A stretch of DNA of 64,000 bases, taken from positions 92,264 through 156,263 of the forward strand of contig JAJFIX010000031.1 in the NCBI GenBank assembly GCA_021774575.1, written 5' to 3'. This stretch comes from Alphaproteobacteria bacterium. GTDB taxonomy: Bacteria > Pseudomonadota > Alphaproteobacteria > UBA6615. Below the pieces are notes generated by a model that searched no databases, was not told the DNA's origin, and saw only the letters and a program-made list of their open reading frames with translations. Both the position numbers and the translations under genes were made by a program. The first letter of the stretch is position 1. Each line of letters begins with the position of its first letter. Shown one piece after another: positions 1 to 64,000 of this stretch.

Positions 1-1080
1 AGCAGCACGATCATCATCGCCGTTCAGCAGATGATATTGGCCGACCATGAAAGTCGCCATCGTCATTTGCTGTCTTCGGACAATATCATTTCTGTTGAAG
101 GCCGCATTAAGCAGGTTGGCCTCCGAAAGTTGGCCGAGGAAGAAAAGCGCGACTGGCCCTGGCCAAACCCCAAGATCTGTACCTGCAACATCGTCGGCGA
201 GCTGGACGCGTGCATCATTAAATATGCGGTCACGTATTATATACCGGCCCAATGCTTCATAAAGAGTGCAGCCTTGGAGGCATTTATCACCGAGTTCACC
301 TTCGGCCTCGGTCAGGAGACCGAGGAAAAACAGCACATATGCCTTATTCAACGTTACATCGAGGGCCGGGTCCAATTGCTGAACCGTATCAAAATCGGAT
401 AGCGCTTGCTCGAACTGACCGAGAATGCGCGACAGTCGGCCTCGTCCGCGATAAACGATGGCGAGATCTGGATTGAGCGACAGCGCGAAATCAAAATCTT
501 GAGCCGCTTGTGAGGTAGCGCCCAAATCGGTGAGGGCTGTCCCTCTATTATAATAGACGAAGGGGTCCCGCCGATCGAGGCTGAGAGCGGAGTTATAATC
601 GAGAACCGCTGCCTCATCATCGTCGATCTGGTGGAATGAATTTCCCCGATTATTGTAAAAAGCGGGCTCGTCGGGAACGAGCGAAATCGCCTGATCATAA
701 TCATCGATCGCTTGGAAATGGTCGCCGAGATCAGAAAAGGCGACCCCCCGATCGAAATAGGCAATCGCCCGATTGAGCCGGCTGAGGCGAGTCGAGTTAA
801 TCGCCACCGTATAGCCGGCAATGGCACCCTCAAGGTCGCCTGCGTGATAGGCCAATGTGGCGTTATCGATCAAGTCGACGCCCGTTGTCCTGATGCCGCG
901 GCGCAGATGGTCGGCGTTGGCAGTACCGTAACCGAGCACAGCGAAAACGAGAACGACTGCGACAAAATGAGCGATCAAGAAAACTTGCGCCTTCGGCGAA
1001 ATATACGGTGGTTGTGTGGCGGAAATTTGTGACCGTGAATTAAGCAATTTGAAACTCTGGTTCAACATAATGGGCTCCAT
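1..1080 (-). CDS. TPR-repeat protein, membrane-anchored or secreted (3' end outside window)
   Basis: The gene reads from the start at 1080 to the left edge without a stop, giving 360 codons of an incomplete protein. A basic N-terminus is followed by a hydrophobic segment at about residues 31-50, ending GTANA, which is either a signal peptide or a membrane anchor. Then come several tetratricopeptide units, for example AIAYFDRGVAFSDLGDHFQA, AFYNNRGNSFHQIDDDEAA and PFVYYNRGTALTDLGA. The later part resembles NlpI-type lipoprotein TPRs. I chose ATG 1080 because GAGGG lies about nine bases upstream; ATG 1068 is an in-frame alternative. TPR proteins usually act as protein-binding scaffolds, and nothing here shows the partner. 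Confidence 0.8.
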   Translation of the reverse strand, partial: MEPIMLNQSFKLLNSRSQISATQPPYISPKAQVFLIAHFVAVVLVFAVLGYGTANADHLRRGIRTTGVDLIDNATLAYHAGDLEGAIAGYTVAINSTRLSRLNRAIAYFDRGVAFSDLGDHFQAIDDYDQAISLVPDEPAFYNNRGNSFHQIDDDEAAVLDYNSALSLDRRDPFVYYNRGTALTDLGATSQAAQDFDFALSLNPDLAIVYRGRGRLSRILGQFEQALSDFDTVQQLDPALDVTLNKAYVLFFLGLLTEAEGELGDKCLQGCTLYEALGRYIIRDRIFNDARVQLADDVAGTDLGVWPGPVALFFLGQLSEANLLNAAFNRNDIVRRQQMTMATFMVGQYHLLNGDDDRAA

Positions 1081-1357
1081 TCAATTCACCCTCTCTGGCG
1101 ATGCTAGGCCGGTCCGATCAACGAAACAAGAGACGTAAAAAAGATTGCTGATTTTGGATTGGTCGTCGGTACCGCCTGATGTTCCGACTTGGCATTATTC
1201 ATACTGGGTAATTAAATATTATCTAATATGATGTTATTAGTAACTATAGATACGTCAATGGTGTTTGAGTTTACGGATGAGCCTGAGTGTGTAGCGACAT
1301 GGATAAAAGGTGATTTGCCCCGTACTTGCTCCCAAAAGCTAAAATAAAGAGGGCCAA

Positions 1358-1687
1358 ATGCTGAATCTTTGCTGGGAAACACCCCGAAATTTTTATTTTT
1401 CCGCCCGCGTTGTTTTGGTCTGTGCAGCGTGTGTCGGAACTACAATGGTGGTTGGGTGGGCAAATGCCGAAACACAGGGGCTAAATGTGACGGCAACAGC
1501 GGCGATTGTATCTGGAACCACAAACGGCGTCGTGTCGCAGCAAATTCGCGAGGGCGACCTATTGCGGGATCACACTTCAATTAAGCCATATTTCGGCCAG
1601 ATGTGGATGTCGGATGTCGAGACTGTGGAGGCCCAGCAATTCGACTCTTATACTAAACTCCTTATTCAACTGGAGCATTATAACTGA
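1358..1687 (+). CDS. Small secreted protein of unknown function
   Basis: A 109-residue protein that I do not recognise. Its first 37 residues look like a Sec signal peptide: a short polar start, a hydrophobic core (ARVVLVCAACVGTTMVVG) and a WANA cleavage site. The mature part of about 70 residues has a Thr/Val/Ala-rich stretch and then a polar C-terminus with no cysteine. An AAGAGG ribosome site sits just upstream of ATG 1358. It lies between a divergent TPR gene and the usher-like locus, in the same orientation as the latter, so it may belong to that surface system. That link is position only. Confidence 0.5.
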   Translation: MLNLCWETPRNFYFSARVVLVCAACVGTTMVVGWANAETQGLNVTATAAIVSGTTNGVVSQQIREGDLLRDHTSIKPYFGQMWMSDVETVEAQQFDSYTKLLIQLEHYN

Positions 1688-2139
1688 CCGTTTTCAGTTA
1701 TCCACATTACGCACAATGCCCGATAGTGTTGTGGATTAATCACAATTGCTGAATGATTTTAGGTGGTTCTGCCGTAAAGCACAGTTTCTAGTCTTGACAT
1801 TCATCGCAACCGATGTTGATATGTTTTCCGCAAAGGCAAGCTTTAAGAAAAAAGACGGCATGTTTCGGGTGGCACAAAGCGCCATCTGGGGAGGGGCCGG
1901 AACTTGACAACCAGCTTGTACTTTGACGTCCGGCAGTTTGCTGGGTAAGTGCCGAACTGGCTAATGGGTCCCGAAGAGGGCTTTATATAGCGGCACGTCC
2001 TAGTTCGTGTGTTTGACGTTTGGGGTTTGGGGGTCAGGTTTCAAATTTATAGGCACCTTTTCTCGTCATCTTTGGCGAGGGTATGTTGTTTTGTTGAGCT
2101 CGTCGTTTTGCGATGGAGACGGCAAGAGTTAACTGAACA
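1688..2139 (+). other. 452-bp intergenic region ahead of the surface locus
   Basis: No convincing gene. It holds a good sigma70-type promoter (1794-1822), and if that is used the usher-like gene has a leader of about 310 nt. The leader includes CGCAAAGGCAAGC (1829-1841) and GGCACAAAGCGCC (1871-1883), loosely reminiscent of conserved pieces of class I cyclic-di-GMP riboswitches, and an imperfect hairpin CGGCA/TGCCG at 1931-1954. I could not build a full riboswitch fold from it. Confidence 0.4.
1794..1822 (+). promoter_or_regulatory. Predicted sigma70-type promoter for the usher-like gene
   Basis: TTGACA (1794-1799), a 17-base spacer and TGATAT (1817-1822). It is the only well-spaced box pair I see in the gap before the usher-like gene and would give a long 5' leader. 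Confidence 0.5.
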
Positions 2140-4959
2140 ATGGCAAGAAACGAGTGCACCTGGCGCACTCGGCTAAATCGGGGGTTTCTGGCGGCCTTTC
2201 TCGTTTTGTTTGTTACAATCTGGTCCGGTCCGGGGTTCACCCAGACGGCACCAGGTGGGGGGCAGCAAGGATCTGGTGAAGCCGAATTTCCTTTAACGGT
2301 CGTTCAACGGCCGTTCGAACAGGAAATACCTGTGCCCCTTCAATTTCGCCAATTTTTTCTGGGCGACCTGTTGGCATTTGATGACGGAACTTCGGTTTTC
2401 GTCCCGCTCAAGCTCGTTACCGATGCATTGCAGTTTGCCATTGAGGTCGACCTCATCCAGGGGCGCGCTCAAGGGTTCTTCATCAACGAAAACAACACTT
2501 TCTTTTTGGACTTGCGAAGCCGCATGGTGTTGGTCAACGGCGTGGCCTCCGCGGCCAGCGCAAACCAGGCCGAGCTTCAATTTGATGACATTTTTGTCGA
2601 TAGCCGGCTCTTCGGGCAATGGTTCGGCGTGGATTTGGTATTTGACCGGCTGAGCCAAGTGTTGCTCGTCGAGCCCCAAGAGGGCGTCGTACTGCCATTG
2701 GAAGCAAGGCTCGAGTTGGAAGCCTTGCGGAACCAGGGCGGCGGCTCAGAGCTGCGGGAGAGATTTGATCTGCAACCGGTGCCTTACCGCCTTATCGCGC
2801 CGCCATCACTCGATTTTTCCTCCAGTTTTTCCCATACAAATGGGGCAAATCAGGAGTTAGCCGGCAACGTTCAAAATAGCGCCAGTTATTCCGCACAGCT
2901 TACCGGCGATCTATTGTTCATGAACGGGCAGCTGTCGATCCAGGGTGGCGAAGGCGACTTGTTGTCTGATGCACGTTTCAAATTGGAGCGAAAGGACAAT
3001 GATCGCCGGTTGTTTTCCGGTGTTGAATATGTTGGGCCGCTGCGGCTGTCCGAATTCGCCATTGGCGACGTGTTCACGCCGCAAGTGCCCTTTATCGCCG
3101 GCCAACGCGAGGGGCAAGGAATTGCAATCTCTTCGTTCCCGTTAAACAGTCCGACGGATTTTGACTTACAAACATTTCGTGGAGAGCTGCCGTTTGGCTG
3201 GGAGGTTGAGCTTTTTCGTAACGATACTTTCTTGGATTTTAGAACCAGCGACCCCGCCGGGCGATACGAATTTATCGATGTATCACTTGGGTTTGGTCAG
3301 AATGATTTCCGGTTTGAGTTTTTTGGCCCCCAGGGGCAGCGCCGGACCGAAACGATAAGCGTCCCCGTCGGCCCAGGCGCTTTGAAGCCCGGCGAGGAGT
3401 TTTTCCGCGCTGGTTTGGTCCAGGAAAACACACGGGTCCTTCCATTCATTCAGGATGGCGACGACCGACGGATGCGGTATTCCATCAATTATGAACGGGG
3501 TATCACACGCGAAATTTCGCTGGTAATGAACGGGTCGAGTTTATCCCTCGGGGATGACGGTCGCCATTCCTACTTTGGTGCCGGTATACGCACATCCCTT
3601 GGCAATTTGACCGTGCTGCCGGACACATTTTTGCGCCTTGACTGGGTCAAGGATCTAAATAGCGGCATGGGCGGGATCATCGGGCTGCAATCGACCGTTC
3701 GCGGTATCGATATTACCGCCCAGCATGAGAGCTATCACAGCTTTGACTCCGAAGCGACGGGCGGTATCAGTACAACCAGCAGAGTTGAGAAAAGGACGTC
3801 TCTCAGGGGCGATGGTGTGTTGCCGCTATTCGGATCTCTGCCGGATATTGGTTTCATAATTTCGGCCAATGAGACCCGGATCGAATCCGGTCTCATTAAT
3901 ACCAGCTACAATTTGCGTCTTTCCTCTACGGTTAAAGACATCGGCCTCACAAACCAGGTTGGGTGGGCGCTGCAGCGCGGCGTCGTCACGAATCCCGAGA
4001 CCCGAATAGATGGCGAATTTACCGCGCGCACGAACCTAGACAACGGACGTTTCATTGCCGCGACGCCACTGACCGATGTCAGGGTGCGGGCAACCCTGGA
4101 TTATGATATTCAGCCGGAAAAGCAGCTAACCGGTTTTGCTGTCTCCACGGAGGGGCTCTTGCCTCACGGCGTTGCGGCCCGGCTGGATATCACCAGAAAT
4201 TTGGGTAGCAGCACGTCGACAAATATTGCGCCGAGCTTGAGCAAAAATTTCGAGCGTTTTTCATTGGGGCTTAGCGGAAATTTTGCCAATAGCGGTGATT
4301 TTTCCCTGGGCGCATCTTTGTCGCTGGGCGCCTTCCGTGAGCCGCGCTCGGGCCGTATCATTACTGAACCGGTTTCCGTCGGCGGTCGGGGTGTTGTTTC
4401 GATCCGCGCCTTTATCGATGTGAATGGCAACGGTGTATACGATGCGGGCGAAGTTCCGCTGCCGGGCATTAAGTTCCGCGACGCCGAGTTTGAGGATGTC
4501 GAGACAGATGAGCGCGGGCTTGCACTGGCCTCGAACCTAACCGCGTTTTCGCGTAACGTCGTTGAAATTGATCGCCGATCAATCGGTGACCCCTTCATCC
4601 AACCCAAAACTTTTGGCGTTGAAATATTGCCACGTCCGGGCGTCGTCGTCGAAATTGATTTTCCGTTCCAGATGATCGGCGAAGTCGATGGTTTCATCCT
4701 GCTGCGCGAGGGGGGTGTCTTGCGGCCGGTGGCAGATCTTGCTTTACAGCTTAGAAACGAAGCTGGGGACGTGGTGAAGGAAATACGTTCAACATTTGAC
4801 GGATTCTATTTATTCACCGATGTTTTCCCGGGGAAATACACGGTTGAAATTCCGTTGGAGGCGCTCCGAGGGCAGAGTTTTGGGCCGCCAACTCCGCTAT
4901 CGATCGAAATTACCGGTGAAGGCGAAATTCTCTCAGGAGTCGACATAGTATTGAACTAG
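2140..4959 (+). CDS. Usher-like outer-membrane beta-barrel protein with SdrB-like and regulatory-like C-terminal domains
   Basis: A 939-residue protein that reads as a divergent fimbrial usher. Residues 1-36 are a signal peptide (basic start, FLAAFLVLFVTIW core). Residues about 60-185 form an N-terminal domain with a stalk-like pattern (VFVPLKLVTDAL, RMVLVNG). From about 220 to 740 the sequence alternates like beta-barrel strands. About residues 350-415 match the usher plug pattern (WEVELFRND, YEFIDVSLGFGQNDFRFEFF, then GQRRTETISVPV). The C-terminus adds an SdrB-like segment at about 757-771 (FIDVNGNGVYDAGEVPLPG) and a carboxypeptidase-regulatory-like fold at about 847-920 (DGFYLFTDVFPGKYTVEI). 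Ushers move chaperone-bound subunits across the outer membrane, and the gene is followed by candidate subunits and a PapD-like chaperone. The usher assignment rests on pattern and context. Confidence 0.75.
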   Translation: MARNECTWRTRLNRGFLAAFLVLFVTIWSGPGFTQTAPGGGQQGSGEAEFPLTVVQRPFEQEIPVPLQFRQFFLGDLLAFDDGTSVFVPLKLVTDALQFAIEVDLIQGRAQGFFINENNTFFLDLRSRMVLVNGVASAASANQAELQFDDIFVDSRLFGQWFGVDLVFDRLSQVLLVEPQEGVVLPLEARLELEALRNQGGGSELRERFDLQPVPYRLIAPPSLDFSSSFSHTNGANQELAGNVQNSASYSAQLTGDLLFMNGQLSIQGGEGDLLSDARFKLERKDNDRRLFSGVEYVGPLRLSEFAIGDVFTPQVPFIAGQREGQGIAISSFPLNSPTDFDLQTFRGELPFGWEVELFRNDTFLDFRTSDPAGRYEFIDVSLGFGQNDFRFEFFGPQGQRRTETISVPVGPGALKPGEEFFRAGLVQENTRVLPFIQDGDDRRMRYSINYERGITREISLVMNGSSLSLGDDGRHSYFGAGIRTSLGNLTVLPDTFLRLDWVKDLNSGMGGIIGLQSTVRGIDITAQHESYHSFDSEATGGISTTSRVEKRTSLRGDGVLPLFGSLPDIGFIISANETRIESGLINTSYNLRLSSTVKDIGLTNQVGWALQRGVVTNPETRIDGEFTARTNLDNGRFIAATPLTDVRVRATLDYDIQPEKQLTGFAVSTEGLLPHGVAARLDITRNLGSSTSTNIAPSLSKNFERFSLGLSGNFANSGDFSLGASLSLGAFREPRSGRIITEPVSVGGRGVVSIRAFIDVNGNGVYDAGEVPLPGIKFRDAEFEDVETDERGLALASNLTAFSRNVVEIDRRSIGDPFIQPKTFGVEILPRPGVVVEIDFPFQMIGEVDGFILLREGGVLRPVADLALQLRNEAGDVVKEIRSTFDGFYLFTDVFPGKYTVEIPLEALRGQSFGPPTPLSIEITGEGEILSGVDIVLN

Positions 4960-5289
4960 TGTATTGAACCACGGCAATGAACGATGGCATCCAACGTGCC
5001 TGATGCCGCAATTGCAGCGGTACGATGTTGTTCATTTTTTGTTAATAATTTTTATATTAATATTGCCTTTGCAAGGACAACCCACCCGTTGCCTTGCATA
5101 GTTTTGGTGTCTGAATATTGTCGAAGGCCGAGAATGCGCCATCTAATTAGGTTGACGAAGCTCGGCGAGGGCCGATAACCTGCAAACAATGGCGTTGTTG
5201 CTTTGGCAAGCTAGGCGACCAATATTCGTAGCATTTGACTGGCCCGGTATTTTGGTGTGTTGGCAAATACCGATTTTGGAGTTTTCTGG
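4960..5289 (+). other. 330-bp gap between usher-like and first DUF4402 gene
   Basis: No gene supported. It contains a strongly AT-rich tract (about 5033-5070) that could carry a promoter for the downstream subunit and chaperone genes. I see no clear -35/-10 pair and no terminator. Confidence 0.4.
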
Positions 5290-5856
5290 ATGCGTATTTA
5301 CGGCCAGCTTCAGTTAAAACGGGAGCCGAGCTTTTTCCGGATTTTGCCATGTTTCCAGCTTGGTATTTTTTCGCTGCTCATTGTGTGCTGCCTGGTGTTG
5401 TCGGCGGTAATCCCTGCAGTCTCGCAAGTCGATTCTCCGATAATTGATATTTCGATTAGAATTATTCGGCCTATTAGCATCCGCCCGACCTCGGATCTTC
5501 AATTTGGCGAAATTTTCCCCGCTAACGGCGCCAGCGAAGTCACTATTTCACCAAATTCGACCGTCGCCTCGAGTGGATTGGCAACTTTCTTAGGCCCATT
5601 TCAGTCCGCGACATTTATAATTTCGGGCGAACCTGGATTTGGCTTCACGGTTACCATTCCCAGCGAGCCGTTGGATATTTTTTCCGGCATAAATAAGATG
5701 ACTGTTACCGGATGGACGAAAAACCTTCCGGACAGAAGTATCCTGCCGGACGGGGGATCGGTGACACTAAATGTGGGGGCGACGCTTGCTGTAGATGCAG
5801 TGCAGCCCCCAGGAACCTATATGGGTGCATTCCAAGTCTCGGTCGCCTATGAATAG
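5290..5856 (+). CDS. DUF4402 secreted protein, candidate surface subunit (first of three)
   Basis: A 188-residue protein with a long signal peptide (basic start, then GIFSLLIVCCLVLSAV, cleavage near AVSQ). The rest is one DUF4402 domain: an N-terminal strand (DISIRIIRPISIRPTSDL), LQFGEI, a central FIISGEPGFGFTVTIP strand pair, and the family ending LNVGATLAVDAVQPPGTYMG. The domain looks like an all-beta, pilin-like fold. I chose ATG 5290 because GGAG lies eight bases upstream; an in-frame GTG at 5257 has no such site. It is followed directly, with overlap, by a second DUF4402 gene and a PapD-like chaperone, so it is probably a chaperone client exported through the usher-like barrel. Its biological role is unknown. 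Confidence 0.8.
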   Translation: MRIYGQLQLKREPSFFRILPCFQLGIFSLLIVCCLVLSAVIPAVSQVDSPIIDISIRIIRPISIRPTSDLQFGEIFPANGASEVTISPNSTVASSGLATFLGPFQSATFIISGEPGFGFTVTIPSEPLDIFSGINKMTVTGWTKNLPDRSILPDGGSVTLNVGATLAVDAVQPPGTYMGAFQVSVAYE

Positions 5857-6415
5857 GAAAGTGCGGTTTCCAATGATCCAGCATGAACATAATCGACAGG
5901 CCGATTTTGGTGCATTCGGAGGCGGCGCTGGCTGGTGTCGTTCATGGTCGCGAAGTGTCGCCCTATTAGCCTTTTTGGTTGGTTCTTTTTTCGTTGGGGA
6001 GGCTGCCTTTTCCCCGGCTATGGCGCAATTTACGATCAGCCAAGTTAAGAATTTACAATTTGGCAATGTCATCGTCGGTGATGCGGCGGGATCCGTGACC
6101 GTGCCGTCGGTGGGGCCGGCGATCGCCACATCAGGTCTGTTCTTGCGAGGCCCCGAACAACCGGCAGAATTTCAACTGGCCGGCCCTGTCGGAACAACGT
6201 TTTTTATTATTCTTCCGGCGACGGCTAGCGTGAGCAGTGGTTTTGAAAGCATGTTAATCCGCGATTTCGAAGCGAGTATTGAACGTGGCACGACGACGGG
6301 GGCGGCCAATCCGATTTTAATTAAGATCGGCGCGACGATCGATATCGCTCAAAACGAGATACCCAATGTCTATAACGGTACATTTATGTTTACCGTGCAG
6401 GAAAATCAGAATTGA
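5849..6415 (+). CDS. DUF4402 secreted protein lacking the first strand (second of three)
   Basis: A 188-residue protein overlapping the previous stop codon by eight bases (ATGAATAG), which suggests translational coupling. ATG 5873 is an alternative start. A long N-region precedes the hydrophobic core (VALLAFLVGSFFVGEAAF), with cleavage at AMA-Q. The mature domain begins almost at once with FTISQVKNLQFGNV, so the N-terminal beta-strand extension seen in the other two DUF4402 proteins is short or missing. The rest is typical: GTTFFIILP and IKIGATIDIAQNEIPNVYNG. In known chaperone-usher fimbriae, a subunit without an N-terminal donor strand sits at the tip. That could apply here, but it is inference. 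Confidence 0.75.
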   Translation: MNRKVRFPMIQHEHNRQADFGAFGGGAGWCRSWSRSVALLAFLVGSFFVGEAAFSPAMAQFTISQVKNLQFGNVIVGDAAGSVTVPSVGPAIATSGLFLRGPEQPAEFQLAGPVGTTFFIILPATASVSSGFESMLIRDFEASIERGTTTGAANPILIKIGATIDIAQNEIPNVYNGTFMFTVQENQN

Positions 6416-6483
6416 ACAGAGCTATGATACATTTAAAACTGTTACGCATTATCGTTAAAACCATTCAGTTATTGGGAGTTATC

Positions 6484-7404
6484 ATGAACTACCGCGCACC
6501 GGCTAATTTATTGCCACGTGGCTCTGCGGCCTTCGTCGCAATCGCTATCGGACTTGCATTCCTATTCGGTGGTGCAAGCGTATCGCTGGCTCAAACGCCG
6601 CTGAGGGACGGATTAGCGGCGGGACCAGTCGTGTCGCCGACACGGTTGGTGCTTGAGGGTAGAGAACGATCAGGGTCTTTTTTGGTCGCAAATACCAGTA
6701 CGGTGCCGATCACCTATCGTGTGGAGTTTACCAATCAGCGGATGCTGGAAGACGGGTCTTTTGAGCAGTTTAATCTGCCGCGTCCCGACGAGAAAGTGCT
6801 TATTAATGAATCGACCCGGCAGCGTTTGGTTCTATTCTCTCCGCGCCAGTTCAGTTTGCAGCCCAATCAAGTTCAAGTTGTCAGATTACAAACCCGTAAG
6901 CCCTCGGATTTACCACCCGGAGAATATCGGTCGCATCTTGTTTTTTCGGCTGTGCCACCGGCCGATACGGGCCGGATATTAGACGACGGCGGTGATAATG
7001 AGGGAATTGAAATTCAGTTGATTCCAATCAAAGGTGTATCCGTGCCGATCATTGTGCGCCACGGTAACGTGACCGGAGGCGTATCGTTTAGTGATGTAAC
7101 GGTGACAGCCGCCGCCGACAATCCGGAGGCACGAGTGGTTAACCTGCGGATGAACCGTTCCGGCGGCGCATCTGTATATGGTGATATGACCATCAACTAT
7201 GTTGATGGATCCGGGCAGCCGCAGGAAGTGGGTGTCGTCAGAGGCATTGCCGTCTATACCCCTAATGCCAGCAGGACAGTCTCGGTCGCGCTCCAATTTC
7301 CCGAAGGCGTCGTGCCGCCAAGCGGGTCCTTGCAAATACGATACGCAACGCCCCCCAGCTCGGGAAATGAGGAGATGGCGACGGCATCTATCCCTATCCG
7401 GTAA
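6484..7404 (+). CDS. PapD-like periplasmic fimbrial chaperone
   Basis: A 306-residue protein with a signal peptide (AFVAIAIGLAFLFGGASVSLAQ) and a two-domain immunoglobulin-like chaperone pattern. The N-terminal domain starts VVSPTRLVLEGRERSGSFLV and continues with NTSTVPITYRVEF and RLVLFSPRQFSLQPNQVQVV, matching the PapD motif before the G1 strand. LPPGEYRSHLVF and IPIKGVSVPIIVRHG follow as the interdomain part. The start at ATG 6484 has GGGAG six bases upstream; the reading frame extends to TTG 6412 without a ribosome site. It would hold DUF4402 subunits soluble in the periplasm and deliver them to the usher-like protein. It comes 68 bases after the second DUF4402 gene and ends at a strong terminator. 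Confidence 0.8.
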   Translation: MNYRAPANLLPRGSAAFVAIAIGLAFLFGGASVSLAQTPLRDGLAAGPVVSPTRLVLEGRERSGSFLVANTSTVPITYRVEFTNQRMLEDGSFEQFNLPRPDEKVLINESTRQRLVLFSPRQFSLQPNQVQVVRLQTRKPSDLPPGEYRSHLVFSAVPPADTGRILDDGGDNEGIEIQLIPIKGVSVPIIVRHGNVTGGVSFSDVTVTAAADNPEARVVNLRMNRSGGASVYGDMTINYVDGSGQPQEVGVVRGIAVYTPNASRTVSVALQFPEGVVPPSGSLQIRYATPPSSGNEEMATASIPIR

Positions 7405-7423
7405 TTTCAATTTAGAAAATGTT

Positions 7424-7457
7424 GCGGGTGGTGGAATCTCCGCCACCCCTTTTTTTT
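7424..7457 (+). terminator. Rho-independent terminator after the chaperone gene
   Basis: GGGTGGTGG (7426-7434), a five-base loop, CCGCCACCC (7440-7448) and a run of eight T. The stem is nine base pairs with one G-T wobble. It separates the usher/chaperone unit from the third DUF4402 gene. Confidence 0.85.
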
Positions 7458-7688
7458 CGTGAAGTCGCTCGACTAAAATTCGACTGTTTATCTAGAAACA
7501 ATATCAATTTTTGATCACAAATAGATTTATCAAATACCTTAATTCCTTATTATTCAATTTTTGAGACACTCACCATATGAACAGCCCTGGCATGTGCTGA
7601 TAAAATTGAACGGCATATTAAGTCTGATTTGAATTTCAAAACGGATTTTAGCGCTATTGGGTCTTCGGAATCCGAAAGGGGATCAAAA

Positions 7689-8198
7689 ATGTTGGTGTTT
7701 GATGCGAAAATAAAATCAGTATTTCTCGTTATAGCTGGATTGGGTCTTGCCTCGGGGGCAGCGCATGCTGTCGACGGAGGGGGCAGCGCCAAGGTAAATG
7801 TTGTCAGTCCGCTAAGTATTACCCAGTCCCAGGAACTAAATTTCGGCATTGTTGCACCCGGCGTTTCGACCGGTACTGTTGCTGTTGCAGTTGGGGGGGC
7901 GGTAACCCAAGGAAATACAGCCGTTTATTTTACCGGCAGTGGTGCCCAAAATGGCGCGTTTGACATTGTTGGTGATCAAAATCGGCAATACTCAATCGCC
8001 CTGCCGGCCTCGGCAAGTTTGACCGGTGGCGGCAATCCGATCTTAGTGGATGGATTTATCTCAGATCCAGCGGTGACCGGATTACTGGATATCAATGGCC
8101 TTCAGGAAGTACGCGTCGGTGCGACCCTGCACCTTCCGTCAGGGCAAGCGACAGGTATTTACACCGGTAGTTATACGGTTACCGTTCTGTATCAATAA
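7689..8198 (+). CDS. DUF4402 secreted protein, candidate major subunit (third of three)
   Basis: A 169-residue protein with a signal peptide ending GAAHA and a compact, canonical DUF4402 domain: SAKVNVVSPLSITQSQELNFG, a glycine-rich GVSTGTVAVAVGGAV turn, QYSIALPASASLTGGG, and VGATLHLPSGQATGIYTG near the end. ATG 7689 has AGGGG seven bases upstream; the frame extends to TTG 7629 without support. It is the most regular of the three DUF4402 proteins and lies alone between two strong terminators, with an AT-rich 230-base region in front. Separate expression would fit an abundant main subunit, but no expression data exist. Confidence 0.8.
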   Translation: MLVFDAKIKSVFLVIAGLGLASGAAHAVDGGGSAKVNVVSPLSITQSQELNFGIVAPGVSTGTVAVAVGGAVTQGNTAVYFTGSGAQNGAFDIVGDQNRQYSIALPASASLTGGGNPILVDGFISDPAVTGLLDINGLQEVRVGATLHLPSGQATGIYTGSYTVTVLYQ

Positions 8199-8242
8199 AT
8201 GTGGCGCAGTTCATTTCCTGATTAAGCGGCAAGTCAACTTAC

Positions 8243-8274
8243 ATACCCAGGGAAAATGCCCTGGGTATTTTTTT
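8243..8274 (+). terminator. Rho-independent terminator after third DUF4402 gene
   Basis: Perfect ten-base stem ATACCCAGGG (8243-8252) and CCCTGGGTAT (8259-8268) around AAAATG, followed by a T run to 8274. It is the strongest terminator in the window and marks the end of the surface locus. Confidence 0.92.
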
Positions 8275-8291
8275 GACAAAGATTTGGGTAC

Positions 8292-9068
8292 ATGCTGATA
8301 GGGCGACTCCTTGCCGTCTGTTCTAAATATCGGTTTATGATTTCCGCCGATCTTCAAACTAAATCGCCGTATTCCAAATTTCAATTTGGAGTGGATCTTC
8401 ACCGAACGAAACGGCGAAAATCTATTTCAATTCAGGTGAGGGGCGGCGGTGTACGGGTGCTGGCGCCCCATCGGGTGCCGAGCGAAGAAATCGAAGCCCT
8501 GCTACATGCAAAATTGACCTGGATTGAGCGTAAATTACGCGAGCAAGAGGTGATCAGAGAGCGAGCGCCCCGCAGCTATGTTGACGGCGCCCGGTGGCCG
8601 TTCCTTGGCGGAGAAATTGTGCTCGCAATTGGTCATGGGAGAGCCGTTGATCCAACGCTTCAGGGGAATTGCTTAACTGTCTCCATACCGTCCCGAGGCA
8701 AACATGCGCCCCACGAGGCCGCCGTGCGGCATCAATTGGAGATGTGGCTGCGCGAGCAGGCGCGGATCCGACTTGTGGATTTTACGCAGAAGCATTCGAA
8801 GCGAATTGGCAGATCGCCGAAGTCGATTATGCTCAAAACCTATAAGGCGCGCTGGGGCAGTTGCTCGGCCAGCGGAAATATTACTTACGACTGGCGATTG
8901 GTCATGGCCCCATTGTCGGTCATTAATTATGTCGCGGCCCATGAGGTTGCTCATCTACAGCATCTTGACCATTCGAAAAAATTTTGGTCATGCGTTGACG
9001 AACTTTGTCCGGATAATCGTAAGGCAAAGACATGGCTTCGTCGCTATGGAGCAACCCTCAACATGTAA
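8292..9068 (+). CDS. YgjP-type (DUF45) zinc metallopeptidase family protein
   Basis: A 258-residue protein of the YgjP/DUF45 family, related to SprT and M48 metallopeptidases. After the family's N-terminal region (RKSISIQVRGGGVRVLAP) comes the KARWGSCSASGNITYDWRL motif and the zinc site HEVAHLQHLDH, with His217, Glu218, His221 and a third candidate ligand His227. No signal peptide is convincing, so it is likely cytoplasmic. The start is uncertain: ATG 8292 and ATG 8337 are both possible and neither has a good ribosome site. It stands alone after the terminator of the surface locus. Confidence 0.8.
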   Translation: MLIGRLLAVCSKYRFMISADLQTKSPYSKFQFGVDLHRTKRRKSISIQVRGGGVRVLAPHRVPSEEIEALLHAKLTWIERKLREQEVIRERAPRSYVDGARWPFLGGEIVLAIGHGRAVDPTLQGNCLTVSIPSRGKHAPHEAAVRHQLEMWLREQARIRLVDFTQKHSKRIGRSPKSIMLKTYKARWGSCSASGNITYDWRLVMAPLSVINYVAAHEVAHLQHLDHSKKFWSCVDELCPDNRKAKTWLRRYGATLNM

Positions 9069-9106
9069 ATCCACGTCGCTGTAAATCCGCTGTGTTGGCT
9101 GGGTCC

Positions 9107-10420
9107 CTAGCCTGCGTTACGGATCATCAGCTCGGGCAGCAAAAGCGAGATTTGTGGGAACAGCACCAGCAACAGTAGGGCAACACCCATGGCCAACCAG
9201 AAGGGCAATATGCCTTTGAAAATATCGTTCATTGGCACGTCCTCGGCAATCGACTTCACGACAAAAACATTAATCCCGACAGGCGGGCTAATCAGTCCCA
9301 TTTCAAGGACGATGACCATCAAAACGCCGTACCAAATCATATCAAAACCATAGGATCGTAAGACCGGCTCCAATAGCGGGATTGTCAGCACGAGGATGGC
9401 AAATCCTTCCATGAAGGTGCCGAGGAACACCAAGAAGATAAGAACGATTGCCAGCAGACCATATTTGCCAACGTCGAGGGCGATCAGCAAGTTCATTAGC
9501 GCATTTGGAATGCCCGACAACTCGATAAACGGCGTAAATACGAAGGCGCCGATGAGGATCAAAAACGTTGTCGCCGTCGAACGGAGCGTGTTCAACAACG
9601 CCTCGAAAAAATTGGAAAATGTAAGCGAGCGCCGGCCGATGGCAAAAATAAACGCCAGTATGCAGCCAATGCCGGCGGCCTCGGTGGCTGAATAAACGCC
9701 GAGATAGATACCACCGATTGTCGCCACAATGATGCTCAGAATGGGAATTGCCCGGACCAAAGCCATCCCGCGTTGGCCGTAGCTCATACGAATGGGGGCA
9801 GGGGGCCCCAGCTCCGGATTGATAAACGTCACAATGTAAATGACGACGATAAAGAGGAAGGCCAGCATGAGGCCAGGCAAAACACCGGCGATGAAAAGCT
9901 GCCCAATCGAGCTTTCGGTAAGAATGGCATAGACGACAAATCCCGCCGACGGCGGAATGAGAATACCGAGGGTGCCACCAGCGGCAATCGCGCCCGTTGC
10001 CAACTTATTGGAATATTTAAAGCGCTGCATTTCCGGCAAAGAAACTTTACCCATGGTGAGGGCCGAAGCCAATGATGACCCCGATAACGCGGAAAAACCG
10101 GCGCAGCCGATGATAGTCGCCGATGCCAATCCGCCGCGAAAATGGCCAACCCAGGCGTAAGCGGCGTCATATAAATCCCTACTCATTCGCGAGACCCCGG
10201 CCAAATTTCCCATCAACACGAAGAGGGGCAGGATAGAGAGAGATATTATGGTCGTGGTATCAAACGAATGGGCGCCCAGTGAGGGAATTGCGCCGCGTGG
10301 CCGGATAATCCAATGGCCGACAAACCCGACAAGCATCATTGAGGTCGCAACTGGCATCCGGAGCGCCAACAAAACCATAAGGACTGCCAGTCCAAGAAGG
10401 CCGATTTCAATATTAGACAT
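9107..10420 (-). CDS. dctM: TRAP transporter large membrane subunit DctM
   Basis: 437 residues, almost wholly hydrophobic, matching the large permease of tripartite ATP-independent periplasmic transporters, which typically have 12 or more helices. Recognisable family features include LFVLMGNLAGVSRMSRDLYD near residue 65, GGTLGILIPPSAGFV, and a C-terminal EMGLISPPVGINVFVVK. It forms the ion-coupled channel that receives substrate from the binding protein. It is the last gene of dctP-dctQ-dctM, starting six bases after the dctQ stop with no clear ribosome site, so coupling is likely. Confidence 0.93.
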   Translation of the reverse strand: MSNIEIGLLGLAVLMVLLALRMPVATSMMLVGFVGHWIIRPRGAIPSLGAHSFDTTTIISLSILPLFVLMGNLAGVSRMSRDLYDAAYAWVGHFRGGLASATIIGCAGFSALSGSSLASALTMGKVSLPEMQRFKYSNKLATGAIAAGGTLGILIPPSAGFVVYAILTESSIGQLFIAGVLPGLMLAFLFIVVIYIVTFINPELGPPAPIRMSYGQRGMALVRAIPILSIIVATIGGIYLGVYSATEAAGIGCILAFIFAIGRRSLTFSNFFEALLNTLRSTATTFLILIGAFVFTPFIELSGIPNALMNLLIALDVGKYGLLAIVLIFLVFLGTFMEGFAILVLTIPLLEPVLRSYGFDMIWYGVLMVIVLEMGLISPPVGINVFVVKSIAEDVPMNDIFKGILPFWLAMGVALLLLVLFPQISLLLPELMIRNAG

Positions 10421-10425
10421 GAGGA

Positions 10426-10959
10426 TTAGCTAGACTTCTCGCTGGGGTCGACATCTTGCCAAAAGTGAGCAAGACCGACGATCAATTCAACGACCAGAAC
10501 CAGTCCATAGAGGGTAAACCCAAAGGCCATAAAATAGTAAAATGGCGCATGGGCAATTCCCAAGGTGGTCGTAAGATACGCACAGAGAATGCCGCACATA
10601 CCATTCCTGATCAGCGCGTAGACGGCAAATGCGATAATTATAATGCCCAACACACGGACCAGAACATCGGTCCAGCGCGTCACCCGGCGCCCGCCGACCA
10701 TGCCAAGCACATCGACGGCGACATGGGCCCCGACACGCCCACCATAGGCCAACGAGCAGGCCACGATGACCGATAGGGCAAGGCTTAGGATGTCGTCGAC
10801 CCCACGAATAGGGTCGTTCATGACATAGCGGAAAAAGACGCCAACGCCGGTGAGAGCAACGAGGCCCGCCAAGACGATGGCGCCGACGGCAGCAACCAGC
10901 CCAGTCGCGTAATCGGTAATAGCGAGTACGCGGCTGGGCTTTTGGGTCGGATTAGACAC
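10426..10959 (-). CDS. dctQ: TRAP transporter small membrane subunit DctQ
   Basis: 177 residues with four predicted membrane helices, the size and layout of DctQ proteins. The loop FFRYVMNDPIRGVDDI carries the family pattern (RYVxN...W/V-xE/D). The start is GTG 10959, 34 bases after the dctP stop. It pairs with the large subunit in the inner membrane. The middle position in a dctP-dctQ-dctM order supports the call. Confidence 0.88.
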   Translation of the reverse strand: MSNPTQKPSRVLAITDYATGLVAAVGAIVLAGLVALTGVGVFFRYVMNDPIRGVDDILSLALSVIVACSLAYGGRVGAHVAVDVLGMVGGRRVTRWTDVLVRVLGIIIIAFAVYALIRNGMCGILCAYLTTTLGIAHAPFYYFMAFGFTLYGLVLVVELIVGLAHFWQDVDPSEKSS

Positions 10960-10993
10960 GATATATAACGACTAGCAATCGCAAACCTTCAAG

Positions 10994-12028
10994 TTAGTTG
11001 GAGCTGACGCCCATCAGATTGAACAGGTTTTCGCCCCGGAACTGCAGGGACGAAGACGATTGCGACGTGTCGAGATTTTGCTGCAAGAAGGCATTGACGA
11101 TCGGCTGCATGGTGGCCTGCCAACTGGCTTTTTCAGCGTCGGAAAGTTTGATCTCCTCAACGCCGTTGTCGATGGCAAAGGCAACACTGCCGAGGCCAGC
11201 CCGGTCATATGCACGACCGCCGAGCAGACTCAACTCCCGTCCGGAAGCTTCGTTGATCCATCCTTGTTCTTGAGGTGTCAGATCGTCAAAGACGTCTTGG
11301 TTCATCAACAAGAAGATACCGGAAATCGAAACCGGCAGATTGGTCGTCACAAATTCAGCCGGCTCATGCAGTGCAAAGGAGCGAATTGACGAGGCACCAA
11401 TGTGAATGCCATCAATTGTGTCATTGGTCAGCATCTCGTGGACCACACCAACACCGGTTGCAATGGCGGTGGCGCCCAAGGCTTCAATATAAGGAATATC
11501 TTGAGCCGACGTGACGCGGATTTTCATTCCCTGAAGATCGGCCATGGACCGAACGGGACGTTTAGTCAAAAGAACCTTTTGATCAATACCCCAGAGAGCG
11601 AGAATTTTCGCATTATACTCTGTCTGGATGACGTCCATGGCATTCCACATCCGGTTCGTCGCGTCTTCCGCGCTGTCGGACATGCCGGGAACGGTCATCA
11701 TGTTGGAGAATGGAAACACCGGGCCGGTATAGCCGGGCAGGCCAAACGCGATATCCGAGACACCTTGAATCAATGCGCCATATTGCGGCGGGCCGCCTTG
11801 AACGAGTGAGCCACCGAAATGAACGTTAACGGTCAACTGACCGCCGCTGACTTCTGCGAGCTTCTCGATGAACGGCTGAACGACAGCGGCATTCATCGGA
11901 TGCCTGTCACCAACGAAGTAAGATAGTTGCAGTTCTGTTTGCGCACTTGCCTGACCGGCAAAGCCCATGCTGGCGGCCAGTGTCGCGGCAGCCAATACGC
12001 TCTTTGAAAAAAGTTGGTATTTACCCAT
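10994..12028 (-). CDS. dctP: TRAP transporter periplasmic substrate-binding protein DctP
   Basis: 344 residues with a signal peptide cut at ASA-Q. The mature protein follows the DctP family: LQLSYFVGDRHPMN at the start, KLAEVSGGQLTVNVHFGGSL, and the substrate-binding strand region MKIRVTSAQDIPYIEALGA with its arginine. Its substrate cannot be read from sequence; family members mostly bind organic acids. A strong AGGGAGGAA ribosome site precedes ATG 12028, in contrast to the weak sites of dctQ and dctM, which fits the usual excess of binding protein. Confidence 0.9.
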   Translation of the reverse strand: MGKYQLFSKSVLAAATLAASMGFAGQASAQTELQLSYFVGDRHPMNAAVVQPFIEKLAEVSGGQLTVNVHFGGSLVQGGPPQYGALIQGVSDIAFGLPGYTGPVFPFSNMMTVPGMSDSAEDATNRMWNAMDVIQTEYNAKILALWGIDQKVLLTKRPVRSMADLQGMKIRVTSAQDIPYIEALGATAIATGVGVVHEMLTNDTIDGIHIGASSIRSFALHEPAEFVTTNLPVSISGIFLLMNQDVFDDLTPQEQGWINEASGRELSLLGGRAYDRAGLGSVAFAIDNGVEEIKLSDAEKASWQATMQPIVNAFLQQNLDTSQSSSSLQFRGENLFNLMGVSSN

Positions 12029-12402
12029 TTTTATTCCTCCCTGAGAATTTTTTGTCTACAGCGCGCTCTCGCGCATTTTTAGCAAGACAAAATATACGCT
12101 ACAGACAATAGTTTGTGTGGTCAACGATAGACATGCCTTAGCTTTTATGGCGCCTCCGGCGACGCATCCGGTATGGCACAAACGCACCGGATATCACCGG
12201 TTTCCGCTGTAACCAATAGGTTACCGCAGCAATTAGACGGGAAGAATGTGCCCGAATCATGGCATCGCGAAGACCTGTTCGATGCAGGCGGCACCGGCGC
12301 GCACGCTATTGGGTCCAAATTTAGACGAATAGAGATGTTTCGAAATTGGCTCAACGCCTCATTTTACCGAATCTGGCTTTACCAATTTTAGCACTGAAAA
12401 AA
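12029..12402 (-). other. 374-bp region upstream of dctP
   Basis: No gene seen. A GC-only hairpin (GCGCG, four-base loop, CGCGC; 12061-12074) lies in the presumed dctP leader. A possible promoter on the minus strand reads TTGACC about 12122-12117 with weak -10 options. The rest is unremarkable. Confidence 0.35.
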
Positions 12403-12476
12403 TGGCTGGGGAACCAGGATTCGAACCTGGACTAACGGAGTCAGAGTCCGTGGTACTACCGTTATACTATTCCCCA
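12403..12476 (-). tRNA. tRNA-Gln (anticodon CTG)
   Basis: A 74-nt gene including an encoded CCA. The acceptor stem TGGGGAA pairs with TTCCCCA. The anticodon arm is ACGGA-CTCTGAC-TCCGT with anticodon CTG, and the T arm is CCAGG-TTCGAAT-CCTGG. The U1-A72 pair is typical of bacterial tRNA-Gln. Confidence 0.96.
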
Positions 12477-12707
12477 ACGGTATCAATTCGGTTGCGTCTG
12501 AGCTTTGGCTACGGCGTTTAGCATATTTAATCTTCACATGGCCAGACTCTGTTCGCCTGCAATTTAGGCAATTGAGCTACCTTATGGCCAATTAGTGCTG
12601 TAGAGAACAGGCCTGCTGTGCCACCAGGAGCGTTAGCCAAAGGGAGATAGCGGGATTTCGCCGGGATTTAGACTGAATTTAACACTCAATAGTAAGGGTC
12701 TGGAATA

Positions 12708-13421
12708 ATGGCCAGGTCAAAAAAACCGTATGTTGATGCCCGCCCCCTGACGGAAAAAGTCAAAACTGCCAAGGGTCGCAAAGCGTCATCGACCAAATGG
12801 TTGCAGCGCCAGCTCAACGATCCTTATGTCCAGGAAGCCCAGCGTGTAGGGCTTCGGGGCCGGGCGGCCTTTAAGCTACGCCAAATTGACGACAAATTTC
12901 ATTTTCTAAAACCGGGTGCCCGGATCGTTGATCTCGGGGCCGCGCCGGGCGGGTGGAGCCAGGTTGCCGCCGAGCGGGTGAAGTCTGACAGCTCGAAAGG
13001 CCGGGCGAAGACGGGCACGGTCATCGGCCTGGATATCAAAGATATTGAGCCGTTGGTTGGCGCGACTTTTCTCAAAGGTGATTTCATGAGCGAGGAAGGC
13101 CCCGCCGTGGTTCGTGCGGCCCTTGGCGGCCAAGCGAATGTCGTTCTTTCGGATATGGCGCCTGACGCGACCGGCCATTCTCTGACCGATCATTTGCGCA
13201 TTATCGCCATGGCCGAGGCTGCGGTTGAGTTTGCGGTTGAAGTTTTGGTGCCGAATGGAACCGTCGTCGTAAAAGTCCTGCAAGGGGCGGACGAGCCTGC
13301 TTTGTTTGATACTATGAGGCGGTCATTTATCAATATTCGGCGGTTTAAACCCGGCGCCAGTCGGGGCGATTCGGCCGAACTTTACTTGATCGGGCAGGTC
13401 TTGCGGCAATCTAGCCCTTGA
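12708..13421 (+). CDS. rlmE: 23S rRNA 2'-O-methyltransferase RlmE (U2552)
   Basis: 237 residues of the FtsJ/RlmE family, which methylates the 2'-hydroxyl of U2552 in 23S rRNA late in large-subunit assembly. The K-D-K-E framework is visible: the Lys in FKLRQIDDKF, the SAM motif LGAAPGGWSQ, the Asp in LSDMAPDATGHSLTDH, the Lys in VVVKVLQG and the Glu in SAELYLIG. A basic N-terminal extension of about 40 residues is common in alphaproteobacterial members. The downstream guaB promoter overlaps its stop codon. Confidence 0.94.
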   Translation: MARSKKPYVDARPLTEKVKTAKGRKASSTKWLQRQLNDPYVQEAQRVGLRGRAAFKLRQIDDKFHFLKPGARIVDLGAAPGGWSQVAAERVKSDSSKGRAKTGTVIGLDIKDIEPLVGATFLKGDFMSEEGPAVVRAALGGQANVVLSDMAPDATGHSLTDHLRIIAMAEAAVEFAVEVLVPNGTVVVKVLQGADEPALFDTMRRSFINIRRFKPGASRGDSAELYLIGQVLRQSSP

Positions 13422-13445
13422 GACCACCCCGCGACCTTCTATATA
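13418..13445 (+). promoter_or_regulatory. Predicted promoter of the guaB-rsmB-guaA group
   Basis: TTGAGA (13418-13423), a 16-base spacer and TATATA (13440-13445). It is followed by a small leader hairpin, CGGCCC (13460-13465) with GGGCCG (13480-13485), just ahead of the guaB ribosome site AGGAAG. The hairpin might affect translation, but no known riboswitch matches. Confidence 0.5.
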
Positions 13446-13489
13446 AGCCCACTCAACCGCGGCCCGAGCATTCTTCTCTGGGCCGGTAG

Positions 13490-14974
<1,485 letters not shown>

Positions 14975-15015
14975 CCCACATTCCTCGATCCCGAATTTTG
15001 ACGAGAGACAATTAG

Positions 15016-16308
15016 ATGCAAACGAACGCACGGATCGCGGCGGTTATCGAAATATTGGAAGGCGTCCTGGCTTGCGCCGGTTCCGCCGAGTTGGTTTTGC
15101 GCCGCTATTTGCGCGGACGCCGCTATATCGGTTCTAAAGACCGGCGGGCCCTCCAAGATCTAACCTTTGCCATCATCCGGCGACGAGGGTTGTTGCAGTG
15201 GAACCTGGAACAAGCGCGGTTGGCGACCGACGGGGCGCGCGCGCTGATGATCACTCATCTCGCCTTGGAACCCGAGCCGATTACCACTGAGGAGATCGGC
15301 GCTTTGTTTTCCGGGGCGGGCTATGCGCCGACAATCTTGACCGATGAGGAGCGTGGTTTTCTCAAGCGATTGGCAGGCGTCGACGCCGCCGTACCCGACT
15401 GGGCTCGGTTAAATATTCCCCAGTGGCTGGAACCGGAACTTAAAACCAGTCTTGGCAAAGATTTCGAGGCGCAACTTGATGCGTTGAATAGAGAGGCCCC
15501 GGTGGACGTTCGGGTGAACACGCTAAAATGCACGCGCGAGGAAGCGGTTTTGGCATTGCAGGAGGCCGGCATCGCCGCCGAACCAACCGCCTACTCGCCA
15601 GTGGGATTGCACCTGGAAAAAAGGGTGCCCTGGGGAAACGTTGGCCCATATAAAGACGGATTGATCGAGCCCCAGGATGAAGGCAGCCAAATATTGGGGC
15701 TGATCACCGACCCACGGCCCGGGCAGACGGTCATTGACCTATGCGCTGGGGCAGGGGGCAAGACATTGGCGCTAGCGGCCGCGATGGAGAACGAAGGCCG
15801 CCTGGTTGCAACCGATATTGCGGCCGGACGTTTGGCCCGGGCCGCACCACGGCTTGAACGGGCCGGGGTTGAAATTGTCGAGACAATGGACAATCCCAGT
15901 AGCGTCTATAAAGCATATGTTGGTCAGGCTGATCGTGTGCTCGCCGATAGCCCATGCACGGGCAGTGGAGCATGGCGCCGACAGCCCGCTGCGCGCTGGT
16001 GTCTAAGCCGAGATGATCTCGATCGTTTTCAGCAAACTCAATCCGATCTGTTGGCTCGGGCGGCGACGTTGGTCAAACCCGGCGGCCGCTTGATTTATGC
16101 GACATGTTCGCTTTTTCATGGTGAAAACGAAGGCTGCGCTATCGGCTTCGATGCGTCGTCAACACAATTTCGGCGCCTCAGCGCGGCGGAAATTTGGCAC
16201 GAGATCGTTGGCGATGCAGCTCCCTTTGACGGTGACGATCTTAAATTCACACCGGGCAGCCACAATACCGACGGGGTATTTGCCGCCATCTGGGAACGAG
16301 TCGCATGA
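15016..16308 (+). CDS. rsmB: 16S rRNA m5C967 methyltransferase RsmB family
   Basis: 430 residues. An N-terminal NusB-like helical domain (residues about 1-140) precedes a Rossmann methyltransferase domain with [17 protein letters not shown]. Catalytic cysteines sit in [13 protein letters not shown] and [13 protein letters not shown], as in Sun/RsmB enzymes that make m5C967. The spacing and domain order match RsmB, though alphaproteobacteria carry related RNA m5C enzymes and the exact target is inferred. It overlaps the guaA start by four bases (ATGA). Confidence 0.88.
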
Positions 16309-17873
16309 CTAACCCAAGTAGGGCGACGGAGAAAATACTGATTGTCGATTTTGGCAGTCAGGTGACGCAGCTCATTGCGCGCCGGGTGCGCGAAGCGGGC
16401 GTCTATTGCGAGATCCATCCGTTCAACCAAGTCGACGCCAAATCACTCGAAACATTTGCCCCGCGTGCGATCATTCTCTCGGGCGGTCCATCGAGCGTTA
16501 TCGAAGGCCAGGCGCCTCAGGCAATTCCAGAAATATTTGACCGCAAGGTGCCGGTGTTGGGGATTTGTTATGGCCAGCAGGCGATGTGCCAAACATTGGG
16601 CGGCTTGGTAGAGCCTGACGAGCATCGTGAGTTCGGGCGCGCCGATGTCAATATCGAGAGCAGCTGCGCATTATTTTCCGATGTCTGGCAGGTCGGCGGC
16701 CAGGAGCAGGTTTGGATGTCCCACGGTGACCGAGTGACGAAACTACCGCCGGGGTTTTCTGCCGTGGCGTCGAGTGACGGCGCGCCCTTTGCCGCTATTG
16801 CCGACGATGCGCGTAATTTCTATGGCCTACAATTTCACCCTGAAGTCGTTCACACCCCCCATGGTGCAGCATTACTGCGAAGATTCGTGCGCGACGTCGC
16901 CTTATGTGCCGGCGACTGGACGATGGCATCGTTTCGGACCACGGAAATCGCCAAGGTGCGCGCGCAAGTGGGGTCAGCGCGGGTGATTTGCGGACTTTCG
17001 GGGGGCGTTGATTCCGCCGTTGCGGCAAAGCTGGTTCATGAGGCAATCGGCAATCAATTGACCTGCATCTTTGTCGATCACGGCTTGCTGCGTGAGGGCG
17101 AAGCTGAGGAAGTCGTTCATACGTTTCGCGACCGGTTCAACATTCCGCTGATTCATGTCGACGCGAGTTCGCTGTTTTTGCAAAAGCTCGACGGCGTCGA
17201 CGATCCCGAAGCGAAGCGAAAAATTATCGGTGGGTCTTTCATTGACGTATTTGATGCCGAGGCAACAAAACTCGGTGGTTCCGATTTTTTAGTCCAGGGC
17301 ACGCTTTATCCCGATGTGATTGAATCTGTTTCTTTCACCGGTGGGCCGAGCGTCACCATCAAGTCCCACCACAATGTCGGCGGCTTACCGGCGCATATGA
17401 AAATGGATTTGGTCGAACCCTTACGCGAACTCTTTAAAGACGAGGTGCGCGACCTCGGCCGCGAACTTGGCCTGCCCGAAGAAATCGTTGGGCGTCATCC
17501 GTTCCCCGGGCCCGGCCTGGCAATCCGTATGCCCGGCACGGTCAGCGCCGACAAACTCTCGATACTACGTCAAGCCGACCGGATCTTTATCGAGGAAATT
17601 CGTGCCGCCGGACTTTACGACGAAATCTGGCAGGCCCTGGCCGTATTGCTGCCGGTCCGCACCGTCGGCGTTATGGGGGACGCGCGCACCTACGAGTATG
17701 TGTGCGCGTTGCGCGCTGTCACCTCAACCGACGGCATGACCGCCGACAGCTACCCGTTCGACCATGGGTTTATCGCCAATGTAGCAACGCGCATCATCAA
17801 CCAGGTCCAAGGCATCAATCGGGTCGTTTACGACGTCACCTCGAAACCACCGGGCACAATTGAGTGGGAATAG
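16305..17873 (+). CDS. guaA: GMP synthase (glutamine-hydrolysing)
   Basis: 522 residues, the standard length. The N-terminal class I glutamine amidotransferase has the nucleophile in [11 protein letters not shown] and the His-Glu pair in [12 protein letters not shown]. The ATP-pyrophosphatase domain carries the PP-loop [12 protein letters not shown], and the C-terminal dimerisation domain ends in the conserved KPPGTIEWE. The enzyme aminates XMP to GMP. The start overlaps rsmB by four bases, so translation is likely coupled. A terminator follows about 275 bases downstream. Confidence 0.97.
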
Positions 17874-18486
17874 GGTAACGTCGGATTACCCAATTAATTT
17901 GCGAGTATATTTAGCGTTAGTATAGGAGCCTTCCCCAATGTCCACGCCGCAATCGTTGCCGACGGTTTTGAATTGAAAACTATCGAGTAAAGGGAATGCG
18001 GTTTCGGTCCCTGTAGATGGCGGATGGCTTCATATATTGATCCAGATGGGCCAGATCCTCCCTTAGATCAGGCCGTTGATTGTTCCAAATTATTTGATGA
18101 CAGACACTAATTGTATGACCCATGTTTGTCGACATCGTCGGGCAAACTAAAACCCCGCTGGAGACCCAGTGGGGTTTTATTTCATACCTCACAAGGGAGG
18201 TGTGGTCTCCGCATATCTGCCGAGCCAAATTTTTTTGAAACTATCCAAGATGGACTGAAGAGCCTTTAGCTCCCAATCACAATGTCGCTGGGTCGATTAG
18301 GTGGAGTCATCTTTGTACCCTCCTACCAGTTCGGGCTTTGTCTGCAGGTAGTCTTCTGCCCCTTCTATTGCCTGTATCTATTTTCTCGCTAAATATTGTT
18401 GAGGTCAAATCACATTATTTTCTTTTACCGCACCATGCGGCTTTTTCCGAAATTTGCAGTCAGAATCCTTTGTTCCGGGGTTAGCG
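17874..18486 (+). other. 613-bp intergenic region between guaA and dusA
   Basis: Contains a terminator hairpin at 18149-18183 and otherwise no gene I can support. A 12-codon reading frame with TAGGAG upstream (from 17938) exists but is too short to call. Confidence 0.5.
18149..18183 (+). terminator. Rho-independent terminator downstream of guaA
   Basis: AAAACCCCGCTGG paired with CCAGTGGGGTTTT around a short loop, with T-rich sequence after it. The flanking A and T runs make it workable on both strands. It probably ends the guaB-rsmB-guaA transcript. Confidence 0.75.
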
Positions 18487-19518
18487 ATGGGCTATGCCTC
18501 AATCATGCAAGCTGGAACGACTCGTACTGGAAAATCTTTATGCCCAATCTCGGTCGCGCCGATGATGGATTGGACGGATCGCCACGACCGTTTTTTCCTC
18601 CGGCTTATAAGCGAGCGGGTACGCCTCTATACAGAAATGGTCACGACCGGAGCGGTTCTGCACGGGGATCGCGCTCGCCTGCTCGGCTATCATCGCTCTG
18701 AACATCCGCTGGCTTTGCAACTGGGTGGCAACGACCCCGACGATTTAGCGCGGGCAGCTGTGATTGCTGAAGAGCTTGGCTATGACGAAGTAAATATAAA
18801 TGTCGGGTGCCCCTCGGACCGGGTGCAGGCCGGGAGTTTTGGCGCCGCCTTGATGGCCGAGCCCGATACGGTTGCCGCAGGCGTCCGGGCGATGCGGTCG
18901 GCGGTGGACGTTCCAGTGACGGTTAAGCATCGTTTGGGCATTGATGATCGTGCCGAATGGGAAGATTTGATTCGTTTCGTCGAGCCCGTCGCCAATGCCG
19001 GTTGCACCCATTTCATTGTGCATGCCCGCGCCGCGTGGCTCGAAGGCCTAAGTCCCAAAGATAATCGTAATGTGCCGCCGCTGCGCTATGAACTGGTTTA
19101 CCGGCTGAAGGAAACATTTCCGGACCTATATATCGTTTTAAACGGTGGCGTGCTCGACCTCGAAGCAGCCAAGGGGCACCTGGCTCATGTCGATGGTGTT
19201 ATGCTGGGGCGAGCGGCCTATCAGAATCCCTATATTCTATCCGGTGTCGATGGCGCCCTTGGCCCGGTTGAACAATTGCCCGCGTCCCGAGAGGATATAA
19301 TCGCCCGACTGGTGCCCTATATCGAAGAGGCATTAGCCGATGGGGCGCGTTTGCATTCGATCACCCGCCATATTCTGGGGCTGTTTAACGGGCAGCGGGG
19401 CGCCCGTGCCTGGCGGCGACACTTATCGGAAAATGCGGTGTTGGCCGAGGCCGATATATCTGTAGTTTATGACGCCCTGACGCACGTCGCCGAGACCAGC
19501 GAAATCAACGCCGCTTGA
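18487..19518 (+). CDS. dusA: tRNA-dihydrouridine synthase DusA
   Basis: About 344 residues of the DusA type, an FMN enzyme that reduces uridine in the tRNA D-loop. It opens with SVAPMMDWTDRHDRFFLRL and YTEMVTTGAVLHGD. The catalytic cysteine is Cys108 in NVGCPSDRVQAG, and HARAAWLEGLSPKDNRNVPP is the DusA-specific stretch. LNGGV and GVMLGRAAYQNPY bind FMN phosphate. I chose ATG 18487 with GGGG upstream; TTG 18454 and ATG 18505 are possible. Its stop overlaps the convergent murQ stop by 14 bases. Confidence 0.92.
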   Translation: MGYASIMQAGTTRTGKSLCPISVAPMMDWTDRHDRFFLRLISERVRLYTEMVTTGAVLHGDRARLLGYHRSEHPLALQLGGNDPDDLARAAVIAEELGYDEVNINVGCPSDRVQAGSFGAALMAEPDTVAAGVRAMRSAVDVPVTVKHRLGIDDRAEWEDLIRFVEPVANAGCTHFIVHARAAWLEGLSPKDNRNVPPLRYELVYRLKETFPDLYIVLNGGVLDLEAAKGHLAHVDGVMLGRAAYQNPYILSGVDGALGPVEQLPASREDIIARLVPYIEEALADGARLHSITRHILGLFNGQRGARAWRRHLSENAVLAEADISVVYDALTHVAETSEINAA

Positions 19519-20416
19519 ATTTCTCGGGCGAAAGTTTTTCCAACACTTGACCCAAATCACCATCTTGGCCATCGAGGAGTTCTTGGCCATCCTTCGCGCT
19601 TACCCCCTTTTGGACCAATACTGCGAGTTTCACATTCCAATCCGCGGCGTTGAGCGCATCGCCCACGTCGGTCTCATTATCGCCGGTAATTTGAGCCACC
19701 ATGCGTCGCGCCCGGTCGCGCAATTTATCGTTGGTTGCCAGCATATCGACCATCAGGCCACCAAATACCCGACCCAACCGTATCATGATGAGGGTCGAAA
19801 TTAGGTTCAGCACGATTTTCTGTGCGGAGCCGGCCTTCATCCTGGTCGAGCCGCCAATTGGTTCTGGTCCGGTTTCGGCCAAAATAGGGTAGGCGCAAAT
19901 ATCGAGGAGCGGCGATGCATTGTTAGCGATGCCAATGGTCACGGCACCGGCGTCCTTTCCGGCCTGGCAAGCCGCGATCGTATAGGGCGTGGCGCCACTG
20001 GCCGAAACGGCAATGAGCACGTCGGCCGCGCCAATATTCAGATTTGCCGCGTCACGTCGCCCGGCATCGCTATCGTCTTCGGCGCCTTCGATTGATCTGG
20101 TCAGGGCGCCGAGGCCACCGGCAATCAGATAATCGAGCCGCGACTCCGGCCAGCTATAGGTCGGAACAAGTTCCACCCCGTCCTGCACCCCAAGCCGCGC
20201 CGACGTTCCGGCGCCAGCATAAATTAGGCGCCCGCCACCGCCACGCAGCCGGTCTGTTGCCGCGTCGGCAGCGCCTTCGATAACGCCGAGGCAGTCACGG
20301 ACGGCAACCAGGCTAGCCAGTTGATCCTCGAACATGGTTCCAAGAATTCTGCCACTGGGCCATTTTTCCATTCCCCAATATTGAGTGGAAAAATTTTCTG
20401 TTCCGCTTTTGGCCAT
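19505..20416 (-). CDS. murQ: N-acetylmuramic acid 6-phosphate etherase
   Basis: 303 residues, the family length. MurQ removes the D-lactyl ether from MurNAc-6-P to give GlcNAc-6-P. It has an SIS-type sugar isomerase fold: RLIYAGAGTSARLGVQDGVE, AVSASGATPYT, and PEPIGGSTRMKAGSAQK. The C-terminus (LNAADWNVKLAVLVQKG) is a helical region typical of MurQ. It is divergent from the sugar kinase gene, separated by about 120 bases. With the kinase, nagA and NamZ it makes a MurNAc salvage group. Confidence 0.95.
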   Translation of the reverse strand: MAKSGTENFSTQYWGMEKWPSGRILGTMFEDQLASLVAVRDCLGVIEGAADAATDRLRGGGGRLIYAGAGTSARLGVQDGVELVPTYSWPESRLDYLIAGGLGALTRSIEGAEDDSDAGRRDAANLNIGAADVLIAVSASGATPYTIAACQAGKDAGAVTIGIANNASPLLDICAYPILAETGPEPIGGSTRMKAGSAQKIVLNLISTLIMIRLGRVFGGLMVDMLATNDKLRDRARRMVAQITGDNETDVGDALNAADWNVKLAVLVQKGVSAKDGQELLDGQDGDLGQVLEKLSPEKFKRR

Positions 20417-20539
20417 TAAACGATGCGCCCCTCATTAAGCAAACTGTGACTCCATTGGTTGGTCGTACTATAAATGGACATGTGTTAATCACACCATGCT
20501 ATCAAAAACCAATGCGCGCGTGACGGAGCCCAAGACAGG

Positions 20540-21463
20540 ATGTCCGAACCTACAGAAATTTTGGGACCATTATTCGTCGGGGTAGACGGTGGCGCGACGA
20601 CAACCCGGGTCGCAATCGGCGCATATGATGGTGCGATAGTCGGACGGGCCAAGACCGGGCCGAGCAGTTTGACCCTTATGGGCGCATCGGCCTGGCAACC
20701 AATTATGCAGGCGGCAGCCGATATTTTGGCGCAAGTAAACCTTGACCCCGTGGCATTAAAAAGCGCCCACTTTGGCCTGGGCTTGGCGGGCGCCAACAAC
20801 GAGACATTAAGACGGCTGTTTCTGACCAAAGCGCCTGAAACCGGTTCGCTCACTATTACAACCGATGCCTTTATTGCCGTTCTCGGTGCCCATGGCGGCA
20901 GGCCTGGCGGGGTCGTATCGACGGGCACCGGGGCAGTCGGGTATAGTTTGGCCGATGACGGCAGTTCGTGGTTGTCGGGTGGCTGGGGGTTTCCCGTCGA
21001 TGACAAGGGAAGCGGCGCCTGGATCGGACATGAAGCCGTTGGCGCGAGTTTGAAGGTCCTTGATGGTCGGTTGATCGACCCACCGGAGGGGCTTTCATTT
21101 TACCGGGATATTCTCCTGACTTGCGGAAACCGTCGGGAAGCTATCCTCGACTGGCTACACAGCGCATCGCCGACCGAATATGCACAGCTTGCGCCGATTG
21201 TCTTGGCGGCTGCCGACGGCGGCCACAGTGCTGCAATCGATATATTGACCCGGGCGGGGCGCGAATTGGATGAACTCGCGCATGCACTTGACCCAACCCG
21301 CCACATGCCAATGGCGTTGGTTGGTGGGCTTGCCGAGAAAATGATGCCGTATTTGCCACCGGCATTCAGCAATTGGTTGCGACCGCCGCGCTCGGATGCG
21401 ATTGCCGGGGCATTGATGCTGGCGCGCGGGCAAGCACCCGACGAAAAGCTGCCGGACCTATGA
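20540..21463 (+). CDS. BadF/BadG-type N-acetyl-sugar kinase (GlcNAc or MurNAc)
   Basis: 307 residues of the BadF/BadG/BcrA ASKHA superfamily. The phosphate-1 loop is FVGVDGGATTTRVAIG, the second phosphate loop is STGTGAVGYSL, and GWGFPVDDKGSGAWIGHEAV is the signature of GlcNAc kinases and bacterial MurK enzymes. It probably phosphorylates GlcNAc, MurNAc or both. Because it sits between murQ and nagA, MurNAc is a likely substrate: MurQ needs MurNAc-6-P and I see no other MurNAc kinase in the window. Its TGA overlaps the nagA ATG. Confidence 0.82.
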   Translation: MSEPTEILGPLFVGVDGGATTTRVAIGAYDGAIVGRAKTGPSSLTLMGASAWQPIMQAAADILAQVNLDPVALKSAHFGLGLAGANNETLRRLFLTKAPETGSLTITTDAFIAVLGAHGGRPGGVVSTGTGAVGYSLADDGSSWLSGGWGFPVDDKGSGAWIGHEAVGASLKVLDGRLIDPPEGLSFYRDILLTCGNRREAILDWLHSASPTEYAQLAPIVLAAADGGHSAAIDILTRAGRELDELAHALDPTRHMPMALVGGLAEKMMPYLPPAFSNWLRPPRSDAIAGALMLARGQAPDEKLPDL

Positions 21464-22602
21464 TGCCGACCACGTCTAGATCCCTGACCGGTGATCTACT
21501 GATCGGCAAGGCGTGGTGGCGGGGGCGCATCGACTTTAACGACAAAATCCAAGAAATTGACGCCCAGCCTCTAACTGGGCCGCCTCTAACTGGGCCAATG
21601 GCCGGACCTTATATTGTACCCGGGTTTATCGACTTGCACGTGCCTGGCGGCGGGGGCGGCGATGCGCTGGAAGGTGCCGAAGGCGTACGCAAATTAGCGC
21701 GCCTGCATGCCAGGCACGGTACCACGTCCCTGACACCGGCTCTGGTAACAGCACCCGCTGCCGATCTGTTGGCGGCAGGTCGAGGGATCGACACTGTGCA
21801 ACGCAACCCCGCCCCAGGTGAGTCGGATATCATCGGCGCGCATATCGAAGGACCGTTTCTCAATCCCGCGGCGCTCGGGGCCCAACCGCCACACGCGGCC
21901 GCGCCGGATCTGGAGCTCATGAAGGCGTTGATGGAGGTGGTCAACATCAAGATCGTCACTCTTGCCCCTGAACTCGATGGCGCCCACGAGTTAATACGGG
22001 CTCTAACCAAAGCCGGAATTCGGGTGCAAATCGGTCATAGCCTCGCCAGTTTCGACCAGGTAAAAGCAGCCCTTGATGCGGGGGCGGCGGGCTTTACCCA
22101 TCTTTATAATGCGATGTCGGGACTACATCACCGGGCGCCGGGAGTACTCGGGGCGGCTCTCGCACATGGGCATTACGCGGCAATCATTCCCGATTTATTG
22201 CATGTGCATGCCGGTGCAATTCAGGCCGCGCTGCGCGCCATTCCCGGCCTGTTTTTCGTCACCGACTCGGTTGCGGCAACGGGCATGCCGGATGGACCCT
22301 ACACCCTCGGCCGGTCGGCCATTATCAAACGCGGTAACGCCGTCTTTCTCGACGACCAAACAGCAAAACCCGCCGACCCGGTGATCGCCGGTAGCGCATT
22401 AACCATGGATCGCGCCCTGCTAAATTTGCTGGCGATCGGGTTGGCTCCCGAAGAGGCTTTGTTTCGACTATCGGCGATTCCGGCTGAATATCTGAACCTA
22501 ACAGACAGGGGACGGCTGTGCATCGGTCGCAGGGCGGATATTCTGGTACTTCGGGCAGATATGACACTCGACGAAATATTTATCCAAGGCATCAGAATTT
22601 AA
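21460..22602 (+). CDS. nagA: N-acetylglucosamine-6-phosphate deacetylase
   Basis: 380 residues from ATG 21460, which overlaps the kinase stop as ATGA. NagA deacetylates GlcNAc-6-P to GlcN-6-P. Motifs of the amidohydrolase barrel are present: FIDLHVPGGGG, AHIEGPFLNPAALGAQ, the metal histidines in IGHS and GFTHLYNAMSG, and the catalytic Asp in FVTDSVAATGMPDG. A perfect 15-base tandem duplication (21567-21596) inserts a repeated PPLTG unit in the N-terminal small domain, away from the active site. Its stop overlaps the convergent NamZ gene by four bases. Confidence 0.93.
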   Translation: MMPTTSRSLTGDLLIGKAWWRGRIDFNDKIQEIDAQPLTGPPLTGPMAGPYIVPGFIDLHVPGGGGGDALEGAEGVRKLARLHARHGTTSLTPALVTAPAADLLAAGRGIDTVQRNPAPGESDIIGAHIEGPFLNPAALGAQPPHAAAPDLELMKALMEVVNIKIVTLAPELDGAHELIRALTKAGIRVQIGHSLASFDQVKAALDAGAAGFTHLYNAMSGLHHRAPGVLGAALAHGHYAAIIPDLLHVHAGAIQAALRAIPGLFFVTDSVAATGMPDGPYTLGRSAIIKRGNAVFLDDQTAKPADPVIAGSALTMDRALLNLLAIGLAPEEALFRLSAIPAEYLNLTDRGRLCIGRRADILVLRADMTLDEIFIQGIRI

Positions 22603-23693
22603 CTCCAAGCGCCGAGAATTTCTTCCGGAGTCATGCCTTGATCTAGGGCGAGCCGCAGCGCGCGACTGCCCATGAGCCGGTCGATAAAATAGCCGGACTG
22701 TGGCGTTTTCACCCATGTGAAGTCAGGCAGTCGGCGCAAATAGCTGAGCAAATATATACCGAGAGAAAAACCGCTTTTGGACCCAATTCCGGTCGGTGAT
22801 AAGGCGATGCCGGTGCAAGCCTTTCCTGCATATTCGCCGGTTTGGGGAATAGCCGAATATGGCTCGGCGGCAAATCCAAATTGGGTGAACTCGTTTCCCC
22901 ATCGGCACAATGGGGAAGCCGCCAAATTGGGGCTAAGTACTGCTTGAAATGACTTATCGGTGCCCCGGCCTTCGCTCATATTGGTCCCTTCGAGGAGCAC
23001 CAGACCGGGATAAAGCGTCAGTGCGGCGGGGCAGGGTAGTGCGGGCGATGGAGGATGCCACTGGGTTTCATCCCGATTGTCGACAATGCAACCCGCGTCG
23101 CAGGGGATAAGATTTAGCCCAGAGCATTTCTCGTCTAGGCCAACACTTGCGAACAGACCGCTAAGGCGCAGGCCGTGGACGAACGGGACATCGAAATAGG
23201 CAAGAAAGTTCTTCAACTGGGGATCGAGCTGCCGGGGGCCGGCAACCGTCGCCCCCAGCGGGTTCGGCCGGTCGCATAGATAGACCGCAATATCCCGGTC
23301 GAGGGCGGCTTTCGTCAGCTGTGCCGCCGACGCGGCATATGTGTAGCACCTAACCCCGACATCGGGCAGGTCGATAATTAACGCGTCCAACCGGTCTAGT
23401 TCGGCGGTCTCAGTTAAGCTTGAGGGCTTATAAAGGCTATAGACTGGCAGCCCGGTTACCGGTTCATTTGTGTCGGCGACAGGATCGCCGGCGCTATGGG
23501 CAAGATTCCATCCATGTTCAGGAGAAAACAAGCGAACGAGACCACGTTCTCCGGTGCCACGTCGCCCAATTCCAATAGCCTTGGAGACAGCGCTCAGTGT
23601 CGTTTCCCCGCCTGGAATATGGCTGGCGGTATTGGATAATAACCCAACGCGTCGGTCAGCCAAACCTGCCGTCAGGTCAACGTCAGCCAGCAA
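22599..23693 (-). CDS. NamZ-like exo-beta-N-acetylmuramidase (DUF1343)
   Basis: 364 residues of the DUF1343 family, whose studied members (NamZ) release MurNAc from the non-reducing end of peptidoglycan fragments. Family features include RVGLLSNTASHIPGG, LFSPEHGWN, LIIDLPDVGVRCYTY, CDRPNPLGATVAGP and TNMSEGRGTDKSF. The TTG start at 23693 cuts off residues that still match the family (IGIENLLADV). The frame is open only to a TAG at 23729-23727, and no ATG, GTG or TTG lies between, so the true start may be ATT 23708 or ATC 23720. No room is left for a signal peptide, which points to a cytoplasmic enzyme. Confidence 0.85.
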   Translation of the reverse strand: MLADVDLTAGLADRRVGLLSNTASHIPGGETTLSAVSKAIGIGRRGTGERGLVRLFSPEHGWNLAHSAGDPVADTNEPVTGLPVYSLYKPSSLTETAELDRLDALIIDLPDVGVRCYTYAASAAQLTKAALDRDIAVYLCDRPNPLGATVAGPRQLDPQLKNFLAYFDVPFVHGLRLSGLFASVGLDEKCSGLNLIPCDAGCIVDNRDETQWHPPSPALPCPAALTLYPGLVLLEGTNMSEGRGTDKSFQAVLSPNLAASPLCRWGNEFTQFGFAAEPYSAIPQTGEYAGKACTGIALSPTGIGSKSGFSLGIYLLSYLRRLPDFTWVKTPQSGYFIDRLMGSRALRLALDQGMTPEEILGAWS

Positions 23694-23760
23694 ATTTTCA
23701 ATACCAATTTTTGTGGCGATTTTTGGCTAGTTCCCTATTTGGCGGTCCATATAGCCTTGA

Positions 23761-24111
23761 TCAGTTGCTAGCGACCAGCCGTGGCCTTTTGGTCAAGACC
23801 GCCAAAACATCAGCAAGCCTTGAACTCATTTTTAGGCGTTCGGCACCATAGAGCAGCACAAATTGCCCTGCCTTACCCCCGTGCCGGTCCGTCCCGACTT
23901 TTTCGATAGCATAGAGGGCACGATCGGACGTGTGCCTGAACACGGCAAATACCGCCCTCCCATCATAATGTCCGATCGCATAATCACGCCATTCCCCGGT
24001 AGAAACGCGCCGGCTATATACGTTGAGAACTTGGCGTAGCTCGTCTTTGGTAAATGCAACGCGCTTGGACCTGACGCCTCGTCGCCCCCCAATATTGTGG
24101 ACTGTGCCCAT
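23761..24111 (-). CDS. DUF2794 family protein
   Basis: 116 residues. The core AFTKDELRQVLNVYSRRVSTGEWRDYAI and RAVFAVFRHTSDRALYAIEK matches DUF2794, a family of unknown function largely confined to alphaproteobacteria. ATG 24111 follows GGAG by five bases; the frame stays open upstream to 24213 but the extra residues do not fit the family. No signal peptide or membrane segment. It is divergent from the YfgM-like gene. Confidence 0.82.
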   Translation of the reverse strand: MGTVHNIGGRRGVRSKRVAFTKDELRQVLNVYSRRVSTGEWRDYAIGHYDGRAVFAVFRHTSDRALYAIEKVGTDRHGGKAGQFVLLYGAERLKMSSRLADVLAVLTKRPRLVASN

Positions 24112-24299
24112 TTTACTCCGTTGCGTAGCGGCTACATACATATTTACGTTAGCAGAAAGCATCGCGTATCTCAAAATATCGGTCAAATCCCACGGAAATA
24201 TTTTTTTTGACAAGTGAATTTTGACTGTATTGCCGATTTGCTATAGCAGGTGGCGCAAGTTATGTTACGCCGCCCCAAAATTAGAATGGAATCAACGTC

Positions 24300-24956
24300 G
24301 TGTCTGACGAACTCTTCCGCGAGGTAGACGAGGATGTAAAGCGAGACCATTGGTTCGCTTTATGGAATCAGTATGGCTGGTATTTGGTCGGGTTAATCGT
24401 TGTCGTTGTCGGGTCGACCGGCGCGATTACCGCCTGGCAAAATATGCGGCTAAATCAACAGCTGGCGCTAAGTGCAAGTTTCGTTGCTGCCGGGCAGCTG
24501 GCGACCGCAGATAATCTGGGTGAGGCTATTTCTGGCCTGGACGAGATCGTCGTTGAGTCTGAGGGCGGTTACCAGATGATTGCACGGTTTCGCCAAGCCA
24601 CGTTGATGGCGGAGTCCGGAGACGCCGAATATGCAGGCGACCTCTATCGAACGATCGCCGATGATGAAAATTATGCGCAATATTATCGCGACCTTGCGGT
24701 ATTGCTCTTGGCGGCAAACAGCGTTGGCGGTGACACTATTTTCGGCGATGCCGAGGATATCAGGGCCCGCCTTTCTGCAGTTGCCGTGGACGGAAATCCG
24801 TTTCGCCATTCAGCCCGCGAACTTTCCGCCGCCCTGGCAATTGCACGTGGAGATATGGAGGACGCGCGCAACCACCTCAAAATACTCTCCGACAGCCAAG
24901 ATACTCCAACGTCGATTCGCATCCGGTCGACCGAATTGCTGCGCGCCGTTGAATAG
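24300..24956 (+). CDS. YfgM-like TPR membrane protein upstream of bamB
   Basis: 218 residues starting with GTG. A cytoplasmic stretch (ELFREVDEDVKRDHWFALWNQ) leads into one membrane helix (WYLVGLIVVVVGSTGAITAW, about 27-46), then a helical periplasmic TPR_21 domain. This matches the YfgM-type proteins found immediately ahead of bamB and der in many proteobacteria, where YfgM assists periplasmic chaperones at the Sec translocon. The same order occurs here. A weak promoter pair (TTGACT at 24221, TATAGC at 24242) lies upstream. Confidence 0.8.
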   Translation: MSDELFREVDEDVKRDHWFALWNQYGWYLVGLIVVVVGSTGAITAWQNMRLNQQLALSASFVAAGQLATADNLGEAISGLDEIVVESEGGYQMIARFRQATLMAESGDAEYAGDLYRTIADDENYAQYYRDLAVLLLAANSVGGDTIFGDAEDIRARLSAVAVDGNPFRHSARELSAALAIARGDMEDARNHLKILSDSQDTPTSIRIRSTELLRAVE

Positions 24957-25042
24957 TTTCAGAAATACCCTGTGACGTGGGCGTTGGTGGATTTAAGTTC
25001 GCGGTATTCGCCTGACCCAGTCACTTTCGGTGAGGCTTAGCC

Positions 25043-26443
25043 ATGATGAAGATGAATTTTGCACCAGCGACAATTCTGGCAACAATTCTTCCGGCAATTT
25101 TTCAGCCGAAAAAATATGCCCGTTTAATGATTATAGGCATCGGCCTTACAGCGCTTAGCGCCTGTCAGGCTGGCGATTATTTAGGGGGGCTGGTTCGCAC
25201 CGGTGAACCAGGATTGCCCGGAGAGCGTATTTCCGTGCTTATCGATACAGAAGTCTTGAGCCCGGACGCCGCTATCGCCAACGAAGCTGTGACCTTGCCC
25301 AATAGCCAACTCGAGAGCGAGTGGCCGCAACAGGGCGGTAGTTCCACTCATACAATGGCGCATGGGCTGATCTCAGAAGTGCCGACTGAAATTTGGTCGG
25401 TTGATATCGGCGAAGGGTCCGATGACGATGCGCGGCTCTTGTCGGGGCCAATTTTAGTCAATGGAGCGGTATACACGATCGATACGGAATCTGTGGTTTC
25501 TGCAATCGACAGTGAGACCGGATCCATATATTGGCAAATCGAGACCGAAGTTGGCGAGGAGCGTGACGGAAGTTGGGGTGGCGGAATTTCCAGCGACGGG
25601 ACACGTATTTTTGTCACAACCGGGTTTGCCGCGGTTATTGCCATAGACGCATCGACCGGCGACGAGATTTGGCGAACGCAGGTATCTGGCCCGATGCGGT
25701 CCGCCGCCTCCGTCCATGATGGCCGGGTCTTTGCCATTACCAAGGATAACAAGCTTCACGCTCTAGACGCGTTGACCGGTGAAATTCTATGGCAGCATTC
25801 CGGCAGATTGGATGGGGCGGGTTTGCTCGGAGCAACGTCCCCGGCAATATTCGGTGAGCTCGTTGTTGCAGCTTACTCTTCAGGTGAGGTTTTTGCACTA
25901 AACGCCAGAACGGGCACAGAATTTTGGTCTGACAGCCTGGCTTCCGTGCGCCGAATCGGTAGCGGTGCGGGACTCTCCGATATACGGGCCCGACCGGTTA
26001 TTTCCGGACGCCGGGTTTTCGTTGCCAGCCGATCCGGCCGTATGGCCGCAATTTCCTTGTCGACGGGACAACGTCTTTGGGAGCTGAATTTGAGCTCGGT
26101 GACCCAGCCATGGGCCGCTGGCGATTATATATTTGTCGTGACGAATACCGGCGAAGTTGCCGCAATCAAACATAGCAGTGGCCTGGTCCGTTGGGTCACG
26201 CTCGTTGGCGAATACGAAAATGAAGAACGTCAGCGCGGCCGCCTCCATTGGGTTGGTCCAATTTTAGCTGGCGACCGGCTGATCGTTGCCGGCAGTAACG
26301 GTGAAATCCTATCTCTGTCTCCCTATACCGGCGATCTAATCGGCGCTATCGAGGTTAAAGGCGGGGTTTCTCTGGCACCAATTGTTGCCAACGAGACGCT
26401 TTATATTCTGACAGATTCCGGGCGTTTGGTCGCCTATCGATAA
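25043..26443 (+). CDS. bamB: Outer-membrane assembly lipoprotein BamB
   Basis: 466 residues. A lipobox (ALSAC, Cys at about residue 41) follows a hydrophobic stretch, so it is an outer-membrane lipoprotein. The body is a PQQ-type beta-propeller with repeating blades such as GAVYTIDTESVVSAIDSETG, IDASTGDEIWRTQ, LHALDALTGEILWQH, VFALNARTGTEFW and AAISLSTGQRLWELN. BamB is a scaffold of the BAM complex that inserts beta-barrels. It lies between the YfgM-like gene and der, the usual neighbourhood. The N-terminus before the lipobox is longer than typical; an internal start is possible. Confidence 0.93.
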   Translation: MMKMNFAPATILATILPAIFQPKKYARLMIIGIGLTALSACQAGDYLGGLVRTGEPGLPGERISVLIDTEVLSPDAAIANEAVTLPNSQLESEWPQQGGSSTHTMAHGLISEVPTEIWSVDIGEGSDDDARLLSGPILVNGAVYTIDTESVVSAIDSETGSIYWQIETEVGEERDGSWGGGISSDGTRIFVTTGFAAVIAIDASTGDEIWRTQVSGPMRSAASVHDGRVFAITKDNKLHALDALTGEILWQHSGRLDGAGLLGATSPAIFGELVVAAYSSGEVFALNARTGTEFWSDSLASVRRIGSGAGLSDIRARPVISGRRVFVASRSGRMAAISLSTGQRLWELNLSSVTQPWAAGDYIFVVTNTGEVAAIKHSSGLVRWVTLVGEYENEERQRGRLHWVGPILAGDRLIVAGSNGEILSLSPYTGDLIGAIEVKGGVSLAPIVANETLYILTDSGRLVAYR

Positions 26444-26482
26444 GGCGAATATCGAAAATATCATTTCGGAACCAACCAAAAT

Positions 26483-27874
26483 ATGCACAAATCAATTGTT
26501 ATAATCGGCCGACCAAATGTAGGAAAGTCGACCCTGTTTAATCGCCTTGTTGGGCGAAAAAGCGCCCTTGTCGATGATCGGCCCGGCGTAACCCGAGACC
26601 GTCGGGAAGGCTTAGGGCGCATTGGCCGGATCGAATTCAATATTATCGACACAGCCGGGCTCGAAGAGGCATTCGACGACAGTCTGAATGCACGGATGCG
26701 CGAGCAGACCACTATAGCGCTCAAAGAGGCCACGGCGGCGATTATGGTCATTGATGCACGGGCAGGGGTATTGCCCCTGGACCGGTCTTTTGCCGATTGG
26801 CTGCGCCGGCTTGGGGTGCCGGTCATTCTGCTCGCCAATAAATGCGAGGGTCGAAATGCCGACACAGGACTTTTTGAAGCGTTTGAGTTGGGGCACGGCG
26901 AGCCCATTCGCTTCTCAGCCGAGCATGGCCAGGGGTTGGACCAATTGCATGATGCGATTGCCGTCCAGTTAAGTGCGGCTGATGCGGCGTCCGAGGAAAT
27001 AGATGCCGTGCAAGCAGACGAAAGTCTGGAAGACTTGGCGGACGACGAGGACGAAAAACCGTCGGGCCCACTGCGCCTGACGATTGTCGGCCGGCCAAAT
27101 GTCGGCAAATCTACCTTGGTCAACGCCTTGCTCGATGACGAACGGTTGCTAACCGGTCCCGAGCCCGGCATTACGCGAGACTCCATTACCATAAGCTGGA
27201 AATACGAAGGCCGGGAGGTCGCACTAATTGACACCGCCGGTTTACGACGCAAAGCACGTATCGATGACCGCGTGGAAAAACTCGCCACCTCCGACACGTT
27301 GCAAGCCATCCGATTTGCCCATGTTGCGGTCCTGGTGCTGGACGCACAAGATATGCTGGAGAAACAAGATTTAACCATCGCCCGACACGTGGTCGATGAA
27401 GGCCGGGCGATGATCATCCTGGTCAATAAATGGGATTTGATCAGGGATAAATCGGCGGCGATAGCGCGGCTGCGTGACCGGTTGGAAACGTCGTTGCCGC
27501 AGCTCAAGGGCGTCACCGTTCTAACATGCTCGGCGCTAACCGGTCAGCGGCTGGACACCATGATGCCGGCTGTTTTGGCGGCATATGATAAATGGAATAG
27601 TCGCATTCCAACCAGGCCCTTGAACGAATGGTTAGCGGCCCAGACCGAACGGCATCCGCCACCGCTTTCCAAGCAAAAACGGCGGATTAGGTTGCGCTAT
27701 GCGACCCAGGCAAAATCGCGCCCACCGACATTCATCCTGTTTACCTCGCGCCCCGACGATCTGCCCGACAGCTACTTACGGTTCCTGGAAAACGGCTTGC
27801 GTGAAGATTTTTCCCTCGGCGGGACACCGCTCAGATTGATCACTCGCAAACCGAAAAACCCTTATGTTAAATAG
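26483..27874 (+). CDS. der: Ribosome-assembly GTPase Der (EngA)
   Basis: 463 residues. Two tandem GTPase domains, each with a P-loop: GRPNVGKSTLFN near residue 8 and GRPNVGKSTLVN near residue 204. The switch and base motifs are DTAGLE/NKCEG in the first and DTAGLRRK/NKWDLI in the second. A KH-like C-terminal domain ends the protein. Der is needed for 50S subunit maturation. An acidic linker (about 170-192, EDLADDEDEKPSG) joins the G domains. The stop overlaps the convergent SDR gene by 13 bases. Confidence 0.97.
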   Translation: MHKSIVIIGRPNVGKSTLFNRLVGRKSALVDDRPGVTRDRREGLGRIGRIEFNIIDTAGLEEAFDDSLNARMREQTTIALKEATAAIMVIDARAGVLPLDRSFADWLRRLGVPVILLANKCEGRNADTGLFEAFELGHGEPIRFSAEHGQGLDQLHDAIAVQLSAADAASEEIDAVQADESLEDLADDEDEKPSGPLRLTIVGRPNVGKSTLVNALLDDERLLTGPEPGITRDSITISWKYEGREVALIDTAGLRRKARIDDRVEKLATSDTLQAIRFAHVAVLVLDAQDMLEKQDLTIARHVVDEGRAMIILVNKWDLIRDKSAAIARLRDRLETSLPQLKGVTVLTCSALTGQRLDTMMPAVLAAYDKWNSRIPTRPLNEWLAAQTERHPPPLSKQKRRIRLRYATQAKSRPPTFILFTSRPDDLPDSYLRFLENGLREDFSLGGTPLRLITRKPKNPYVK

Positions 27875-28581
27875 GGCTCTATCAATTGTCCGGACATTTC
27901 AAGACCGTCCAGAGCGAGGTCAACAAAGGCATCAGTAACTGTCTCCGGGGCCGGTGACTGCTCTGGGTGTTCGCCGGGAAAGGCCTCCGACCGCAATCTT
28001 GTTGCCACCGGCCCGGGGTCGATGAGATTGATTTTTAAGCCTGAATGGGCTGACTCAGATGCCCAGGTTTTTGCCATTTGTTCGAGGGCGGCTTTGCTCG
28101 CGCCATAGGCGCCCCAAAAGGGTTTTGCAATTCGCCCGACATCGGCGGTGACAAATATGGCGCGGCCCTGGGGCGATTGACGCAATACCGGGTCAAGGGT
28201 GCGAATCAGGTGCCAATTTGCATGAACATTGATGTCGAAGACCCGGCGCCAAAGCTCAGGGTCGGTGTGGCCGATGGGCGCCAATCCGCCCAGTAATGCG
28301 GCATTTCCAACAAAAATATCGAGGCGTCCAAATCGCTCCATTAACGATGGGCCGAGAGTGTCCAACCGGTCCGTCTCGGCAAGATCGACCGGGATCAAGG
28401 TCGTGGCGCCACCATTGCCTGCATCGCGAATTCGGTCGTCAACGCTTTCGAGCCCGCCGACGGTGCGCGCCAGCAAAACGACATGGGCACCGTCCGCAGC
28501 AAACCGCTCGGCTACAGCGGCCCCAATTCCCCGAGACGCCCCGGTGATGAGCGCGATTTTACCCTGTAATCTCTGTGTCAT
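27862..28581 (-). CDS. SDR-family oxidoreductase, YciK-like
   Basis: 239 residues with the nucleotide motif TGASRGIGAAVAERF, NAALLGG and the Tyr-x3-Lys pair in AYGASKAALEQM. The overall run (GNAALLGGLAPIGHTDPELW through VGRIAKPFWGAYGASK) resembles the YciK subgroup. The serine normally 13 residues before the catalytic Tyr is replaced: the stretch reads FVTADVGR instead of a Ser-rich one. Activity may therefore be altered. The substrate is not known. Confidence 0.82.
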   Translation of the reverse strand: MTQRLQGKIALITGASRGIGAAVAERFAADGAHVVLLARTVGGLESVDDRIRDAGNGGATTLIPVDLAETDRLDTLGPSLMERFGRLDIFVGNAALLGGLAPIGHTDPELWRRVFDINVHANWHLIRTLDPVLRQSPQGRAIFVTADVGRIAKPFWGAYGASKAALEQMAKTWASESAHSGLKINLIDPGPVATRLRSEAFPGEHPEQSPAPETVTDAFVDLALDGLEMSGQLIEPYLT

Positions 28582-28598
28582 TATTTGTTTTCAATATG

Positions 28599-29099
28599 TT
28601 ATCTAATTTTAATCATGTAATCTAGAAAGCCTTGCAAAATATATCCTGCAGCCATCTTATCAACCACTTCGCTTCTTTTGCTGCGAGTCATATCAGCTTC
28701 GCCAATGAGCAGTCGTTCGATCGCCGCGGTCGAAAGCCTCTCATCCCAAAACACGAGAGGAAGATCAATTATTCCCAATAGGTTACGTGCAAAGTCTCGT
28801 GTTGACTGGCAGCGTGGGCCTTCGCTTCCGTCCATATTTAACGGCAAACCAAGGACAAATCCACCAATCTCCCGCTCAGTGGCAAGTTCGACCAAGCGCG
28901 CGGCATCGAGGGTAAATTTTTTTCGCCGGATTGTCTCTATCGGCGAGGCAAGAGTGTGGCGCCCATCGCTGATGGCCAGACCGATGGTCTTGCTGCCAAG
29001 GTCGAGTCCCAGCAGGCGGACGCCAGTCGGCACTTCCGCAGTAAATGATTGGCGGTCAAAAATTGGCATGTCGAATGTCGGTTTACGGGAGGATGGCAT
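28599..29099 (-). CDS. ruvX: RuvX/YqgF, Holliday junction resolvase-like, rRNA-processing nuclease family
   Basis: About 166 residues. The RNase H-like fold shows LLGLDLGSKTIGLAISD (first Asp), LVFWDERLSTAAIERLL (Asp-Glu) and SEVVDKMAAGYILQGFLD (last Asp). The family is essential in many bacteria and acts in 16S rRNA 5' end processing; a role in junction resolution has also been proposed. ATG 29099 gives a protein of usual length with a short N-terminal tail. The frame extends to 29228 without support. It is divergent from gatC. Confidence 0.88.
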   Translation of the reverse strand: MPSSRKPTFDMPIFDRQSFTAEVPTGVRLLGLDLGSKTIGLAISDGRHTLASPIETIRRKKFTLDAARLVELATEREIGGFVLGLPLNMDGSEGPRCQSTRDFARNLLGIIDLPLVFWDERLSTAAIERLLIGEADMTRSKRSEVVDKMAAGYILQGFLDYMIKIR

Positions 29100-29210
29100 G
29101 TCAGGTCTAGTCGTTTCTTGAGGGCCGCTCTTGCAGCGGATACGCTCACGGTGATAGCTTGCGCGCCGGACGTTTTGTCCTATGTTTGAAGGGTGAAACC
29201 GACCCGTTTC

Positions 29211-29254
29211 CAACAGGTGCAACATCAATGACCAACACGTGCAACATCAACAAA
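29211..29254 (+). repeat. 22-bp tandem repeat ahead of gatC
   Basis: Two 22-base units (29211-29232 and 29233-29254). The core AACAGGTGCAACATCAA recurs as AACACGTGCAACATCAA, 16 of 17 identical. It sits just upstream of the gatC start region. Confidence 0.8.
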
Positions 29255-29268
29255 ATGGCGGCAATGCA

Positions 29269-29556
29269 ATGTCCATAGATCGTGCTGCGGTGACCCATAT
29301 CGCCCGACTTGCGCGGCTCCGTATCACTGAGAGTGACAAAGAAAAACTTGCGGGTGAATTGTCGGACATTATGAATTGGATTGAACAGCTCCAGGAAGTT
29401 GAGACCGCAACGACACAACCAATGTCGAGCGTCATTGAAATGGCATTGAAAATGCGCCCGGACATCGTTGATGACGGCGGAAAAGCCGACGACGTTCTCG
29501 CCAATGCGTCCGAAACAGCCGACGGGCATTATGTAACCAACAAAGTGATCGAATAA
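29269..29556 (+). CDS. gatC: Asp/Glu-tRNA amidotransferase subunit C
   Basis: 95 residues, the usual size. GatC stabilises the GatA-GatB heterotrimer that converts misacylated Glu-tRNA(Gln) and Asp-tRNA(Asn) to Gln- and Asn-t[19 protein letters not shown] at the start and [14 protein letters not shown] near the end match the family. ATG 29269 is chosen because homology starts there; ATG 29263 is in another frame. gatA follows four bases after the stop. Confidence 0.93.
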
Positions 29557-29560
29557 ACCG

Positions 29561-31054
29561 ATGGCCGACTATGAATTGACAGATCTCACCATAGCTGCGG
29601 CTCGAACCGGACTGCGCAACCGGGATTTCTCGTCTGTGGAATTGGTCCAGGCGCATATTGACGCTGGCGAAGCTGCGAGAGATTTAAACGCCTATATAAC
29701 GCCGACGCCGGAACGGGCGCAGACAATGGCCGCCGCCGCTGATGCCGCCTTGGCCTCCGATGAAGCTGGCATGCTCACCGGGATTCCAATTGCGGTGAAA
29801 GATCTCTTTTGCACCCAAGGTGTCGCGACGACTGCGGCCAGCCATATCCTTGAAGGTTTTATCCCACCCTATGAGTCCAGCGTTACCGCCAATCTCTGGC
29901 GCCAAGGTGGTGTCATGCTCGGCAAAGCCAATCTCGATGAATTCGCCATGGGGTCGGCAAATGTTACGAGCTATTATGGGACGGTGACAAACCCTTGGCA
30001 GGCGACTTCGGGACCATTGAAGGGCAAGGATTTGGTACCCGGCGGATCGTCTGGGGGGTCGGCATCGGCCGTAGCGTCCCGGATCGCCATGGGTGCCGTC
30101 GGCACCGATACCGGCGGTTCGATCAGGCAACCGGCCTCATTTTGTGGCGTTGTTGGCATGAAACCGACCTATGGTCGGTGTTCGCGCTGGGGAACGATTG
30201 CCTTTGCCAGTTCGCTCGATCAAGCGGGCCCATTAACCCGTAGCGTCGAAGATGCGGCGATAATGTTGGGGGCGATGGCCGGTCATGACCCAAAGGATTC
30301 AACATCAGTCGATATCGACGTACCCGATTATCAGGCGGGATTGCGCGCCAGCGTAAAAGGCCTGAAAGTGGGTATTCCCAAGGAATATCGCGTCGACGAC
30401 ATGCCGCCGGAAATAGACGCGCTGTGGCAAGCCGGAGCTGAATGGCTACGCCAAGCGGGAGCCGAAATCGTCGAAATATCCCTGCCCCTGACTAAATATG
30501 CACTGCCTTGCTACTACATCGTTGCACCGGCTGAAGCGTCATCAAATCTCGCCCGATATGACGGCATTCGCTATGGTCTGAGAGTTGACGGCAAAGACTT
30601 GGTCGATACCTATGAAGGCACACGGGCGGCCGGGTTCGGCGACGAAGTCCAGCGGCGAATTATGATCGGGACCTATGTTCTATCCTCGGGCTATTACGAC
30701 GCCTATTATTTGAAAGCACAAAAAGTCAGAACCCGCATTGCTGAGGATTTTCGCGCCGTATTTACCGAATGTGATGTGCTTTTAACCCCCACTGCCCCTT
30801 CGTCGGCGTTCGCAATTGGCGAGAAGATGGACGATCCCATTGCCATGTATCTAAACGATATTTTTACTGTTCCAGCATCGATGGCCGGACTGCCGGCATT
30901 GTCTTTACCGGCGGGATTGGATGCGCAGGGCCTCCCCCTGGGTCTGCAATTGATTGGCCAAGCGTTCGACGAAGCGCGCTTGCTCAGCGTTGCTCAGTCA
31001 TTGGAAACGGCAGCCGCGTTCGATAAGCGCCCCATTAGGTCGGGAGCAGCGTGA
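29561..31054 (+). CDS. gatA: Asp/Glu-tRNA amidotransferase subunit A
   Basis: 497 residues of the amidase signature family, providing ammonia from glutamine. The catalytic triad is visible as Lys in PIAVKDLF, and two serines in [13 protein letters not shown] and [15 protein letters not shown]. The family's [13 protein letters not shown] follows. It is the middle gene of gatC-gatA-gatB and its TGA overlaps the gatB ATG by one base. Confidence 0.97.
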
Positions 31055-32520
31055 TGTCGGAGCAACTGATCGACGGACAGACAGGCAGCTGGGAGATTGT
31101 CGTTGGGCTTGAAATACATGCCCAGGCGATCACACAGGCAAAACTTTTCTCCGGTGCCGCAACGGAATTTGGCGCTGCGGCAAATACCCAGGTTAGCCTG
31201 GTCGACGCGGCAATGCCGGGCATGCTTCCGGTCATCAACATGGAATGTGTGCACCAGGCCATTCGTTCCGGTTTGGGGCTAAAGGCAAAAATTAATCTGC
31301 ATTCCGTATTTGACCGAAAAAACTATTTTTACCCCGATTTGCCCCAGGGCTATCAGATCAGCCAATTTAAGCAGCCGATAATTGGCGAGGGGTGTGTCAG
31401 CATCGAGACCGAAGAGGGTGGCATAAAGGAAATTGGGGTCGAGCGGTTGCACCTCGAGCAAGATGCGGGAAAATCCGTCCATGATCGTCACCCGCGCAAA
31501 ACCTATATCGACCTCAACCGGTCGGGTGTTGGGCTGATGGAGATCGTTTCCAAGCCGGATATTCGGTCGGCCGAAGAAGCAGCCGCCTACGTCACCAAGG
31601 TTCGGGCAATATTGCGCTACATTGGGACATGTGACGGCAATATGGAGGAAGGGTCGCTACGTGCTGACGTCAATGTTTCTGTACGTCGCCCCGGAGAGGA
31701 TCTGGGTACACGTTGCGAAATCAAGAATGTAAACTCCATCCGCTTTGTCCGCATGGCCGTTGAAATTGAGGCCCGCCGGCAAGTCGATCTCATTGAAGCC
31801 GGCGGCACCGTCGACCAGGAAACGCGGCTGTTTGACCCTGATCGTGGTGAAACGAGAACCATGCGGAGCAAAGAAGAGGCCCATGATTATCGCTATTTTC
31901 CCGACCCAGACCTATTACCGCTAGAGTTTGATCAAGCCCTGGTCGATCAGCTTGCCGCGGAGCTACCCGAGCTTCCCGATGAGAAATACGCTAGGTTTGT
32001 CGCCAATCACGGCCTTTCTGAATATGATGCGCGGGTGCTCATTGACGACCGCGAGACAGCCGATTTTTTTGAACGGACCCTGACCGACGGAGAGTCGAAA
32101 AGAGATCCTAAAATCGCCGCGAATTGGATTGTAACGGAACTTTTTGGTGCCCTGAACGCGGCCGATAGGTCCATCCAGAACAGCCCAATTTCTTCTGCCC
32201 AACTGGGGGGGTTACTCGACCTAATCGCCGATGGAACGATATCGGGCCGGATTGCAAAAGAAGTTTTTACAGAGATGTTCAATACCGGCAGCGATGCAGG
32301 TATGATTGTGAAGGCAAAAGGCCTCGAACAAATAAGCGATACCGGTGAAATCGAAGCAATTATTGCCAAAATTATCGCCGACTCGCCTGATCAAGCGGAC
32401 CAGTATCGATCGGGAAACGAAAAAATCGCAGGTTGGTTTGTCGGGCAAACAATGAAGGCGAGCCAAGGCAGGGCCAACCCTGGCATGGTTAACAAGATCC
32501 TCAAAGCAAAACTTAAGTAG
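31054..32520 (+). CDS. gatB: Asp/Glu-tRNA amidotransferase subunit B
   Basis: 488 residues. GatB binds the tRNA and phosphorylates the Asp or Glu. The kinase-like core contains [42 protein letters not shown] and [11 protein letters not shown]. The C-terminal YqeY-like tail domain extends from about residue 345 and ends [10 protein letters not shown]. The ATG overlaps the gatA stop. Together the three genes imply an indirect route to Gln-tRNA and/or Asn-tRNA; whether GlnRS or AsnRS is also present cannot be seen here. Confidence 0.97.
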
Positions 32521-32593
32521 CGCGCCTCGGCGCACTTGTTTTGGCTTGCAATGACTCTCGTGGCGACCTAGGTTTCTGCGACTTTTTGGTAAA

Positions 32594-32670
32594 CGGGGCG
32601 TAGCTCAGCCTGGTAGAGCACCTGCTTTGGGAGCAGGGGGCCGTTGGTTCAAATCCAGCCGCCCCGACCA
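32594..32670 (+). tRNA. tRNA-Pro (anticodon TGG)
   Basis: 77 nt including encoded CCA. Acceptor CGGGGCG pairs with CGCCCCG; anticodon arm CCTGC-TTTGGGA-GCAGG has anticodon TGG. The C1-G72 pair is the expected proline identity element. Confidence 0.97.
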
Positions 32671-32729
32671 ATGAAGCGCGGCACATAAAGATGGTTGATA
32701 ACCGACTAAGTTTTTTTTGGGTAGGATGC

Positions 32730-33035
32730 ATGAAAGCCAGAATATTTCAGCCAGCGAAGAGCGCCTTGCAGGCTGGGCGTTCAAATATGAAGAAATGGCG
32801 TTTGGAATTCGAGCCGGCAGGCCGAAAGAAAATTGACTATTTGATGGGGTGGACCGGGTCGGAATTGACCGGGGAACAAGTTCAATTGGAATTTGAAACC
32901 AAAGAAGCTGCCATCAGGTACGCGAATTCGAAAAACCTCGATTTCAGCCTGCATGAGCCGCAACAGAGGTCATTTAAAGTAAAATCCTACTCAGGCAATT
33001 TTAGCCGCGACATACGAGAACCGTGGACCCATTGA
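32730..33035 (+). CDS. NDUFS4-type complex I accessory subunit
   Basis: 101 residues of the ETC complex I NDUFS4-like family, found in alphaproteobacteria and mitochondria. KARIFQPAKSALQAGR opens the protein, followed by WRLEFEPAGRKKIDYLMGWT and LEFETKEAAIRYANS, which are family marks. The protein binds the peripheral arm of NADH:quinone oxidoreductase and supports its assembly or stability. ATG 32730 has GGA upstream; the frame extends to 32691. It stands between two tRNA genes, away from any nuo operon. Confidence 0.88.
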   Translation: MKARIFQPAKSALQAGRSNMKKWRLEFEPAGRKKIDYLMGWTGSELTGEQVQLEFETKEAAIRYANSKNLDFSLHEPQQRSFKVKSYSGNFSRDIREPWTH

Positions 33036-33091
33036 TCAGCAGGTCAAATCGTTCATTCAATGGTATCCTTTGATGGTATCCAAAAAAATAG

Positions 33092-33168
33092 GCGCCCTTA
33101 GCTCAGCTGGATAGAGCATCGGCCTTCTAAGCCGAATGTCGCAGGTTCGAGTCCTGCAGGGCGCGCCA
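33092..33168 (+). tRNA. tRNA-Arg (anticodon TCT)
   Basis: 77 nt with encoded CCA. Acceptor GCGCCCT pairs with AGGGCGC; anticodon arm TCGGC-CTTCTAA-GCCGA has anticodon TCT; T arm GCAGG-TTCGAGT-CCTGC. HigBA follows within 75 bases. Confidence 0.97.
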
Positions 33169-33203
33169 ATTCCAAAAGGTCCATAGGTACTTTGGCTACA
33201 GCT

Positions 33204-33232
33204 TTGACAGCCATACGGTAATACCGTATACT
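33204..33232 (+). promoter_or_regulatory. higBA promoter with overlapping palindromic operator
   Basis: TTGACA (33204-33209), exactly 17 bases, TATACT (33227-33232). Inside lies a perfect inverted repeat with eight-base arms, ATACGGTA-A-TACCGTAT (33213-33229), which covers most of the spacer and the start of the -10 box. This is the layout expected for autorepression by HigA. The predicted transcription start falls at or within a base or two of the higB ATG. Confidence 0.8.
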
Positions 33233-33239
33233 ACAATAA

Positions 33240-33524
33240 ATGGAAATAACTTCGATCATTCACAAAGGGCTACGGGATTATTTCCTGAGCGGCAACGCCA
33301 AAGGCCTGAAACAGAATTTGATCCGACGGCTGAGGACAATCCTTTTTGCTCTGGAGGCCGCGCCAGATATGGCAACCGTTGAAGGGCCGCCAGGGTGGAG
33401 GGTTCACCAGCTTAAGGGTGACCGGGCAGACGAATGGTCCATATCCGTTACTGGAAATTGGCGCCTGACCTTTACGATTGAGGACGGCGCTATTACGGGC
33501 TTGAATTTGGAGGATTATCATTGA
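33240..33524 (+). CDS. higB: HigB-type toxin, RelE superfamily
   Basis: 94 residues of the HigB family, mRNA interferases that act on the ribosome. The body KGLRDYFLSGNAKGL and IRRLRTILFALEAAPDM leads to the HigB motif WRVHQLKGDRADEWSISV-GNWRLTF with its basic catalytic residues, and ends GLNLEDYH. Its stop overlaps the higA ATG by one base. Toxin-first order is characteristic of higBA. The transcript appears leaderless or nearly so. Confidence 0.92.
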   Translation: MEITSIIHKGLRDYFLSGNAKGLKQNLIRRLRTILFALEAAPDMATVEGPPGWRVHQLKGDRADEWSISVTGNWRLTFTIEDGAITGLNLEDYH

Positions 33525-33835
33525 TGGCCAAAGAAAAACTCAAAATGGGTATGCCCCCTGTTCATCCAGGTGAGTTTATCCGTACAGAAATTTTAGACGA
33601 ATTGGGGCTTTCGATTGCCAAAACCTCAAAAGCGTTAGGAGTACGCGCTGCCACCTTGTCAGATCTGGTAAACGAGAAAGCCTCGCTGTCTCCGGAAATG
33701 GCTCTTCGGATTGAACTGGCGTTCGAGATTAAGGCCGATTTGCTTTTGCGGATGCAAGCACTTTACGACAGCATGACAATCCGCGCCCGTGCAGGTGAAC
33801 TAAACGTGCGACGGTATCATCCAGAGCACGTGTAA
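33524..33835 (+). CDS. higA: HigA-type antitoxin, XRE-family DNA-binding protein
   Basis: 103 residues. PPVHPGEFIRTEILDELGLSI starts the standard HigA fold, and KTSKALGVRAATLSDLVNEK is the helix-turn-helix; SLSPEMALRIELAFEIKADL completes it. It neutralises HigB and should bind the palindrome upstream of higB. ATG 33524 overlaps the higB TGA; a TTG three bases earlier is less likely. Confidence 0.93.
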   Translation: MAKEKLKMGMPPVHPGEFIRTEILDELGLSIAKTSKALGVRAATLSDLVNEKASLSPEMALRIELAFEIKADLLLRMQALYDSMTIRARAGELNVRRYHPEHV

Positions 33836-33863
33836 AATAAGTACATAGAAAGAATGATTTATC

Positions 33864-34433
33864 GTGGTCGAATTTGCCAGCATTGTTATTTCTCTGATTG
33901 CTCTGTCGGTATCAGGGATAACGATGTGGCTCACGCTTTTTCATCGCGGCCGGTTGAAAATGACGAAGCCAGCAGTGGTTTTCTTTGGCTACGATCACAT
34001 CCCCAAGACGACTGCTAAAATATTTCTCAGAACTCTGCTTTTCAGCACCTCCGCGCAGGGAATTGTTATCGAGTCCATGTATGTGAGGATCACCGCTGGC
34101 AATCACACCGAAACATTCAGTTTTTGGGGATACGGGGAAACCAATAAACTCGTTCCGGGTAGCGGCCTTTATGTTGATAAGGCAGGATTATCGGCCAACC
34201 ATCATTTCGTTTTGTCAGTCGATAAGCCCGCCTACAATTTTGCAGAAGGCGACTACAAAATTGATGTTTATGCAAAGACCGTTGGAAAGCGAATGGCTCA
34301 AAAACTTTCAACTATCGAAATTTGCCTTGGCGCAGAACATGCAGCATCGGCCTCCAAGCAGGACGGCGTTCTTTTTGGGCTATCGCCCGAAACTCAGAAC
34401 TACGTCGGACATATCAACAGCCGGGAGGATTAG
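33864..34433 (+). CDS. Membrane-anchored protein of unknown function
   Basis: 189 residues that I do not recognise. One N-terminal membrane helix (IVISLIALSVSGITMWLTLF, about 6-25) is followed by a soluble domain rich in beta-type sequence (AQGIVIESMYVRITAGNH, FVLSVDKPAYNFAEGDYKIDVYAKTV). It starts with GTG and has no strong ribosome site. It lies 28 bases after higA and could share its transcript. Similar short TM-plus-beta proteins occur in accessory regions, but no function can be assigned. Confidence 0.6.
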   Translation: MVEFASIVISLIALSVSGITMWLTLFHRGRLKMTKPAVVFFGYDHIPKTTAKIFLRTLLFSTSAQGIVIESMYVRITAGNHTETFSFWGYGETNKLVPGSGLYVDKAGLSANHHFVLSVDKPAYNFAEGDYKIDVYAKTVGKRMAQKLSTIEICLGAEHAASASKQDGVLFGLSPETQNYVGHINSRED

Positions 34434-34521
34434 GCGAAGGCAAGAGGCATACCGGCGGCAATGCGCGTTCGAACTTGCTCCGTTCGGGCACGCCAATACC
34501 AAAATGTACGCGCCGGCGGAT

Positions 34522-35025
34522 CTATTCCGCCACAGTCGCGGCTATTACAGCTTCCAGAATGGCGGATATACGTTCGATTTGGTTCGCCTGATCAACAATA
34601 TCGTATCGGGCCGCGAGAACTGCTGGTGCCAAATATGTGAGAGTTGAGCCGCCCCCGGTCCCGCCTTCATGAGCCAGGACCCGGAGGGGCAAATCCAACG
34701 CAATATTTGGCTCCGACTGAATGAGGGCGGTCCCGAGCATAGGGTTACCAAAGATCAAAGTTTCGGTTGCTGGCAAGACTTCATTTATCGAAGACGCACC
34801 GGCGGCATGGTCGATACGAGCGAAAATGGTCGCCCCGCGATCAGATAGCTCTGTCGACAATAAATCCATGGTTTCGCTCACACCATATGGACTTGCAACG
34901 GCGATCAACCGCTCGCCGGTTGGGAGGCTCGGAGCTGTGACAGGTGCCACGGCCATCGAAATGACATAGCCCGCGACAACACCGACGACTAAGCAAACAA
35001 TAATGAGCGGAAAGCGGCTTTTCAT
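34522..35025 (-). CDS. DUF302 domain protein with N-terminal anchor
   Basis: 167 residues. A basic start and hydrophobic segment (LIIVCLVVGVVAGYVISMAV) form a signal anchor. The rest fits DUF302: VSETMDLLSTELSDRGATIFARIDHAAGA, TETLIFGNPMLGTALIQSEP and IALDLPLRVLAHEG. The domain has unknown function. ATG 35025 is chosen over TTG 35031. It points toward the unknown membrane-protein gene. Confidence 0.8.
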   Translation of the reverse strand: MKSRFPLIIVCLVVGVVAGYVISMAVAPVTAPSLPTGERLIAVASPYGVSETMDLLSTELSDRGATIFARIDHAAGASSINEVLPATETLIFGNPMLGTALIQSEPNIALDLPLRVLAHEGGTGGGSTLTYLAPAVLAARYDIVDQANQIERISAILEAVIAATVAE

Positions 35026-35042
35026 AGTCAAAATACCTTTAT

Positions 35043-35393
35043 CTAAACATCGGAAAGCACATGATAGTCTCTTTGCCAGCTGAGATACATTGGAAGGCCA
35101 AATTCATTCCAGATTTCGTCACGCGGCACCAAAAGTAATTTAGGCATCGAGTCGCCAATTGTGACGCGAAATCGAGATTGACATGAATCTTGCAGATTCA
35201 ACGAGTATTGAATAATTAATTCATTAATTATCGTTGTATCAACAATATATAGCTTCTTTCTAAGGTAAACGATCATAATTATCAGCGCCTTTTTTTCGCT
35301 TTGCAGACGCAGGCCGACAATGAAGTGCAATTGTTTTGTAAGCGCAGCATAATCGCCAATCTGGCACCATCTATCGCGAATTAACGGGTCCAC
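35043..35393 (-). CDS. Hypothetical protein, uncertain
   Basis: 116 codons from GTG 35393 with no family I recognise. It has a Leu/Ile-rich middle (IIMIVYLRKKLYIVDTTIINELIIQYSLNL in two stretches), two cysteines and several aromatic residues (YLSWQRDYHVL). It ends 17 bases before the DUF302 start in the same direction, so it could be its upstream partner. Base use is more AT-rich than its neighbours, and the ribosome site is weak. Confidence 0.4.
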   Translation of the reverse strand: MDPLIRDRWCQIGDYAALTKQLHFIVGLRLQSEKKALIIMIVYLRKKLYIVDTTIINELIIQYSLNLQDSCQSRFRVTIGDSMPKLLLVPRDEIWNEFGLPMYLSWQRDYHVLSDV

Positions 35394-35432
35394 GATTAGC
35401 CGTTAAATTGTTTAATTTTTGGAGCGTTGCAC

Positions 35433-36557
35433 ATGAATAACATGGGTCGAAACTGTGCGGCGTTTGGCCTGCGCGATTTCCGTTTTTCGAATTCAATTGT
35501 AGCGCCGTGCATTGGGCTACTCTTAGGTGGACCGCTCATTACTGGCTGCATATCTGCGACGAAAGCAGTCGGCGCAGAGCCGGTGGTTCGGCCAATTGCG
35601 GCCCCCCCGACGCCCCAAGTTAGCTTCCAGGAAATTGCTGAAAATACGGAGAATACGAACTTCGAGACCTGGCTTGGCGGCGTGCGGCAAGAAGCCGCCA
35701 CGCTTGGCATTTCCGAGGCAACTATTGCGTCGGCTCTGACGGGCCTTGAGCCAATCGCCCGGGTTATCGAGCTCGACCGTAGTCAGCCGGAGGGCACAGT
35801 TACCTTCGCCCAATATTCGGCCCGCATTCTATCGCCGACGCGCATTCAAAAGGGCAAAGATCTTCTGACGCAACACCGAGGGATATTGGAGGAAGTCGGT
35901 GCTGCATACGGCGTTCAGCCCAGGTTTATCGTCGCATTGTGGGGCATTGAGACTAATTTTGGCTCCTATACCGGAGGCTTTAATGTTGTTCAGGCGCTGG
36001 CAACGCTCGCCCACGATGGCCGGAGAAGTGCATATTTTCGCGCAGAATTGCTGGATGCATTAACCATTATCGATGAAGGCCATATTTCCGCTGAAAGCAT
36101 GCTGGGTAGTTGGGCCGGCGCCATGGGCCAGAGCCAATTCATGCCGTCTAGTTTCCGCCAATATGCCGTCGATCATGATGGTGATGGCGCCAAAGATATC
36201 TGGGCAACGCTTCCCGATATCTTTGCTTCAGCGGCAAATTATTTAGCCTCCGTTGGATGGGCCGACGACGCGACCTGGGGCAGGGAAGTCCTGCTACCGG
36301 ATGGATTTGACGCTGATCTTGCCAGCCTGGATACCGTCAAGGGACTGAACGAATGGCAACAGCTCGGCGTGCGTCGGGCCAACGGTATGGATCTGCCAAC
36401 GCGAAATCTCGAAGCATCGATCGTACTGCCCGATGGGCCTGGTGGTCCGGCATTTGTCGCATATGGAAATTTCCGGGCGACCCTGCGCTGGAATCGCTCG
36501 ACCTATTTCGCGACATCGGTAGGTCAATTGTCGGATTTGATCGACGGGCGAAGCTGA
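35433..36557 (+). CDS. Lytic murein transglycosylase, MltB-like lipoprotein
   Basis: 374 residues. A possible lipobox ITGC (Cys about residue 34) follows a hydrophobic stretch. The SLT_2/MltB catalytic core has the putative catalytic Glu173 in ALWGIETNFGSYTGGF, with ALATLAHDGRRSAYFRAEL and GAMGQSQFMPSSFRQYAVD downstream. MltB-type enzymes cut the MurNAc-GlcNAc bond to form 1,6-anhydro products. A C-terminal peptidoglycan-binding domain is absent or very short. ATG 35433 has GGAG eight bases upstream. It precedes rlpA and a DacC-type carboxypeptidase, together a cell-wall group. Confidence 0.9.
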   Translation: MNNMGRNCAAFGLRDFRFSNSIVAPCIGLLLGGPLITGCISATKAVGAEPVVRPIAAPPTPQVSFQEIAENTENTNFETWLGGVRQEAATLGISEATIASALTGLEPIARVIELDRSQPEGTVTFAQYSARILSPTRIQKGKDLLTQHRGILEEVGAAYGVQPRFIVALWGIETNFGSYTGGFNVVQALATLAHDGRRSAYFRAELLDALTIIDEGHISAESMLGSWAGAMGQSQFMPSSFRQYAVDHDGDGAKDIWATLPDIFASAANYLASVGWADDATWGREVLLPDGFDADLASLDTVKGLNEWQQLGVRRANGMDLPTRNLEASIVLPDGPGGPAFVAYGNFRATLRWNRSTYFATSVGQLSDLIDGRS

Positions 36558-36672
36558 GTTTGAAATGGGCGCCGCATAGCGCCGCGTGGCGACTCGCTAA
36601 TAACTGCGGCTAATATTTATTATTGCCGCGCAGTAATCGGCAGAGTGAGAGAGCATAAGAGGAACGCGACTG

Positions 36673-37581
36673 ATGACCGGTTCGTTTGTGGGTGACTATC
36701 AAGCAAAATTGATCTGCCTTTCGGCCTGCGCATTCATTTTGGCCGCGTGCAATACGGGACTTGGATTGTCTGGCCGGAACGCAAATCTTAGTCCAAGTGC
36801 GGCCGGGGCCAGCGGGTACCGGATCGGCGAGCCCTATCAAATTCGCGGTGTCTGGTATAGCCCGGAAGAAGATTTCACTTATGACGAGACAGGTATTGCC
36901 TCTTGGTACGGCAACCAATTTAACGGCCGACCAACGGCGAGTGGCGAGATATTCAATTCTCGCGCCATGACAGCGGCCCACACGACCCTGCCATTGCCCA
37001 GCATCGTTCGTGTTACAAATTTGAGTAACGGTCGGTCTGCCGTGCTTCGGGTGAACGACCGGGGACCATTCACTGGAGGGCGCATTATCGACGTCTCGAA
37101 ATCCGCCGCAGAGCGGCTCGGGTTCATGACCGCCGGGACGGCTCGCGTGCGGGTACAGGTCTTGGCCGAGGAAAGTCGCACTCTAAAATACGCCTCCACA
37201 TCCGGCCAACCCGACCGCCGAGGCCCCGTTCCCCAAAGTTCTCCACGCGGGGATGTGGTTACGGCCGATATCGGCGGCTCAACGTCGCGCCCGCCGGTAT
37301 CGCAGCCGCCGGCGCCTGCAGAGCCTATTTTTGATGAAGGGCGAACATTTGGTGAAACTTATATCCAGACCGGCGCTTATATCGAATATGACAACGCTTT
37401 GGCCGCCCGTACGCGAGTTTCAGGTCTCGGGCTCGGCCCGACACTGATAGAGGAAGCAACGGTCAACGGCAGGCGCTACTATCGTGTTCGCATCGGACCA
37501 ATGAGTAGCGAGCAAACCGCCAACACAGTTCTTAATCGCAATGCTCGACGGATCCCCGGCGCCCTCGTCGTTACGAATTGA
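36673..37581 (+). CDS. rlpA: RlpA-type septal lipoprotein / lytic transglycosylase family
   Basis: 302 residues. Lipobox LAAC (Cys near residue 26). The double-psi beta-barrel domain spans about 77-165: ETGIASWYGNQFNGRPTASGE, then TTLPLPSIVRVTNL and VLRVNDRGPFTGGRIIDVS, with the conserved Asp-Arg. A Pro/Ser-rich linker follows, and a C-terminal SPOR domain (about 225-302; ETYIQTGAYIEYDNALAART) would bind septal peptidoglycan lacking stem peptides. RlpA enzymes in some species have lytic transglycosylase activity. Confidence 0.9.
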   Translation: MTGSFVGDYQAKLICLSACAFILAACNTGLGLSGRNANLSPSAAGASGYRIGEPYQIRGVWYSPEEDFTYDETGIASWYGNQFNGRPTASGEIFNSRAMTAAHTTLPLPSIVRVTNLSNGRSAVLRVNDRGPFTGGRIIDVSKSAAERLGFMTAGTARVRVQVLAEESRTLKYASTSGQPDRRGPVPQSSPRGDVVTADIGGSTSRPPVSQPPAPAEPIFDEGRTFGETYIQTGAYIEYDNALAARTRVSGLGLGPTLIEEATVNGRRYYRVRIGPMSSEQTANTVLNRNARRIPGALVVTN

Positions 37582-37770
37582 ATGGGCTGGTTTTGTTGTT
37601 TTGGATGGGACCCTAGACTTGACCGCGGAGGCGCGACCGAGTTGAGCATCTCATAAACTTTATCCTTTAATTTCATCCCGGTAATCACGCAAATATTGGT
37701 GGTGGAATGCGGGCCGGTGGGCCGCAATACCCGTCAACCATCGGCCTAGACTCAACTGCGGAGCAACTTA

Positions 37771-38949
37771 ATGCGCGTTATCCCATTCATTCACCACTCG
37801 ATCATCGGCTCTTTTTTTGTGATGTTATTTGGCATAATTGCCGGTCCAGTGAACCTGTTGGCTCAAGAGTATGAGACAACGGCCAGACAGGCATATCTGG
37901 TAGATTTCGACACCGGCACTGTGTTGTTCGAAAAAGCTGCGAGCACACCGATGTTCCCCGCATCGATGACAAAAATCATGACCGTTTTCGTCGCTTTCGA
38001 GCGTCTGCGGGAAGGTTCGTTATCTCTTGAAGATATGTTCCGCATCTCCGAGAAAGCCTGGCGTAAAGGCGGATCGAAAATGTTTGTCGAAGTCGATACG
38101 GAAGTTTCGGTCGACGATTTGCTGCGTGGAATAATTATTCAATCGGGTAATGATGCGTCGATTGCCCTGGCTGAAGGCATCGCCGGCAGCGAGACGGCGT
38201 TTGCCACATTAATGACCGACAAGGCAGCCGAAATCGGTATGAATAATACTATTTTTGTCAACGCGACCGGCTGGCCCGACGAAAACCATGTGACGACAGC
38301 GCGCGATTTAGCCTTACTTGCCGCAACGACAATTCGCGAATTTCCGGAATATTATTCGCTCTTCAGCTTACCGGATTTTACCTATAGCGATATCGAACAG
38401 AGCAATCGAAATCCGTTACTTTATCTCGATATCGGCGCTGACGGTCTCAAAACCGGGCACACGGAGATCTCGGGCTATGGCTTGACGGCTTCGGCTGTGC
38501 AGGGGGATCGGCGGCTGGTGATGGTAATTAACGGGCTGGCCAGCGAGCGAGAGCGTGTTGAGGAATCAGCCCGCCTTATGAGCTGGGGGTTTGCCAATTT
38601 CAAAAACTATGAGTTACTTAAGGCCAATGAGGTTGTCGATGCGGCAGCGGTTTGGATGGGGCGTGACGAACGAGTGCCTCTGGTATTGCAAGATGATTTG
38701 ATGGTATCCATGTCGCGTTCGGCCCGCAGCGCGCTAGAAGTCTCAGTGCATTATCAAGGCCCAGTGGCGGCACCGATCGCCGCAGGCGCCGAAATTGCGA
38801 CGTTGCGGGTCAAAGCGCCCGGCATGGAGACAGTGGAGCGACCGTTGTTTGCTGCGACAGCCGTTGAGCGCCTTGGGTTTCTCAGTCGTCAGTTTGCTCG
38901 GCTAAATGCATTCTTATTTGGTTCAATTAATGAATTAGGGGAGGGGTGA
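37771..38949 (+). CDS. D-alanyl-D-alanine carboxypeptidase (PBP5/DacC family)
   Basis: 392 residues with a signal peptide cleaved after LLAQ. The penicillin-binding motifs are SMTK in FPASMTKIMTVF, SGN in IIQSGNDASIAL and KTG in DGLKTGHTEISGYG. The C-terminal PBP5-like beta domain and a final amphipathic part (FARLNAFLFGSINE) would tether it to the membrane face. It trims the terminal D-Ala of stem peptides. GGAG lies ahead of ATG 37771. Its stop overlaps the tmk start. Confidence 0.92.
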   Translation: MRVIPFIHHSIIGSFFVMLFGIIAGPVNLLAQEYETTARQAYLVDFDTGTVLFEKAASTPMFPASMTKIMTVFVAFERLREGSLSLEDMFRISEKAWRKGGSKMFVEVDTEVSVDDLLRGIIIQSGNDASIALAEGIAGSETAFATLMTDKAAEIGMNNTIFVNATGWPDENHVTTARDLALLAATTIREFPEYYSLFSLPDFTYSDIEQSNRNPLLYLDIGADGLKTGHTEISGYGLTASAVQGDRRLVMVINGLASERERVEESARLMSWGFANFKNYELLKANEVVDAAAVWMGRDERVPLVLQDDLMVSMSRSARSALEVSVHYQGPVAAPIAAGAEIATLRVKAPGMETVERPLFAATAVERLGFLSRQFARLNAFLFGSINELGEG

Positions 38950-39602
38950 TGGCCAGCGATATAAAGCGGGGAAAATTTATATCCCTTGAAGGGGGCGAGG
39001 GTGCTGGTAAATCGACCCAGGTCGCTCGGCTTTCCGATGCCTTAAAATCGAAAGACCTCGATGTCATTTCCACACGAGAACCAGGTGGCGCACCGGGCGC
39101 CGAGGAAATACGTAAATTGCTGGTCGAAGGGTCACCGGACCGATGGGAACCGGTCGCCGAGACGTTACTGCATTTCGCCGCTCGGCATGTCCATTTAAGC
39201 CAGACAATTCGCCCGGCGCTCGTCGCCGGAAAATGGGTCGTATCTGATCGATTTTCCGATTCGACAATGGCCTATCAAGGGTATGGCCTTGGCCTCGGAC
39301 GGGCGCTGATCAATGATTTGAACCGGACGATCGTTGGGTCATTTGCTACCGATTTGACCATCGTCCTCGATATAAATGCAGAGGACGGTCTCACGCGGTC
39401 AAAGGCGATGATGGCCGAAGACGGTAGCAAAGAAACCCGGTATGAACAGATGACAGTCGAATTTCATCAACGCATGCGTGACGGTTTCCTCGATATTGCG
39501 GATCGCGAACCGAACCGCTGCGCCGTTGTCGATGCGGGTCAATCCGAAGACGAAGTTGCGGCGCAAATATGGTCACTCGTCTCTTCGCGCTTAAGTATCT
39601 AA
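38949..39602 (+). CDS. tmk: Thymidylate kinase
   Basis: 217 residues. P-loop SLEGGEGAGKSTQVARL, the DR(Y/F)-type motif VSDRFSDSTMAYQGYG, and TREPGGAPGAEEIR give a clear Tmk. It phosphorylates dTMP to dTDP. ATG 38949 overlaps the upstream TGA (TGATG) and has GAGGGG upstream. The tmk-holB order is widely conserved. Confidence 0.96.
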   Translation: MASDIKRGKFISLEGGEGAGKSTQVARLSDALKSKDLDVISTREPGGAPGAEEIRKLLVEGSPDRWEPVAETLLHFAARHVHLSQTIRPALVAGKWVVSDRFSDSTMAYQGYGLGLGRALINDLNRTIVGSFATDLTIVLDINAEDGLTRSKAMMAEDGSKETRYEQMTVEFHQRMRDGFLDIADREPNRCAVVDAGQSEDEVAAQIWSLVSSRLSI

Positions 39603-39623
39603 TAAAACGGGCGGACATTCATT

Positions 39624-40790
39624 ATGAGCGAGGAGGTCATTGCGGCAATTGAGGCGCCGCGCAACACCTATCGCCTCATCGGTCATGACGCTGCCCAATC
39701 CGAGCTCGCCGGCGCATGGGATCAGGGCCGGTTTCACCATGCTTGGCTGGTTTCCGGAATTCGCGGCGTCGGCAAAGCCACTCTGGCTTGGGCTGCCGCA
39801 CGCCATGTTCTGGCATTCGGCAATGGAAACGGGTTTCGTGGTGGCCCTATCGCCAGCACGGTAGGCGAATTTGGCACTGCGTCCGACGACCCCCAGGCAA
39901 AGTTGATCGCGTCCGGCGGTCACCCGGATTGCCGACTGGTGCGCCGAAGTTTCGACACCAAGGCTTCACCCCAACGATTTCGTAAGCTGATTTCGGTCCA
40001 GGATGTGCGGCCGTTGGCCTCATTCCTGAACCAGACTTCGGCGCTGGGCGGGTGGCGTGTTGCCATTGTAGATGCCGCCGACGATATGTCGCCATCTGCC
40101 TCAAATGCATTGCTAAAAATGTTGGAAGAACCGCCCGCCCGGACAGTCATTTTTCTGATTAGTCATGCGCCGCAGCGGCTATTGGCGACGATCCGGTCGC
40201 GATGCCGAAAACTGACGGTATCCGCTCTCTCCGAATCCCAAGTCATCGAAGTGATAACGCCCCTTTTGCCCGAGTTGCGTCGCGACGACTTACTCTTGCT
40301 GGCCCGGTTGAGCAATGGCAGTCCTGGTCGGGCCCTGGAACTCGCCAATGCCGGTGGCGCCGAGGCCTATCGTAATTTAATGGGGGTCCTCTCTACCTTG
40401 CCCGACTTGGATGAGGGCAGGGCACTCGACCTGGCCGATAAATTCTCCGGTGCCAGGGCTGGTGATGACTTTATCACTTTTACCGACCTCTTCCTTGGCT
40501 GGCTGGCGCGCATGGTCCACGACGCGGCTTTGGCCCGCCAGGGTGTTGGTAGGCAGCAAGAAACGGAAGATGCCATCATTGATGACCCGAGCGGTGAGCA
40601 GGGGGCCATCGACACAGTGGAAACAATACTCAATTTGCGTTTGGCCACTGTGGCGGGGCTTGATCGGTGGCTGGAGGTGTGGGACAAGGCGCGCAGCTTG
40701 ATCGACCAAAGCAGGACCCTGAACCTGGACCGCCACCAGGTCACCATGAGCATCTTTTTCAATCTGGCCGCAACGGCGCGCAACACCTAA
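39624..40790 (+). CDS. holB: DNA polymerase III subunit delta'
   Basis: 388 residues, longer than E. coli HolB (334) but usual for alphaproteobacteria. The AAA+ core has the loop GIRGVGKATLAWAAARH, VDAADDMSPSASNALLKMLEEPP (Walker B region and sensor) and LISHAPQRLLATIRSRC with the SRC motif. It is part of the clamp loader. ATG 39624 follows tmk by 21 bases. Confidence 0.93.
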   Translation: MSEEVIAAIEAPRNTYRLIGHDAAQSELAGAWDQGRFHHAWLVSGIRGVGKATLAWAAARHVLAFGNGNGFRGGPIASTVGEFGTASDDPQAKLIASGGHPDCRLVRRSFDTKASPQRFRKLISVQDVRPLASFLNQTSALGGWRVAIVDAADDMSPSASNALLKMLEEPPARTVIFLISHAPQRLLATIRSRCRKLTVSALSESQVIEVITPLLPELRRDDLLLLARLSNGSPGRALELANAGGAEAYRNLMGVLSTLPDLDEGRALDLADKFSGARAGDDFITFTDLFLGWLARMVHDAALARQGVGRQQETEDAIIDDPSGEQGAIDTVETILNLRLATVAGLDRWLEVWDKARSLIDQSRTLNLDRHQVTMSIFFNLAATARNT

Positions 40791-40801
40791 TTTTCTAGAT
40801 G

Positions 40802-40837
40802 AAATAGGTCAAACAAGTGATTGATTTGACTCTATTT
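40802..40837 (+). promoter_or_regulatory. Stem-loop directly ahead of the metG ribosome site
   Basis: AAATAG-G-TCAAA (40802-40813) can pair with TTTGA-CT-CTATTT (40825-40837), with an 11-base loop. The stem ends at the base before the GGAGAG ribosome site. It could weaken metG translation or act as a poor terminator for holB. No T-run follows and the function is unproven. Confidence 0.45.
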
Positions 40838-40847
40838 GGAGAGTTCT

Positions 40848-42407
40848 ATGACGGCAAGTGAGCCATATTATCTGACGACGCCAATCTATTACGTTAATGA
40901 CAAGCCGCATATTGGCCATGCCTATACCAGCTTGGCTTGCGATGCCTTGGCGCGATTTCAACGGCTTGATGGCCGCGACGTTTTCTTTTTAACCGGAACC
41001 GATGAGCACGGCCAAAAGGTCGAAAAAGCGGCGGCGGCGGCGGGCGAATCACCGCAGAAATTTACCGACAAAGTCAGCACGCATTTCAGCGATCTGGCCA
41101 AATTTATGAATTTTTCCAACGATCAGTTTATTCGGACCACTGAGCCGCGCCACGCCGAAGCCTCTCAAGCGCTCTGGCGCGCCATGGAGGCGAGCGGCGA
41201 CATCTATCTGGGCGGCTATTCCGGCTGGTATTCTGTCCGCGACGAAGCGTTTTACACTGAAACCGAACTGGTTGACGGGAAAGCGCCGACCGGCGCCGAA
41301 GTCGAGTGGGTCGAAGAGCCCAGCTATTTCTTTCGCCTGTCGGCCTGGCAGGATCGATTGCTCGAATTTTATGACGCCAACCCCGACTTTATCGGACCCG
41401 ATAGCCGCCGAAATGAGGTTTTGAGCTTCGTCCGTGGTGGCCTGCGCGACCTATCGATCAGCCGCACCAGTTTTACCTGGGGTGTCCCGGTTCCCGACGC
41501 CCCCGACCATGTCATGTATGTGTGGGTCGATGCCCTGACCAATTACCTCACCGCCACCGGGTATCCTGATAAAGATAATCCAGACTTTTCAAGGTTTTGG
41601 CCCGCAAATCTTCATATGGTGGGTAAAGATATTCTGCGTTTTCACGCGGTCTATTGGCCGGCCTTTTTGATGTCGGCGGGCTTGGCACCGCCAAAGCGTA
41701 TATTCGCCCATGGCTGGCTGCTCAATAGCGGTGAGAAAATGTCGAAATCCCTCGGCAATGTTCTCTCACCCTATGACCTTGTCGAACGATATGGCCTCGA
41801 TCAAGTTCGGTACTATTTATTGCGCGAAGTCTCGTTTGGCCAAGACGGATATATCAGTCACGAGTCCATGGCACGGCGTATCAATGGCGACTTGGCCAAT
41901 GATTTCGGCAACCTCGCGCAGCGAGTCTTGTCGATGATTGCCAAAAATTGTGATGGGAAAATACCCGAACCCGGTACTCCGACGGCCGACGACCAAGCTT
42001 TAACCAACGCCGTTGACAAATTGCTGCCGTTTCTGCGCCGCGAATTTGGCGAGCAATCCTTTCACAAGGCGTTGGCGGAAATCTGGCGAGTGGTCGGGTT
42101 GGCCAATAAATATGTCGATGCCCAGGCCCCTTGGGCGTTGCGCAAAACCGACCCGGCGCGGATGAACACTGTCCTTTATACCCTCGCCGAAACGATCCGC
42201 AATTTAGCCATGACGGCCCAGCCTTTTGTTCCAGCATCCGCCGCAACCATGCTCGACCAATTGGCGGTGCCCGAAGCAGACCGTGACTTTAGCCAATATG
42301 GTGCCCCCGGGGCGCTCAAACCGGGCGCCGAGCTGCCGGCGCCCAAGCCGGTTTTCCCACGCTATGTTGAGGAAGGTGAGGGCACGGCGGAGGAGATGTC
42401 GAGCTGA
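40848..42407 (+). CDS. metG: Methionyl-tRNA synthetase
   Basis: 519 residues, the short form without the C-terminal tRNA-binding extension. The class I signatures are HIGH in [11 protein letters not shown] and KMSKS in [33 protein letters not shown] and the anticodon-binding [17 protein letters not shown] helix are also present. ATG 40848 has GGAG upstream; the frame opens to TTG 40836. Its TGA overlaps the TatD ATG by one base. Confidence 0.97.
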
Positions 42408-43195
42408 TGTTCGTCGACAGCCATTGCCATTTGGATTTCGAGGATTTCGATGGCGAGCGCGATCAGGTTATCGCGCGCGGCCGACAAGCCGGGATTTCGA
42501 CCTTCTTGACCATCGGCACTCGGCTCACCCATTTTGACCAGGTGTTATCGGTCGCCGAGCAATTCGAAGACGTCTTCTGCTCGGTCGGCGTTCATCCCCA
42601 CGAGGCCCAAGCCCAAGGCCAGTCCGGGCCTGAAAAGCTAATTGCATTGGCAGCACACTCAAAAGTCGTCGGCATCGGCGAAACCGGTTTGGACTATTTT
42701 TACGACAAAAGCCCACGCGACGCCCAAATAACCAATTTCCGCAGCCATATCACTGCGGCGCGCGAGACCGGCCTGCCACTGATCGTCCATTCGAGAGACG
42801 CCGACGACGAGATGATCCAAATCTTGACCGACGAAATGTCGAACGGCCGATTTAGCGGTGTTATGCACTGCTTCAGCAGTGGCCGGGAGCTTGCCGAAAA
42901 AGCCGTTGAACTCGGATTATATATCAGCCTGTCGGGAATAGTGACCTTCAAGTCAGCCGCGGATCTGCGCGACATTGTCCGAGACCTGCCCCGGGACCGA
43001 TTGCTGATCGAGACAGATGCACCTTACCTCGCGCCGGTGCCCCATCGGGGCAAGCGCAACGAGCCGGCCTTTGTTGCACAAACCGGCGCCGTCTTAGCCG
43101 ATATTTTATCCCTCGACATCGCCGAGGTCGGCGCTATCACAACCCGTAATTTTCATGCACTTTTCACCAAGGTGCCGGCGTCGGCACCGACCTGA
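42407..43195 (+). CDS. TatD-family metal-dependent hydrolase
   Basis: 262 residues. Metal-site motifs are all visible: FVDSHCHLDFEDF, GIGETGLDYFYDKSP, LIVHSRDADDE, MHCFSSGRELA and LLIETDAPYLAPVPHRGK. TatD-type enzymes are deoxyribonucleases in tested cases and also linked to D-aminoacyl-tRNA deacylation; the exact substrate is inferred. It is coupled to metG and to the next gene by one-base overlaps, an arrangement common in alphaproteobacteria. Confidence 0.93.
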   Translation: MFVDSHCHLDFEDFDGERDQVIARGRQAGISTFLTIGTRLTHFDQVLSVAEQFEDVFCSVGVHPHEAQAQGQSGPEKLIALAAHSKVVGIGETGLDYFYDKSPRDAQITNFRSHITAARETGLPLIVHSRDADDEMIQILTDEMSNGRFSGVMHCFSSGRELAEKAVELGLYISLSGIVTFKSAADLRDIVRDLPRDRLLIETDAPYLAPVPHRGKRNEPAFVAQTGAVLADILSLDIAEVGAITTRNFHALFTKVPASAPT

Positions 43196-43977
43196 TGCGG
43201 GTCACATTGCTCGGCAGCGGCAGTTCAACCGGCGTGCCGGCAATCGGCCCGGACGGGTGGGGTGCGTGCGATCCGCAGAACCCAAAAAACCGACGCACCC
43301 GGGCCTCGCTGCTCGTCGAACAGGCAGAGACCACCCTTTTGGTCGACACGCCTCCCGATTTGCGCCAGCAGTTGCTGCGCGCACAAAAGCATCATATCGA
43401 CGCCGTGCTCTATACCCACACCCATGCCGACCACGTGCACGGAATTGACGATCTGCGGTCGGTCAATTTCCACCTGGGAAGGGCACTAGATGCCTATGCC
43501 AGCCCAAAACATTGCGCCGAACTCGAACAACGGTTTGGCTACATTTTTACAGGGTCTAAAAATATAAAAAATACAAAAAATACAGATGGATGGCGACCAG
43601 AATTAACGCTTCACGAGATATCCGGTCAATTTGACATCGGGCCAATCAATATTGTGCCGTTCAACCAAACTCATGGATCTGGCCTATCAACCGGTTATCG
43701 TTTTAATTCAGTCGCTTACTCAACAGATGTGAACGTTCTTTCCGACGATATGGCCGAAAAACTTGCTGGCCTAGACGTTTGGTTCGTCGATTGCCTGCGC
43801 GAGCAACCCCACGCGACCCACGCGCATCTCGACCTCGTCCTCGAATGGGTCGCCAAACTAAGGCCGAAACGAACGATACTATGCCATCTCAGCACACAAA
43901 TGGATTTCGCTAAAATCAGCGCAATCATTCCTGACGGTGTCGAAGTAGGGTATGACGGGCTGAGCATCATCATTTAG
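43195..43977 (+). CDS. Metallo-beta-lactamase-fold hydrolase, PhnP-like
   Basis: 260 residues. The N-terminus VTLLGSGSSTGVPAIGPDGWGAC resembles PhnP-type phosphodiesterases, and the metal motif YTHTHADHVHGIDDLR is intact. Later ligands are in NQTHGSG and YSTDVNVLSDD, with ILCHLSTQMDF near the end. PhnP itself is a 5-phosphoribosyl 1,2-cyclic phosphodiesterase, but without phn genes nearby the substrate is open. It is the last gene of the run starting at the DacC-type gene. Confidence 0.85.
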   Translation: MRVTLLGSGSSTGVPAIGPDGWGACDPQNPKNRRTRASLLVEQAETTLLVDTPPDLRQQLLRAQKHHIDAVLYTHTHADHVHGIDDLRSVNFHLGRALDAYASPKHCAELEQRFGYIFTGSKNIKNTKNTDGWRPELTLHEISGQFDIGPINIVPFNQTHGSGLSTGYRFNSVAYSTDVNVLSDDMAEKLAGLDVWFVDCLREQPHATHAHLDLVLEWVAKLRPKRTILCHLSTQMDFAKISAIIPDGVEVGYDGLSIII

Positions 43978-44105
43978 GTGGGACGCGCGCGGTTACTAAT
44001 TGGTCTGCATGGGGACGTAGTACGCAGACTCTTGATCCCGCAAAGGATGTGGGCTATTCTCCGAAATATTAGCATGTAAGTGTAATTTAGCACGTAGGAG
44101 TTATT

Positions 44106-44420
44106 ATGGTTATTTTCAAAAAAGTTAAGCTTCCCGCACTCGCGTTAGTCGCTGGCATGTTGGCTTTGTCCGGCGGTGCCATGGTCACATTTTCAGGCGA
44201 TGTCGAAGCTGGGTCTGATAGGCGGGGCATAGCCGTATTCGGTCGTACCCATCATCCTTCGCATCGCTGGCATGATAGACACGGTTGGAGGACGGTCCTC
44301 GATAGCCCAGGCAAGGTATGTTATGTTCCAGTTGAACCGGGTGTTCCGTTGCCAAGCTTCCTGGACGCACGAAGCAACCATCCGTATTTTCATTGCCATC
44401 ATGGGTCGAGAAGTCAGTAG
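44106..44420 (+). CDS. Small secreted His-rich protein, unknown function
   Basis: 104 residues with a signal peptide (basic start, LPALALVAGMLALSGGAMVTF) and cleavage near VEAG. The mature part is rich in His and has two cysteines: RTHHPSHRWHDRHGW, GKVCYVPVE, and FHCHHG near the end. TAGGAG lies just before ATG 44106. It resembles the next protein in size and layout (conserved HP, HxRxG, single mid Cys and terminal HCH). Metal binding is plausible but only inferred from composition. Confidence 0.65.
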   Translation: MVIFKKVKLPALALVAGMLALSGGAMVTFSGDVEAGSDRRGIAVFGRTHHPSHRWHDRHGWRTVLDSPGKVCYVPVEPGVPLPSFLDARSNHPYFHCHHGSRSQ

Positions 44421-44471
44421 CGGTTCAAGTTTAGCCGTTCCGGCATTTTAATTTCAGGTGAGGACTTACAC

Positions 44472-44828
44472 ATGAGCATTTCAAGGCAAATTCCTGTTTC
44501 AGTCTCAAGAGCTGCTTTTCTAACTTTTTCTCTGCTGTCTGCTTTCAGCGCCGCCGTCGTTTCGGATAGTGGCCGAGCGAGCGCCTACACCGCGTCGTGC
44601 GGTGGGCACGTGCAAGCGTGTAGCCCATCCGCTAACATTGGAGTTGGCCCAAGACGCGGTGAAATTCCGAGCCTTTCAGTGCTGTTTGACTCAAATCGCC
44701 ATCCAGCTTCTGTAGCATGGCATGTTCGAAACGGTTTCTACCGTTCATCCGATAGTACGTCTTGCCCCGGTCGGCAGTGGTTCCAGCTTCGTCGGGGCCC
44801 AAATAATTTCGAGCTCCATTGCCACTAG
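44472..44828 (+). CDS. Small secreted Cys/His protein, paralogue-like to the previous gene
   Basis: 118 residues with a signal peptide (SRAAFLTFSLLSAFSAAVV, cleavage near RASA). The mature part has four cysteines (SCGGHVQAC, TSCPGRQW, LHCH) and the pattern RHPASVAWHVRNGFY that lines up with HPSHRWHDRHGWR in the gene before it. GGTGAGGA precedes ATG 44472, 52 bases after the first gene, so they are likely co-transcribed. A short stem with a T run follows (44824-44861). Function unknown. Confidence 0.65.
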   Translation: MSISRQIPVSVSRAAFLTFSLLSAFSAAVVSDSGRASAYTASCGGHVQACSPSANIGVGPRRGEIPSLSVLFDSNRHPASVAWHVRNGFYRSSDSTSCPGRQWFQLRRGPNNFELHCH

Positions 44829-44923
44829 TATTTGGCAGTTTGCCTGGTTGGCTAGTTTTTTGGCAATTCGGTGTTCGGACCTATTTCCCATAATATACAT
44901 TATGCGCGGTTTAACTTGTTAGC

Positions 44924-46335
44924 GCAAAGCTAGAATGTCACCTCTTAGCAAAGCAGAAGTGTCACCCTCCCGCACTGTAACGCCTAATTGGGAGAGTGCG
45001 TATGGGCTGGGTGACGATGAGCGAACGCGAACTAAATCGTATTGAGGTACTGGCGCAGATCGACGACGGTCGACTGACGGTCGAGGCCGGCGCGAACATG
45101 ATGAATCTTTCGCCGCGTCAGGTGTTCCGGTTGCTGAAGACCTACCGAATCGGCGGCGCACCAGCCATCCGGCATAAGGCGCGCGGACGCCTACCGAACA
45201 ACCGAATTCATAACGCCAAACGCGATTATGCCCTGGCGTTGATCCGCGAGAACTATGCGGATTTCGGACCCACCCTGGCGACCGAGATGCTGTCCGAGCG
45301 CCACGATTTCGAGGTCTCGCGCGAGACCTTGCGCAAATGGATGACCGAGGATGGGCTCTGGCAATCGCGCAAACAGCGGCGGACGTTCCACCAGCCCCGT
45401 CTGCGCCGGGAGTGTCTCGGCGAGTTGATCCAGATCGACGGCAGCGAGCACCGCTGGTTCGAGGACCGAGGCGATCCCTGCTCTCTGCTTGTCTTCATCG
45501 ATGACGCGACGAGCACTTTGATGGAACTGCGGTTCGTGACCTCGGAAAGCACGTTTTCTTATTTCGAGGCGTTGGAGAGCTATGTGAACACTCATGGCCG
45601 CCCGGTGGCTTTCTATTCCGACAAACACACCGTTTTCCGCATTCCAAAGCCGAGTGATAATCAGACCGGCATGACCCAGTTCGGCCGCGCATTGGCCGAG
45701 TTGAACATCGAGATTCTGTGTGCCAACTCGTCTCAGGCTAAGGGCCGTGTTGAGCGCGCCAACCGGACGCTCCAGGACCGGCTGGTGAAGGAACTCAGAC
45801 TTGCCAGCATTTCCGACATGGAGGCGGGCAACGCATTCCTGCCCGACTTCATCGAACGCTTCAACGCCAAGTTTGCCAAGATCCCTGCCCGCGATGACAA
45901 TCTGCACCGGGCGCTGAACGTCGAACCGGACCGACTGCGCGAGATTTTCTGCCTGCGCGATCAGCGCTATGTCGGTAAGAACCTAAACCTGGCCTACGAG
46001 AACAAGCGCGTTATTCTCGAAGTGAACGATCTGACGAGCGGTCTGGTCGGCAAATATGTCGATACCTACGAGTTCCCCGATGGACGTCTACAGTTCCGCT
46101 CGAAGGGCATCGCCCTGCCTCACGCCATCTTTGACAAAAATCAGCGCGTCACACATGCCGCCGTCACCGAGAACAAACGCCTCAGCGCGGTTCTGGCTCA
46201 TATAAAACGGGAGCAAGAGAAAACCCCACCAAAGGTCCGGGTCAAACCCAGCAGCGCAAGAAATGCCTACAAGAAGACCGGTCGGCGTCCGACGGGTCGC
46301 ACGGCCAAAGCCGCCTGATGACATTTCTGCTTTGC
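44924..46335 (+). mobile_element. IS1202-type (ISNCY) insertion sequence
   Basis: About 1.4 kb with one transposase gene. The left end has GCAAAGCAGAAGTGTCA (44948-44964), and the right end carries its near-exact inverse TGACATTTCTGCTTTGC (46319-46335), 16 of 17 matching. A second, diverged copy of the left motif lies further out (44924-44943, GCAAAGCTAGAATGTCACCT). I set the left border at that outer copy; the true ends could shift by a few bases. No clear target duplication is visible. Confidence 0.8.
45002..46318 (+). CDS. ISNCY/IS1202-family DDE transposase
   Basis: 438 residues, apparently intact. An N-terminal HTH region (LTVEAGANMMNLSPRQVFRLL) and second HTH (LRKWMTEDGLWQSRKQ) precede the integrase core. 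The acidic triad is Asp in ELIQIDGSEHRWFE, Asp in VAFYSDKHTVFR and Glu in SQAKGRVERANRTLQ. A basic C-terminal tail (SSARNAYKKTGRRPTGR) ends one base before the right inverted repeat. GGGAG lies eight bases before ATG 45002. The element may be recent and active. Confidence 0.93.
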   Translation: MGWVTMSERELNRIEVLAQIDDGRLTVEAGANMMNLSPRQVFRLLKTYRIGGAPAIRHKARGRLPNNRIHNAKRDYALALIRENYADFGPTLATEMLSERHDFEVSRETLRKWMTEDGLWQSRKQRRTFHQPRLRRECLGELIQIDGSEHRWFEDRGDPCSLLVFIDDATSTLMELRFVTSESTFSYFEALESYVNTHGRPVAFYSDKHTVFRIPKPSDNQTGMTQFGRALAELNIEILCANSSQAKGRVERANRTLQDRLVKELRLASISDMEAGNAFLPDFIERFNAKFAKIPARDDNLHRALNVEPDRLREIFCLRDQRYVGKNLNLAYENKRVILEVNDLTSGLVGKYVDTYEFPDGRLQFRSKGIALPHAIFDKNQRVTHAAVTENKRLSAVLAHIKREQEKTPPKVRVKPSSARNAYKKTGRRPTGRTAKAA

Positions 46336-46455
46336 AGATCCACCGACAGTTCTGAATGGTTGCAACATCTGTGTAGCGGCAAAATGCAAACGCGAAAAAG
46401 CGGCACATCTATTGACTGGTCAAAGTTTAGCAATCTAGTCGCCGTGATTGGTGCC

Positions 46456-47079
46456 CTACCCCTGCTCCATCCAATGATCGAAAAACTGGCGTACGCCGTC
46501 TAGTGGCCGGTATCCGGCGGTGAGGATCTTATACTCATCGTCATTGCGCACGATTGTCGTTGGGTAGCCGTTGACGCCCATGGCACGGGTGGCGGCGAAT
46601 TCGTTTTCGCTGGCGGTTTTTGCGTCGTCTGTGGTCAAAGTTTCGAGGAATTTGTCGCGGTCCTCGCCCTCGTCTGCCGCCAAGTCGGCCAGAACCGTTT
46701 CCTTTGAAATATCGCTGTTTTCCGAAAAAAATGAATTCTGCAGGCGCTGCATGAACGAAAACGTCTTTTCGGGAGCGGTTTCGCGCATAAGGATCATGGC
46801 GCGACAGGACGGCTCGGTATTTTCACTCATATTGTCGTATTTGAGGATGTCCAAATTAAACGGCTGGCCGGAAATTTCACCAACCCGGGCCCAGACGTCG
46901 CGCACATAGGCTTTGCGTTCGGCGTGTCGAATATGGTGGCTGCCAACCCGCAATCCGCCCATAAGCATGGTAAATTTGACCTTGGCCCCATGCTCTTCAC
47001 GTAGGGCATTAATCGTCGGCGAAAAACCCCAACACCATGAGCAACACGGATCGGCTACATATATGACTTCACGGCTCAT
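46456..47079 (-). CDS. DsbA-family thioredoxin-fold protein
   Basis: 207 residues. The thioredoxin active site is CSWC in YVADPCCSWCWGFSP, near the N-terminus, with an inserted helical domain and the cis-Pro region GVNGYPTTIVRND. It lacks a signal peptide, so it is a cytoplasmic FrnE/DsbA-like oxidoreductase or isomerase-type protein rather than periplasmic DsbA. ATG 47079 fits the family start; the frame continues to 47130. It sits just beyond the right end of the IS, in opposite direction. Confidence 0.87.
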   Translation of the reverse strand: MSREVIYVADPCCSWCWGFSPTINALREEHGAKVKFTMLMGGLRVGSHHIRHAERKAYVRDVWARVGEISGQPFNLDILKYDNMSENTEPSCRAMILMRETAPEKTFSFMQRLQNSFFSENSDISKETVLADLAADEGEDRDKFLETLTTDDAKTASENEFAATRAMGVNGYPTTIVRNDDEYKILTAGYRPLDGVRQFFDHWMEQG

Positions 47080-47422
47080 TTTGTTTATATTCCGTATTGT
47101 ATTGCCACCATCGGTTTTTGATATCGGCAATTTTTAGGTTTCGGGCGGGTCGTTTTTGAAGCTGGGCATACTACGTATACTCGAGCTGGTTTTCAATGTG
47201 TGTAACTTCGGTAAATTCGTCCATTGGGTCGCAAGTGGGTCGCAAATTTGGAACAAGCAGCGAACCCAATATTTGGGATTCGTATTTTTGTTCTATACCA
47301 TCTCTATGACTTGACCCGGATATCGTTCATATCGTGTTCTACTTTGTTCGTTTTTTATCCGCCTTTTGTCCGGTGAGATAAATTGTGGATAACCCTCCAT
47401 ACTCTCTTCTTTGGTGTGTTTT
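47080..47422 (+). other. 343-bp intergenic region ahead of mazG
   Basis: No gene seen. It holds a short direct repeat GGGTCGCAA (47226-47234 and 47238-47246) and a terminator-like stem CGAACCCAA / TTGGGATTCG with TATTTTT (47261-47288) that has no gene upstream to end. Both divergent promoters must lie here, but none is clear. Confidence 0.4.
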
Positions 47423-48277
47423 ATGCCCATATTAACTGACCCGACCGCTGCCGTAGGTAATCGCCATCCTGGTAGCCTATATCGGTTACTCATGATCATG
47501 AACCGACTGCGCGACCCGGACACCGGTTGCCCGTGGGACGTCGCGCAAGATTTTGCCAGTATCGCGCCCTATACCATCGAGGAAGCCTACGAAGTCGCCG
47601 ACGCGATCGCACGTGGGGACATGGGGGCGTTGCGCGAGGAACTTGGGGATTTGCTGCTACAAATCGTCTTTCACGCGACTATGGCAGAGGAATTGGGGCA
47701 TTTTTCCTTCGACGATGTCGCCGCGGCAATTGCCGAAAAGCTCATCCGGCGACATCCCCATGTGTTTGGCGACGGCGATAGAGAGGCGTTCTCCACCAAA
47801 ACTTGGGAGGATTTGAAGGCGGAGGAGCGATCCCGCAAGGCCTCCTCCAAAGGGCCGGAATTCACCGGTGCCCCCAGTACCCCCAGCGCCCTTGATGATG
47901 TCGCCCTCGCACTGCCTGCCCTCACCCGGGCGGAGAAACTGCAAAAACGAGCGGCCCGGGTTGGGTTTGATTGGCCCGACCTCCCTCCAGTTTTTAGCAA
48001 AATAGAGGAAGAAATTGAAGAGCTGCGTGTTGAGATTAATAGCTCTGGAAGTCAGGAGAGAGTTAACGAGGAATTAGGGGATTTACTGTTTTCTGTTGTC
48101 AACTTAGCTCGTAAACTTAATGTTGATCCAGAGGAATGTTTACGGTCGGGAAACGCAAAATTCAGCCGCCGATTTCGCTCGATTGAAGCAGCGCTTCGCT
48201 CTAAGGAACTTGATCCAAGTGACGCTGGTTTGGATGAATTGGAGGCGCTTTGGCAAGCTGCCAAGGCGAGTGAATGA
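47423..48277 (+). CDS. mazG: Nucleoside triphosphate pyrophosphohydrolase MazG
   Basis: About 284 residues with the tandem MazG arrangement. The first domain has RLRDPDTGCPWDVAQDF, EEAYEVADAI and EELGDLLLQIVFH with the metal-binding EExxE and ExxD pattern. The second repeats it as KIEEEIEELRVEI and NEELGDLLFSVVNLA. It hydrolyses NTPs and may clear non-canonical ones. The start is uncertain (ATG 47423 or an upstream GTG/TTG), with weak ribosome sites. Confidence 0.94.
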   Translation: MPILTDPTAAVGNRHPGSLYRLLMIMNRLRDPDTGCPWDVAQDFASIAPYTIEEAYEVADAIARGDMGALREELGDLLLQIVFHATMAEELGHFSFDDVAAAIAEKLIRRHPHVFGDGDREAFSTKTWEDLKAEERSRKASSKGPEFTGAPSTPSALDDVALALPALTRAEKLQKRAARVGFDWPDLPPVFSKIEEEIEELRVEINSSGSQERVNEELGDLLFSVVNLARKLNVDPEECLRSGNAKFSRRFRSIEAALRSKELDPSDAGLDELEALWQAAKASE

Positions 48278-48385
48278 TGGGGCCAGCGCAGTTGGAATAT
48301 GCGTTGGTTTCGATTATAAGATCTTCGAATGCCTTACCTTCTAAGTATCGGCTCGTTTTCACCCCAAATCCGACAGGAACTATTT

Positions 48386-48859
48386 ATGAATCTTTTGACA
48401 CCGCTGACCCTCGACCAGGCGTCGACCATCATTGATACGGCGCTTGCTAAGGGTCGGGAGGCAAATTTGAAGCCGCTGACGGTCGTTGTGCTCGATCTTG
48501 GAGGCCAAATGATTGCGATGAAACGTGAAGACGGCGCCGGTATCATCCGCCAGGAAGTCGCTCTCGGTAAGGCATATGGTGCCCTTGGTTTAGGCATCAA
48601 TTCGCGGATCATTTTTGAAAAAATGACCGAGCGCCCGACATTTCTCGCCGCCATTGCCGCTGCGTCAGACGGCCGCGTCGTGCCGGTGCCGTCTGGGGTG
48701 CTGATCAAAAACACCGACGGCAAAGTGATCGGGGCCGTTGGCATCAGCGGAGATACGTCCGACAAAGACGAATATACGGCGATTGCTGGCGTTAAGGCAG
48801 CCGGATTAACCGCCGACCCGGCAGAGCCGAACCCGGAATGGGCGCAGACCTCTCTTTAA
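48386..48859 (+). CDS. GlcG/HbpS-like heme-degrading family protein
   Basis: 157 residues of the PF03928 (GlcG/HbpS, formerly DUF336) family. LTLDQASTIIDTALAKGRE opens it, VVVLDLGGQMIAMKREDGA gives the core strand pair, and VPVPSGVLIKNTDGKVIGAVGISGDTSDKDEYTAI the C-terminal part (in segments). HbpS binds heme extracellularly, while GlcG accompanies glycolate genes; nothing here decides the role. No signal peptide. ATG 48386 has AGGAAC upstream. It converges with the dehydrogenase gene over a shared terminator. Confidence 0.85.
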   Translation: MNLLTPLTLDQASTIIDTALAKGREANLKPLTVVVLDLGGQMIAMKREDGAGIIRQEVALGKAYGALGLGINSRIIFEKMTERPTFLAAIAAASDGRVVPVPSGVLIKNTDGKVIGAVGISGDTSDKDEYTAIAGVKAAGLTADPAEPNPEWAQTSL

Positions 48860-48884
48860 TTTTCTTTATTCAGTGAGTTAAATG

Positions 48885-48920
48885 AAACCTCTATCAGTTT
48901 GATACTGATAGGGGTTTTTT
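48885..48920. terminator. Bidirectional terminator between two convergent genes
   Basis: CTATCAGT (48891-48898) pairs with ACTGATAG (48904-48911), extended by AACCT/GGGTT, with A bases before and six T after. It lies between the GlcG-like gene and the stop of the minus-strand dehydrogenase gene. Confidence 0.85.
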
Positions 48921-49797
48921 AATCTTTGGCAAGCAACTGCATCAGGCTCGACGTGTCCCATCGCTCTCCACCCCGGGCCTGAATTTGGGCGTAGAATTGG
49001 TCGATTAGGGCGGTTCCTGGAAGCCGGGCTTTGTTGCTCTTTGCCTCTTCGAGGCATATCGCGAGATCCTTGCGCATCCAGTTGACGGCAAATCCGTGCT
49101 CGAATTCATTTGCCAGCATGGTCTGCCACCGGTTTTCCATCTGCCAGGATTGGGCCGCCCCCCTTGAAATGACCTGGATGACCTTTTCCATGTCGAGGCC
49201 AGCCCGCTGACCGAAATTTAGCCCTTCCGCCAGCCCCTGGACCAGCCCAGCGATACAGATCTGATTGACCATTTTAGCCAATTGCCCAGCACCCGCCGGG
49301 CCAATTAGCGCCGCGGTGCGGGCATAGGCGGCCAGAACCGGTTCAGCGCGGGCAAATACGGCCTCGTCCCCTCCTACCATGACGGTGAGGACGCCGCCCC
49401 GTGCCCCCGCTTCTCCGCCTGAAACCGGCGCGTCGAGAAACTCAAACCCACGGGTTTGGGTTTCCGTGTCGAGCTCACGCGCAAGGTGGGCCGAGACCGT
49501 TGTATGATCGACAAAAATCGCCCCTTTTTGCATGCTGGCAAAGGCGCCGTCCGGGCCATAGACGACGGCACGCACATCGTCGTCTGCACCAACGCAGGCA
49601 AATACGATATCTGCGTCAAGCGCTGCCTCGCGAGGAGTTGGGGCGCCCTGCCCGCCATGTTCCTCAACCCATTTCTCTGTTTTTTCGGACGATCGGTTGA
49701 AGACGCAAACGTCGTGCCCTGCCGACTTTAAATGCCCGGCCATCGGATATCCCATAACGCCGAGGCCGATGAAGGCGGTCTTTAACGGGTTACTCAT
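48919..49797 (-). CDS. 3-hydroxyisobutyrate dehydrogenase-type NAD-dependent oxidoreductase
   Basis: 292 residues of the beta-hydroxyacid dehydrogenase family. The nucleotide motif is IGLGVMGYPMAGHLKSAG, the substrate motif DAPVSGGEAGARGG, and the catalytic Lys lies in GAGQLAKMVNQI. The family includes 3-hydroxyisobutyrate, 6-phosphogluconate-like and tartronate semialdehyde (GarR) enzymes. Close to GarR/HIBADH, but the substrate cannot be fixed. A neighbouring GlcG-like gene is sometimes seen with glyoxylate/tartronate metabolism, which slightly favours GarR. Confidence 0.87.
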   Translation of the reverse strand: MSNPLKTAFIGLGVMGYPMAGHLKSAGHDVCVFNRSSEKTEKWVEEHGGQGAPTPREAALDADIVFACVGADDDVRAVVYGPDGAFASMQKGAIFVDHTTVSAHLARELDTETQTRGFEFLDAPVSGGEAGARGGVLTVMVGGDEAVFARAEPVLAAYARTAALIGPAGAGQLAKMVNQICIAGLVQGLAEGLNFGQRAGLDMEKVIQVISRGAAQSWQMENRWQTMLANEFEHGFAVNWMRKDLAICLEEAKSNKARLPGTALIDQFYAQIQARGGERWDTSSLMQLLAKD

Positions 49798-49896
49798 GTC
49801 GGCAGGTCCTCTTTAGTCGATACTGTTTGGGTTTTCACATGACCTTGATGACATCTGCGCGATGTGAATGTCACGGGATTTATCCATAAAGGATTA

Positions 49897-49937
49897 TTGA
49901 CAAGCTGTGCCTTTTTAAATTAGAACAAAAAGAGAAC
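49897..49937 (+). promoter_or_regulatory. SOS (LexA) box overlapping the imuA promoter
   Basis: GAAC-AAAAAGA-GAAC (49923-49937) is an exact match to the alphaproteobacterial LexA site GAAC-N7-GAAC. TTGACA (49897-49902), 17 bases and TTAGAA (49920-49925) form a plausible promoter; the LexA site begins inside the -10 box, so LexA would block it. This predicts DNA-damage induction of imuA-imuB-dnaE2. Confidence 0.88.
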
Positions 49938-49951
49938 ATTCTAATTGTAAA

Positions 49952-51139
49952 ATGACACAAACACATGATGAGCGCCCCGAAATGCACATAAGAACACAAA
50001 AGGAGCCCAGGCTCGCGGCAGAACGGCCCTCGACAGATCAACCCTCGACAGATCAACCTGGGCCAACGCATCGCGAAACCACGCAAGATCAGTTGCGCGC
50101 CGCCTTGCGCCAACGCATTGCCGAGATTGAACGAAACGGCACTATTGGCGGCCTTCACAAGCAGGCGCGACCGCAAAAAAATGAGGATCCTACTGAAATT
50201 ACGGCCCCCCTGCCCTTTGGTGCCACGGATATCGACGCACATTTACCGTGGGGCGGACTGCCGGTGGTCGGCGTTCACGATATCATTGAGGGCAAGGCCA
50301 TTGATGGCACGATTGCGGACGATGCAGGGCGAGGTGAGCGGGTGGGAGTGCATGGCCAGATGGGGGGAAGCGTGACGGCGTTCATTGCCGTGCTCCTCGG
50401 TGCCCTCCAACGACGAAACGTCTATTTTAATGGCGTTCGACCGGTTTTATGGATTGCCCCACGGCGCCGCACCCACGAAAACCTTTATGGTCCGGGGCTT
50501 TCCGCCTTCGGATATGATCCATTCGATGCCCAGACAGGCCTCATTCTGGTCCGAGCCCGGTCGACGTCGCAAATATTATGGGCGACGGAAGAAGGGCTGC
50601 GCGATCCCCATCTGGGCGCGGTCATTGCCGAAATGCCCGCCGGCGTTCTTCCCAGCCTCACCGCCAGCCGCCGTTTGCAATTAGCCGCAGAAGCCGGAGG
50701 AACCCTTGGAATTTTGCATGTGGGAGGACTGCATTCCGCCCTGCCGCCCAGCGCAAGTTTTACCCGGTGGCAAATTACCCCCGCCCCGACACTAAAGACG
50801 ACACTAAGGCCGACGGAAAGACGAACCGGCGCCGGGCCGCCGCTCTATCAGGAACGACCCCGCTGGCGGGTCGACTTACTGCGTTGTCGGGGGGCAGCGC
50901 CAAAACAATGGACAGTGGAATGGACCTCAAAGCTTAAATCAAAAGGGGGTCAGGCACAAAAAACGGGCCAAGAAATGCTCAGATATAATGCAAAAGACCT
51001 TAAATCAAAAAATCAAAAAACCAATAGAACGACGTGTAATCTCAGTATGGTTTCCTCGTTTTCAGACGGATCTTCTTCAGTGGGGACAGAAAAGGCAGCA
51101 GAGAGCGACCCGGCCCGACACCAAGCGCTTACCGGATAA
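49952..51139 (+). CDS. imuA: ImuA, RecA-like accessory protein of the SOS mutasome
   Basis: 395 residues; typical ImuA is about 230-300. The core is RecA-like but degenerate: LPFGATDIDAHLPWGGLPVVGVHDI, AFIAVLLGALQRRNVYF, LWIAPRRRTHENLYGPGL and ASRRLQLAAEAGGTLGI. The true family end is near WRVDLLRCRGAAPKQWTVEW, about residue 324. The remaining 70 residues are Lys/Asn/Ser-rich, unlike any ImuA, and overlap imuB by 152 bases. A stop at 50935-50937 in the +1 frame suggests the tail came from a one- or two-base indel. The N-terminus has a 15-base tandem duplication (50027-50056). It helps recruit the error-prone machinery. Confidence 0.88.
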   Translation: MTQTHDERPEMHIRTQKEPRLAAERPSTDQPSTDQPGPTHRETTQDQLRAALRQRIAEIERNGTIGGLHKQARPQKNEDPTEITAPLPFGATDIDAHLPWGGLPVVGVHDIIEGKAIDGTIADDAGRGERVGVHGQMGGSVTAFIAVLLGALQRRNVYFNGVRPVLWIAPRRRTHENLYGPGLSAFGYDPFDAQTGLILVRARSTSQILWATEEGLRDPHLGAVIAEMPAGVLPSLTASRRLQLAAEAGGTLGILHVGGLHSALPPSASFTRWQITPAPTLKTTLRPTERRTGAGPPLYQERPRWRVDLLRCRGAAPKQWTVEWTSKLKSKGGQAQKTGQEMLRYNAKDLKSKNQKTNRTTCNLSMVSSFSDGSSSVGTEKAAESDPARHQALTG

Positions 51140-52820
51140 CCCGCGCGCCGTCATTGATACAGTCAATGGCCGCTTACTGTTGACCGCAGTTAACCGCATC
51201 GGCTCGCAGATCGGTCTGGTCACCGGGATGACCTTGGCCGATGCCCGTGCCCTTGAACCGAATTTAGAGATATTTCCGACATATCCTGCAGCAGATGAGC
51301 ACGCGTTACACGCCCTCGCCCGCTGGGCCCAGCGTTATACGCCGTGGGCGGCCCCCGACACGGATGGAACGATGTTTGAAAACGGTGGTGCGGCGGGCTT
51401 GTGGCTCGATATCACCGGGTGCGCCCATCTTTTCGCGTCAGGCATCCCTGCGAACACACAACGACAAAGCGAAGGGGCACTTTTAAACGACCTTATCGGC
51501 CGATTGGCGCAGGGCTATGGGGTGCGGGCGGGCCTTGCCGATACGCCCGGCGCGGCTTGGGCCCTGGCTCGATTTGCGCATCCACGCACAGCGACGTGGG
51601 TAATTGCCGAGCCAGGCAGCCTCCTGGGTAAAGCCCAACAAACAGCATCGAATATGACCGTGCCAACGATATTGGCTGAGTTGCCTGTTGCCGCGCTCCG
51701 ATTGCCGGCTGATATTTTAGAGGCTCTTGATCGGTTGGGTTTGCGCCGGATCGGCGACCTTGCCGCCATGCCTCGGGCTGGTCTCATGGGTCGTTTTGGG
51801 GTGAAATTAGCCCATCGGTTAGATCAACTCCTGGGGCGTGAAGACGAGGCCATCTCTCCCCTCACCCCGGTGCCAGACCTAACCGAGCAGATAAGTTTTG
51901 CCGAACCGCTTGGGCACATGGAGGCGATCCGCCGGGCGATCCGTGGCCTTCTCGAAAAACTCTCCCGGAAACTGGAGACGGAAGGACGCGGAGTGCGGCA
52001 ATTGAACGTGGCCTTGTGGCGTTTGGGCGGGCGGGTTGATCGTCTGGTCATCGGCACAAGTCAGGCAACGCGTAGCCCCGGCCATCTCGCCCGCCTGGTT
52101 GATGAGCAGCTGGATCGGTTGCCCCCAACCGGTAGCATCAATATGCCCGAAACCCTTGTCGAAACAATTTGCCTCGAAATTCGTTCATCCACCGTGATCC
52201 ACGCCGCCCAAATTGGGCTCGCAACCATCAATTCAGGGCCAGATTCTCCCCCGTTGCTTGAGAGCAAAACCGCAATTATCGACGTCATGGGACATTTCGT
52301 CGACCGGCTGATGGGCCGACTTGGCACCGACGCGGTGATCCGACTGGAACGGCATGCCAGCCATTTACCCGAATACGCACAAAAAGCCGTACCGATTACC
52401 GCTGCGGCATGCACCGAGCAATCGAGAAAGTTCACGCCTATTTCTGAGCCATGGGTGGCCCGCCCGCCACGTTTATTACGCCGACCCGAACCGGTTTTTG
52501 CCGTTGCTCCAGTTCCCGATGAGCCGCCCATACTCTTTCGCTGGCAAGGCCATGTTCACCATGTCGTTCGCGCCGACGGTCCTGAACGATTAGCCGCCGA
52601 ATGGTGGCGGCCGATCGGCGATCATGACATGTCTTTGGGTACCGCAACGCGGGATTATTACCGGGTTGAAGTCCGGAGCGGCGCCCGGTTTTGGCTTTAC
52701 CGGGCGGGCCTTTATCAAGACGCGGCCGATTACGACCGGGCCCATCATAAGCCCGTGTTGGCATCAGCGATGGCGGAACGACCGGTCCCCGGTTGGTTTC
52801 TCCATGGTTTTTTCGGTTAG
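50988..52820 (+). CDS. imuB: ImuB, catalytically inactive Y-family polymerase-like protein
   Basis: 610 residues. ImuB is a Y-family relative that bridges the beta clamp and DnaE2. The N-terminus reads VISVWFPRFQTDLL where active polymerases have an acidic metal site, and the second site reads GLWLDITGCAHLF in place of the Ser-Leu-Asp-Glu motif. These losses are the hallmark of ImuB. The rest follows the family (LPADILEALDRLGLRRIGDLAAMPRAGLMGRFG), ending PVPGWFLHGFFG. The start at ATG 50988 lies inside imuA; no nearer start precedes the conserved VWFPRF. Confidence 0.93.
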   Translation: MQKTLNQKIKKPIERRVISVWFPRFQTDLLQWGQKRQQRATRPDTKRLPDNPRAVIDTVNGRLLLTAVNRIGSQIGLVTGMTLADARALEPNLEIFPTYPAADEHALHALARWAQRYTPWAAPDTDGTMFENGGAAGLWLDITGCAHLFASGIPANTQRQSEGALLNDLIGRLAQGYGVRAGLADTPGAAWALARFAHPRTATWVIAEPGSLLGKAQQTASNMTVPTILAELPVAALRLPADILEALDRLGLRRIGDLAAMPRAGLMGRFGVKLAHRLDQLLGREDEAISPLTPVPDLTEQISFAEPLGHMEAIRRAIRGLLEKLSRKLETEGRGVRQLNVALWRLGGRVDRLVIGTSQATRSPGHLARLVDEQLDRLPPTGSINMPETLVETICLEIRSSTVIHAAQIGLATINSGPDSPPLLESKTAIIDVMGHFVDRLMGRLGTDAVIRLERHASHLPEYAQKAVPITAAACTEQSRKFTPISEPWVARPPRLLRRPEPVFAVAPVPDEPPILFRWQGHVHHVVRADGPERLAAEWWRPIGDHDMSLGTATRDYYRVEVRSGARFWLYRAGLYQDAADYDRAHHKPVLASAMAERPVPGWFLHGFFG

Positions 52821-52829
52821 GCCCGCTCT

Positions 52830-55800
52830 ATGACCATCGGTTATGTCGAGCTGCACACCACCTCTAATTTCAGTTTTCTGGAAGGCGCCTCACACCCGGA
52901 GGAATTGGTTGAGCGGGCCGCCGAACTTGGTTGCAAGGCTTTGGGCCTTGCCGATTGCAACAGTTTGGCCGGCGTGGTGCGGGCTCATATGGCGGCTCGC
53001 GACGCTGGGTTGCGTCTGCTTGTTGGCGCCCGGATCGACCTTACCGATGCGCCCTCCTTGCTTGTCTATCCCCAAACCCGGAATGCCTATGGCCAGCTGT
53101 CGCAGATGATCACGACGGGCCGCCGACGGGCCGAAAAAGGTACTTGCCGCCTCGCCTTCGACGACCTCTCAGAAATTGCTGAAGAAACACTCGTTATTGT
53201 TTTGCCTGAACCGGAGTTAGATAAGCGCTTCCATAGCCAGCTCAAACATCTCGCCGAATGTTTCCCGGACCGCTGTTATTTGGCCGCCCATTACCGGTAT
53301 CGCGGCAACGACGCGCAACGTTTGAAAGAGCTGGCTAATTTGAGTACTGATCTCGGTGTGCCGCTAATTGCCGCCAATGATGTCTGCTATCATGCGCCCC
53401 AACGCCGCCCTTTGATGGATGTGCTGACTTGCATCCGCGAACACTGCACTATCGAGACAGCGGGCGCCCGGCTGGCCTTGAATGCGGAGCGTCACCTGAA
53501 ACCCGCAGGCGAAATGGCGCGGCTTTTCCAGGCCTATCCGGAGGCGGTTGCGGCGACCGTGGCTTTTGCCGAGCGTTGCACATTTTCCCTCGATGAATTG
53601 CGCTACGAGTATGCCGATGACCCGGTGCCTTCGGGCATGACGGCGGATGGTTATCTCGCCCAATTGACCGCGACCGGAGCTGCCAAACGCTATCCATCGG
53701 GCGTGTCGGCGAAAGTTTCGAAGATACTGGCCCATGAGTTAGAGCTAATCGGTCAATTGGGTTACGCGGCTTATTTTCTAACGGTTCACGATATCGTGGT
53801 GTTTGCCCGCTCGCGTAATATTCTATGCCAAGGACGTGGCTCGGCCGCCAATTCCGCTGTTTGTTATTGCCTTGGCATCACCGCCGTTGATCCCGATCAT
53901 CTCGACCTTTTATTCGAACGGTTTATTTCCGCCGAGCGGGACGAACCACCCGATATCGATGTTGATTTCGAGCATGAAAGACGCGAAGAGGTGATCCAGT
54001 ATATTTATCAAAAATACGGTCGCGAGCGCGCTGGCTTGGCCGCCACGATCATTTCCTATCGAGCAAGAAGTGCGGTACGTGACGTCGGCAAAGCGATGGG
54101 GTTAAGTGAGGACCTAGTTGGCGTTCTGGCTCGCCAAACTTGGGGGAGCTCTCGAAAACAAGGACCGAACCCCGAGACCTTACGCGAATTAGGGCTCGAC
54201 CCCGATGATCCTCGGCTTGCGCAGACCATTGCCCTAACAACGGAATTACTCGGCTTTCCCCGCCATCTCAGCCAGCATGTCGGCGGCTTTGTCATCGCCG
54301 CCGAGCGGCTGGATCAATTGGTGCCGATCGAAAATGCGGCAATGGTCGATCGCACCGTCATTCAATGGGACAAAGACGATCTCGATGCCATGGGTATGCT
54401 CAAAATCGACGTGCTCGCCCTGGGCATGTTGACCTGTATCCGCAAGGCCTTTGACCTGCTTGCTCTCCATTATGACCGCGAATTGGAACTGGCGACCATC
54501 CCCCCCGATGACACGGCGGTCTACGACATGTTATGCCAGGGCGATAGTCTCGGTGTTTTCCAGGTTGAGAGCCGGGCTCAGATGGCTTTCCTGCCGCGCA
54601 TGAAGCCACGCAGTTTTTATGATTTGGTGATCGAGGTCGCGATCGTGCGCCCCGGCCCGATACAGGGCGATATGGTGCACCCTTATTTGCGTCGCCGCGA
54701 CGGGCTTGAGCCGGTCTCATACCCTTCTCCAGACCTTGAAGCGGTGCTTGGCAAGACGCTGGGGGTGCCGCTGTTTCAAGAACAAGCAATGAAAATCGCC
54801 ATCGTCGCCGCAGGCTTTACTCCCGGTGAGGCCGACGGACTCCGCCGGGCCATGGCAACTTTCCGGCGCAGCGGCACCATTCACACGTTCCGCACTAAAA
54901 TGATCGACGGCATGATCGAACGGGGGTATGAGCGCGAATTTGCCGAACGTTGTTTTCGCCAAATTGAAGGCTTTGGCGAATATGGTTTTCCCGAAAGTCA
55001 CGCGGCGAGCTTTGCTCTGCTGGTTTATGTTTCGGCCTGGCTCAAATGCCATTATCCCGACGTCTTTGCCTGCGCGCTTTTAAACAGCCAACCGATGGGA
55101 TTTTACGCCCCGGCGCAAATCGTGCGTGACGCAAGTGAGCATAATGTGGCCATCAACCCCCCTGATATTAATTTCAGCCAATGGGACAATTGTTTGGAAT
55201 CCGTAGATGAGGGTCGCGCCTATGCCTTGCGATTGGGTTTGCGCCAGATCAAGGGGCTGAATGAGGCTGATGCCAAACGCATCGTCACAACCCGCGCCAC
55301 CCTCGCCACGCGACAATATCCAAACATTGCCGCGATGTGGCTTGCCGCCGGCGTTTCGCGACGCGTTTGCGAACGCCTCGCCCGTGCCGATGCCTTTCAG
55401 TCCCTCGGGCTCGACCGGCGGGGTGCCGTTTGGGCCGTTAAGGGGCTGGGCTACGGCGCGACCGATAACGACGGCAAGGTAAAACCATTGCCGCTGTTTG
55501 CCGCTGCGGAGGCGCGCCAAAACACCGGCAAGCAAGCCGGCAAGCAAGATGGTGATAAACGGCCAACCACCCTGCCCCACGAAGACCAAGGCGAGGCCGT
55601 GGCCAATGATTATGGCGCCATCGCCTTGTCGTTGAAGGATCATCCGCTGCATCTGCTACGGCCGCTGTTTGGGCAAAACAGACTTTTGCGCAGCAAAGAC
55701 CTGCTCGATGCGCAACCGGGCCGCACCATTTCGGTCGCCGGTCTCATCTTGGTGCGCCAGCGTCCCGGAACCGCCAAGGGGGTCATTTTCATGACCCTCG

Positions 55801-56093
55801 AAGATGAAACCGGCACCGCCAATATCATCGTCTGGCCGGATGTCTTTGACCGTCTGCGCCGGGTCATTCTCGGTGCCCGGTTAGTGCTGGTGCGTGGCCG
55901 TCTGCAGCGCCAGGGGATCGTCGCCCATGTCATTGCCGAGGCGATTGAAGATTGCTCATTTATGCTTGACCAGCTGGCTCTCGGCGATCGTCTTGATCCA
56001 GATTTAACCGGTCACGTCGCGGCGGCCAATACGCACGGGCTCGCCGGCAAACGAAAAAAGCGCCTACGAGTGCCCTCCCGAGATTTTCATTAA
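52830..56093 (+). CDS. dnaE2: Error-prone DNA polymerase DnaE2
   Basis: 1087 residues, the DnaE2 size. The PHP domain opens YVELHTTSNFSFLEGASHPEEL and LGLADCNSLAG. The polymerase palm has DIDVDFEHERREEVI, and GRGSAANSAVCYCLGIT, GFPESHAASFALLVYVSAWLK and a C-terminal OB-fold (GVIFMTLEDETGTANIIVW) complete the protein. It performs translesion synthesis with ImuA and ImuB. It starts nine bases after imuB. A 12-base in-frame tandem duplication (55525-55548) repeats GKQA/GKQD. Confidence 0.97.
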   Translation: MTIGYVELHTTSNFSFLEGASHPEELVERAAELGCKALGLADCNSLAGVVRAHMAARDAGLRLLVGARIDLTDAPSLLVYPQTRNAYGQLSQMITTGRRRAEKGTCRLAFDDLSEIAEETLVIVLPEPELDKRFHSQLKHLAECFPDRCYLAAHYRYRGNDAQRLKELANLSTDLGVPLIAANDVCYHAPQRRPLMDVLTCIREHCTIETAGARLALNAERHLKPAGEMARLFQAYPEAVAATVAFAERCTFSLDELRYEYADDPVPSGMTADGYLAQLTATGAAKRYPSGVSAKVSKILAHELELIGQLGYAAYFLTVHDIVVFARSRNILCQGRGSAANSAVCYCLGITAVDPDHLDLLFERFISAERDEPPDIDVDFEHERREEVIQYIYQKYGRERAGLAATIISYRARSAVRDVGKAMGLSEDLVGVLARQTWGSSRKQGPNPETLRELGLDPDDPRLAQTIALTTELLGFPRHLSQHVGGFVIAAERLDQLVPIENAAMVDRTVIQWDKDDLDAMGMLKIDVLALGMLTCIRKAFDLLALHYDRELELATIPPDDTAVYDMLCQGDSLGVFQVESRAQMAFLPRMKPRSFYDLVIEVAIVRPGPIQGDMVHPYLRRRDGLEPVSYPSPDLEAVLGKTLGVPLFQEQAMKIAIVAAGFTPGEADGLRRAMATFRRSGTIHTFRTKMIDGMIERGYEREFAERCFRQIEGFGEYGFPESHAASFALLVYVSAWLKCHYPDVFACALLNSQPMGFYAPAQIVRDASEHNVAINPPDINFSQWDNCLESVDEGRAYALRLGLRQIKGLNEADAKRIVTTRATLATRQYPNIAAMWLAAGVSRRVCERLARADAFQSLGLDRRGAVWAVKGLGYGATDNDGKVKPLPLFAAAEARQNTGKQAGKQDGDKRPTTLPHEDQGEAVANDYGAIALSLKDHPLHLLRPLFGQNRLLRSKDLLDAQPGRTISVAGLILVRQRPGTAKGVIFMTLEDETGTANIIVWPDVFDRLRRVILGARLVLVRGRLQRQGIVAHVIAEAIEDCSFMLDQLALGDRLDPDLTGHVAAANTHGLAGKRKKRLRVPSRDFH

Positions 56094-56171
56094 TTTCATC
56101 GAAGTTTTTGCAGGCCGGCGACCAAACGCGTATCTTAACCAAAATCGAAAAACGCCCAAACGAGGATACTC

Positions 56172-56858
56172 ATGCCTGAAATTTTGAATTTTTTTCCACT
56201 CAGCGTTTATGTCGAAAGACTGGGGTTTAGCACCGACGTCCGCGAGGCCATGGCCAAGGCAATTGAAAAAGACGCCGCTGCGAAAAAGCCCATGCTACGG
56301 GGCAAAAACATGACCTGGACAGGCGACGTAAACGGACATGGATTTTTACACGAACGCGAAGAATTTGAACCTCTTTTCGAAGCAATGAACACCCATACAA
56401 AAGCCTATATGAACATATTGGGAGTAAATGACGGTATCTTTGACCTCTACTTCACGCGCAGCTGGGGGACGGTTCAAAAACGCGAGGAAAGAGTAAATTT
56501 TCACACCCATGAGCAGTCCCATATTTCGGTCGTCTATTATCCTCGCGTGCCCAAAAATAGCGGCATGCTGATGTTCGACATGCCGACAAACCCGAACGAA
56601 TTTCTGAGCGGCCTAATCAAGGATAGAAACATCAAAAACGGCGTGTTCCGTCCCTCTGAATTCCTCGCCCAAAACATGAATGTGGGCGTTGAAACGGATC
56701 TGCTGGTTATTTTCCCATCGAAGACCAATCATGCCACCCAATCAAATTCGACCAACGAAAGTCGAATTTCAATTGCTGCGGATGTCGTTTGTATGTTGAA
56801 AGACCCGATCGGCCATGAATTTTTTCTACCGCCGCTTGAAAAATGGCGCAAATTTTAG
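56172..56858 (+). CDS. 2OG-Fe(II) oxygenase-like protein (TIGR02466 type)
   Basis: 228 residues. The fold resembles the putative 2-oxoglutarate/Fe(II) oxygenases of the TIGR02466/2OG-FeII_Oxy_5 group. The metal site region is RVNFHTHEQSHISVVYYPRVP (His111, His113, His117), the double-strand core continues GMLMFDMPT, and the distal site is LLVIFPSKTNHATQ (His187) with Arg198 in ESRISIA as the 2OG-carboxylate candidate. No signal peptide. The substrate is unknown. A methyltransferase gene follows 29 bases later. ATG 56172 has GAGGA upstream. Confidence 0.78.
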   Translation: MPEILNFFPLSVYVERLGFSTDVREAMAKAIEKDAAAKKPMLRGKNMTWTGDVNGHGFLHEREEFEPLFEAMNTHTKAYMNILGVNDGIFDLYFTRSWGTVQKREERVNFHTHEQSHISVVYYPRVPKNSGMLMFDMPTNPNEFLSGLIKDRNIKNGVFRPSEFLAQNMNVGVETDLLVIFPSKTNHATQSNSTNESRISIAADVVCMLKDPIGHEFFLPPLEKWRKF

Positions 56859-56887
56859 AAATATTTCTGTAAATCGGGAAATTCAAA

Positions 56888-57529
56888 TTGGACCTGAACC
56901 CATTAAACTTGGCCCCCAACGACGTCGATTGGGCTCTTGCGCAAGCGGTGCGCGCTGATTTTTCAATCAAGCCCGGCGCCGAACACATCGCCTCCGACTT
57001 TGCCATGGCCCATTTGAGCGCTTTTGTGCGAGCCATTCGCCCAAAAACTATTCTCGAAATTGGTGCTGGCATTGGCACGATCACCCAGCTCCTGCTAAGC
57101 CACCAAGCTCGACCGGCACACCTTGTCTCAACCGAAGATAACGCATATTGCCTGGCGCAAATTGGCGCCAATATTTCGCCAACCGATCAGAGCCACAAGC
57201 TGATCACCGATCAAAAAGAACTCGACCCGGAAAAAGATCATTTCGAACTGGTCATTATTGACGCGAGTATGCAGGAGCATCTTTACGAAATAATTGGCTT
57301 GGGCACGTATTGCTTTATCGAGGGATCGCGCAGCGAGACCAGGGAGGCCATCGGCAGAAACCTCCTGTCGCGTGGCCTGACATGGGATTGGAAAAACTTC
57401 AATCGGGGTACAAAATGGTTTCGCATCGCCCGAGGTTTCGACGTCACCGGCAAGCCATATCGGAAAATCCGTCTGCGCAAACCGATAAAAGGATGTTGGG
57501 TCGGCAAGGTCGTCGCCCTGCCGGGTTAG
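56888..57529 (+). CDS. SAM-dependent methyltransferase, unknown substrate
   Basis: 213 residues starting TTG 56888 with GGGAAA upstream. The class I SAM-binding motif is KTILEIGAGIGTITQLLLS (about 50-68), and later strands read LVIIDASMQEHLYEIIG. It resembles O-methyltransferase-like proteins that act on small or glycan-type substrates more than RNA methyltransferases. It directly follows the 2OG oxygenase-like gene, so both may modify one molecule. I do not recognise the exact family. Confidence 0.68.
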   Translation: MDLNPLNLAPNDVDWALAQAVRADFSIKPGAEHIASDFAMAHLSAFVRAIRPKTILEIGAGIGTITQLLLSHQARPAHLVSTEDNAYCLAQIGANISPTDQSHKLITDQKELDPEKDHFELVIIDASMQEHLYEIIGLGTYCFIEGSRSETREAIGRNLLSRGLTWDWKNFNRGTKWFRIARGFDVTGKPYRKIRLRKPIKGCWVGKVVALPG

Positions 57530-57532
57530 CGC

Positions 57533-58783
57533 TTAATCACCGCCGGCCCCACCCATTTCATCGGCGGCCAGGGTGATAATTTGATTGTCTCGGGTCAATG
57601 TCTGATGGACCGGGCATTTATCGGCAATTTCCAAAAGCCGGTCCCGGGTTGCCTGATCAAGGTCACCATGAAGTTCGATCCGCCGTTCGATCCGGTCAAT
57701 CTTGCCAGATTGAGTTTCGCAGTCGGCACAATCTTGGGCGTGAACCTTGGCATGGCTGAGATGCACGACGGTTTTATCTAGAGCAATTTTTTTGCGATCC
57801 GCATAAAGGCGCAAGGTCATGGATGTGCAAGCCCCTAAGGCGGCGAGAAGATAATCATAAGGCGCCGGCCCCTGATTTTGCCCCCCAACCGAAGCCGGTT
57901 CGTCGGCGACTAGCGTGTGCCGGCCGACGCTCACCGCCTGACCAAATCTCCCGTTACCATTTTCCGCGACAGTCACATCGCCTTCCAATTCGGTACCAAG
58001 ATCCCGATCGATACCTTGCTCATCCGGTTCAATATACCGCCCCGCCCAGCTGGCAATAATGTCGGCGACATAGGCGGCATCTTTACGCCGCGTCAGTAAA
58101 TGATCGGCATCATCCAAGGAGACAAAAGATTTAGGGTGCTTGGCGGAGGTGAAAATTGCCGCAGCATTATCGACCGACACCAATTCATCGCGCGGCCCGT
58201 GCAAGATCAGAAGCGGTCGATGCAGCATCTCGATTTTACTCTTCAGGCTTTGGTCAGAGATGTCGTCGATGAACTGTTTTTTAACTTTGAAGGGTCGCCC
58301 GGCAAGGCAAACCTCGGCCTCACCATCTTGCATGATGGTCGCAATATCCTCGGCAAACAGATGCGCGACATGGGATGGATCGGCGGGGGCACCGATGGTC
58401 ACAACACCTTTAACGTTCGGCAAATCAATTGCCGCAGCCAAAACCGCCGCCCCACCGAGACTATGTCCGATCAAAATTTGTGCGGCCTTGCCTTGCGCCG
58501 CCATGGCCCCGGCCGCGGCCACCAAATCGGCAACATTTGACGAGAAATTTGTATTGGCAAATTCGCCTTCGCTGTGGCCAAGGCCGGTAAAATCAAAGCG
58601 TAGGACCCCAATTCCGTGGGCGCAGAGGGCGCGGGCGATTTGTGTGGCCGCGTAAATATCCTTGGTGCAGGTAAAACAATGGGCAAATAACGCAAAGGCT
58701 TGTGCCGCTCCATCAGGTAAATCCAGACGACCGGCAAGGGTCTCTCCACCACCGCCAACGAAGGTCAATTTTTCTGTGCGCAT
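57533..58783 (-). CDS. Alpha/beta-hydrolase fused to an OsmC-type domain
   Basis: 416 residues in two parts. Residues 1-250 are an alpha/beta-hydrolase with the nucleophile elbow LIGHSLGGAAVL, FDFTGLGHSEGEF and a late His in DDADHLLTRR. Residues about 270-410 are OsmC/Ohr-like: DEPASVGGQNQGPAPYDYLLAALGACTSMTLRLYADRK, with the peroxidatic-type Cys, and CPVHQTL with the second Cys. Such fusions are known in proteobacteria and may link esterase and peroxide activity; the substrate is unknown. It converges on the methyltransferase gene. Confidence 0.9.
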   Translation of the reverse strand: MRTEKLTFVGGGGETLAGRLDLPDGAAQAFALFAHCFTCTKDIYAATQIARALCAHGIGVLRFDFTGLGHSEGEFANTNFSSNVADLVAAAGAMAAQGKAAQILIGHSLGGAAVLAAAIDLPNVKGVVTIGAPADPSHVAHLFAEDIATIMQDGEAEVCLAGRPFKVKKQFIDDISDQSLKSKIEMLHRPLLILHGPRDELVSVDNAAAIFTSAKHPKSFVSLDDADHLLTRRKDAAYVADIIASWAGRYIEPDEQGIDRDLGTELEGDVTVAENGNGRFGQAVSVGRHTLVADEPASVGGQNQGPAPYDYLLAALGACTSMTLRLYADRKKIALDKTVVHLSHAKVHAQDCADCETQSGKIDRIERRIELHGDLDQATRDRLLEIADKCPVHQTLTRDNQIITLAADEMGGAGGD

Positions 58784-58891
58784 TTGGCCACCTTATGGTT
58801 CGGTATTTATATATTCTGAACCCTAGCGCAGCGTGGGCCGCGCCGACAATGAGATCCAGCACCCAAGCAGAGACACAGACTTGCAGGGGCG

Positions 58892-58917
58892 CGTGGCGGC
58901 AGTTAGTGTGCGCCACG
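58892..58917 (+). promoter_or_regulatory. Hairpin in the cysK leader
   Basis: CGTGGCG (58892-58898) pairs perfectly with CGCCACG (58911-58917), loop of 12, ending about 22 bases before the cysK ATG. It has no T run and does not match a known riboswitch. It may affect expression of the sulfur gene group. Confidence 0.4.
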
Positions 58918-58939
58918 AATTCGCGTCTATAGGGAAAAT

Positions 58940-59947
58940 ATGATGAACGTTACCGAAGGTTTTGTGGGTACGATCGGCAACACGCCGTTGATCCATTTGA
59001 AACGCATTTCTGAAGAAACCGGCTGCACAATTCTTGGAAAAGCCGAGTTCCTGAACCCCGGCGGTTCGGTAAAGGATCGGGCGGCCCTGGCAATCGTCGA
59101 GGATGCCGAAGCAAAGGGCCAGCTAAAACCAGGCGGTATGATCGTCGAGGGTACGGCCGGAAATACCGGGATCGGCCTGGCGCTAGTGGCAAACGCCAAG
59201 GGCTATCGCACAATCATCGTCATCCCGCGAACCCAAACCGAAGAAAAGAAAGAAATGCTTCGTCTGTGTGGAGCAGATCTTCGGGAAGTGGACGCAGTCC
59301 CGTTTCGAGATCCAAACAACTATGTGCATGTCTCGGGCCGCATCGCCGAGGAGATGGCGGCGTCAAACCCCCAAGGCGCTATTTGGGCCAATCAATTCGA
59401 TAATGTCGCCAACCGGCAGGGCCATTATCGAACAACTGGTCCCGAGATTTGGCAGCAAACCGAGGGTAAAATCGACGGATTTGTTTGCGCAGTTGGAACC
59501 GGTGGAACTCTGGCTGGAATCAGCATGGCGTTAAAGGAGCAAAATGGCGACGTGAAAGTCGCCATCGCCGACCCGATGGCCTCGGCGCTTTATAGCTACT
59601 ACACAAATGGCGAACTGAAATCCGAAGGGTCCTCGATAACCGAAGGTATCGGCCAAGGTCGCGTGACCGCCAATTTGGAGGGTTTTACACCCGACTTCGC
59701 TTTCCAGGTCACCGACGAGGAAGCCTTGCCCGAAATTTACGATCTGGCAAAATATGAGGGCCTGATTTTGGGCAGTTCAAGCGGCATAAATCTCGGCGGC
59801 GCACGCAAGCTGGCAAAAGAACTGGGCCCGGGGCATGTGATCGTCACTATGCTGTGCGATTATGGCACCCGTTATACGTCAAAGTTGTTCAATCCCGCCT
59901 TCCTGCGTGAAAAGAATTTGCCGACCCCGGATTGGATATCCGGCTGA
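58940..59947 (+). CDS. cysK: Cysteine synthase A
   Basis: 335 residues. The enzyme joins sulfide with O-acetylserine to make cysteine. The PLP lysine lies in FLNPGGSVKDRAAL, the substrate loop is EGTAGNTGIGLAL, the phosphate-binding loop GTGGTLAG, and LGSSSGINLGGA follows. The length is close to CysK. ATG 58940 has AGGGAAA upstream. It begins a group of four sulfur amino acid and translation-quality genes. Confidence 0.95.
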   Translation: MMNVTEGFVGTIGNTPLIHLKRISEETGCTILGKAEFLNPGGSVKDRAALAIVEDAEAKGQLKPGGMIVEGTAGNTGIGLALVANAKGYRTIIVIPRTQTEEKKEMLRLCGADLREVDAVPFRDPNNYVHVSGRIAEEMAASNPQGAIWANQFDNVANRQGHYRTTGPEIWQQTEGKIDGFVCAVGTGGTLAGISMALKEQNGDVKVAIADPMASALYSYYTNGELKSEGSSITEGIGQGRVTANLEGFTPDFAFQVTDEEALPEIYDLAKYEGLILGSSSGINLGGARKLAKELGPGHVIVTMLCDYGTRYTSKLFNPAFLREKNLPTPDWISG

Positions 59948-59978
59948 CCTTACCTCAAGAAGAAAGAGTGCCGAAATA

Positions 59979-60704
59979 ATGACCCAAGCCACGCAGTGCG
60001 TGCCACTCTTTCGCGACGACGCGTATCAAAAAACATGCGCCGCCACGGTGGTTGCGATCAATGACCGGGGCGGCGTCATCCTCGACCAAACGGTGTTTTA
60101 CCCGACCGGTGGCGGCCAGCCCGGAGATTGCGGGCAATTGACCTGGGACGGTGGCAAAGCCGACGTCGCGACGACGGTCAAGGGCGACACCAGTGATGAG
60201 ATCGTCCATGGTTTGGCCGAGGGCGAAACGCCACCGGCAATCGGTGTGGTGGTCGAGGCAAGCCTCGACTGGGCCCACCGCTATCGCCTGATGCGCATGC
60301 ATACATGTCTGCATCTTTTATCATCGATCGTCCCCTACCCCGTCACTGGTGGCCAGGTAGGTGTTGAAAAAGGTCGTCTTGATTTTGATATCCCTGAGGC
60401 CGGTTTGGATAAGCAGCAAATCGGCAGCGAGTTGGACCGGTTGATCAAAAGTGATCTGGAGGTAGCGTTTCGCTGGATCAGTGATGCCGAACTCGAGGCG
60501 CAACCAAACTTGGTTAAAACCATGTCGGTAAAGCCCCCTGTTGGCGCGGGCCGTGTTCGATTGGTTGAAATTCCCGGCGCCGATTTGCAGCCCTGCGGTG
60601 GCACCCATGTCGCCCGGACAAGTGAAATCGGCGACGTCGAGGTTGGCAAAATCGAGAAAAAAGGCCGCCAAAATCGGCGAGTGAATATTCGTTTTTGCGC
60701 CTAG
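59979..60704 (+). CDS. AlaX-type alanyl-tRNA editing protein
   Basis: 241 residues. Free-standing editing domain related to the AlaRS C-terminal half, hydrolysing mischarged Ser-tRNA(Ala) or Gly-tRNA(Ala). The zinc-site motifs are RMHTCLHLLSS (HxxxH type) and CGGTHVARTSEIG (CxxxH type). TVFYPTGGGQPGDCG is the usual N-terminal motif. ATG 59979 is chosen over an in-frame upstream ATG at 59862 inside cysK. It follows cysK by 31 bases. Editing next to cysteine/serine metabolism is a sensible but unproven link. Confidence 0.9.
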   Translation: MTQATQCVPLFRDDAYQKTCAATVVAINDRGGVILDQTVFYPTGGGQPGDCGQLTWDGGKADVATTVKGDTSDEIVHGLAEGETPPAIGVVVEASLDWAHRYRLMRMHTCLHLLSSIVPYPVTGGQVGVEKGRLDFDIPEAGLDKQQIGSELDRLIKSDLEVAFRWISDAELEAQPNLVKTMSVKPPVGAGRVRLVEIPGADLQPCGGTHVARTSEIGDVEVGKIEKKGRQNRRVNIRFCA

Positions 60705-60755
60705 AGGCGGGTATTTTTTTGACACCAATCCTGATGAATATTTGAGAGGGCGATC

Positions 60756-61622
60756 ATGGATAACGTTAATGCGGGTTATGTTAACGGCGACGCGTTGGTC
60801 GAGCCCGCCCAACTCGCCGAAATGTTCGGCGAACCAGGTCTGGTAATTTTGGATGCGACTTGGTTTTTACCCCCGACGGATCGCGATGCGCTGGCTGAAT
60901 ATCGAGCCGCGCATATTCCGGGCGCGCTCTATTTCGACATTGACGATATTGTCGACCCGGAAAGCAGTCTGCCACACACCATGCCTTCGGCCGAGATATT
61001 TGCCCGCAAGGTTGGGGAACTCGGCATAAGTAATGAGAGCAAAATCATCGTCTATGATGCGCTGGGCGCATTTTCTGCTCCTCGCGTTTGGTGGATGTTT
61101 CGGCTGATGGGACACAACAGCATTGCGGTGCTCAATGGTGGATTGCCACGCTGGCGCGCCGAAAGTCATCCAGTCACCGATGAAATCACCAAGATTGTGG
61201 CTGCCGATTTCTCGGCCCATTTTAACCAAGCACAAATGAAGTCGATGACCGAGCTCGCAAATCAAATCGACGACGGTACGATCCAGGTTCTCGACGCCCG
61301 CTCCCAAGATCGTTTTTTTGGACGCGAGCCGGAGCGGCGCCCCGGCGTCCGGTCCGGGCATATGCCGGGGGCAAAGAATTTGCCCTATGCCGCTCTGCTA
61401 AATTCAAACGACCAAACATTTAAGGCCGCCGCCGACTTGCGCGATGCTTTTGAGAGCGCCTCCATTACCCAAGAAAAGACCGTGGTCACTACGTGTGGGT
61501 CAGGGGTTACCGCTTGCATTCTTTCCCTCGGATTGCACCTAATCGGGCGCTCGGATTGGGCGGTCTATGACGGGTCATGGACCGAATGGGGCGGCAGCTC
61601 CGAAACGCCGGTGGAGGTCTGA
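60756..61622 (+). CDS. sseA: 3-mercaptopyruvate / thiosulfate sulfurtransferase
   Basis: 288 residues with two rhodanese domains. The catalytic cysteine is in TTCGSGVTACILS of the second domain; CGSGVTA is the SseA-type loop. The first domain is inactive (YDALGAFSAPRVWWMFR). VLNGGLPRW is the characteristic linker region. The enzyme transfers sulfur from 3-mercaptopyruvate, a cysteine breakdown product. GAGAGGG precedes ATG 60756. It overlaps in function with the flanking cysK and metC. Confidence 0.94.
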   Translation: MDNVNAGYVNGDALVEPAQLAEMFGEPGLVILDATWFLPPTDRDALAEYRAAHIPGALYFDIDDIVDPESSLPHTMPSAEIFARKVGELGISNESKIIVYDALGAFSAPRVWWMFRLMGHNSIAVLNGGLPRWRAESHPVTDEITKIVAADFSAHFNQAQMKSMTELANQIDDGTIQVLDARSQDRFFGREPERRPGVRSGHMPGAKNLPYAALLNSNDQTFKAAADLRDAFESASITQEKTVVTTCGSGVTACILSLGLHLIGRSDWAVYDGSWTEWGGSSETPVEV

Positions 61623-61624
61623 CC

Positions 61625-62845
61625 ATGGTCGAGAAAAATGATCGCAATCGGTCGCGCAAAGGGCTTGCAGATGACGGCCGCAGCGATAAAACAAAACTCA
61701 TTACCAGCGGCCGCGATCCCTTCGACAATTTCGGCATCGTCAATCCGCCGGTATATCACGCCTCGACGGTCCTTTTTCCGACATTGGATGATCTCGATGC
61801 ATCTCTCGCCGCACCCTTTGTCGGCACACATTATGGCGCCCAGGGATCACCAACCAGTTTTGCGTTTCAAGATGCAATCGCCGAAATTGAAGGGGGCGAC
61901 CGTGCCATTGCCTTCAGTACTGGGCTGGCCGCGATCACGGCCTCCTTGCAAGCCTTTTTGACGGCCGGTGATCACGCCCTGATCGTCGATACCGTCTATG
62001 GCCCGACCCGATCATATTGCGACCGAATACTCAAAGGTTTCGGTGTCGAAATTGATTATTACGATCCGTTGATTGGCGGCGATATCAAGACACTCTTCAA
62101 GCCGAACACGAAGCTTGTTTTCACCGAGAGCCCGGGCTCATTAACCTTTGAGATCCAGGATATTCCAGCAATTTCAGCGGCAGCCCATGAAATCGGTGCG
62201 GTTGTATTGATGGATAACACTTGGGGGACGCCGCTTTATTTTAAGGCGTTCCAACACGGGGTCGATGTCTCGATCCATGCCGCAACGAAATATATTGTCG
62301 GCCACGCAGATGCCATGCTCGGTGTCGCCGTGACCACCGAAGAGGCGTGGCTGCCGGTCCGTCGCGCGACATCCCTTAACGGGCACTGCGCCGGTCCCGA
62401 CGATCTTTATCTCGGCCTGCGAGGACTGAGAACACTGGCTGTGCGCCTAAAGCAACATCAAGAAACGGCGATGATTTTGATCGACTGGTTACGTCGCCAA
62501 CCCGAGGTCGAGCGCATTCTATACCCGGCTCTTGAAGATGATCCTGGTTACGCAATTTGGCAACGGGACTTTACCGGCGCATCGGGACTGTTCGGCATCG
62601 TTCTGGCCAAACCCTTTTCGCGCGAGGCCATTGTCGCCATGCATGACGGCATGCAGCTACTTTCTATGGGTGAAAGTTGGGGCGGCTACGAATCGCTCAT
62701 GCTGCCGCGCAATCCGGCGCGCATCAGGTCGGCGACAAAATGGGAAAGCAGTGGCCCATTGCTGCGAATTCACGCCGGTCTGGAAGATCCGGACGATCTC
62801 ATTAAGGATCTTGAAGGCGGGTTCGAGCGACTGCGTAAAAGTTAG
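61625..62845 (+). CDS. metC: Cystathionine beta-lyase
   Basis: 406 residues of the Cys/Met metabolism PLP family. The PLP lysine lies in HAATKYIVGHADAMLG; FSTGLAAITASLQAFL and VLMDNTWGTPLYF are cofactor motifs, and SMGESWGGYESLMLP is the C-terminal signature of MetC-like lyases. It cleaves cystathionine to homocysteine, pyruvate and ammonia. GGAGGT precedes ATG 61625, two bases after the sseA stop. Related enzymes (MetB, MccB) are alternatives. Confidence 0.9.
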   Translation: MVEKNDRNRSRKGLADDGRSDKTKLITSGRDPFDNFGIVNPPVYHASTVLFPTLDDLDASLAAPFVGTHYGAQGSPTSFAFQDAIAEIEGGDRAIAFSTGLAAITASLQAFLTAGDHALIVDTVYGPTRSYCDRILKGFGVEIDYYDPLIGGDIKTLFKPNTKLVFTESPGSLTFEIQDIPAISAAAHEIGAVVLMDNTWGTPLYFKAFQHGVDVSIHAATKYIVGHADAMLGVAVTTEEAWLPVRRATSLNGHCAGPDDLYLGLRGLRTLAVRLKQHQETAMILIDWLRRQPEVERILYPALEDDPGYAIWQRDFTGASGLFGIVLAKPFSREAIVAMHDGMQLLSMGESWGGYESLMLPRNPARIRSATKWESSGPLLRIHAGLEDPDDLIKDLEGGFERLRKS

Positions 62846-62846
62846 C

Positions 62847-63464
62847 TTATCGAGGACTAGACGATAGAGCTGTGGAGCGGGCAATCCGCAACCTTGCTTC
62901 GGCAATGTCCCCACTCGACATTAATGTCTCATATCGATTGAGGTTTTCTTGGGCAAACTCCCGTCGCTCGCCTTCCGGCAATTGATCCAAGGCTAGGCCA
63001 GTCCATTTATAGGCCTCGATTAAATCTGGGGCGATCCCGGCGCCGACGCTCAGCAGCATACCCATATTAAGCCGCGCTTCGGGATGGCCGCGACGGGCCG
63101 CTTCAAAAAACCAATGAGCGGATTCTTCCAAATCGCGTTCGACTCCCTGCCCCGATGAAAAGAGCAAGGCCAGATTATATTGGGCGTCGGAAATGCCATT
63201 TTCTGCCGCCCGCCGATACCAATTCGCCGCCTCGGAAAAATTTTCGTCGAGGCCAAAACCGTTTGCATACATGTAGCCGATATTGAATTGGGCGTCGGGA
63301 TTGCCCTCTAACGCCAAAGGCAGCCAGTGACGGAACGCGCTATTAAATTCGCCCGCATTAAACGATTTCAGTCCGTCAACAAAATCGGCCTGCCCCACCG
63401 TAGGATATGCAGCAATCGCCACTCCGGCCCAAAGACCAAACACCACTGAATATCGCCTATTCAT
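62847..63464 (-). CDS. Sel1-repeat secreted protein
   Basis: 205 residues with a signal peptide ending VGQA. Sel1-type repeats follow: DAQFNIGYMYANGFGLDENFSEAANWYRRAAENG (in two pieces), AQYNLALLFSSGQGVERD and ARLNMGMLLSVGAGIAPD, a 36-residue period. Sel1 proteins are adaptor or envelope-stress scaffolds. The gene converges with metC, one base between their stops. Confidence 0.88.
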   Translation of the reverse strand: MNRRYSVVFGLWAGVAIAAYPTVGQADFVDGLKSFNAGEFNSAFRHWLPLALEGNPDAQFNIGYMYANGFGLDENFSEAANWYRRAAENGISDAQYNLALLFSSGQGVERDLEESAHWFFEAARRGHPEARLNMGMLLSVGAGIAPDLIEAYKWTGLALDQLPEGERREFAQENLNRYETLMSSGDIAEARLRIARSTALSSSPR

Positions 63465-63641
63465 TTAGTTAAGATGGCTGCCGACACAGACCGCGTCAAG
63501 GCGAACCAATAATCATCGAGAAGGTGTTTAAAAACCGCCCACGCACCTGTTTTCTATTCCAATAGCGCAAACCGCAAATAGCGGCTAGCATAACACCAAG
63601 CTGCCAGGCCAAATGGAATTATAGCTGGAGGAGAAATTGCT

Positions 63642-64000
63642 ATGCGACGCGTGCCAGAGGATATCGAAAACCAACGTAAATGGACTGGGGCTTCGGGATT
63701 TGCCGCGTTACTCGGTGCCCTGCTCTGCCTCTCGATAAGTACCCATGCCTCCGCTCAAAATAGCGGACGAGCCAACGGTGCATCGGCCGATTCGGCACAA
63801 ATATTGAGCGAATTGGAAGCGATTATCGAACAGGGAGAGCGCAACAATTCCGCTGATCCGAATTTTATGGCCGCCTTACGCGATCTGCTGCGCCGAAACA
63901 CCTGGCCATGGCAGCGCATTCTACTTGACGATACCTTCGCCGACGGGAACTTCACCAGCAATCCACGATGGACCAATACCAGTGGAAATGTCGTTGTCGA
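63642..64000 (+). CDS. Secreted protein, 3' end outside window
   Basis: At least 119 residues before the right edge. The N-terminus holds a basic start, a hydrophobic core (GFAALLGALLCLSISTHA) and a cleavage site near SAQ. A helical stretch (SAQILSELEAIIEQGERN) is followed by WPWQRILLDDTFADGNF and TSNPRWTNTSGNVVV. The last part looks like the first strand of a concanavalin-like lectin/glucanase fold, but too little is seen to be sure. GGAGGAG lies ahead of ATG 63642. Confidence 0.65.
   Translation, partial: MRRVPEDIENQRKWTGASGFAALLGALLCLSISTHASAQNSGRANGASADSAQILSELEAIIEQGERNNSADPNFMAALRDLLRRNTWPWQRILLDDTFADGNFTSNPRWTNTSGNVVV

Follow-up and report, generated by a model that had tools for sequence, protein, structure and literature searches.

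The locus at positions 2140-8198 of the window, the 64,000-nucleotide stretch of DNA analysed here, raises the question of what is built where three DUF4402 proteins are encoded beside a PapD-like chaperone and a 939-residue usher-like protein. The ORF check of the window confirmed five open genes, all on the plus strand, as are the features described below, which include the usher-like gene (2140-4959; signal peptide and full usher domain set), DUF4402 subunit 1 in the long form (5257-5856), subunit 2 in the short form (5795-6415), the PapD-like periplasmic chaperone (6412-7404) and subunit 3, again in the long form (7629-8198), whose stop codon places the end of the locus at 8198 and not at 8274 as given in an earlier note. 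For each gene the start given is the earliest in-frame start codon; more probable starts, each preceding a signal peptide, lie at about 5849 or 5873 for the second DUF4402 gene and at about 7689 for the third, and the true start of the chaperone gene, likewise preceding a signal peptide, is probably 6484. The locus is very probably an operon for a complete chaperone-usher pilus, belonging to a divergent branch of these systems, with the DUF4402 proteins as pilins of incomplete Ig fold, and may function in fibre formation and in surface adhesion or biofilms. The computed part of this reading comprises the fold and domain anatomy of the usher and of a subunit, the strand patterns and the conserved gene linkage. 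The divergent pathway with three roles that the earlier note proposed is supported by the usher model, the PapD_N match and the pilin-like fold of DUF4402, and of the three outcomes that the note said would refute it, each checked directly or by approximation, none was encountered.

The usher admits another reading, namely that the 939-residue protein is a different barrel carrying SdrD-like domains, such as a TonB-type receptor or an exporter of polysaccharide, and that its linkage to DUF4402 is incidental. PF00577 remained below its cut-off on this protein (10.8 against 27.1 bits), SdrD_B on the C-terminal domain was the top and sole Pfam match over cut-off, and the N-terminal domain gave a weak Cu_amine_oxidN1 match. 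The usher homologues are publicly annotated as carboxypeptidase regulatory-like or hypothetical, the former label arising because the divergent CTD2 triggers the SdrD_B model. PDB searches with the single usher or single chaperone sequence returned no useful match, and those with the usher profile were dominated by the SdrD-like CTD2, since the sequences carry too little signal unless profiles are compared with profiles; scanning a collection with one usher protein likewise found no relative, whereas a four-sequence alignment did. The AF2 model (pLDDT 87.8) displays an N-terminal domain, a 24-strand barrel (counted from the model's DSSP strands without those of the plug), a plug and two C-terminal domains, and its best 18 Foldseek matches in the PDB are all FimD or PapC (top E 5e-30), with a best VIA match of Z 20.1 across 570 residues and full-length ushers among the matches. 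Ushers outrank all other barrels (Z 17-20 vs 14 or less; Foldseek E 5e-30 vs 7e-6), and profile-profile comparison with archaic ushers gave E 2e-20 over 719 columns, with a reversed control of 0.026. Together with the gene linkage described below, these results effectively refute the reading as another barrel, and by its predicted structure the 939-residue protein is a full usher, as the earlier note had suspected.

The domains of the usher are arranged as follows. The N-terminal domain (residues 61-180; 2320-2679), with model strands at 61-179 and placed where the collinear alignment with archaic ushers begins, is expected to receive chaperone-subunit complexes. The beta-barrel (residues 223-733; 2806-4338), defined by the DSSP strands of the model, agrees with the PapC/FimD pore alignments at 222-734, and the plug (residues 343-410; 3166-3369) interrupts the barrel between strands 6 and 7, aligns with the archaic ushers' plug region and forms the most conserved block of the protein (PGWDVELYRN ... 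GRYEF ... YGPQG). CTD1 (residues 740-845; 4357-4674) is delimited by the profile alignment, the model and the PapC/FimD structural match, and CTD2 (residues 847-939; 4678-4956) matches SdrD_B and CarboxypepD_reg and aligns with usher CTD2. The C-terminal domains, earlier taken as extra, are the ordinary CTD1 and CTD2, as they align with the corresponding domains in FimD and in archaic ushers. SPOR or AMIN tails were observed on the usher in many relatives.

The three subunits all match PF14352 (DUF4402) over the curated cut-off, with E 9e-28, 1e-18 and 1e-26 for subunits 1, 2 and 3, respectively, and the family was independently matched in 66 of the 73 subunits checked. The AF2 model of subunit 3 is confident across the domain, in blocks of 90-98, and matches mostly pilins, with CsuA/B at rank 1 in Foldseek, FimG at rank 1 in VIA, and PapG also among the best. 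The model stops at strand F, as FimG and CsuA/B do, and therefore lacks the G strand; the modelled fold of the DUF4402 proteins is the incomplete Ig fold of pilins. Profile-profile comparison with archaic subunits gave E 3e-7, against 0.026 or worse for reversed and shuffled controls, and the closest profile match is the spore coat U family. The view that the subunits are DUF4402 proteins and not known pilins or spore-coat U proteins is incomplete, in that DUF4402 has a remote relationship to the archaic pilins (spore coat U and CsuA/B). Subunit 3 has a candidate N-terminal donor strand at residues 48-58 (7770-7802), showing polar/hydrophobic alternation in up to 73 homologues and modelled without secondary structure in the monomer, and in subunit 1 an alternating-hydrophobic donor strand, IIDISIRIIR, precedes an LxFG motif.

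The chaperone is identified by PapD_N, barely over its cut-off (24.4 vs 23 bits), and by a profile-profile match to archaic chaperones (E 3e-16; reversed and shuffled controls 0.026 or worse). Pro144, present in 79 of 79 chaperones, aligns with the archaic proline, a residue invariant across the chaperone superfamily (PMC4654587). The putative G1 donor strand (residues 199-213; 7006-7050) exhibits hydrophobic alternation across the 79 homologues, with alternate positions 201-213 hydrophobic in 74-100% and the in-between positions in 10-56%, the conserved proline 212 excepted. This pattern points to the strand-donating groove that the earlier note had called for, and would match the needs of the subunits for strand donation; pairing of chaperone with subunit and of subunit with subunit is suggested by these sequence patterns. 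The carboxylate anchor Arg89 of CsuC is a hallmark of archaic chaperones (PMC4654587). By two alignment methods, the column of Arg89 is not Arg in these chaperones and is His175 in 73 of 79, and Arg173, two residues earlier on the same strand, is found in 69 of 79. Residue Tyr282 is aromatic (58 Tyr and 20 Phe of 79) and lies near the aligned position of the second-domain anchor of archaic chaperones, CsuC Tyr196, in a domain 2 alignment that is weak.

Two kinds of subunit were distinguished among the DUF4402 proteins, a division new here. The predicted distance from signal cleavage to the LxFG motif is bimodal (about 7-9 vs 21-26 residues), as judged by a simple home-made cleavage rule of which some calls are clearly wrong, such as L032; it is about 26 residues in subunit 1 and 9 in subunit 2 (cleavage AMA^Q), where the donor strand is absent. 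Both kinds are present in the window and in 45 of the 59 loci having two or more subunits, and a typical locus has one subunit with no donor strand. Of the short-kind subunits, 41 of 46 are encoded no more than 300 bp from the chaperone, compared with 34 of 87 for the long kind. Subunits 1 and 3, with donor strands, are probably the shaft, and subunit 2, which lacks one and adjoins the chaperone, is the probable tip: it could accept but not donate a strand and therefore should exit first. In the proposed mechanism, the chaperone would lend its G1 strand to each subunit in the periplasm (donor-strand complementation) and the complex would be passed to the usher N-terminal domain; the plug would swing out of the 24-strand pore, the chaperone strand would be replaced by the N-terminal strand of the next subunit (donor-strand exchange), and the fibre would grow via the usher pore.

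Whether the product is a rod-like adhesive pilus is a separate matter, as the pathway might instead make a capsule-like polyadhesin, a surface mat or a spore-coat-like layer, comparable to F1 antigen or Myxococcus protein U. Such a product is favoured by the closest profile match of the subunits, to the spore coat U family, by a window without a large adhesin gene and by the many homologous loci with just one or two small subunits, whereas the tip-to-shaft order suggested by two subunit kinds and the two-domain, tip-adhesin-like DUF4402 proteins of several relatives (L074, L079, L073, L107 and L115) speak for a pilus, leaving the non-pilus product rather unlikely. A polyadhesin would also rely on the same assembly chemistry.

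The linkage of the three roles is widespread. DUF4402, chaperone and usher are all present in 70 of 80 homologous loci, the remainder lying mostly at contig ends, and the 80 loci span alpha-, gamma- and deltaproteobacterial groups, Acidobacteriota, Balneolia and Eisenbacteria. In the phylum sample of 398 genomes, an usher, counted only if its profile match exceeded 200 bits, was found in 10 of the 11 DUF4402-bearing genomes, six of which belong to one family, and in the eleventh an usher of greater divergence adjoins the DUF4402 gene; Fisher tests of co-occurrence, which ignore relatedness, gave p 1e-16 (phylum) and 2e-7 (class). The expectation that DUF4402 keeps usher neighbours stood for genomes and only partly for genes, as 18 of 37 DUF4402 genes adjoin an usher and the others are dispersed within the same genomes; the source genome has eight, five of them unlinked to the usher. 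Plasmid copies with the same gene order are annotated as DUF4402, molecular chaperone and carboxypeptidase-like. Weak matches to the usher profile (A1) in about 65 phylum genomes were set aside, as most of them cover a single domain and fall on SdrD-like or plug segments in other proteins.

These results give DUF4402 a likely function as pilin or fibre subunit, where the family had no assigned role, and identify the ushers paired with it. Among open-access papers, a scope outside which subscription papers and preprints lie, none mentioning DUF4402 or PF14352 was found. Chaperone-usher pili would be extended to many environmental bacteria, such as Pseudoalteromonas, Shewanella, Colwellia, Micavibrio, Desulfobacterota, Acidobacteriota and others, whose systems PF00577-based usher surveys would miss, and the two-kind subunit pattern allows a direct test of fibre initiation.

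Compared with known systems, the locus could be a plain archaic (sigma, Csu-type) chaperone-usher system, as archaic systems are close relatives of all three components by profile, and subunit and chaperone profiles match archaic better than classical ones. With three-sequence profiles, however, archaic and classical ushers score 265 against each other, whereas DUF4402-linked ushers score 35-66 against archaic and 23-39 against classical, and by these scores appear to fall outside both groups; the pilin domain is free of cysteines in 55 of 73 subunits, and PF05229 (spore coat U, SCPU) and PF00577 have no match anywhere in the genome. With His in the Arg89 column as well, the plain archaic reading is improbable. 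We consider it likely, taking its parts jointly, that these loci form a further chaperone-usher branch beyond the classical, alternative and archaic ones, found across several phyla and overlooked because usher models miss its ushers, with a minimal fibre of donor-strand shaft and single-domain tip DUF4402 pilins and with extra shaft subunits scattered in the genome.

With the archaic systems (Csu pili of Acinetobacter with CsuA/B, CsuC and CsuD; spore coat U systems) the locus shares the three roles, collinear usher domains, a subunit N-terminal donor strand followed by an LxFG-type motif, the invariant chaperone proline, G1 strand donation and a subunit C-terminal sequence of the GxYxGxxxVxVxY kind, and it differs in its PF14352 subunits, its displaced Arg, the single-domain subunit lacking a donor strand and the SPOR/AMIN tails of related ushers. 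Classical systems (type 1 FimC/FimD; P pili PapD/PapC) provide the best structural matches, in the plugged 24-strand barrel, NTD, CTD1 and CTD2, and share incomplete Ig pilins, but there is little sequence similarity (single-sequence FimD match E 0.009, CTD1 only), the PapD Lys112-type residue is apparently Pro here, and the cysteines found in classical pilins are absent from most subunits. The alternative systems (alpha; ECP EcpA/EcpB/EcpC, CFA/I) have the general chaperone fold in common, EcpE matching the chaperone profile at E 2e-7, and differ in that the EcpC usher matches just a short CTD piece (E 0.07) and that the hallmark chaperone Arg89 does not occupy the aligned column here.

All five genes of the DUF4402 locus are intact on the + strand, comprising the usher gene (2140-4959, 939 aa), DUF4402 subunits 1 (5257-5856) and 2 (5795-6415), the chaperone (6412-7404) and subunit 3 (7629-8198). 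Pfam detected DUF4402 in 3/3 of the small secreted proteins; the chaperone scored just above the cut-off for PapD_N. The 939-aa protein stayed below the cut-off of the Usher model PF00577 (10.8 bits vs 27.1); its sole over-cut-off Pfam match was SdrD_B at residues 863-904, and NCBIfam hinted only weakly at a fimbrial usher model (E 0.0055, residues 784-844). The downstream neighbours (8292-9068 and 9107-12028) look unrelated to the locus and begin with a YgjP-like metallopeptidase (Pfam), after which three minus-strand genes were judged by eye to be TRAP transporter-like (large permease, small permease and binding protein).

The AlphaFold model of the usher, built from alignment A5 of 70 homologues, was confident (mean pLDDT 87.8, pTM 0.74), and its strand list delimits an NTD (residues 61-180), a 24-strand barrel (223-733), a separate strand set between the sixth and seventh barrel strands (343-410), where the plug of ushers sits, and two small C-terminal beta domains (740-845 and 847-939). 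The usher-like structure proposed in the earlier note was borne out, as 18 FimD/PapC chains ranked top in Foldseek (E 5e-30 to 5e-13) and VIA-align placed model residues 211-938 on FimD 131-833 with Z 20.1 over 570 residues, unrelated barrels reaching Z 14 at best. The profile also aligned collinearly over 719 columns (E 2e-20) with that of five alphaproteobacterial ushers picked up by PF00577, mostly archaic, the reversed profile giving E 0.026 and shuffled ones 0.4 or worse. Because of the FimD match, which runs to model residue 938, and this collinear alignment, the C-terminal domains that the note had taken for extra ones are the ordinary CTD1 and CTD2. Many related ushers (L058, L060, L062, L087, L124, L130 and others) carry tails of 80-420 residues beyond CTD2, and scanning 51 of these tails revealed the peptidoglycan- or envelope-binding domains SPOR (9), AMIN (5) and OmpA (1); wall-anchored ushers would be unusual, and the window usher has no such tail. 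A second usher-like gene on the same contig, outside the window (L030, G000:C25:206276-208540), is 41% identical to the window usher over residues 213-844, has no N-terminal domain, recognisable CTD2 or nearby chaperone or DUF4402 gene, and is an orphan or degenerate usher.

In the homologue alignment of the chaperone, hydrophobic residues account for 74-100% at the G1 positions 201, 203, 205, 207, 209, 211 and 213 and for less at those in between, and Pro144 and Asn94 occur in all 79 chaperones. Archaic and alternative chaperones grip the subunit C-terminus with Arg89 (PMC4654587), whereas the aligned column of these 79 chaperones holds His175 in 73/79, with Arg173, two residues before it, in 69/79. 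Arg173 would lie on the same side as His175 if the strand is regular, and the anchor for the subunit C-terminus is probably altered.

Subunit 3, modelled from 73 aligned sequences, displayed a confident domain (blocks of 90-98) preceded by an N-terminal extension without predicted structure. Its Foldseek and VIA matches were mainly chaperone-usher pilins (CsuA/B, Caf1, CfaB, FimG and the PapG pilin domain), with VIA Z scores of 6-8 that alone fall where the tool itself warns of chance; the match carries weight because the list is nearly all pilins, it extends as far as the final residue of both FimG and CsuA/B, and DUF4402 subunits match spore coat U subunits by profile (E 3e-7, shuffled profiles giving 0.2 or worse). 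Among up to 73 aligned proteins, 73-96% are hydrophobic at positions 52, 54, 56 and 58 and 7-9% at positions 51, 53, 55 and 57, an alternation that reads as a donor-strand pattern.

By a simple signal-cleavage prediction rule, on which the subunit classes rest, the gap from predicted cleavage to LxFG has two modes, at about 7-9 and 21-26 residues, separating short subunits from long ones. The commonest locus has one long and one short subunit (37 loci), a long subunit occurs with a short or two-domain one in 45/59 loci with at least two subunits, and in 41/46 cases the short subunit lies less than 300 bp from the chaperone. The window has two long subunits, 1 and 3, and a short one, subunit 2, immediately before the chaperone. 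By donor-strand logic, a subunit without a donor strand would be unable to complete its predecessor and able to take its successor's strand, so the short DUF4402 subunit should come first, as the tip. Some relatives (L073, L074, L079, L107, L115) have instead a two-domain DUF4402 protein resembling two-domain tip adhesins. Five lone DUF4402 genes (L031, L032, L033, L034, L035) lie on other contigs of the same genome, far from chaperone or usher; the genome holds one chaperone of this family only, all five copies apparently keep the donor-strand segment, and they would fit alternative shaft subunits. Upstream of the usher, a 109-aa ORF (1358-1687) with a signal-peptide-like start and a donor-strand-like stretch (LNVTATAAIVSG) gave no DUF4402 match and is possibly a degenerate subunit.

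Among 80 related loci collected by usher alone, 71 had a chaperone, 72 a DUF4402-type protein and 70 both, the usher mostly being close to a contig end where a partner was missing; PF14352 independently matched 66/73 subunits of alignment A6. The shared neighbourhood expected in the earlier note held by genome, with an usher in 10 of the 11 genomes with over-cut-off DUF4402 in the phylum sample (398 genomes) and in 6/7 in the class sample (190 genomes); by gene, only 18/37 DUF4402 genes adjoin the usher. Three genomes of the phylum sample have the usher without over-cut-off DUF4402. In the eleventh genome (G424, locus L185), the DUF4402 genes adjoin a chaperone gene and that of an usher still further diverged, with CarboxypepD_reg and no PF00577 match; given this locus, the ushers of DUF4402 systems form at least two divergent branches. 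The DUF4402 gene L175 (G144) departs from the linkage, as neither a chaperone nor an usher was found in the 12 kb around it and its genome gave no usher match. The module also occurs on Polaromonas plasmids close to IS6 transposases (L198, NZ_MG869618.1; L199, NC_007950.1), flanked by two IS6 copies on the JS666 plasmid, a setting that suggests horizontal transfer. RefSeq names the plasmid usher homologues carboxypeptidase regulatory-like or SdrD B-like, so the usher goes unrecognised in those public annotations, and no mention of DUF4402 was found in open-access papers.

A published classification divides chaperone-usher pili into three groups and six clades (PMC9452303). With usher families compared at equal depth (three sequences per profile), the DUF4402-locus usher scored 35-66 against archaic and 23-39 against classical ushers, which scored 265 against each other. 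The DUF4402 system is a member of the chaperone-usher superfamily by every feature tested; the archaic group, in contrast, is defined by the hallmark Arg and by SCPU/PF00577, and the DUF4402 system lacks both. With the superfamily features present and these two absent, it is best placed as a variant within the known superfamily.
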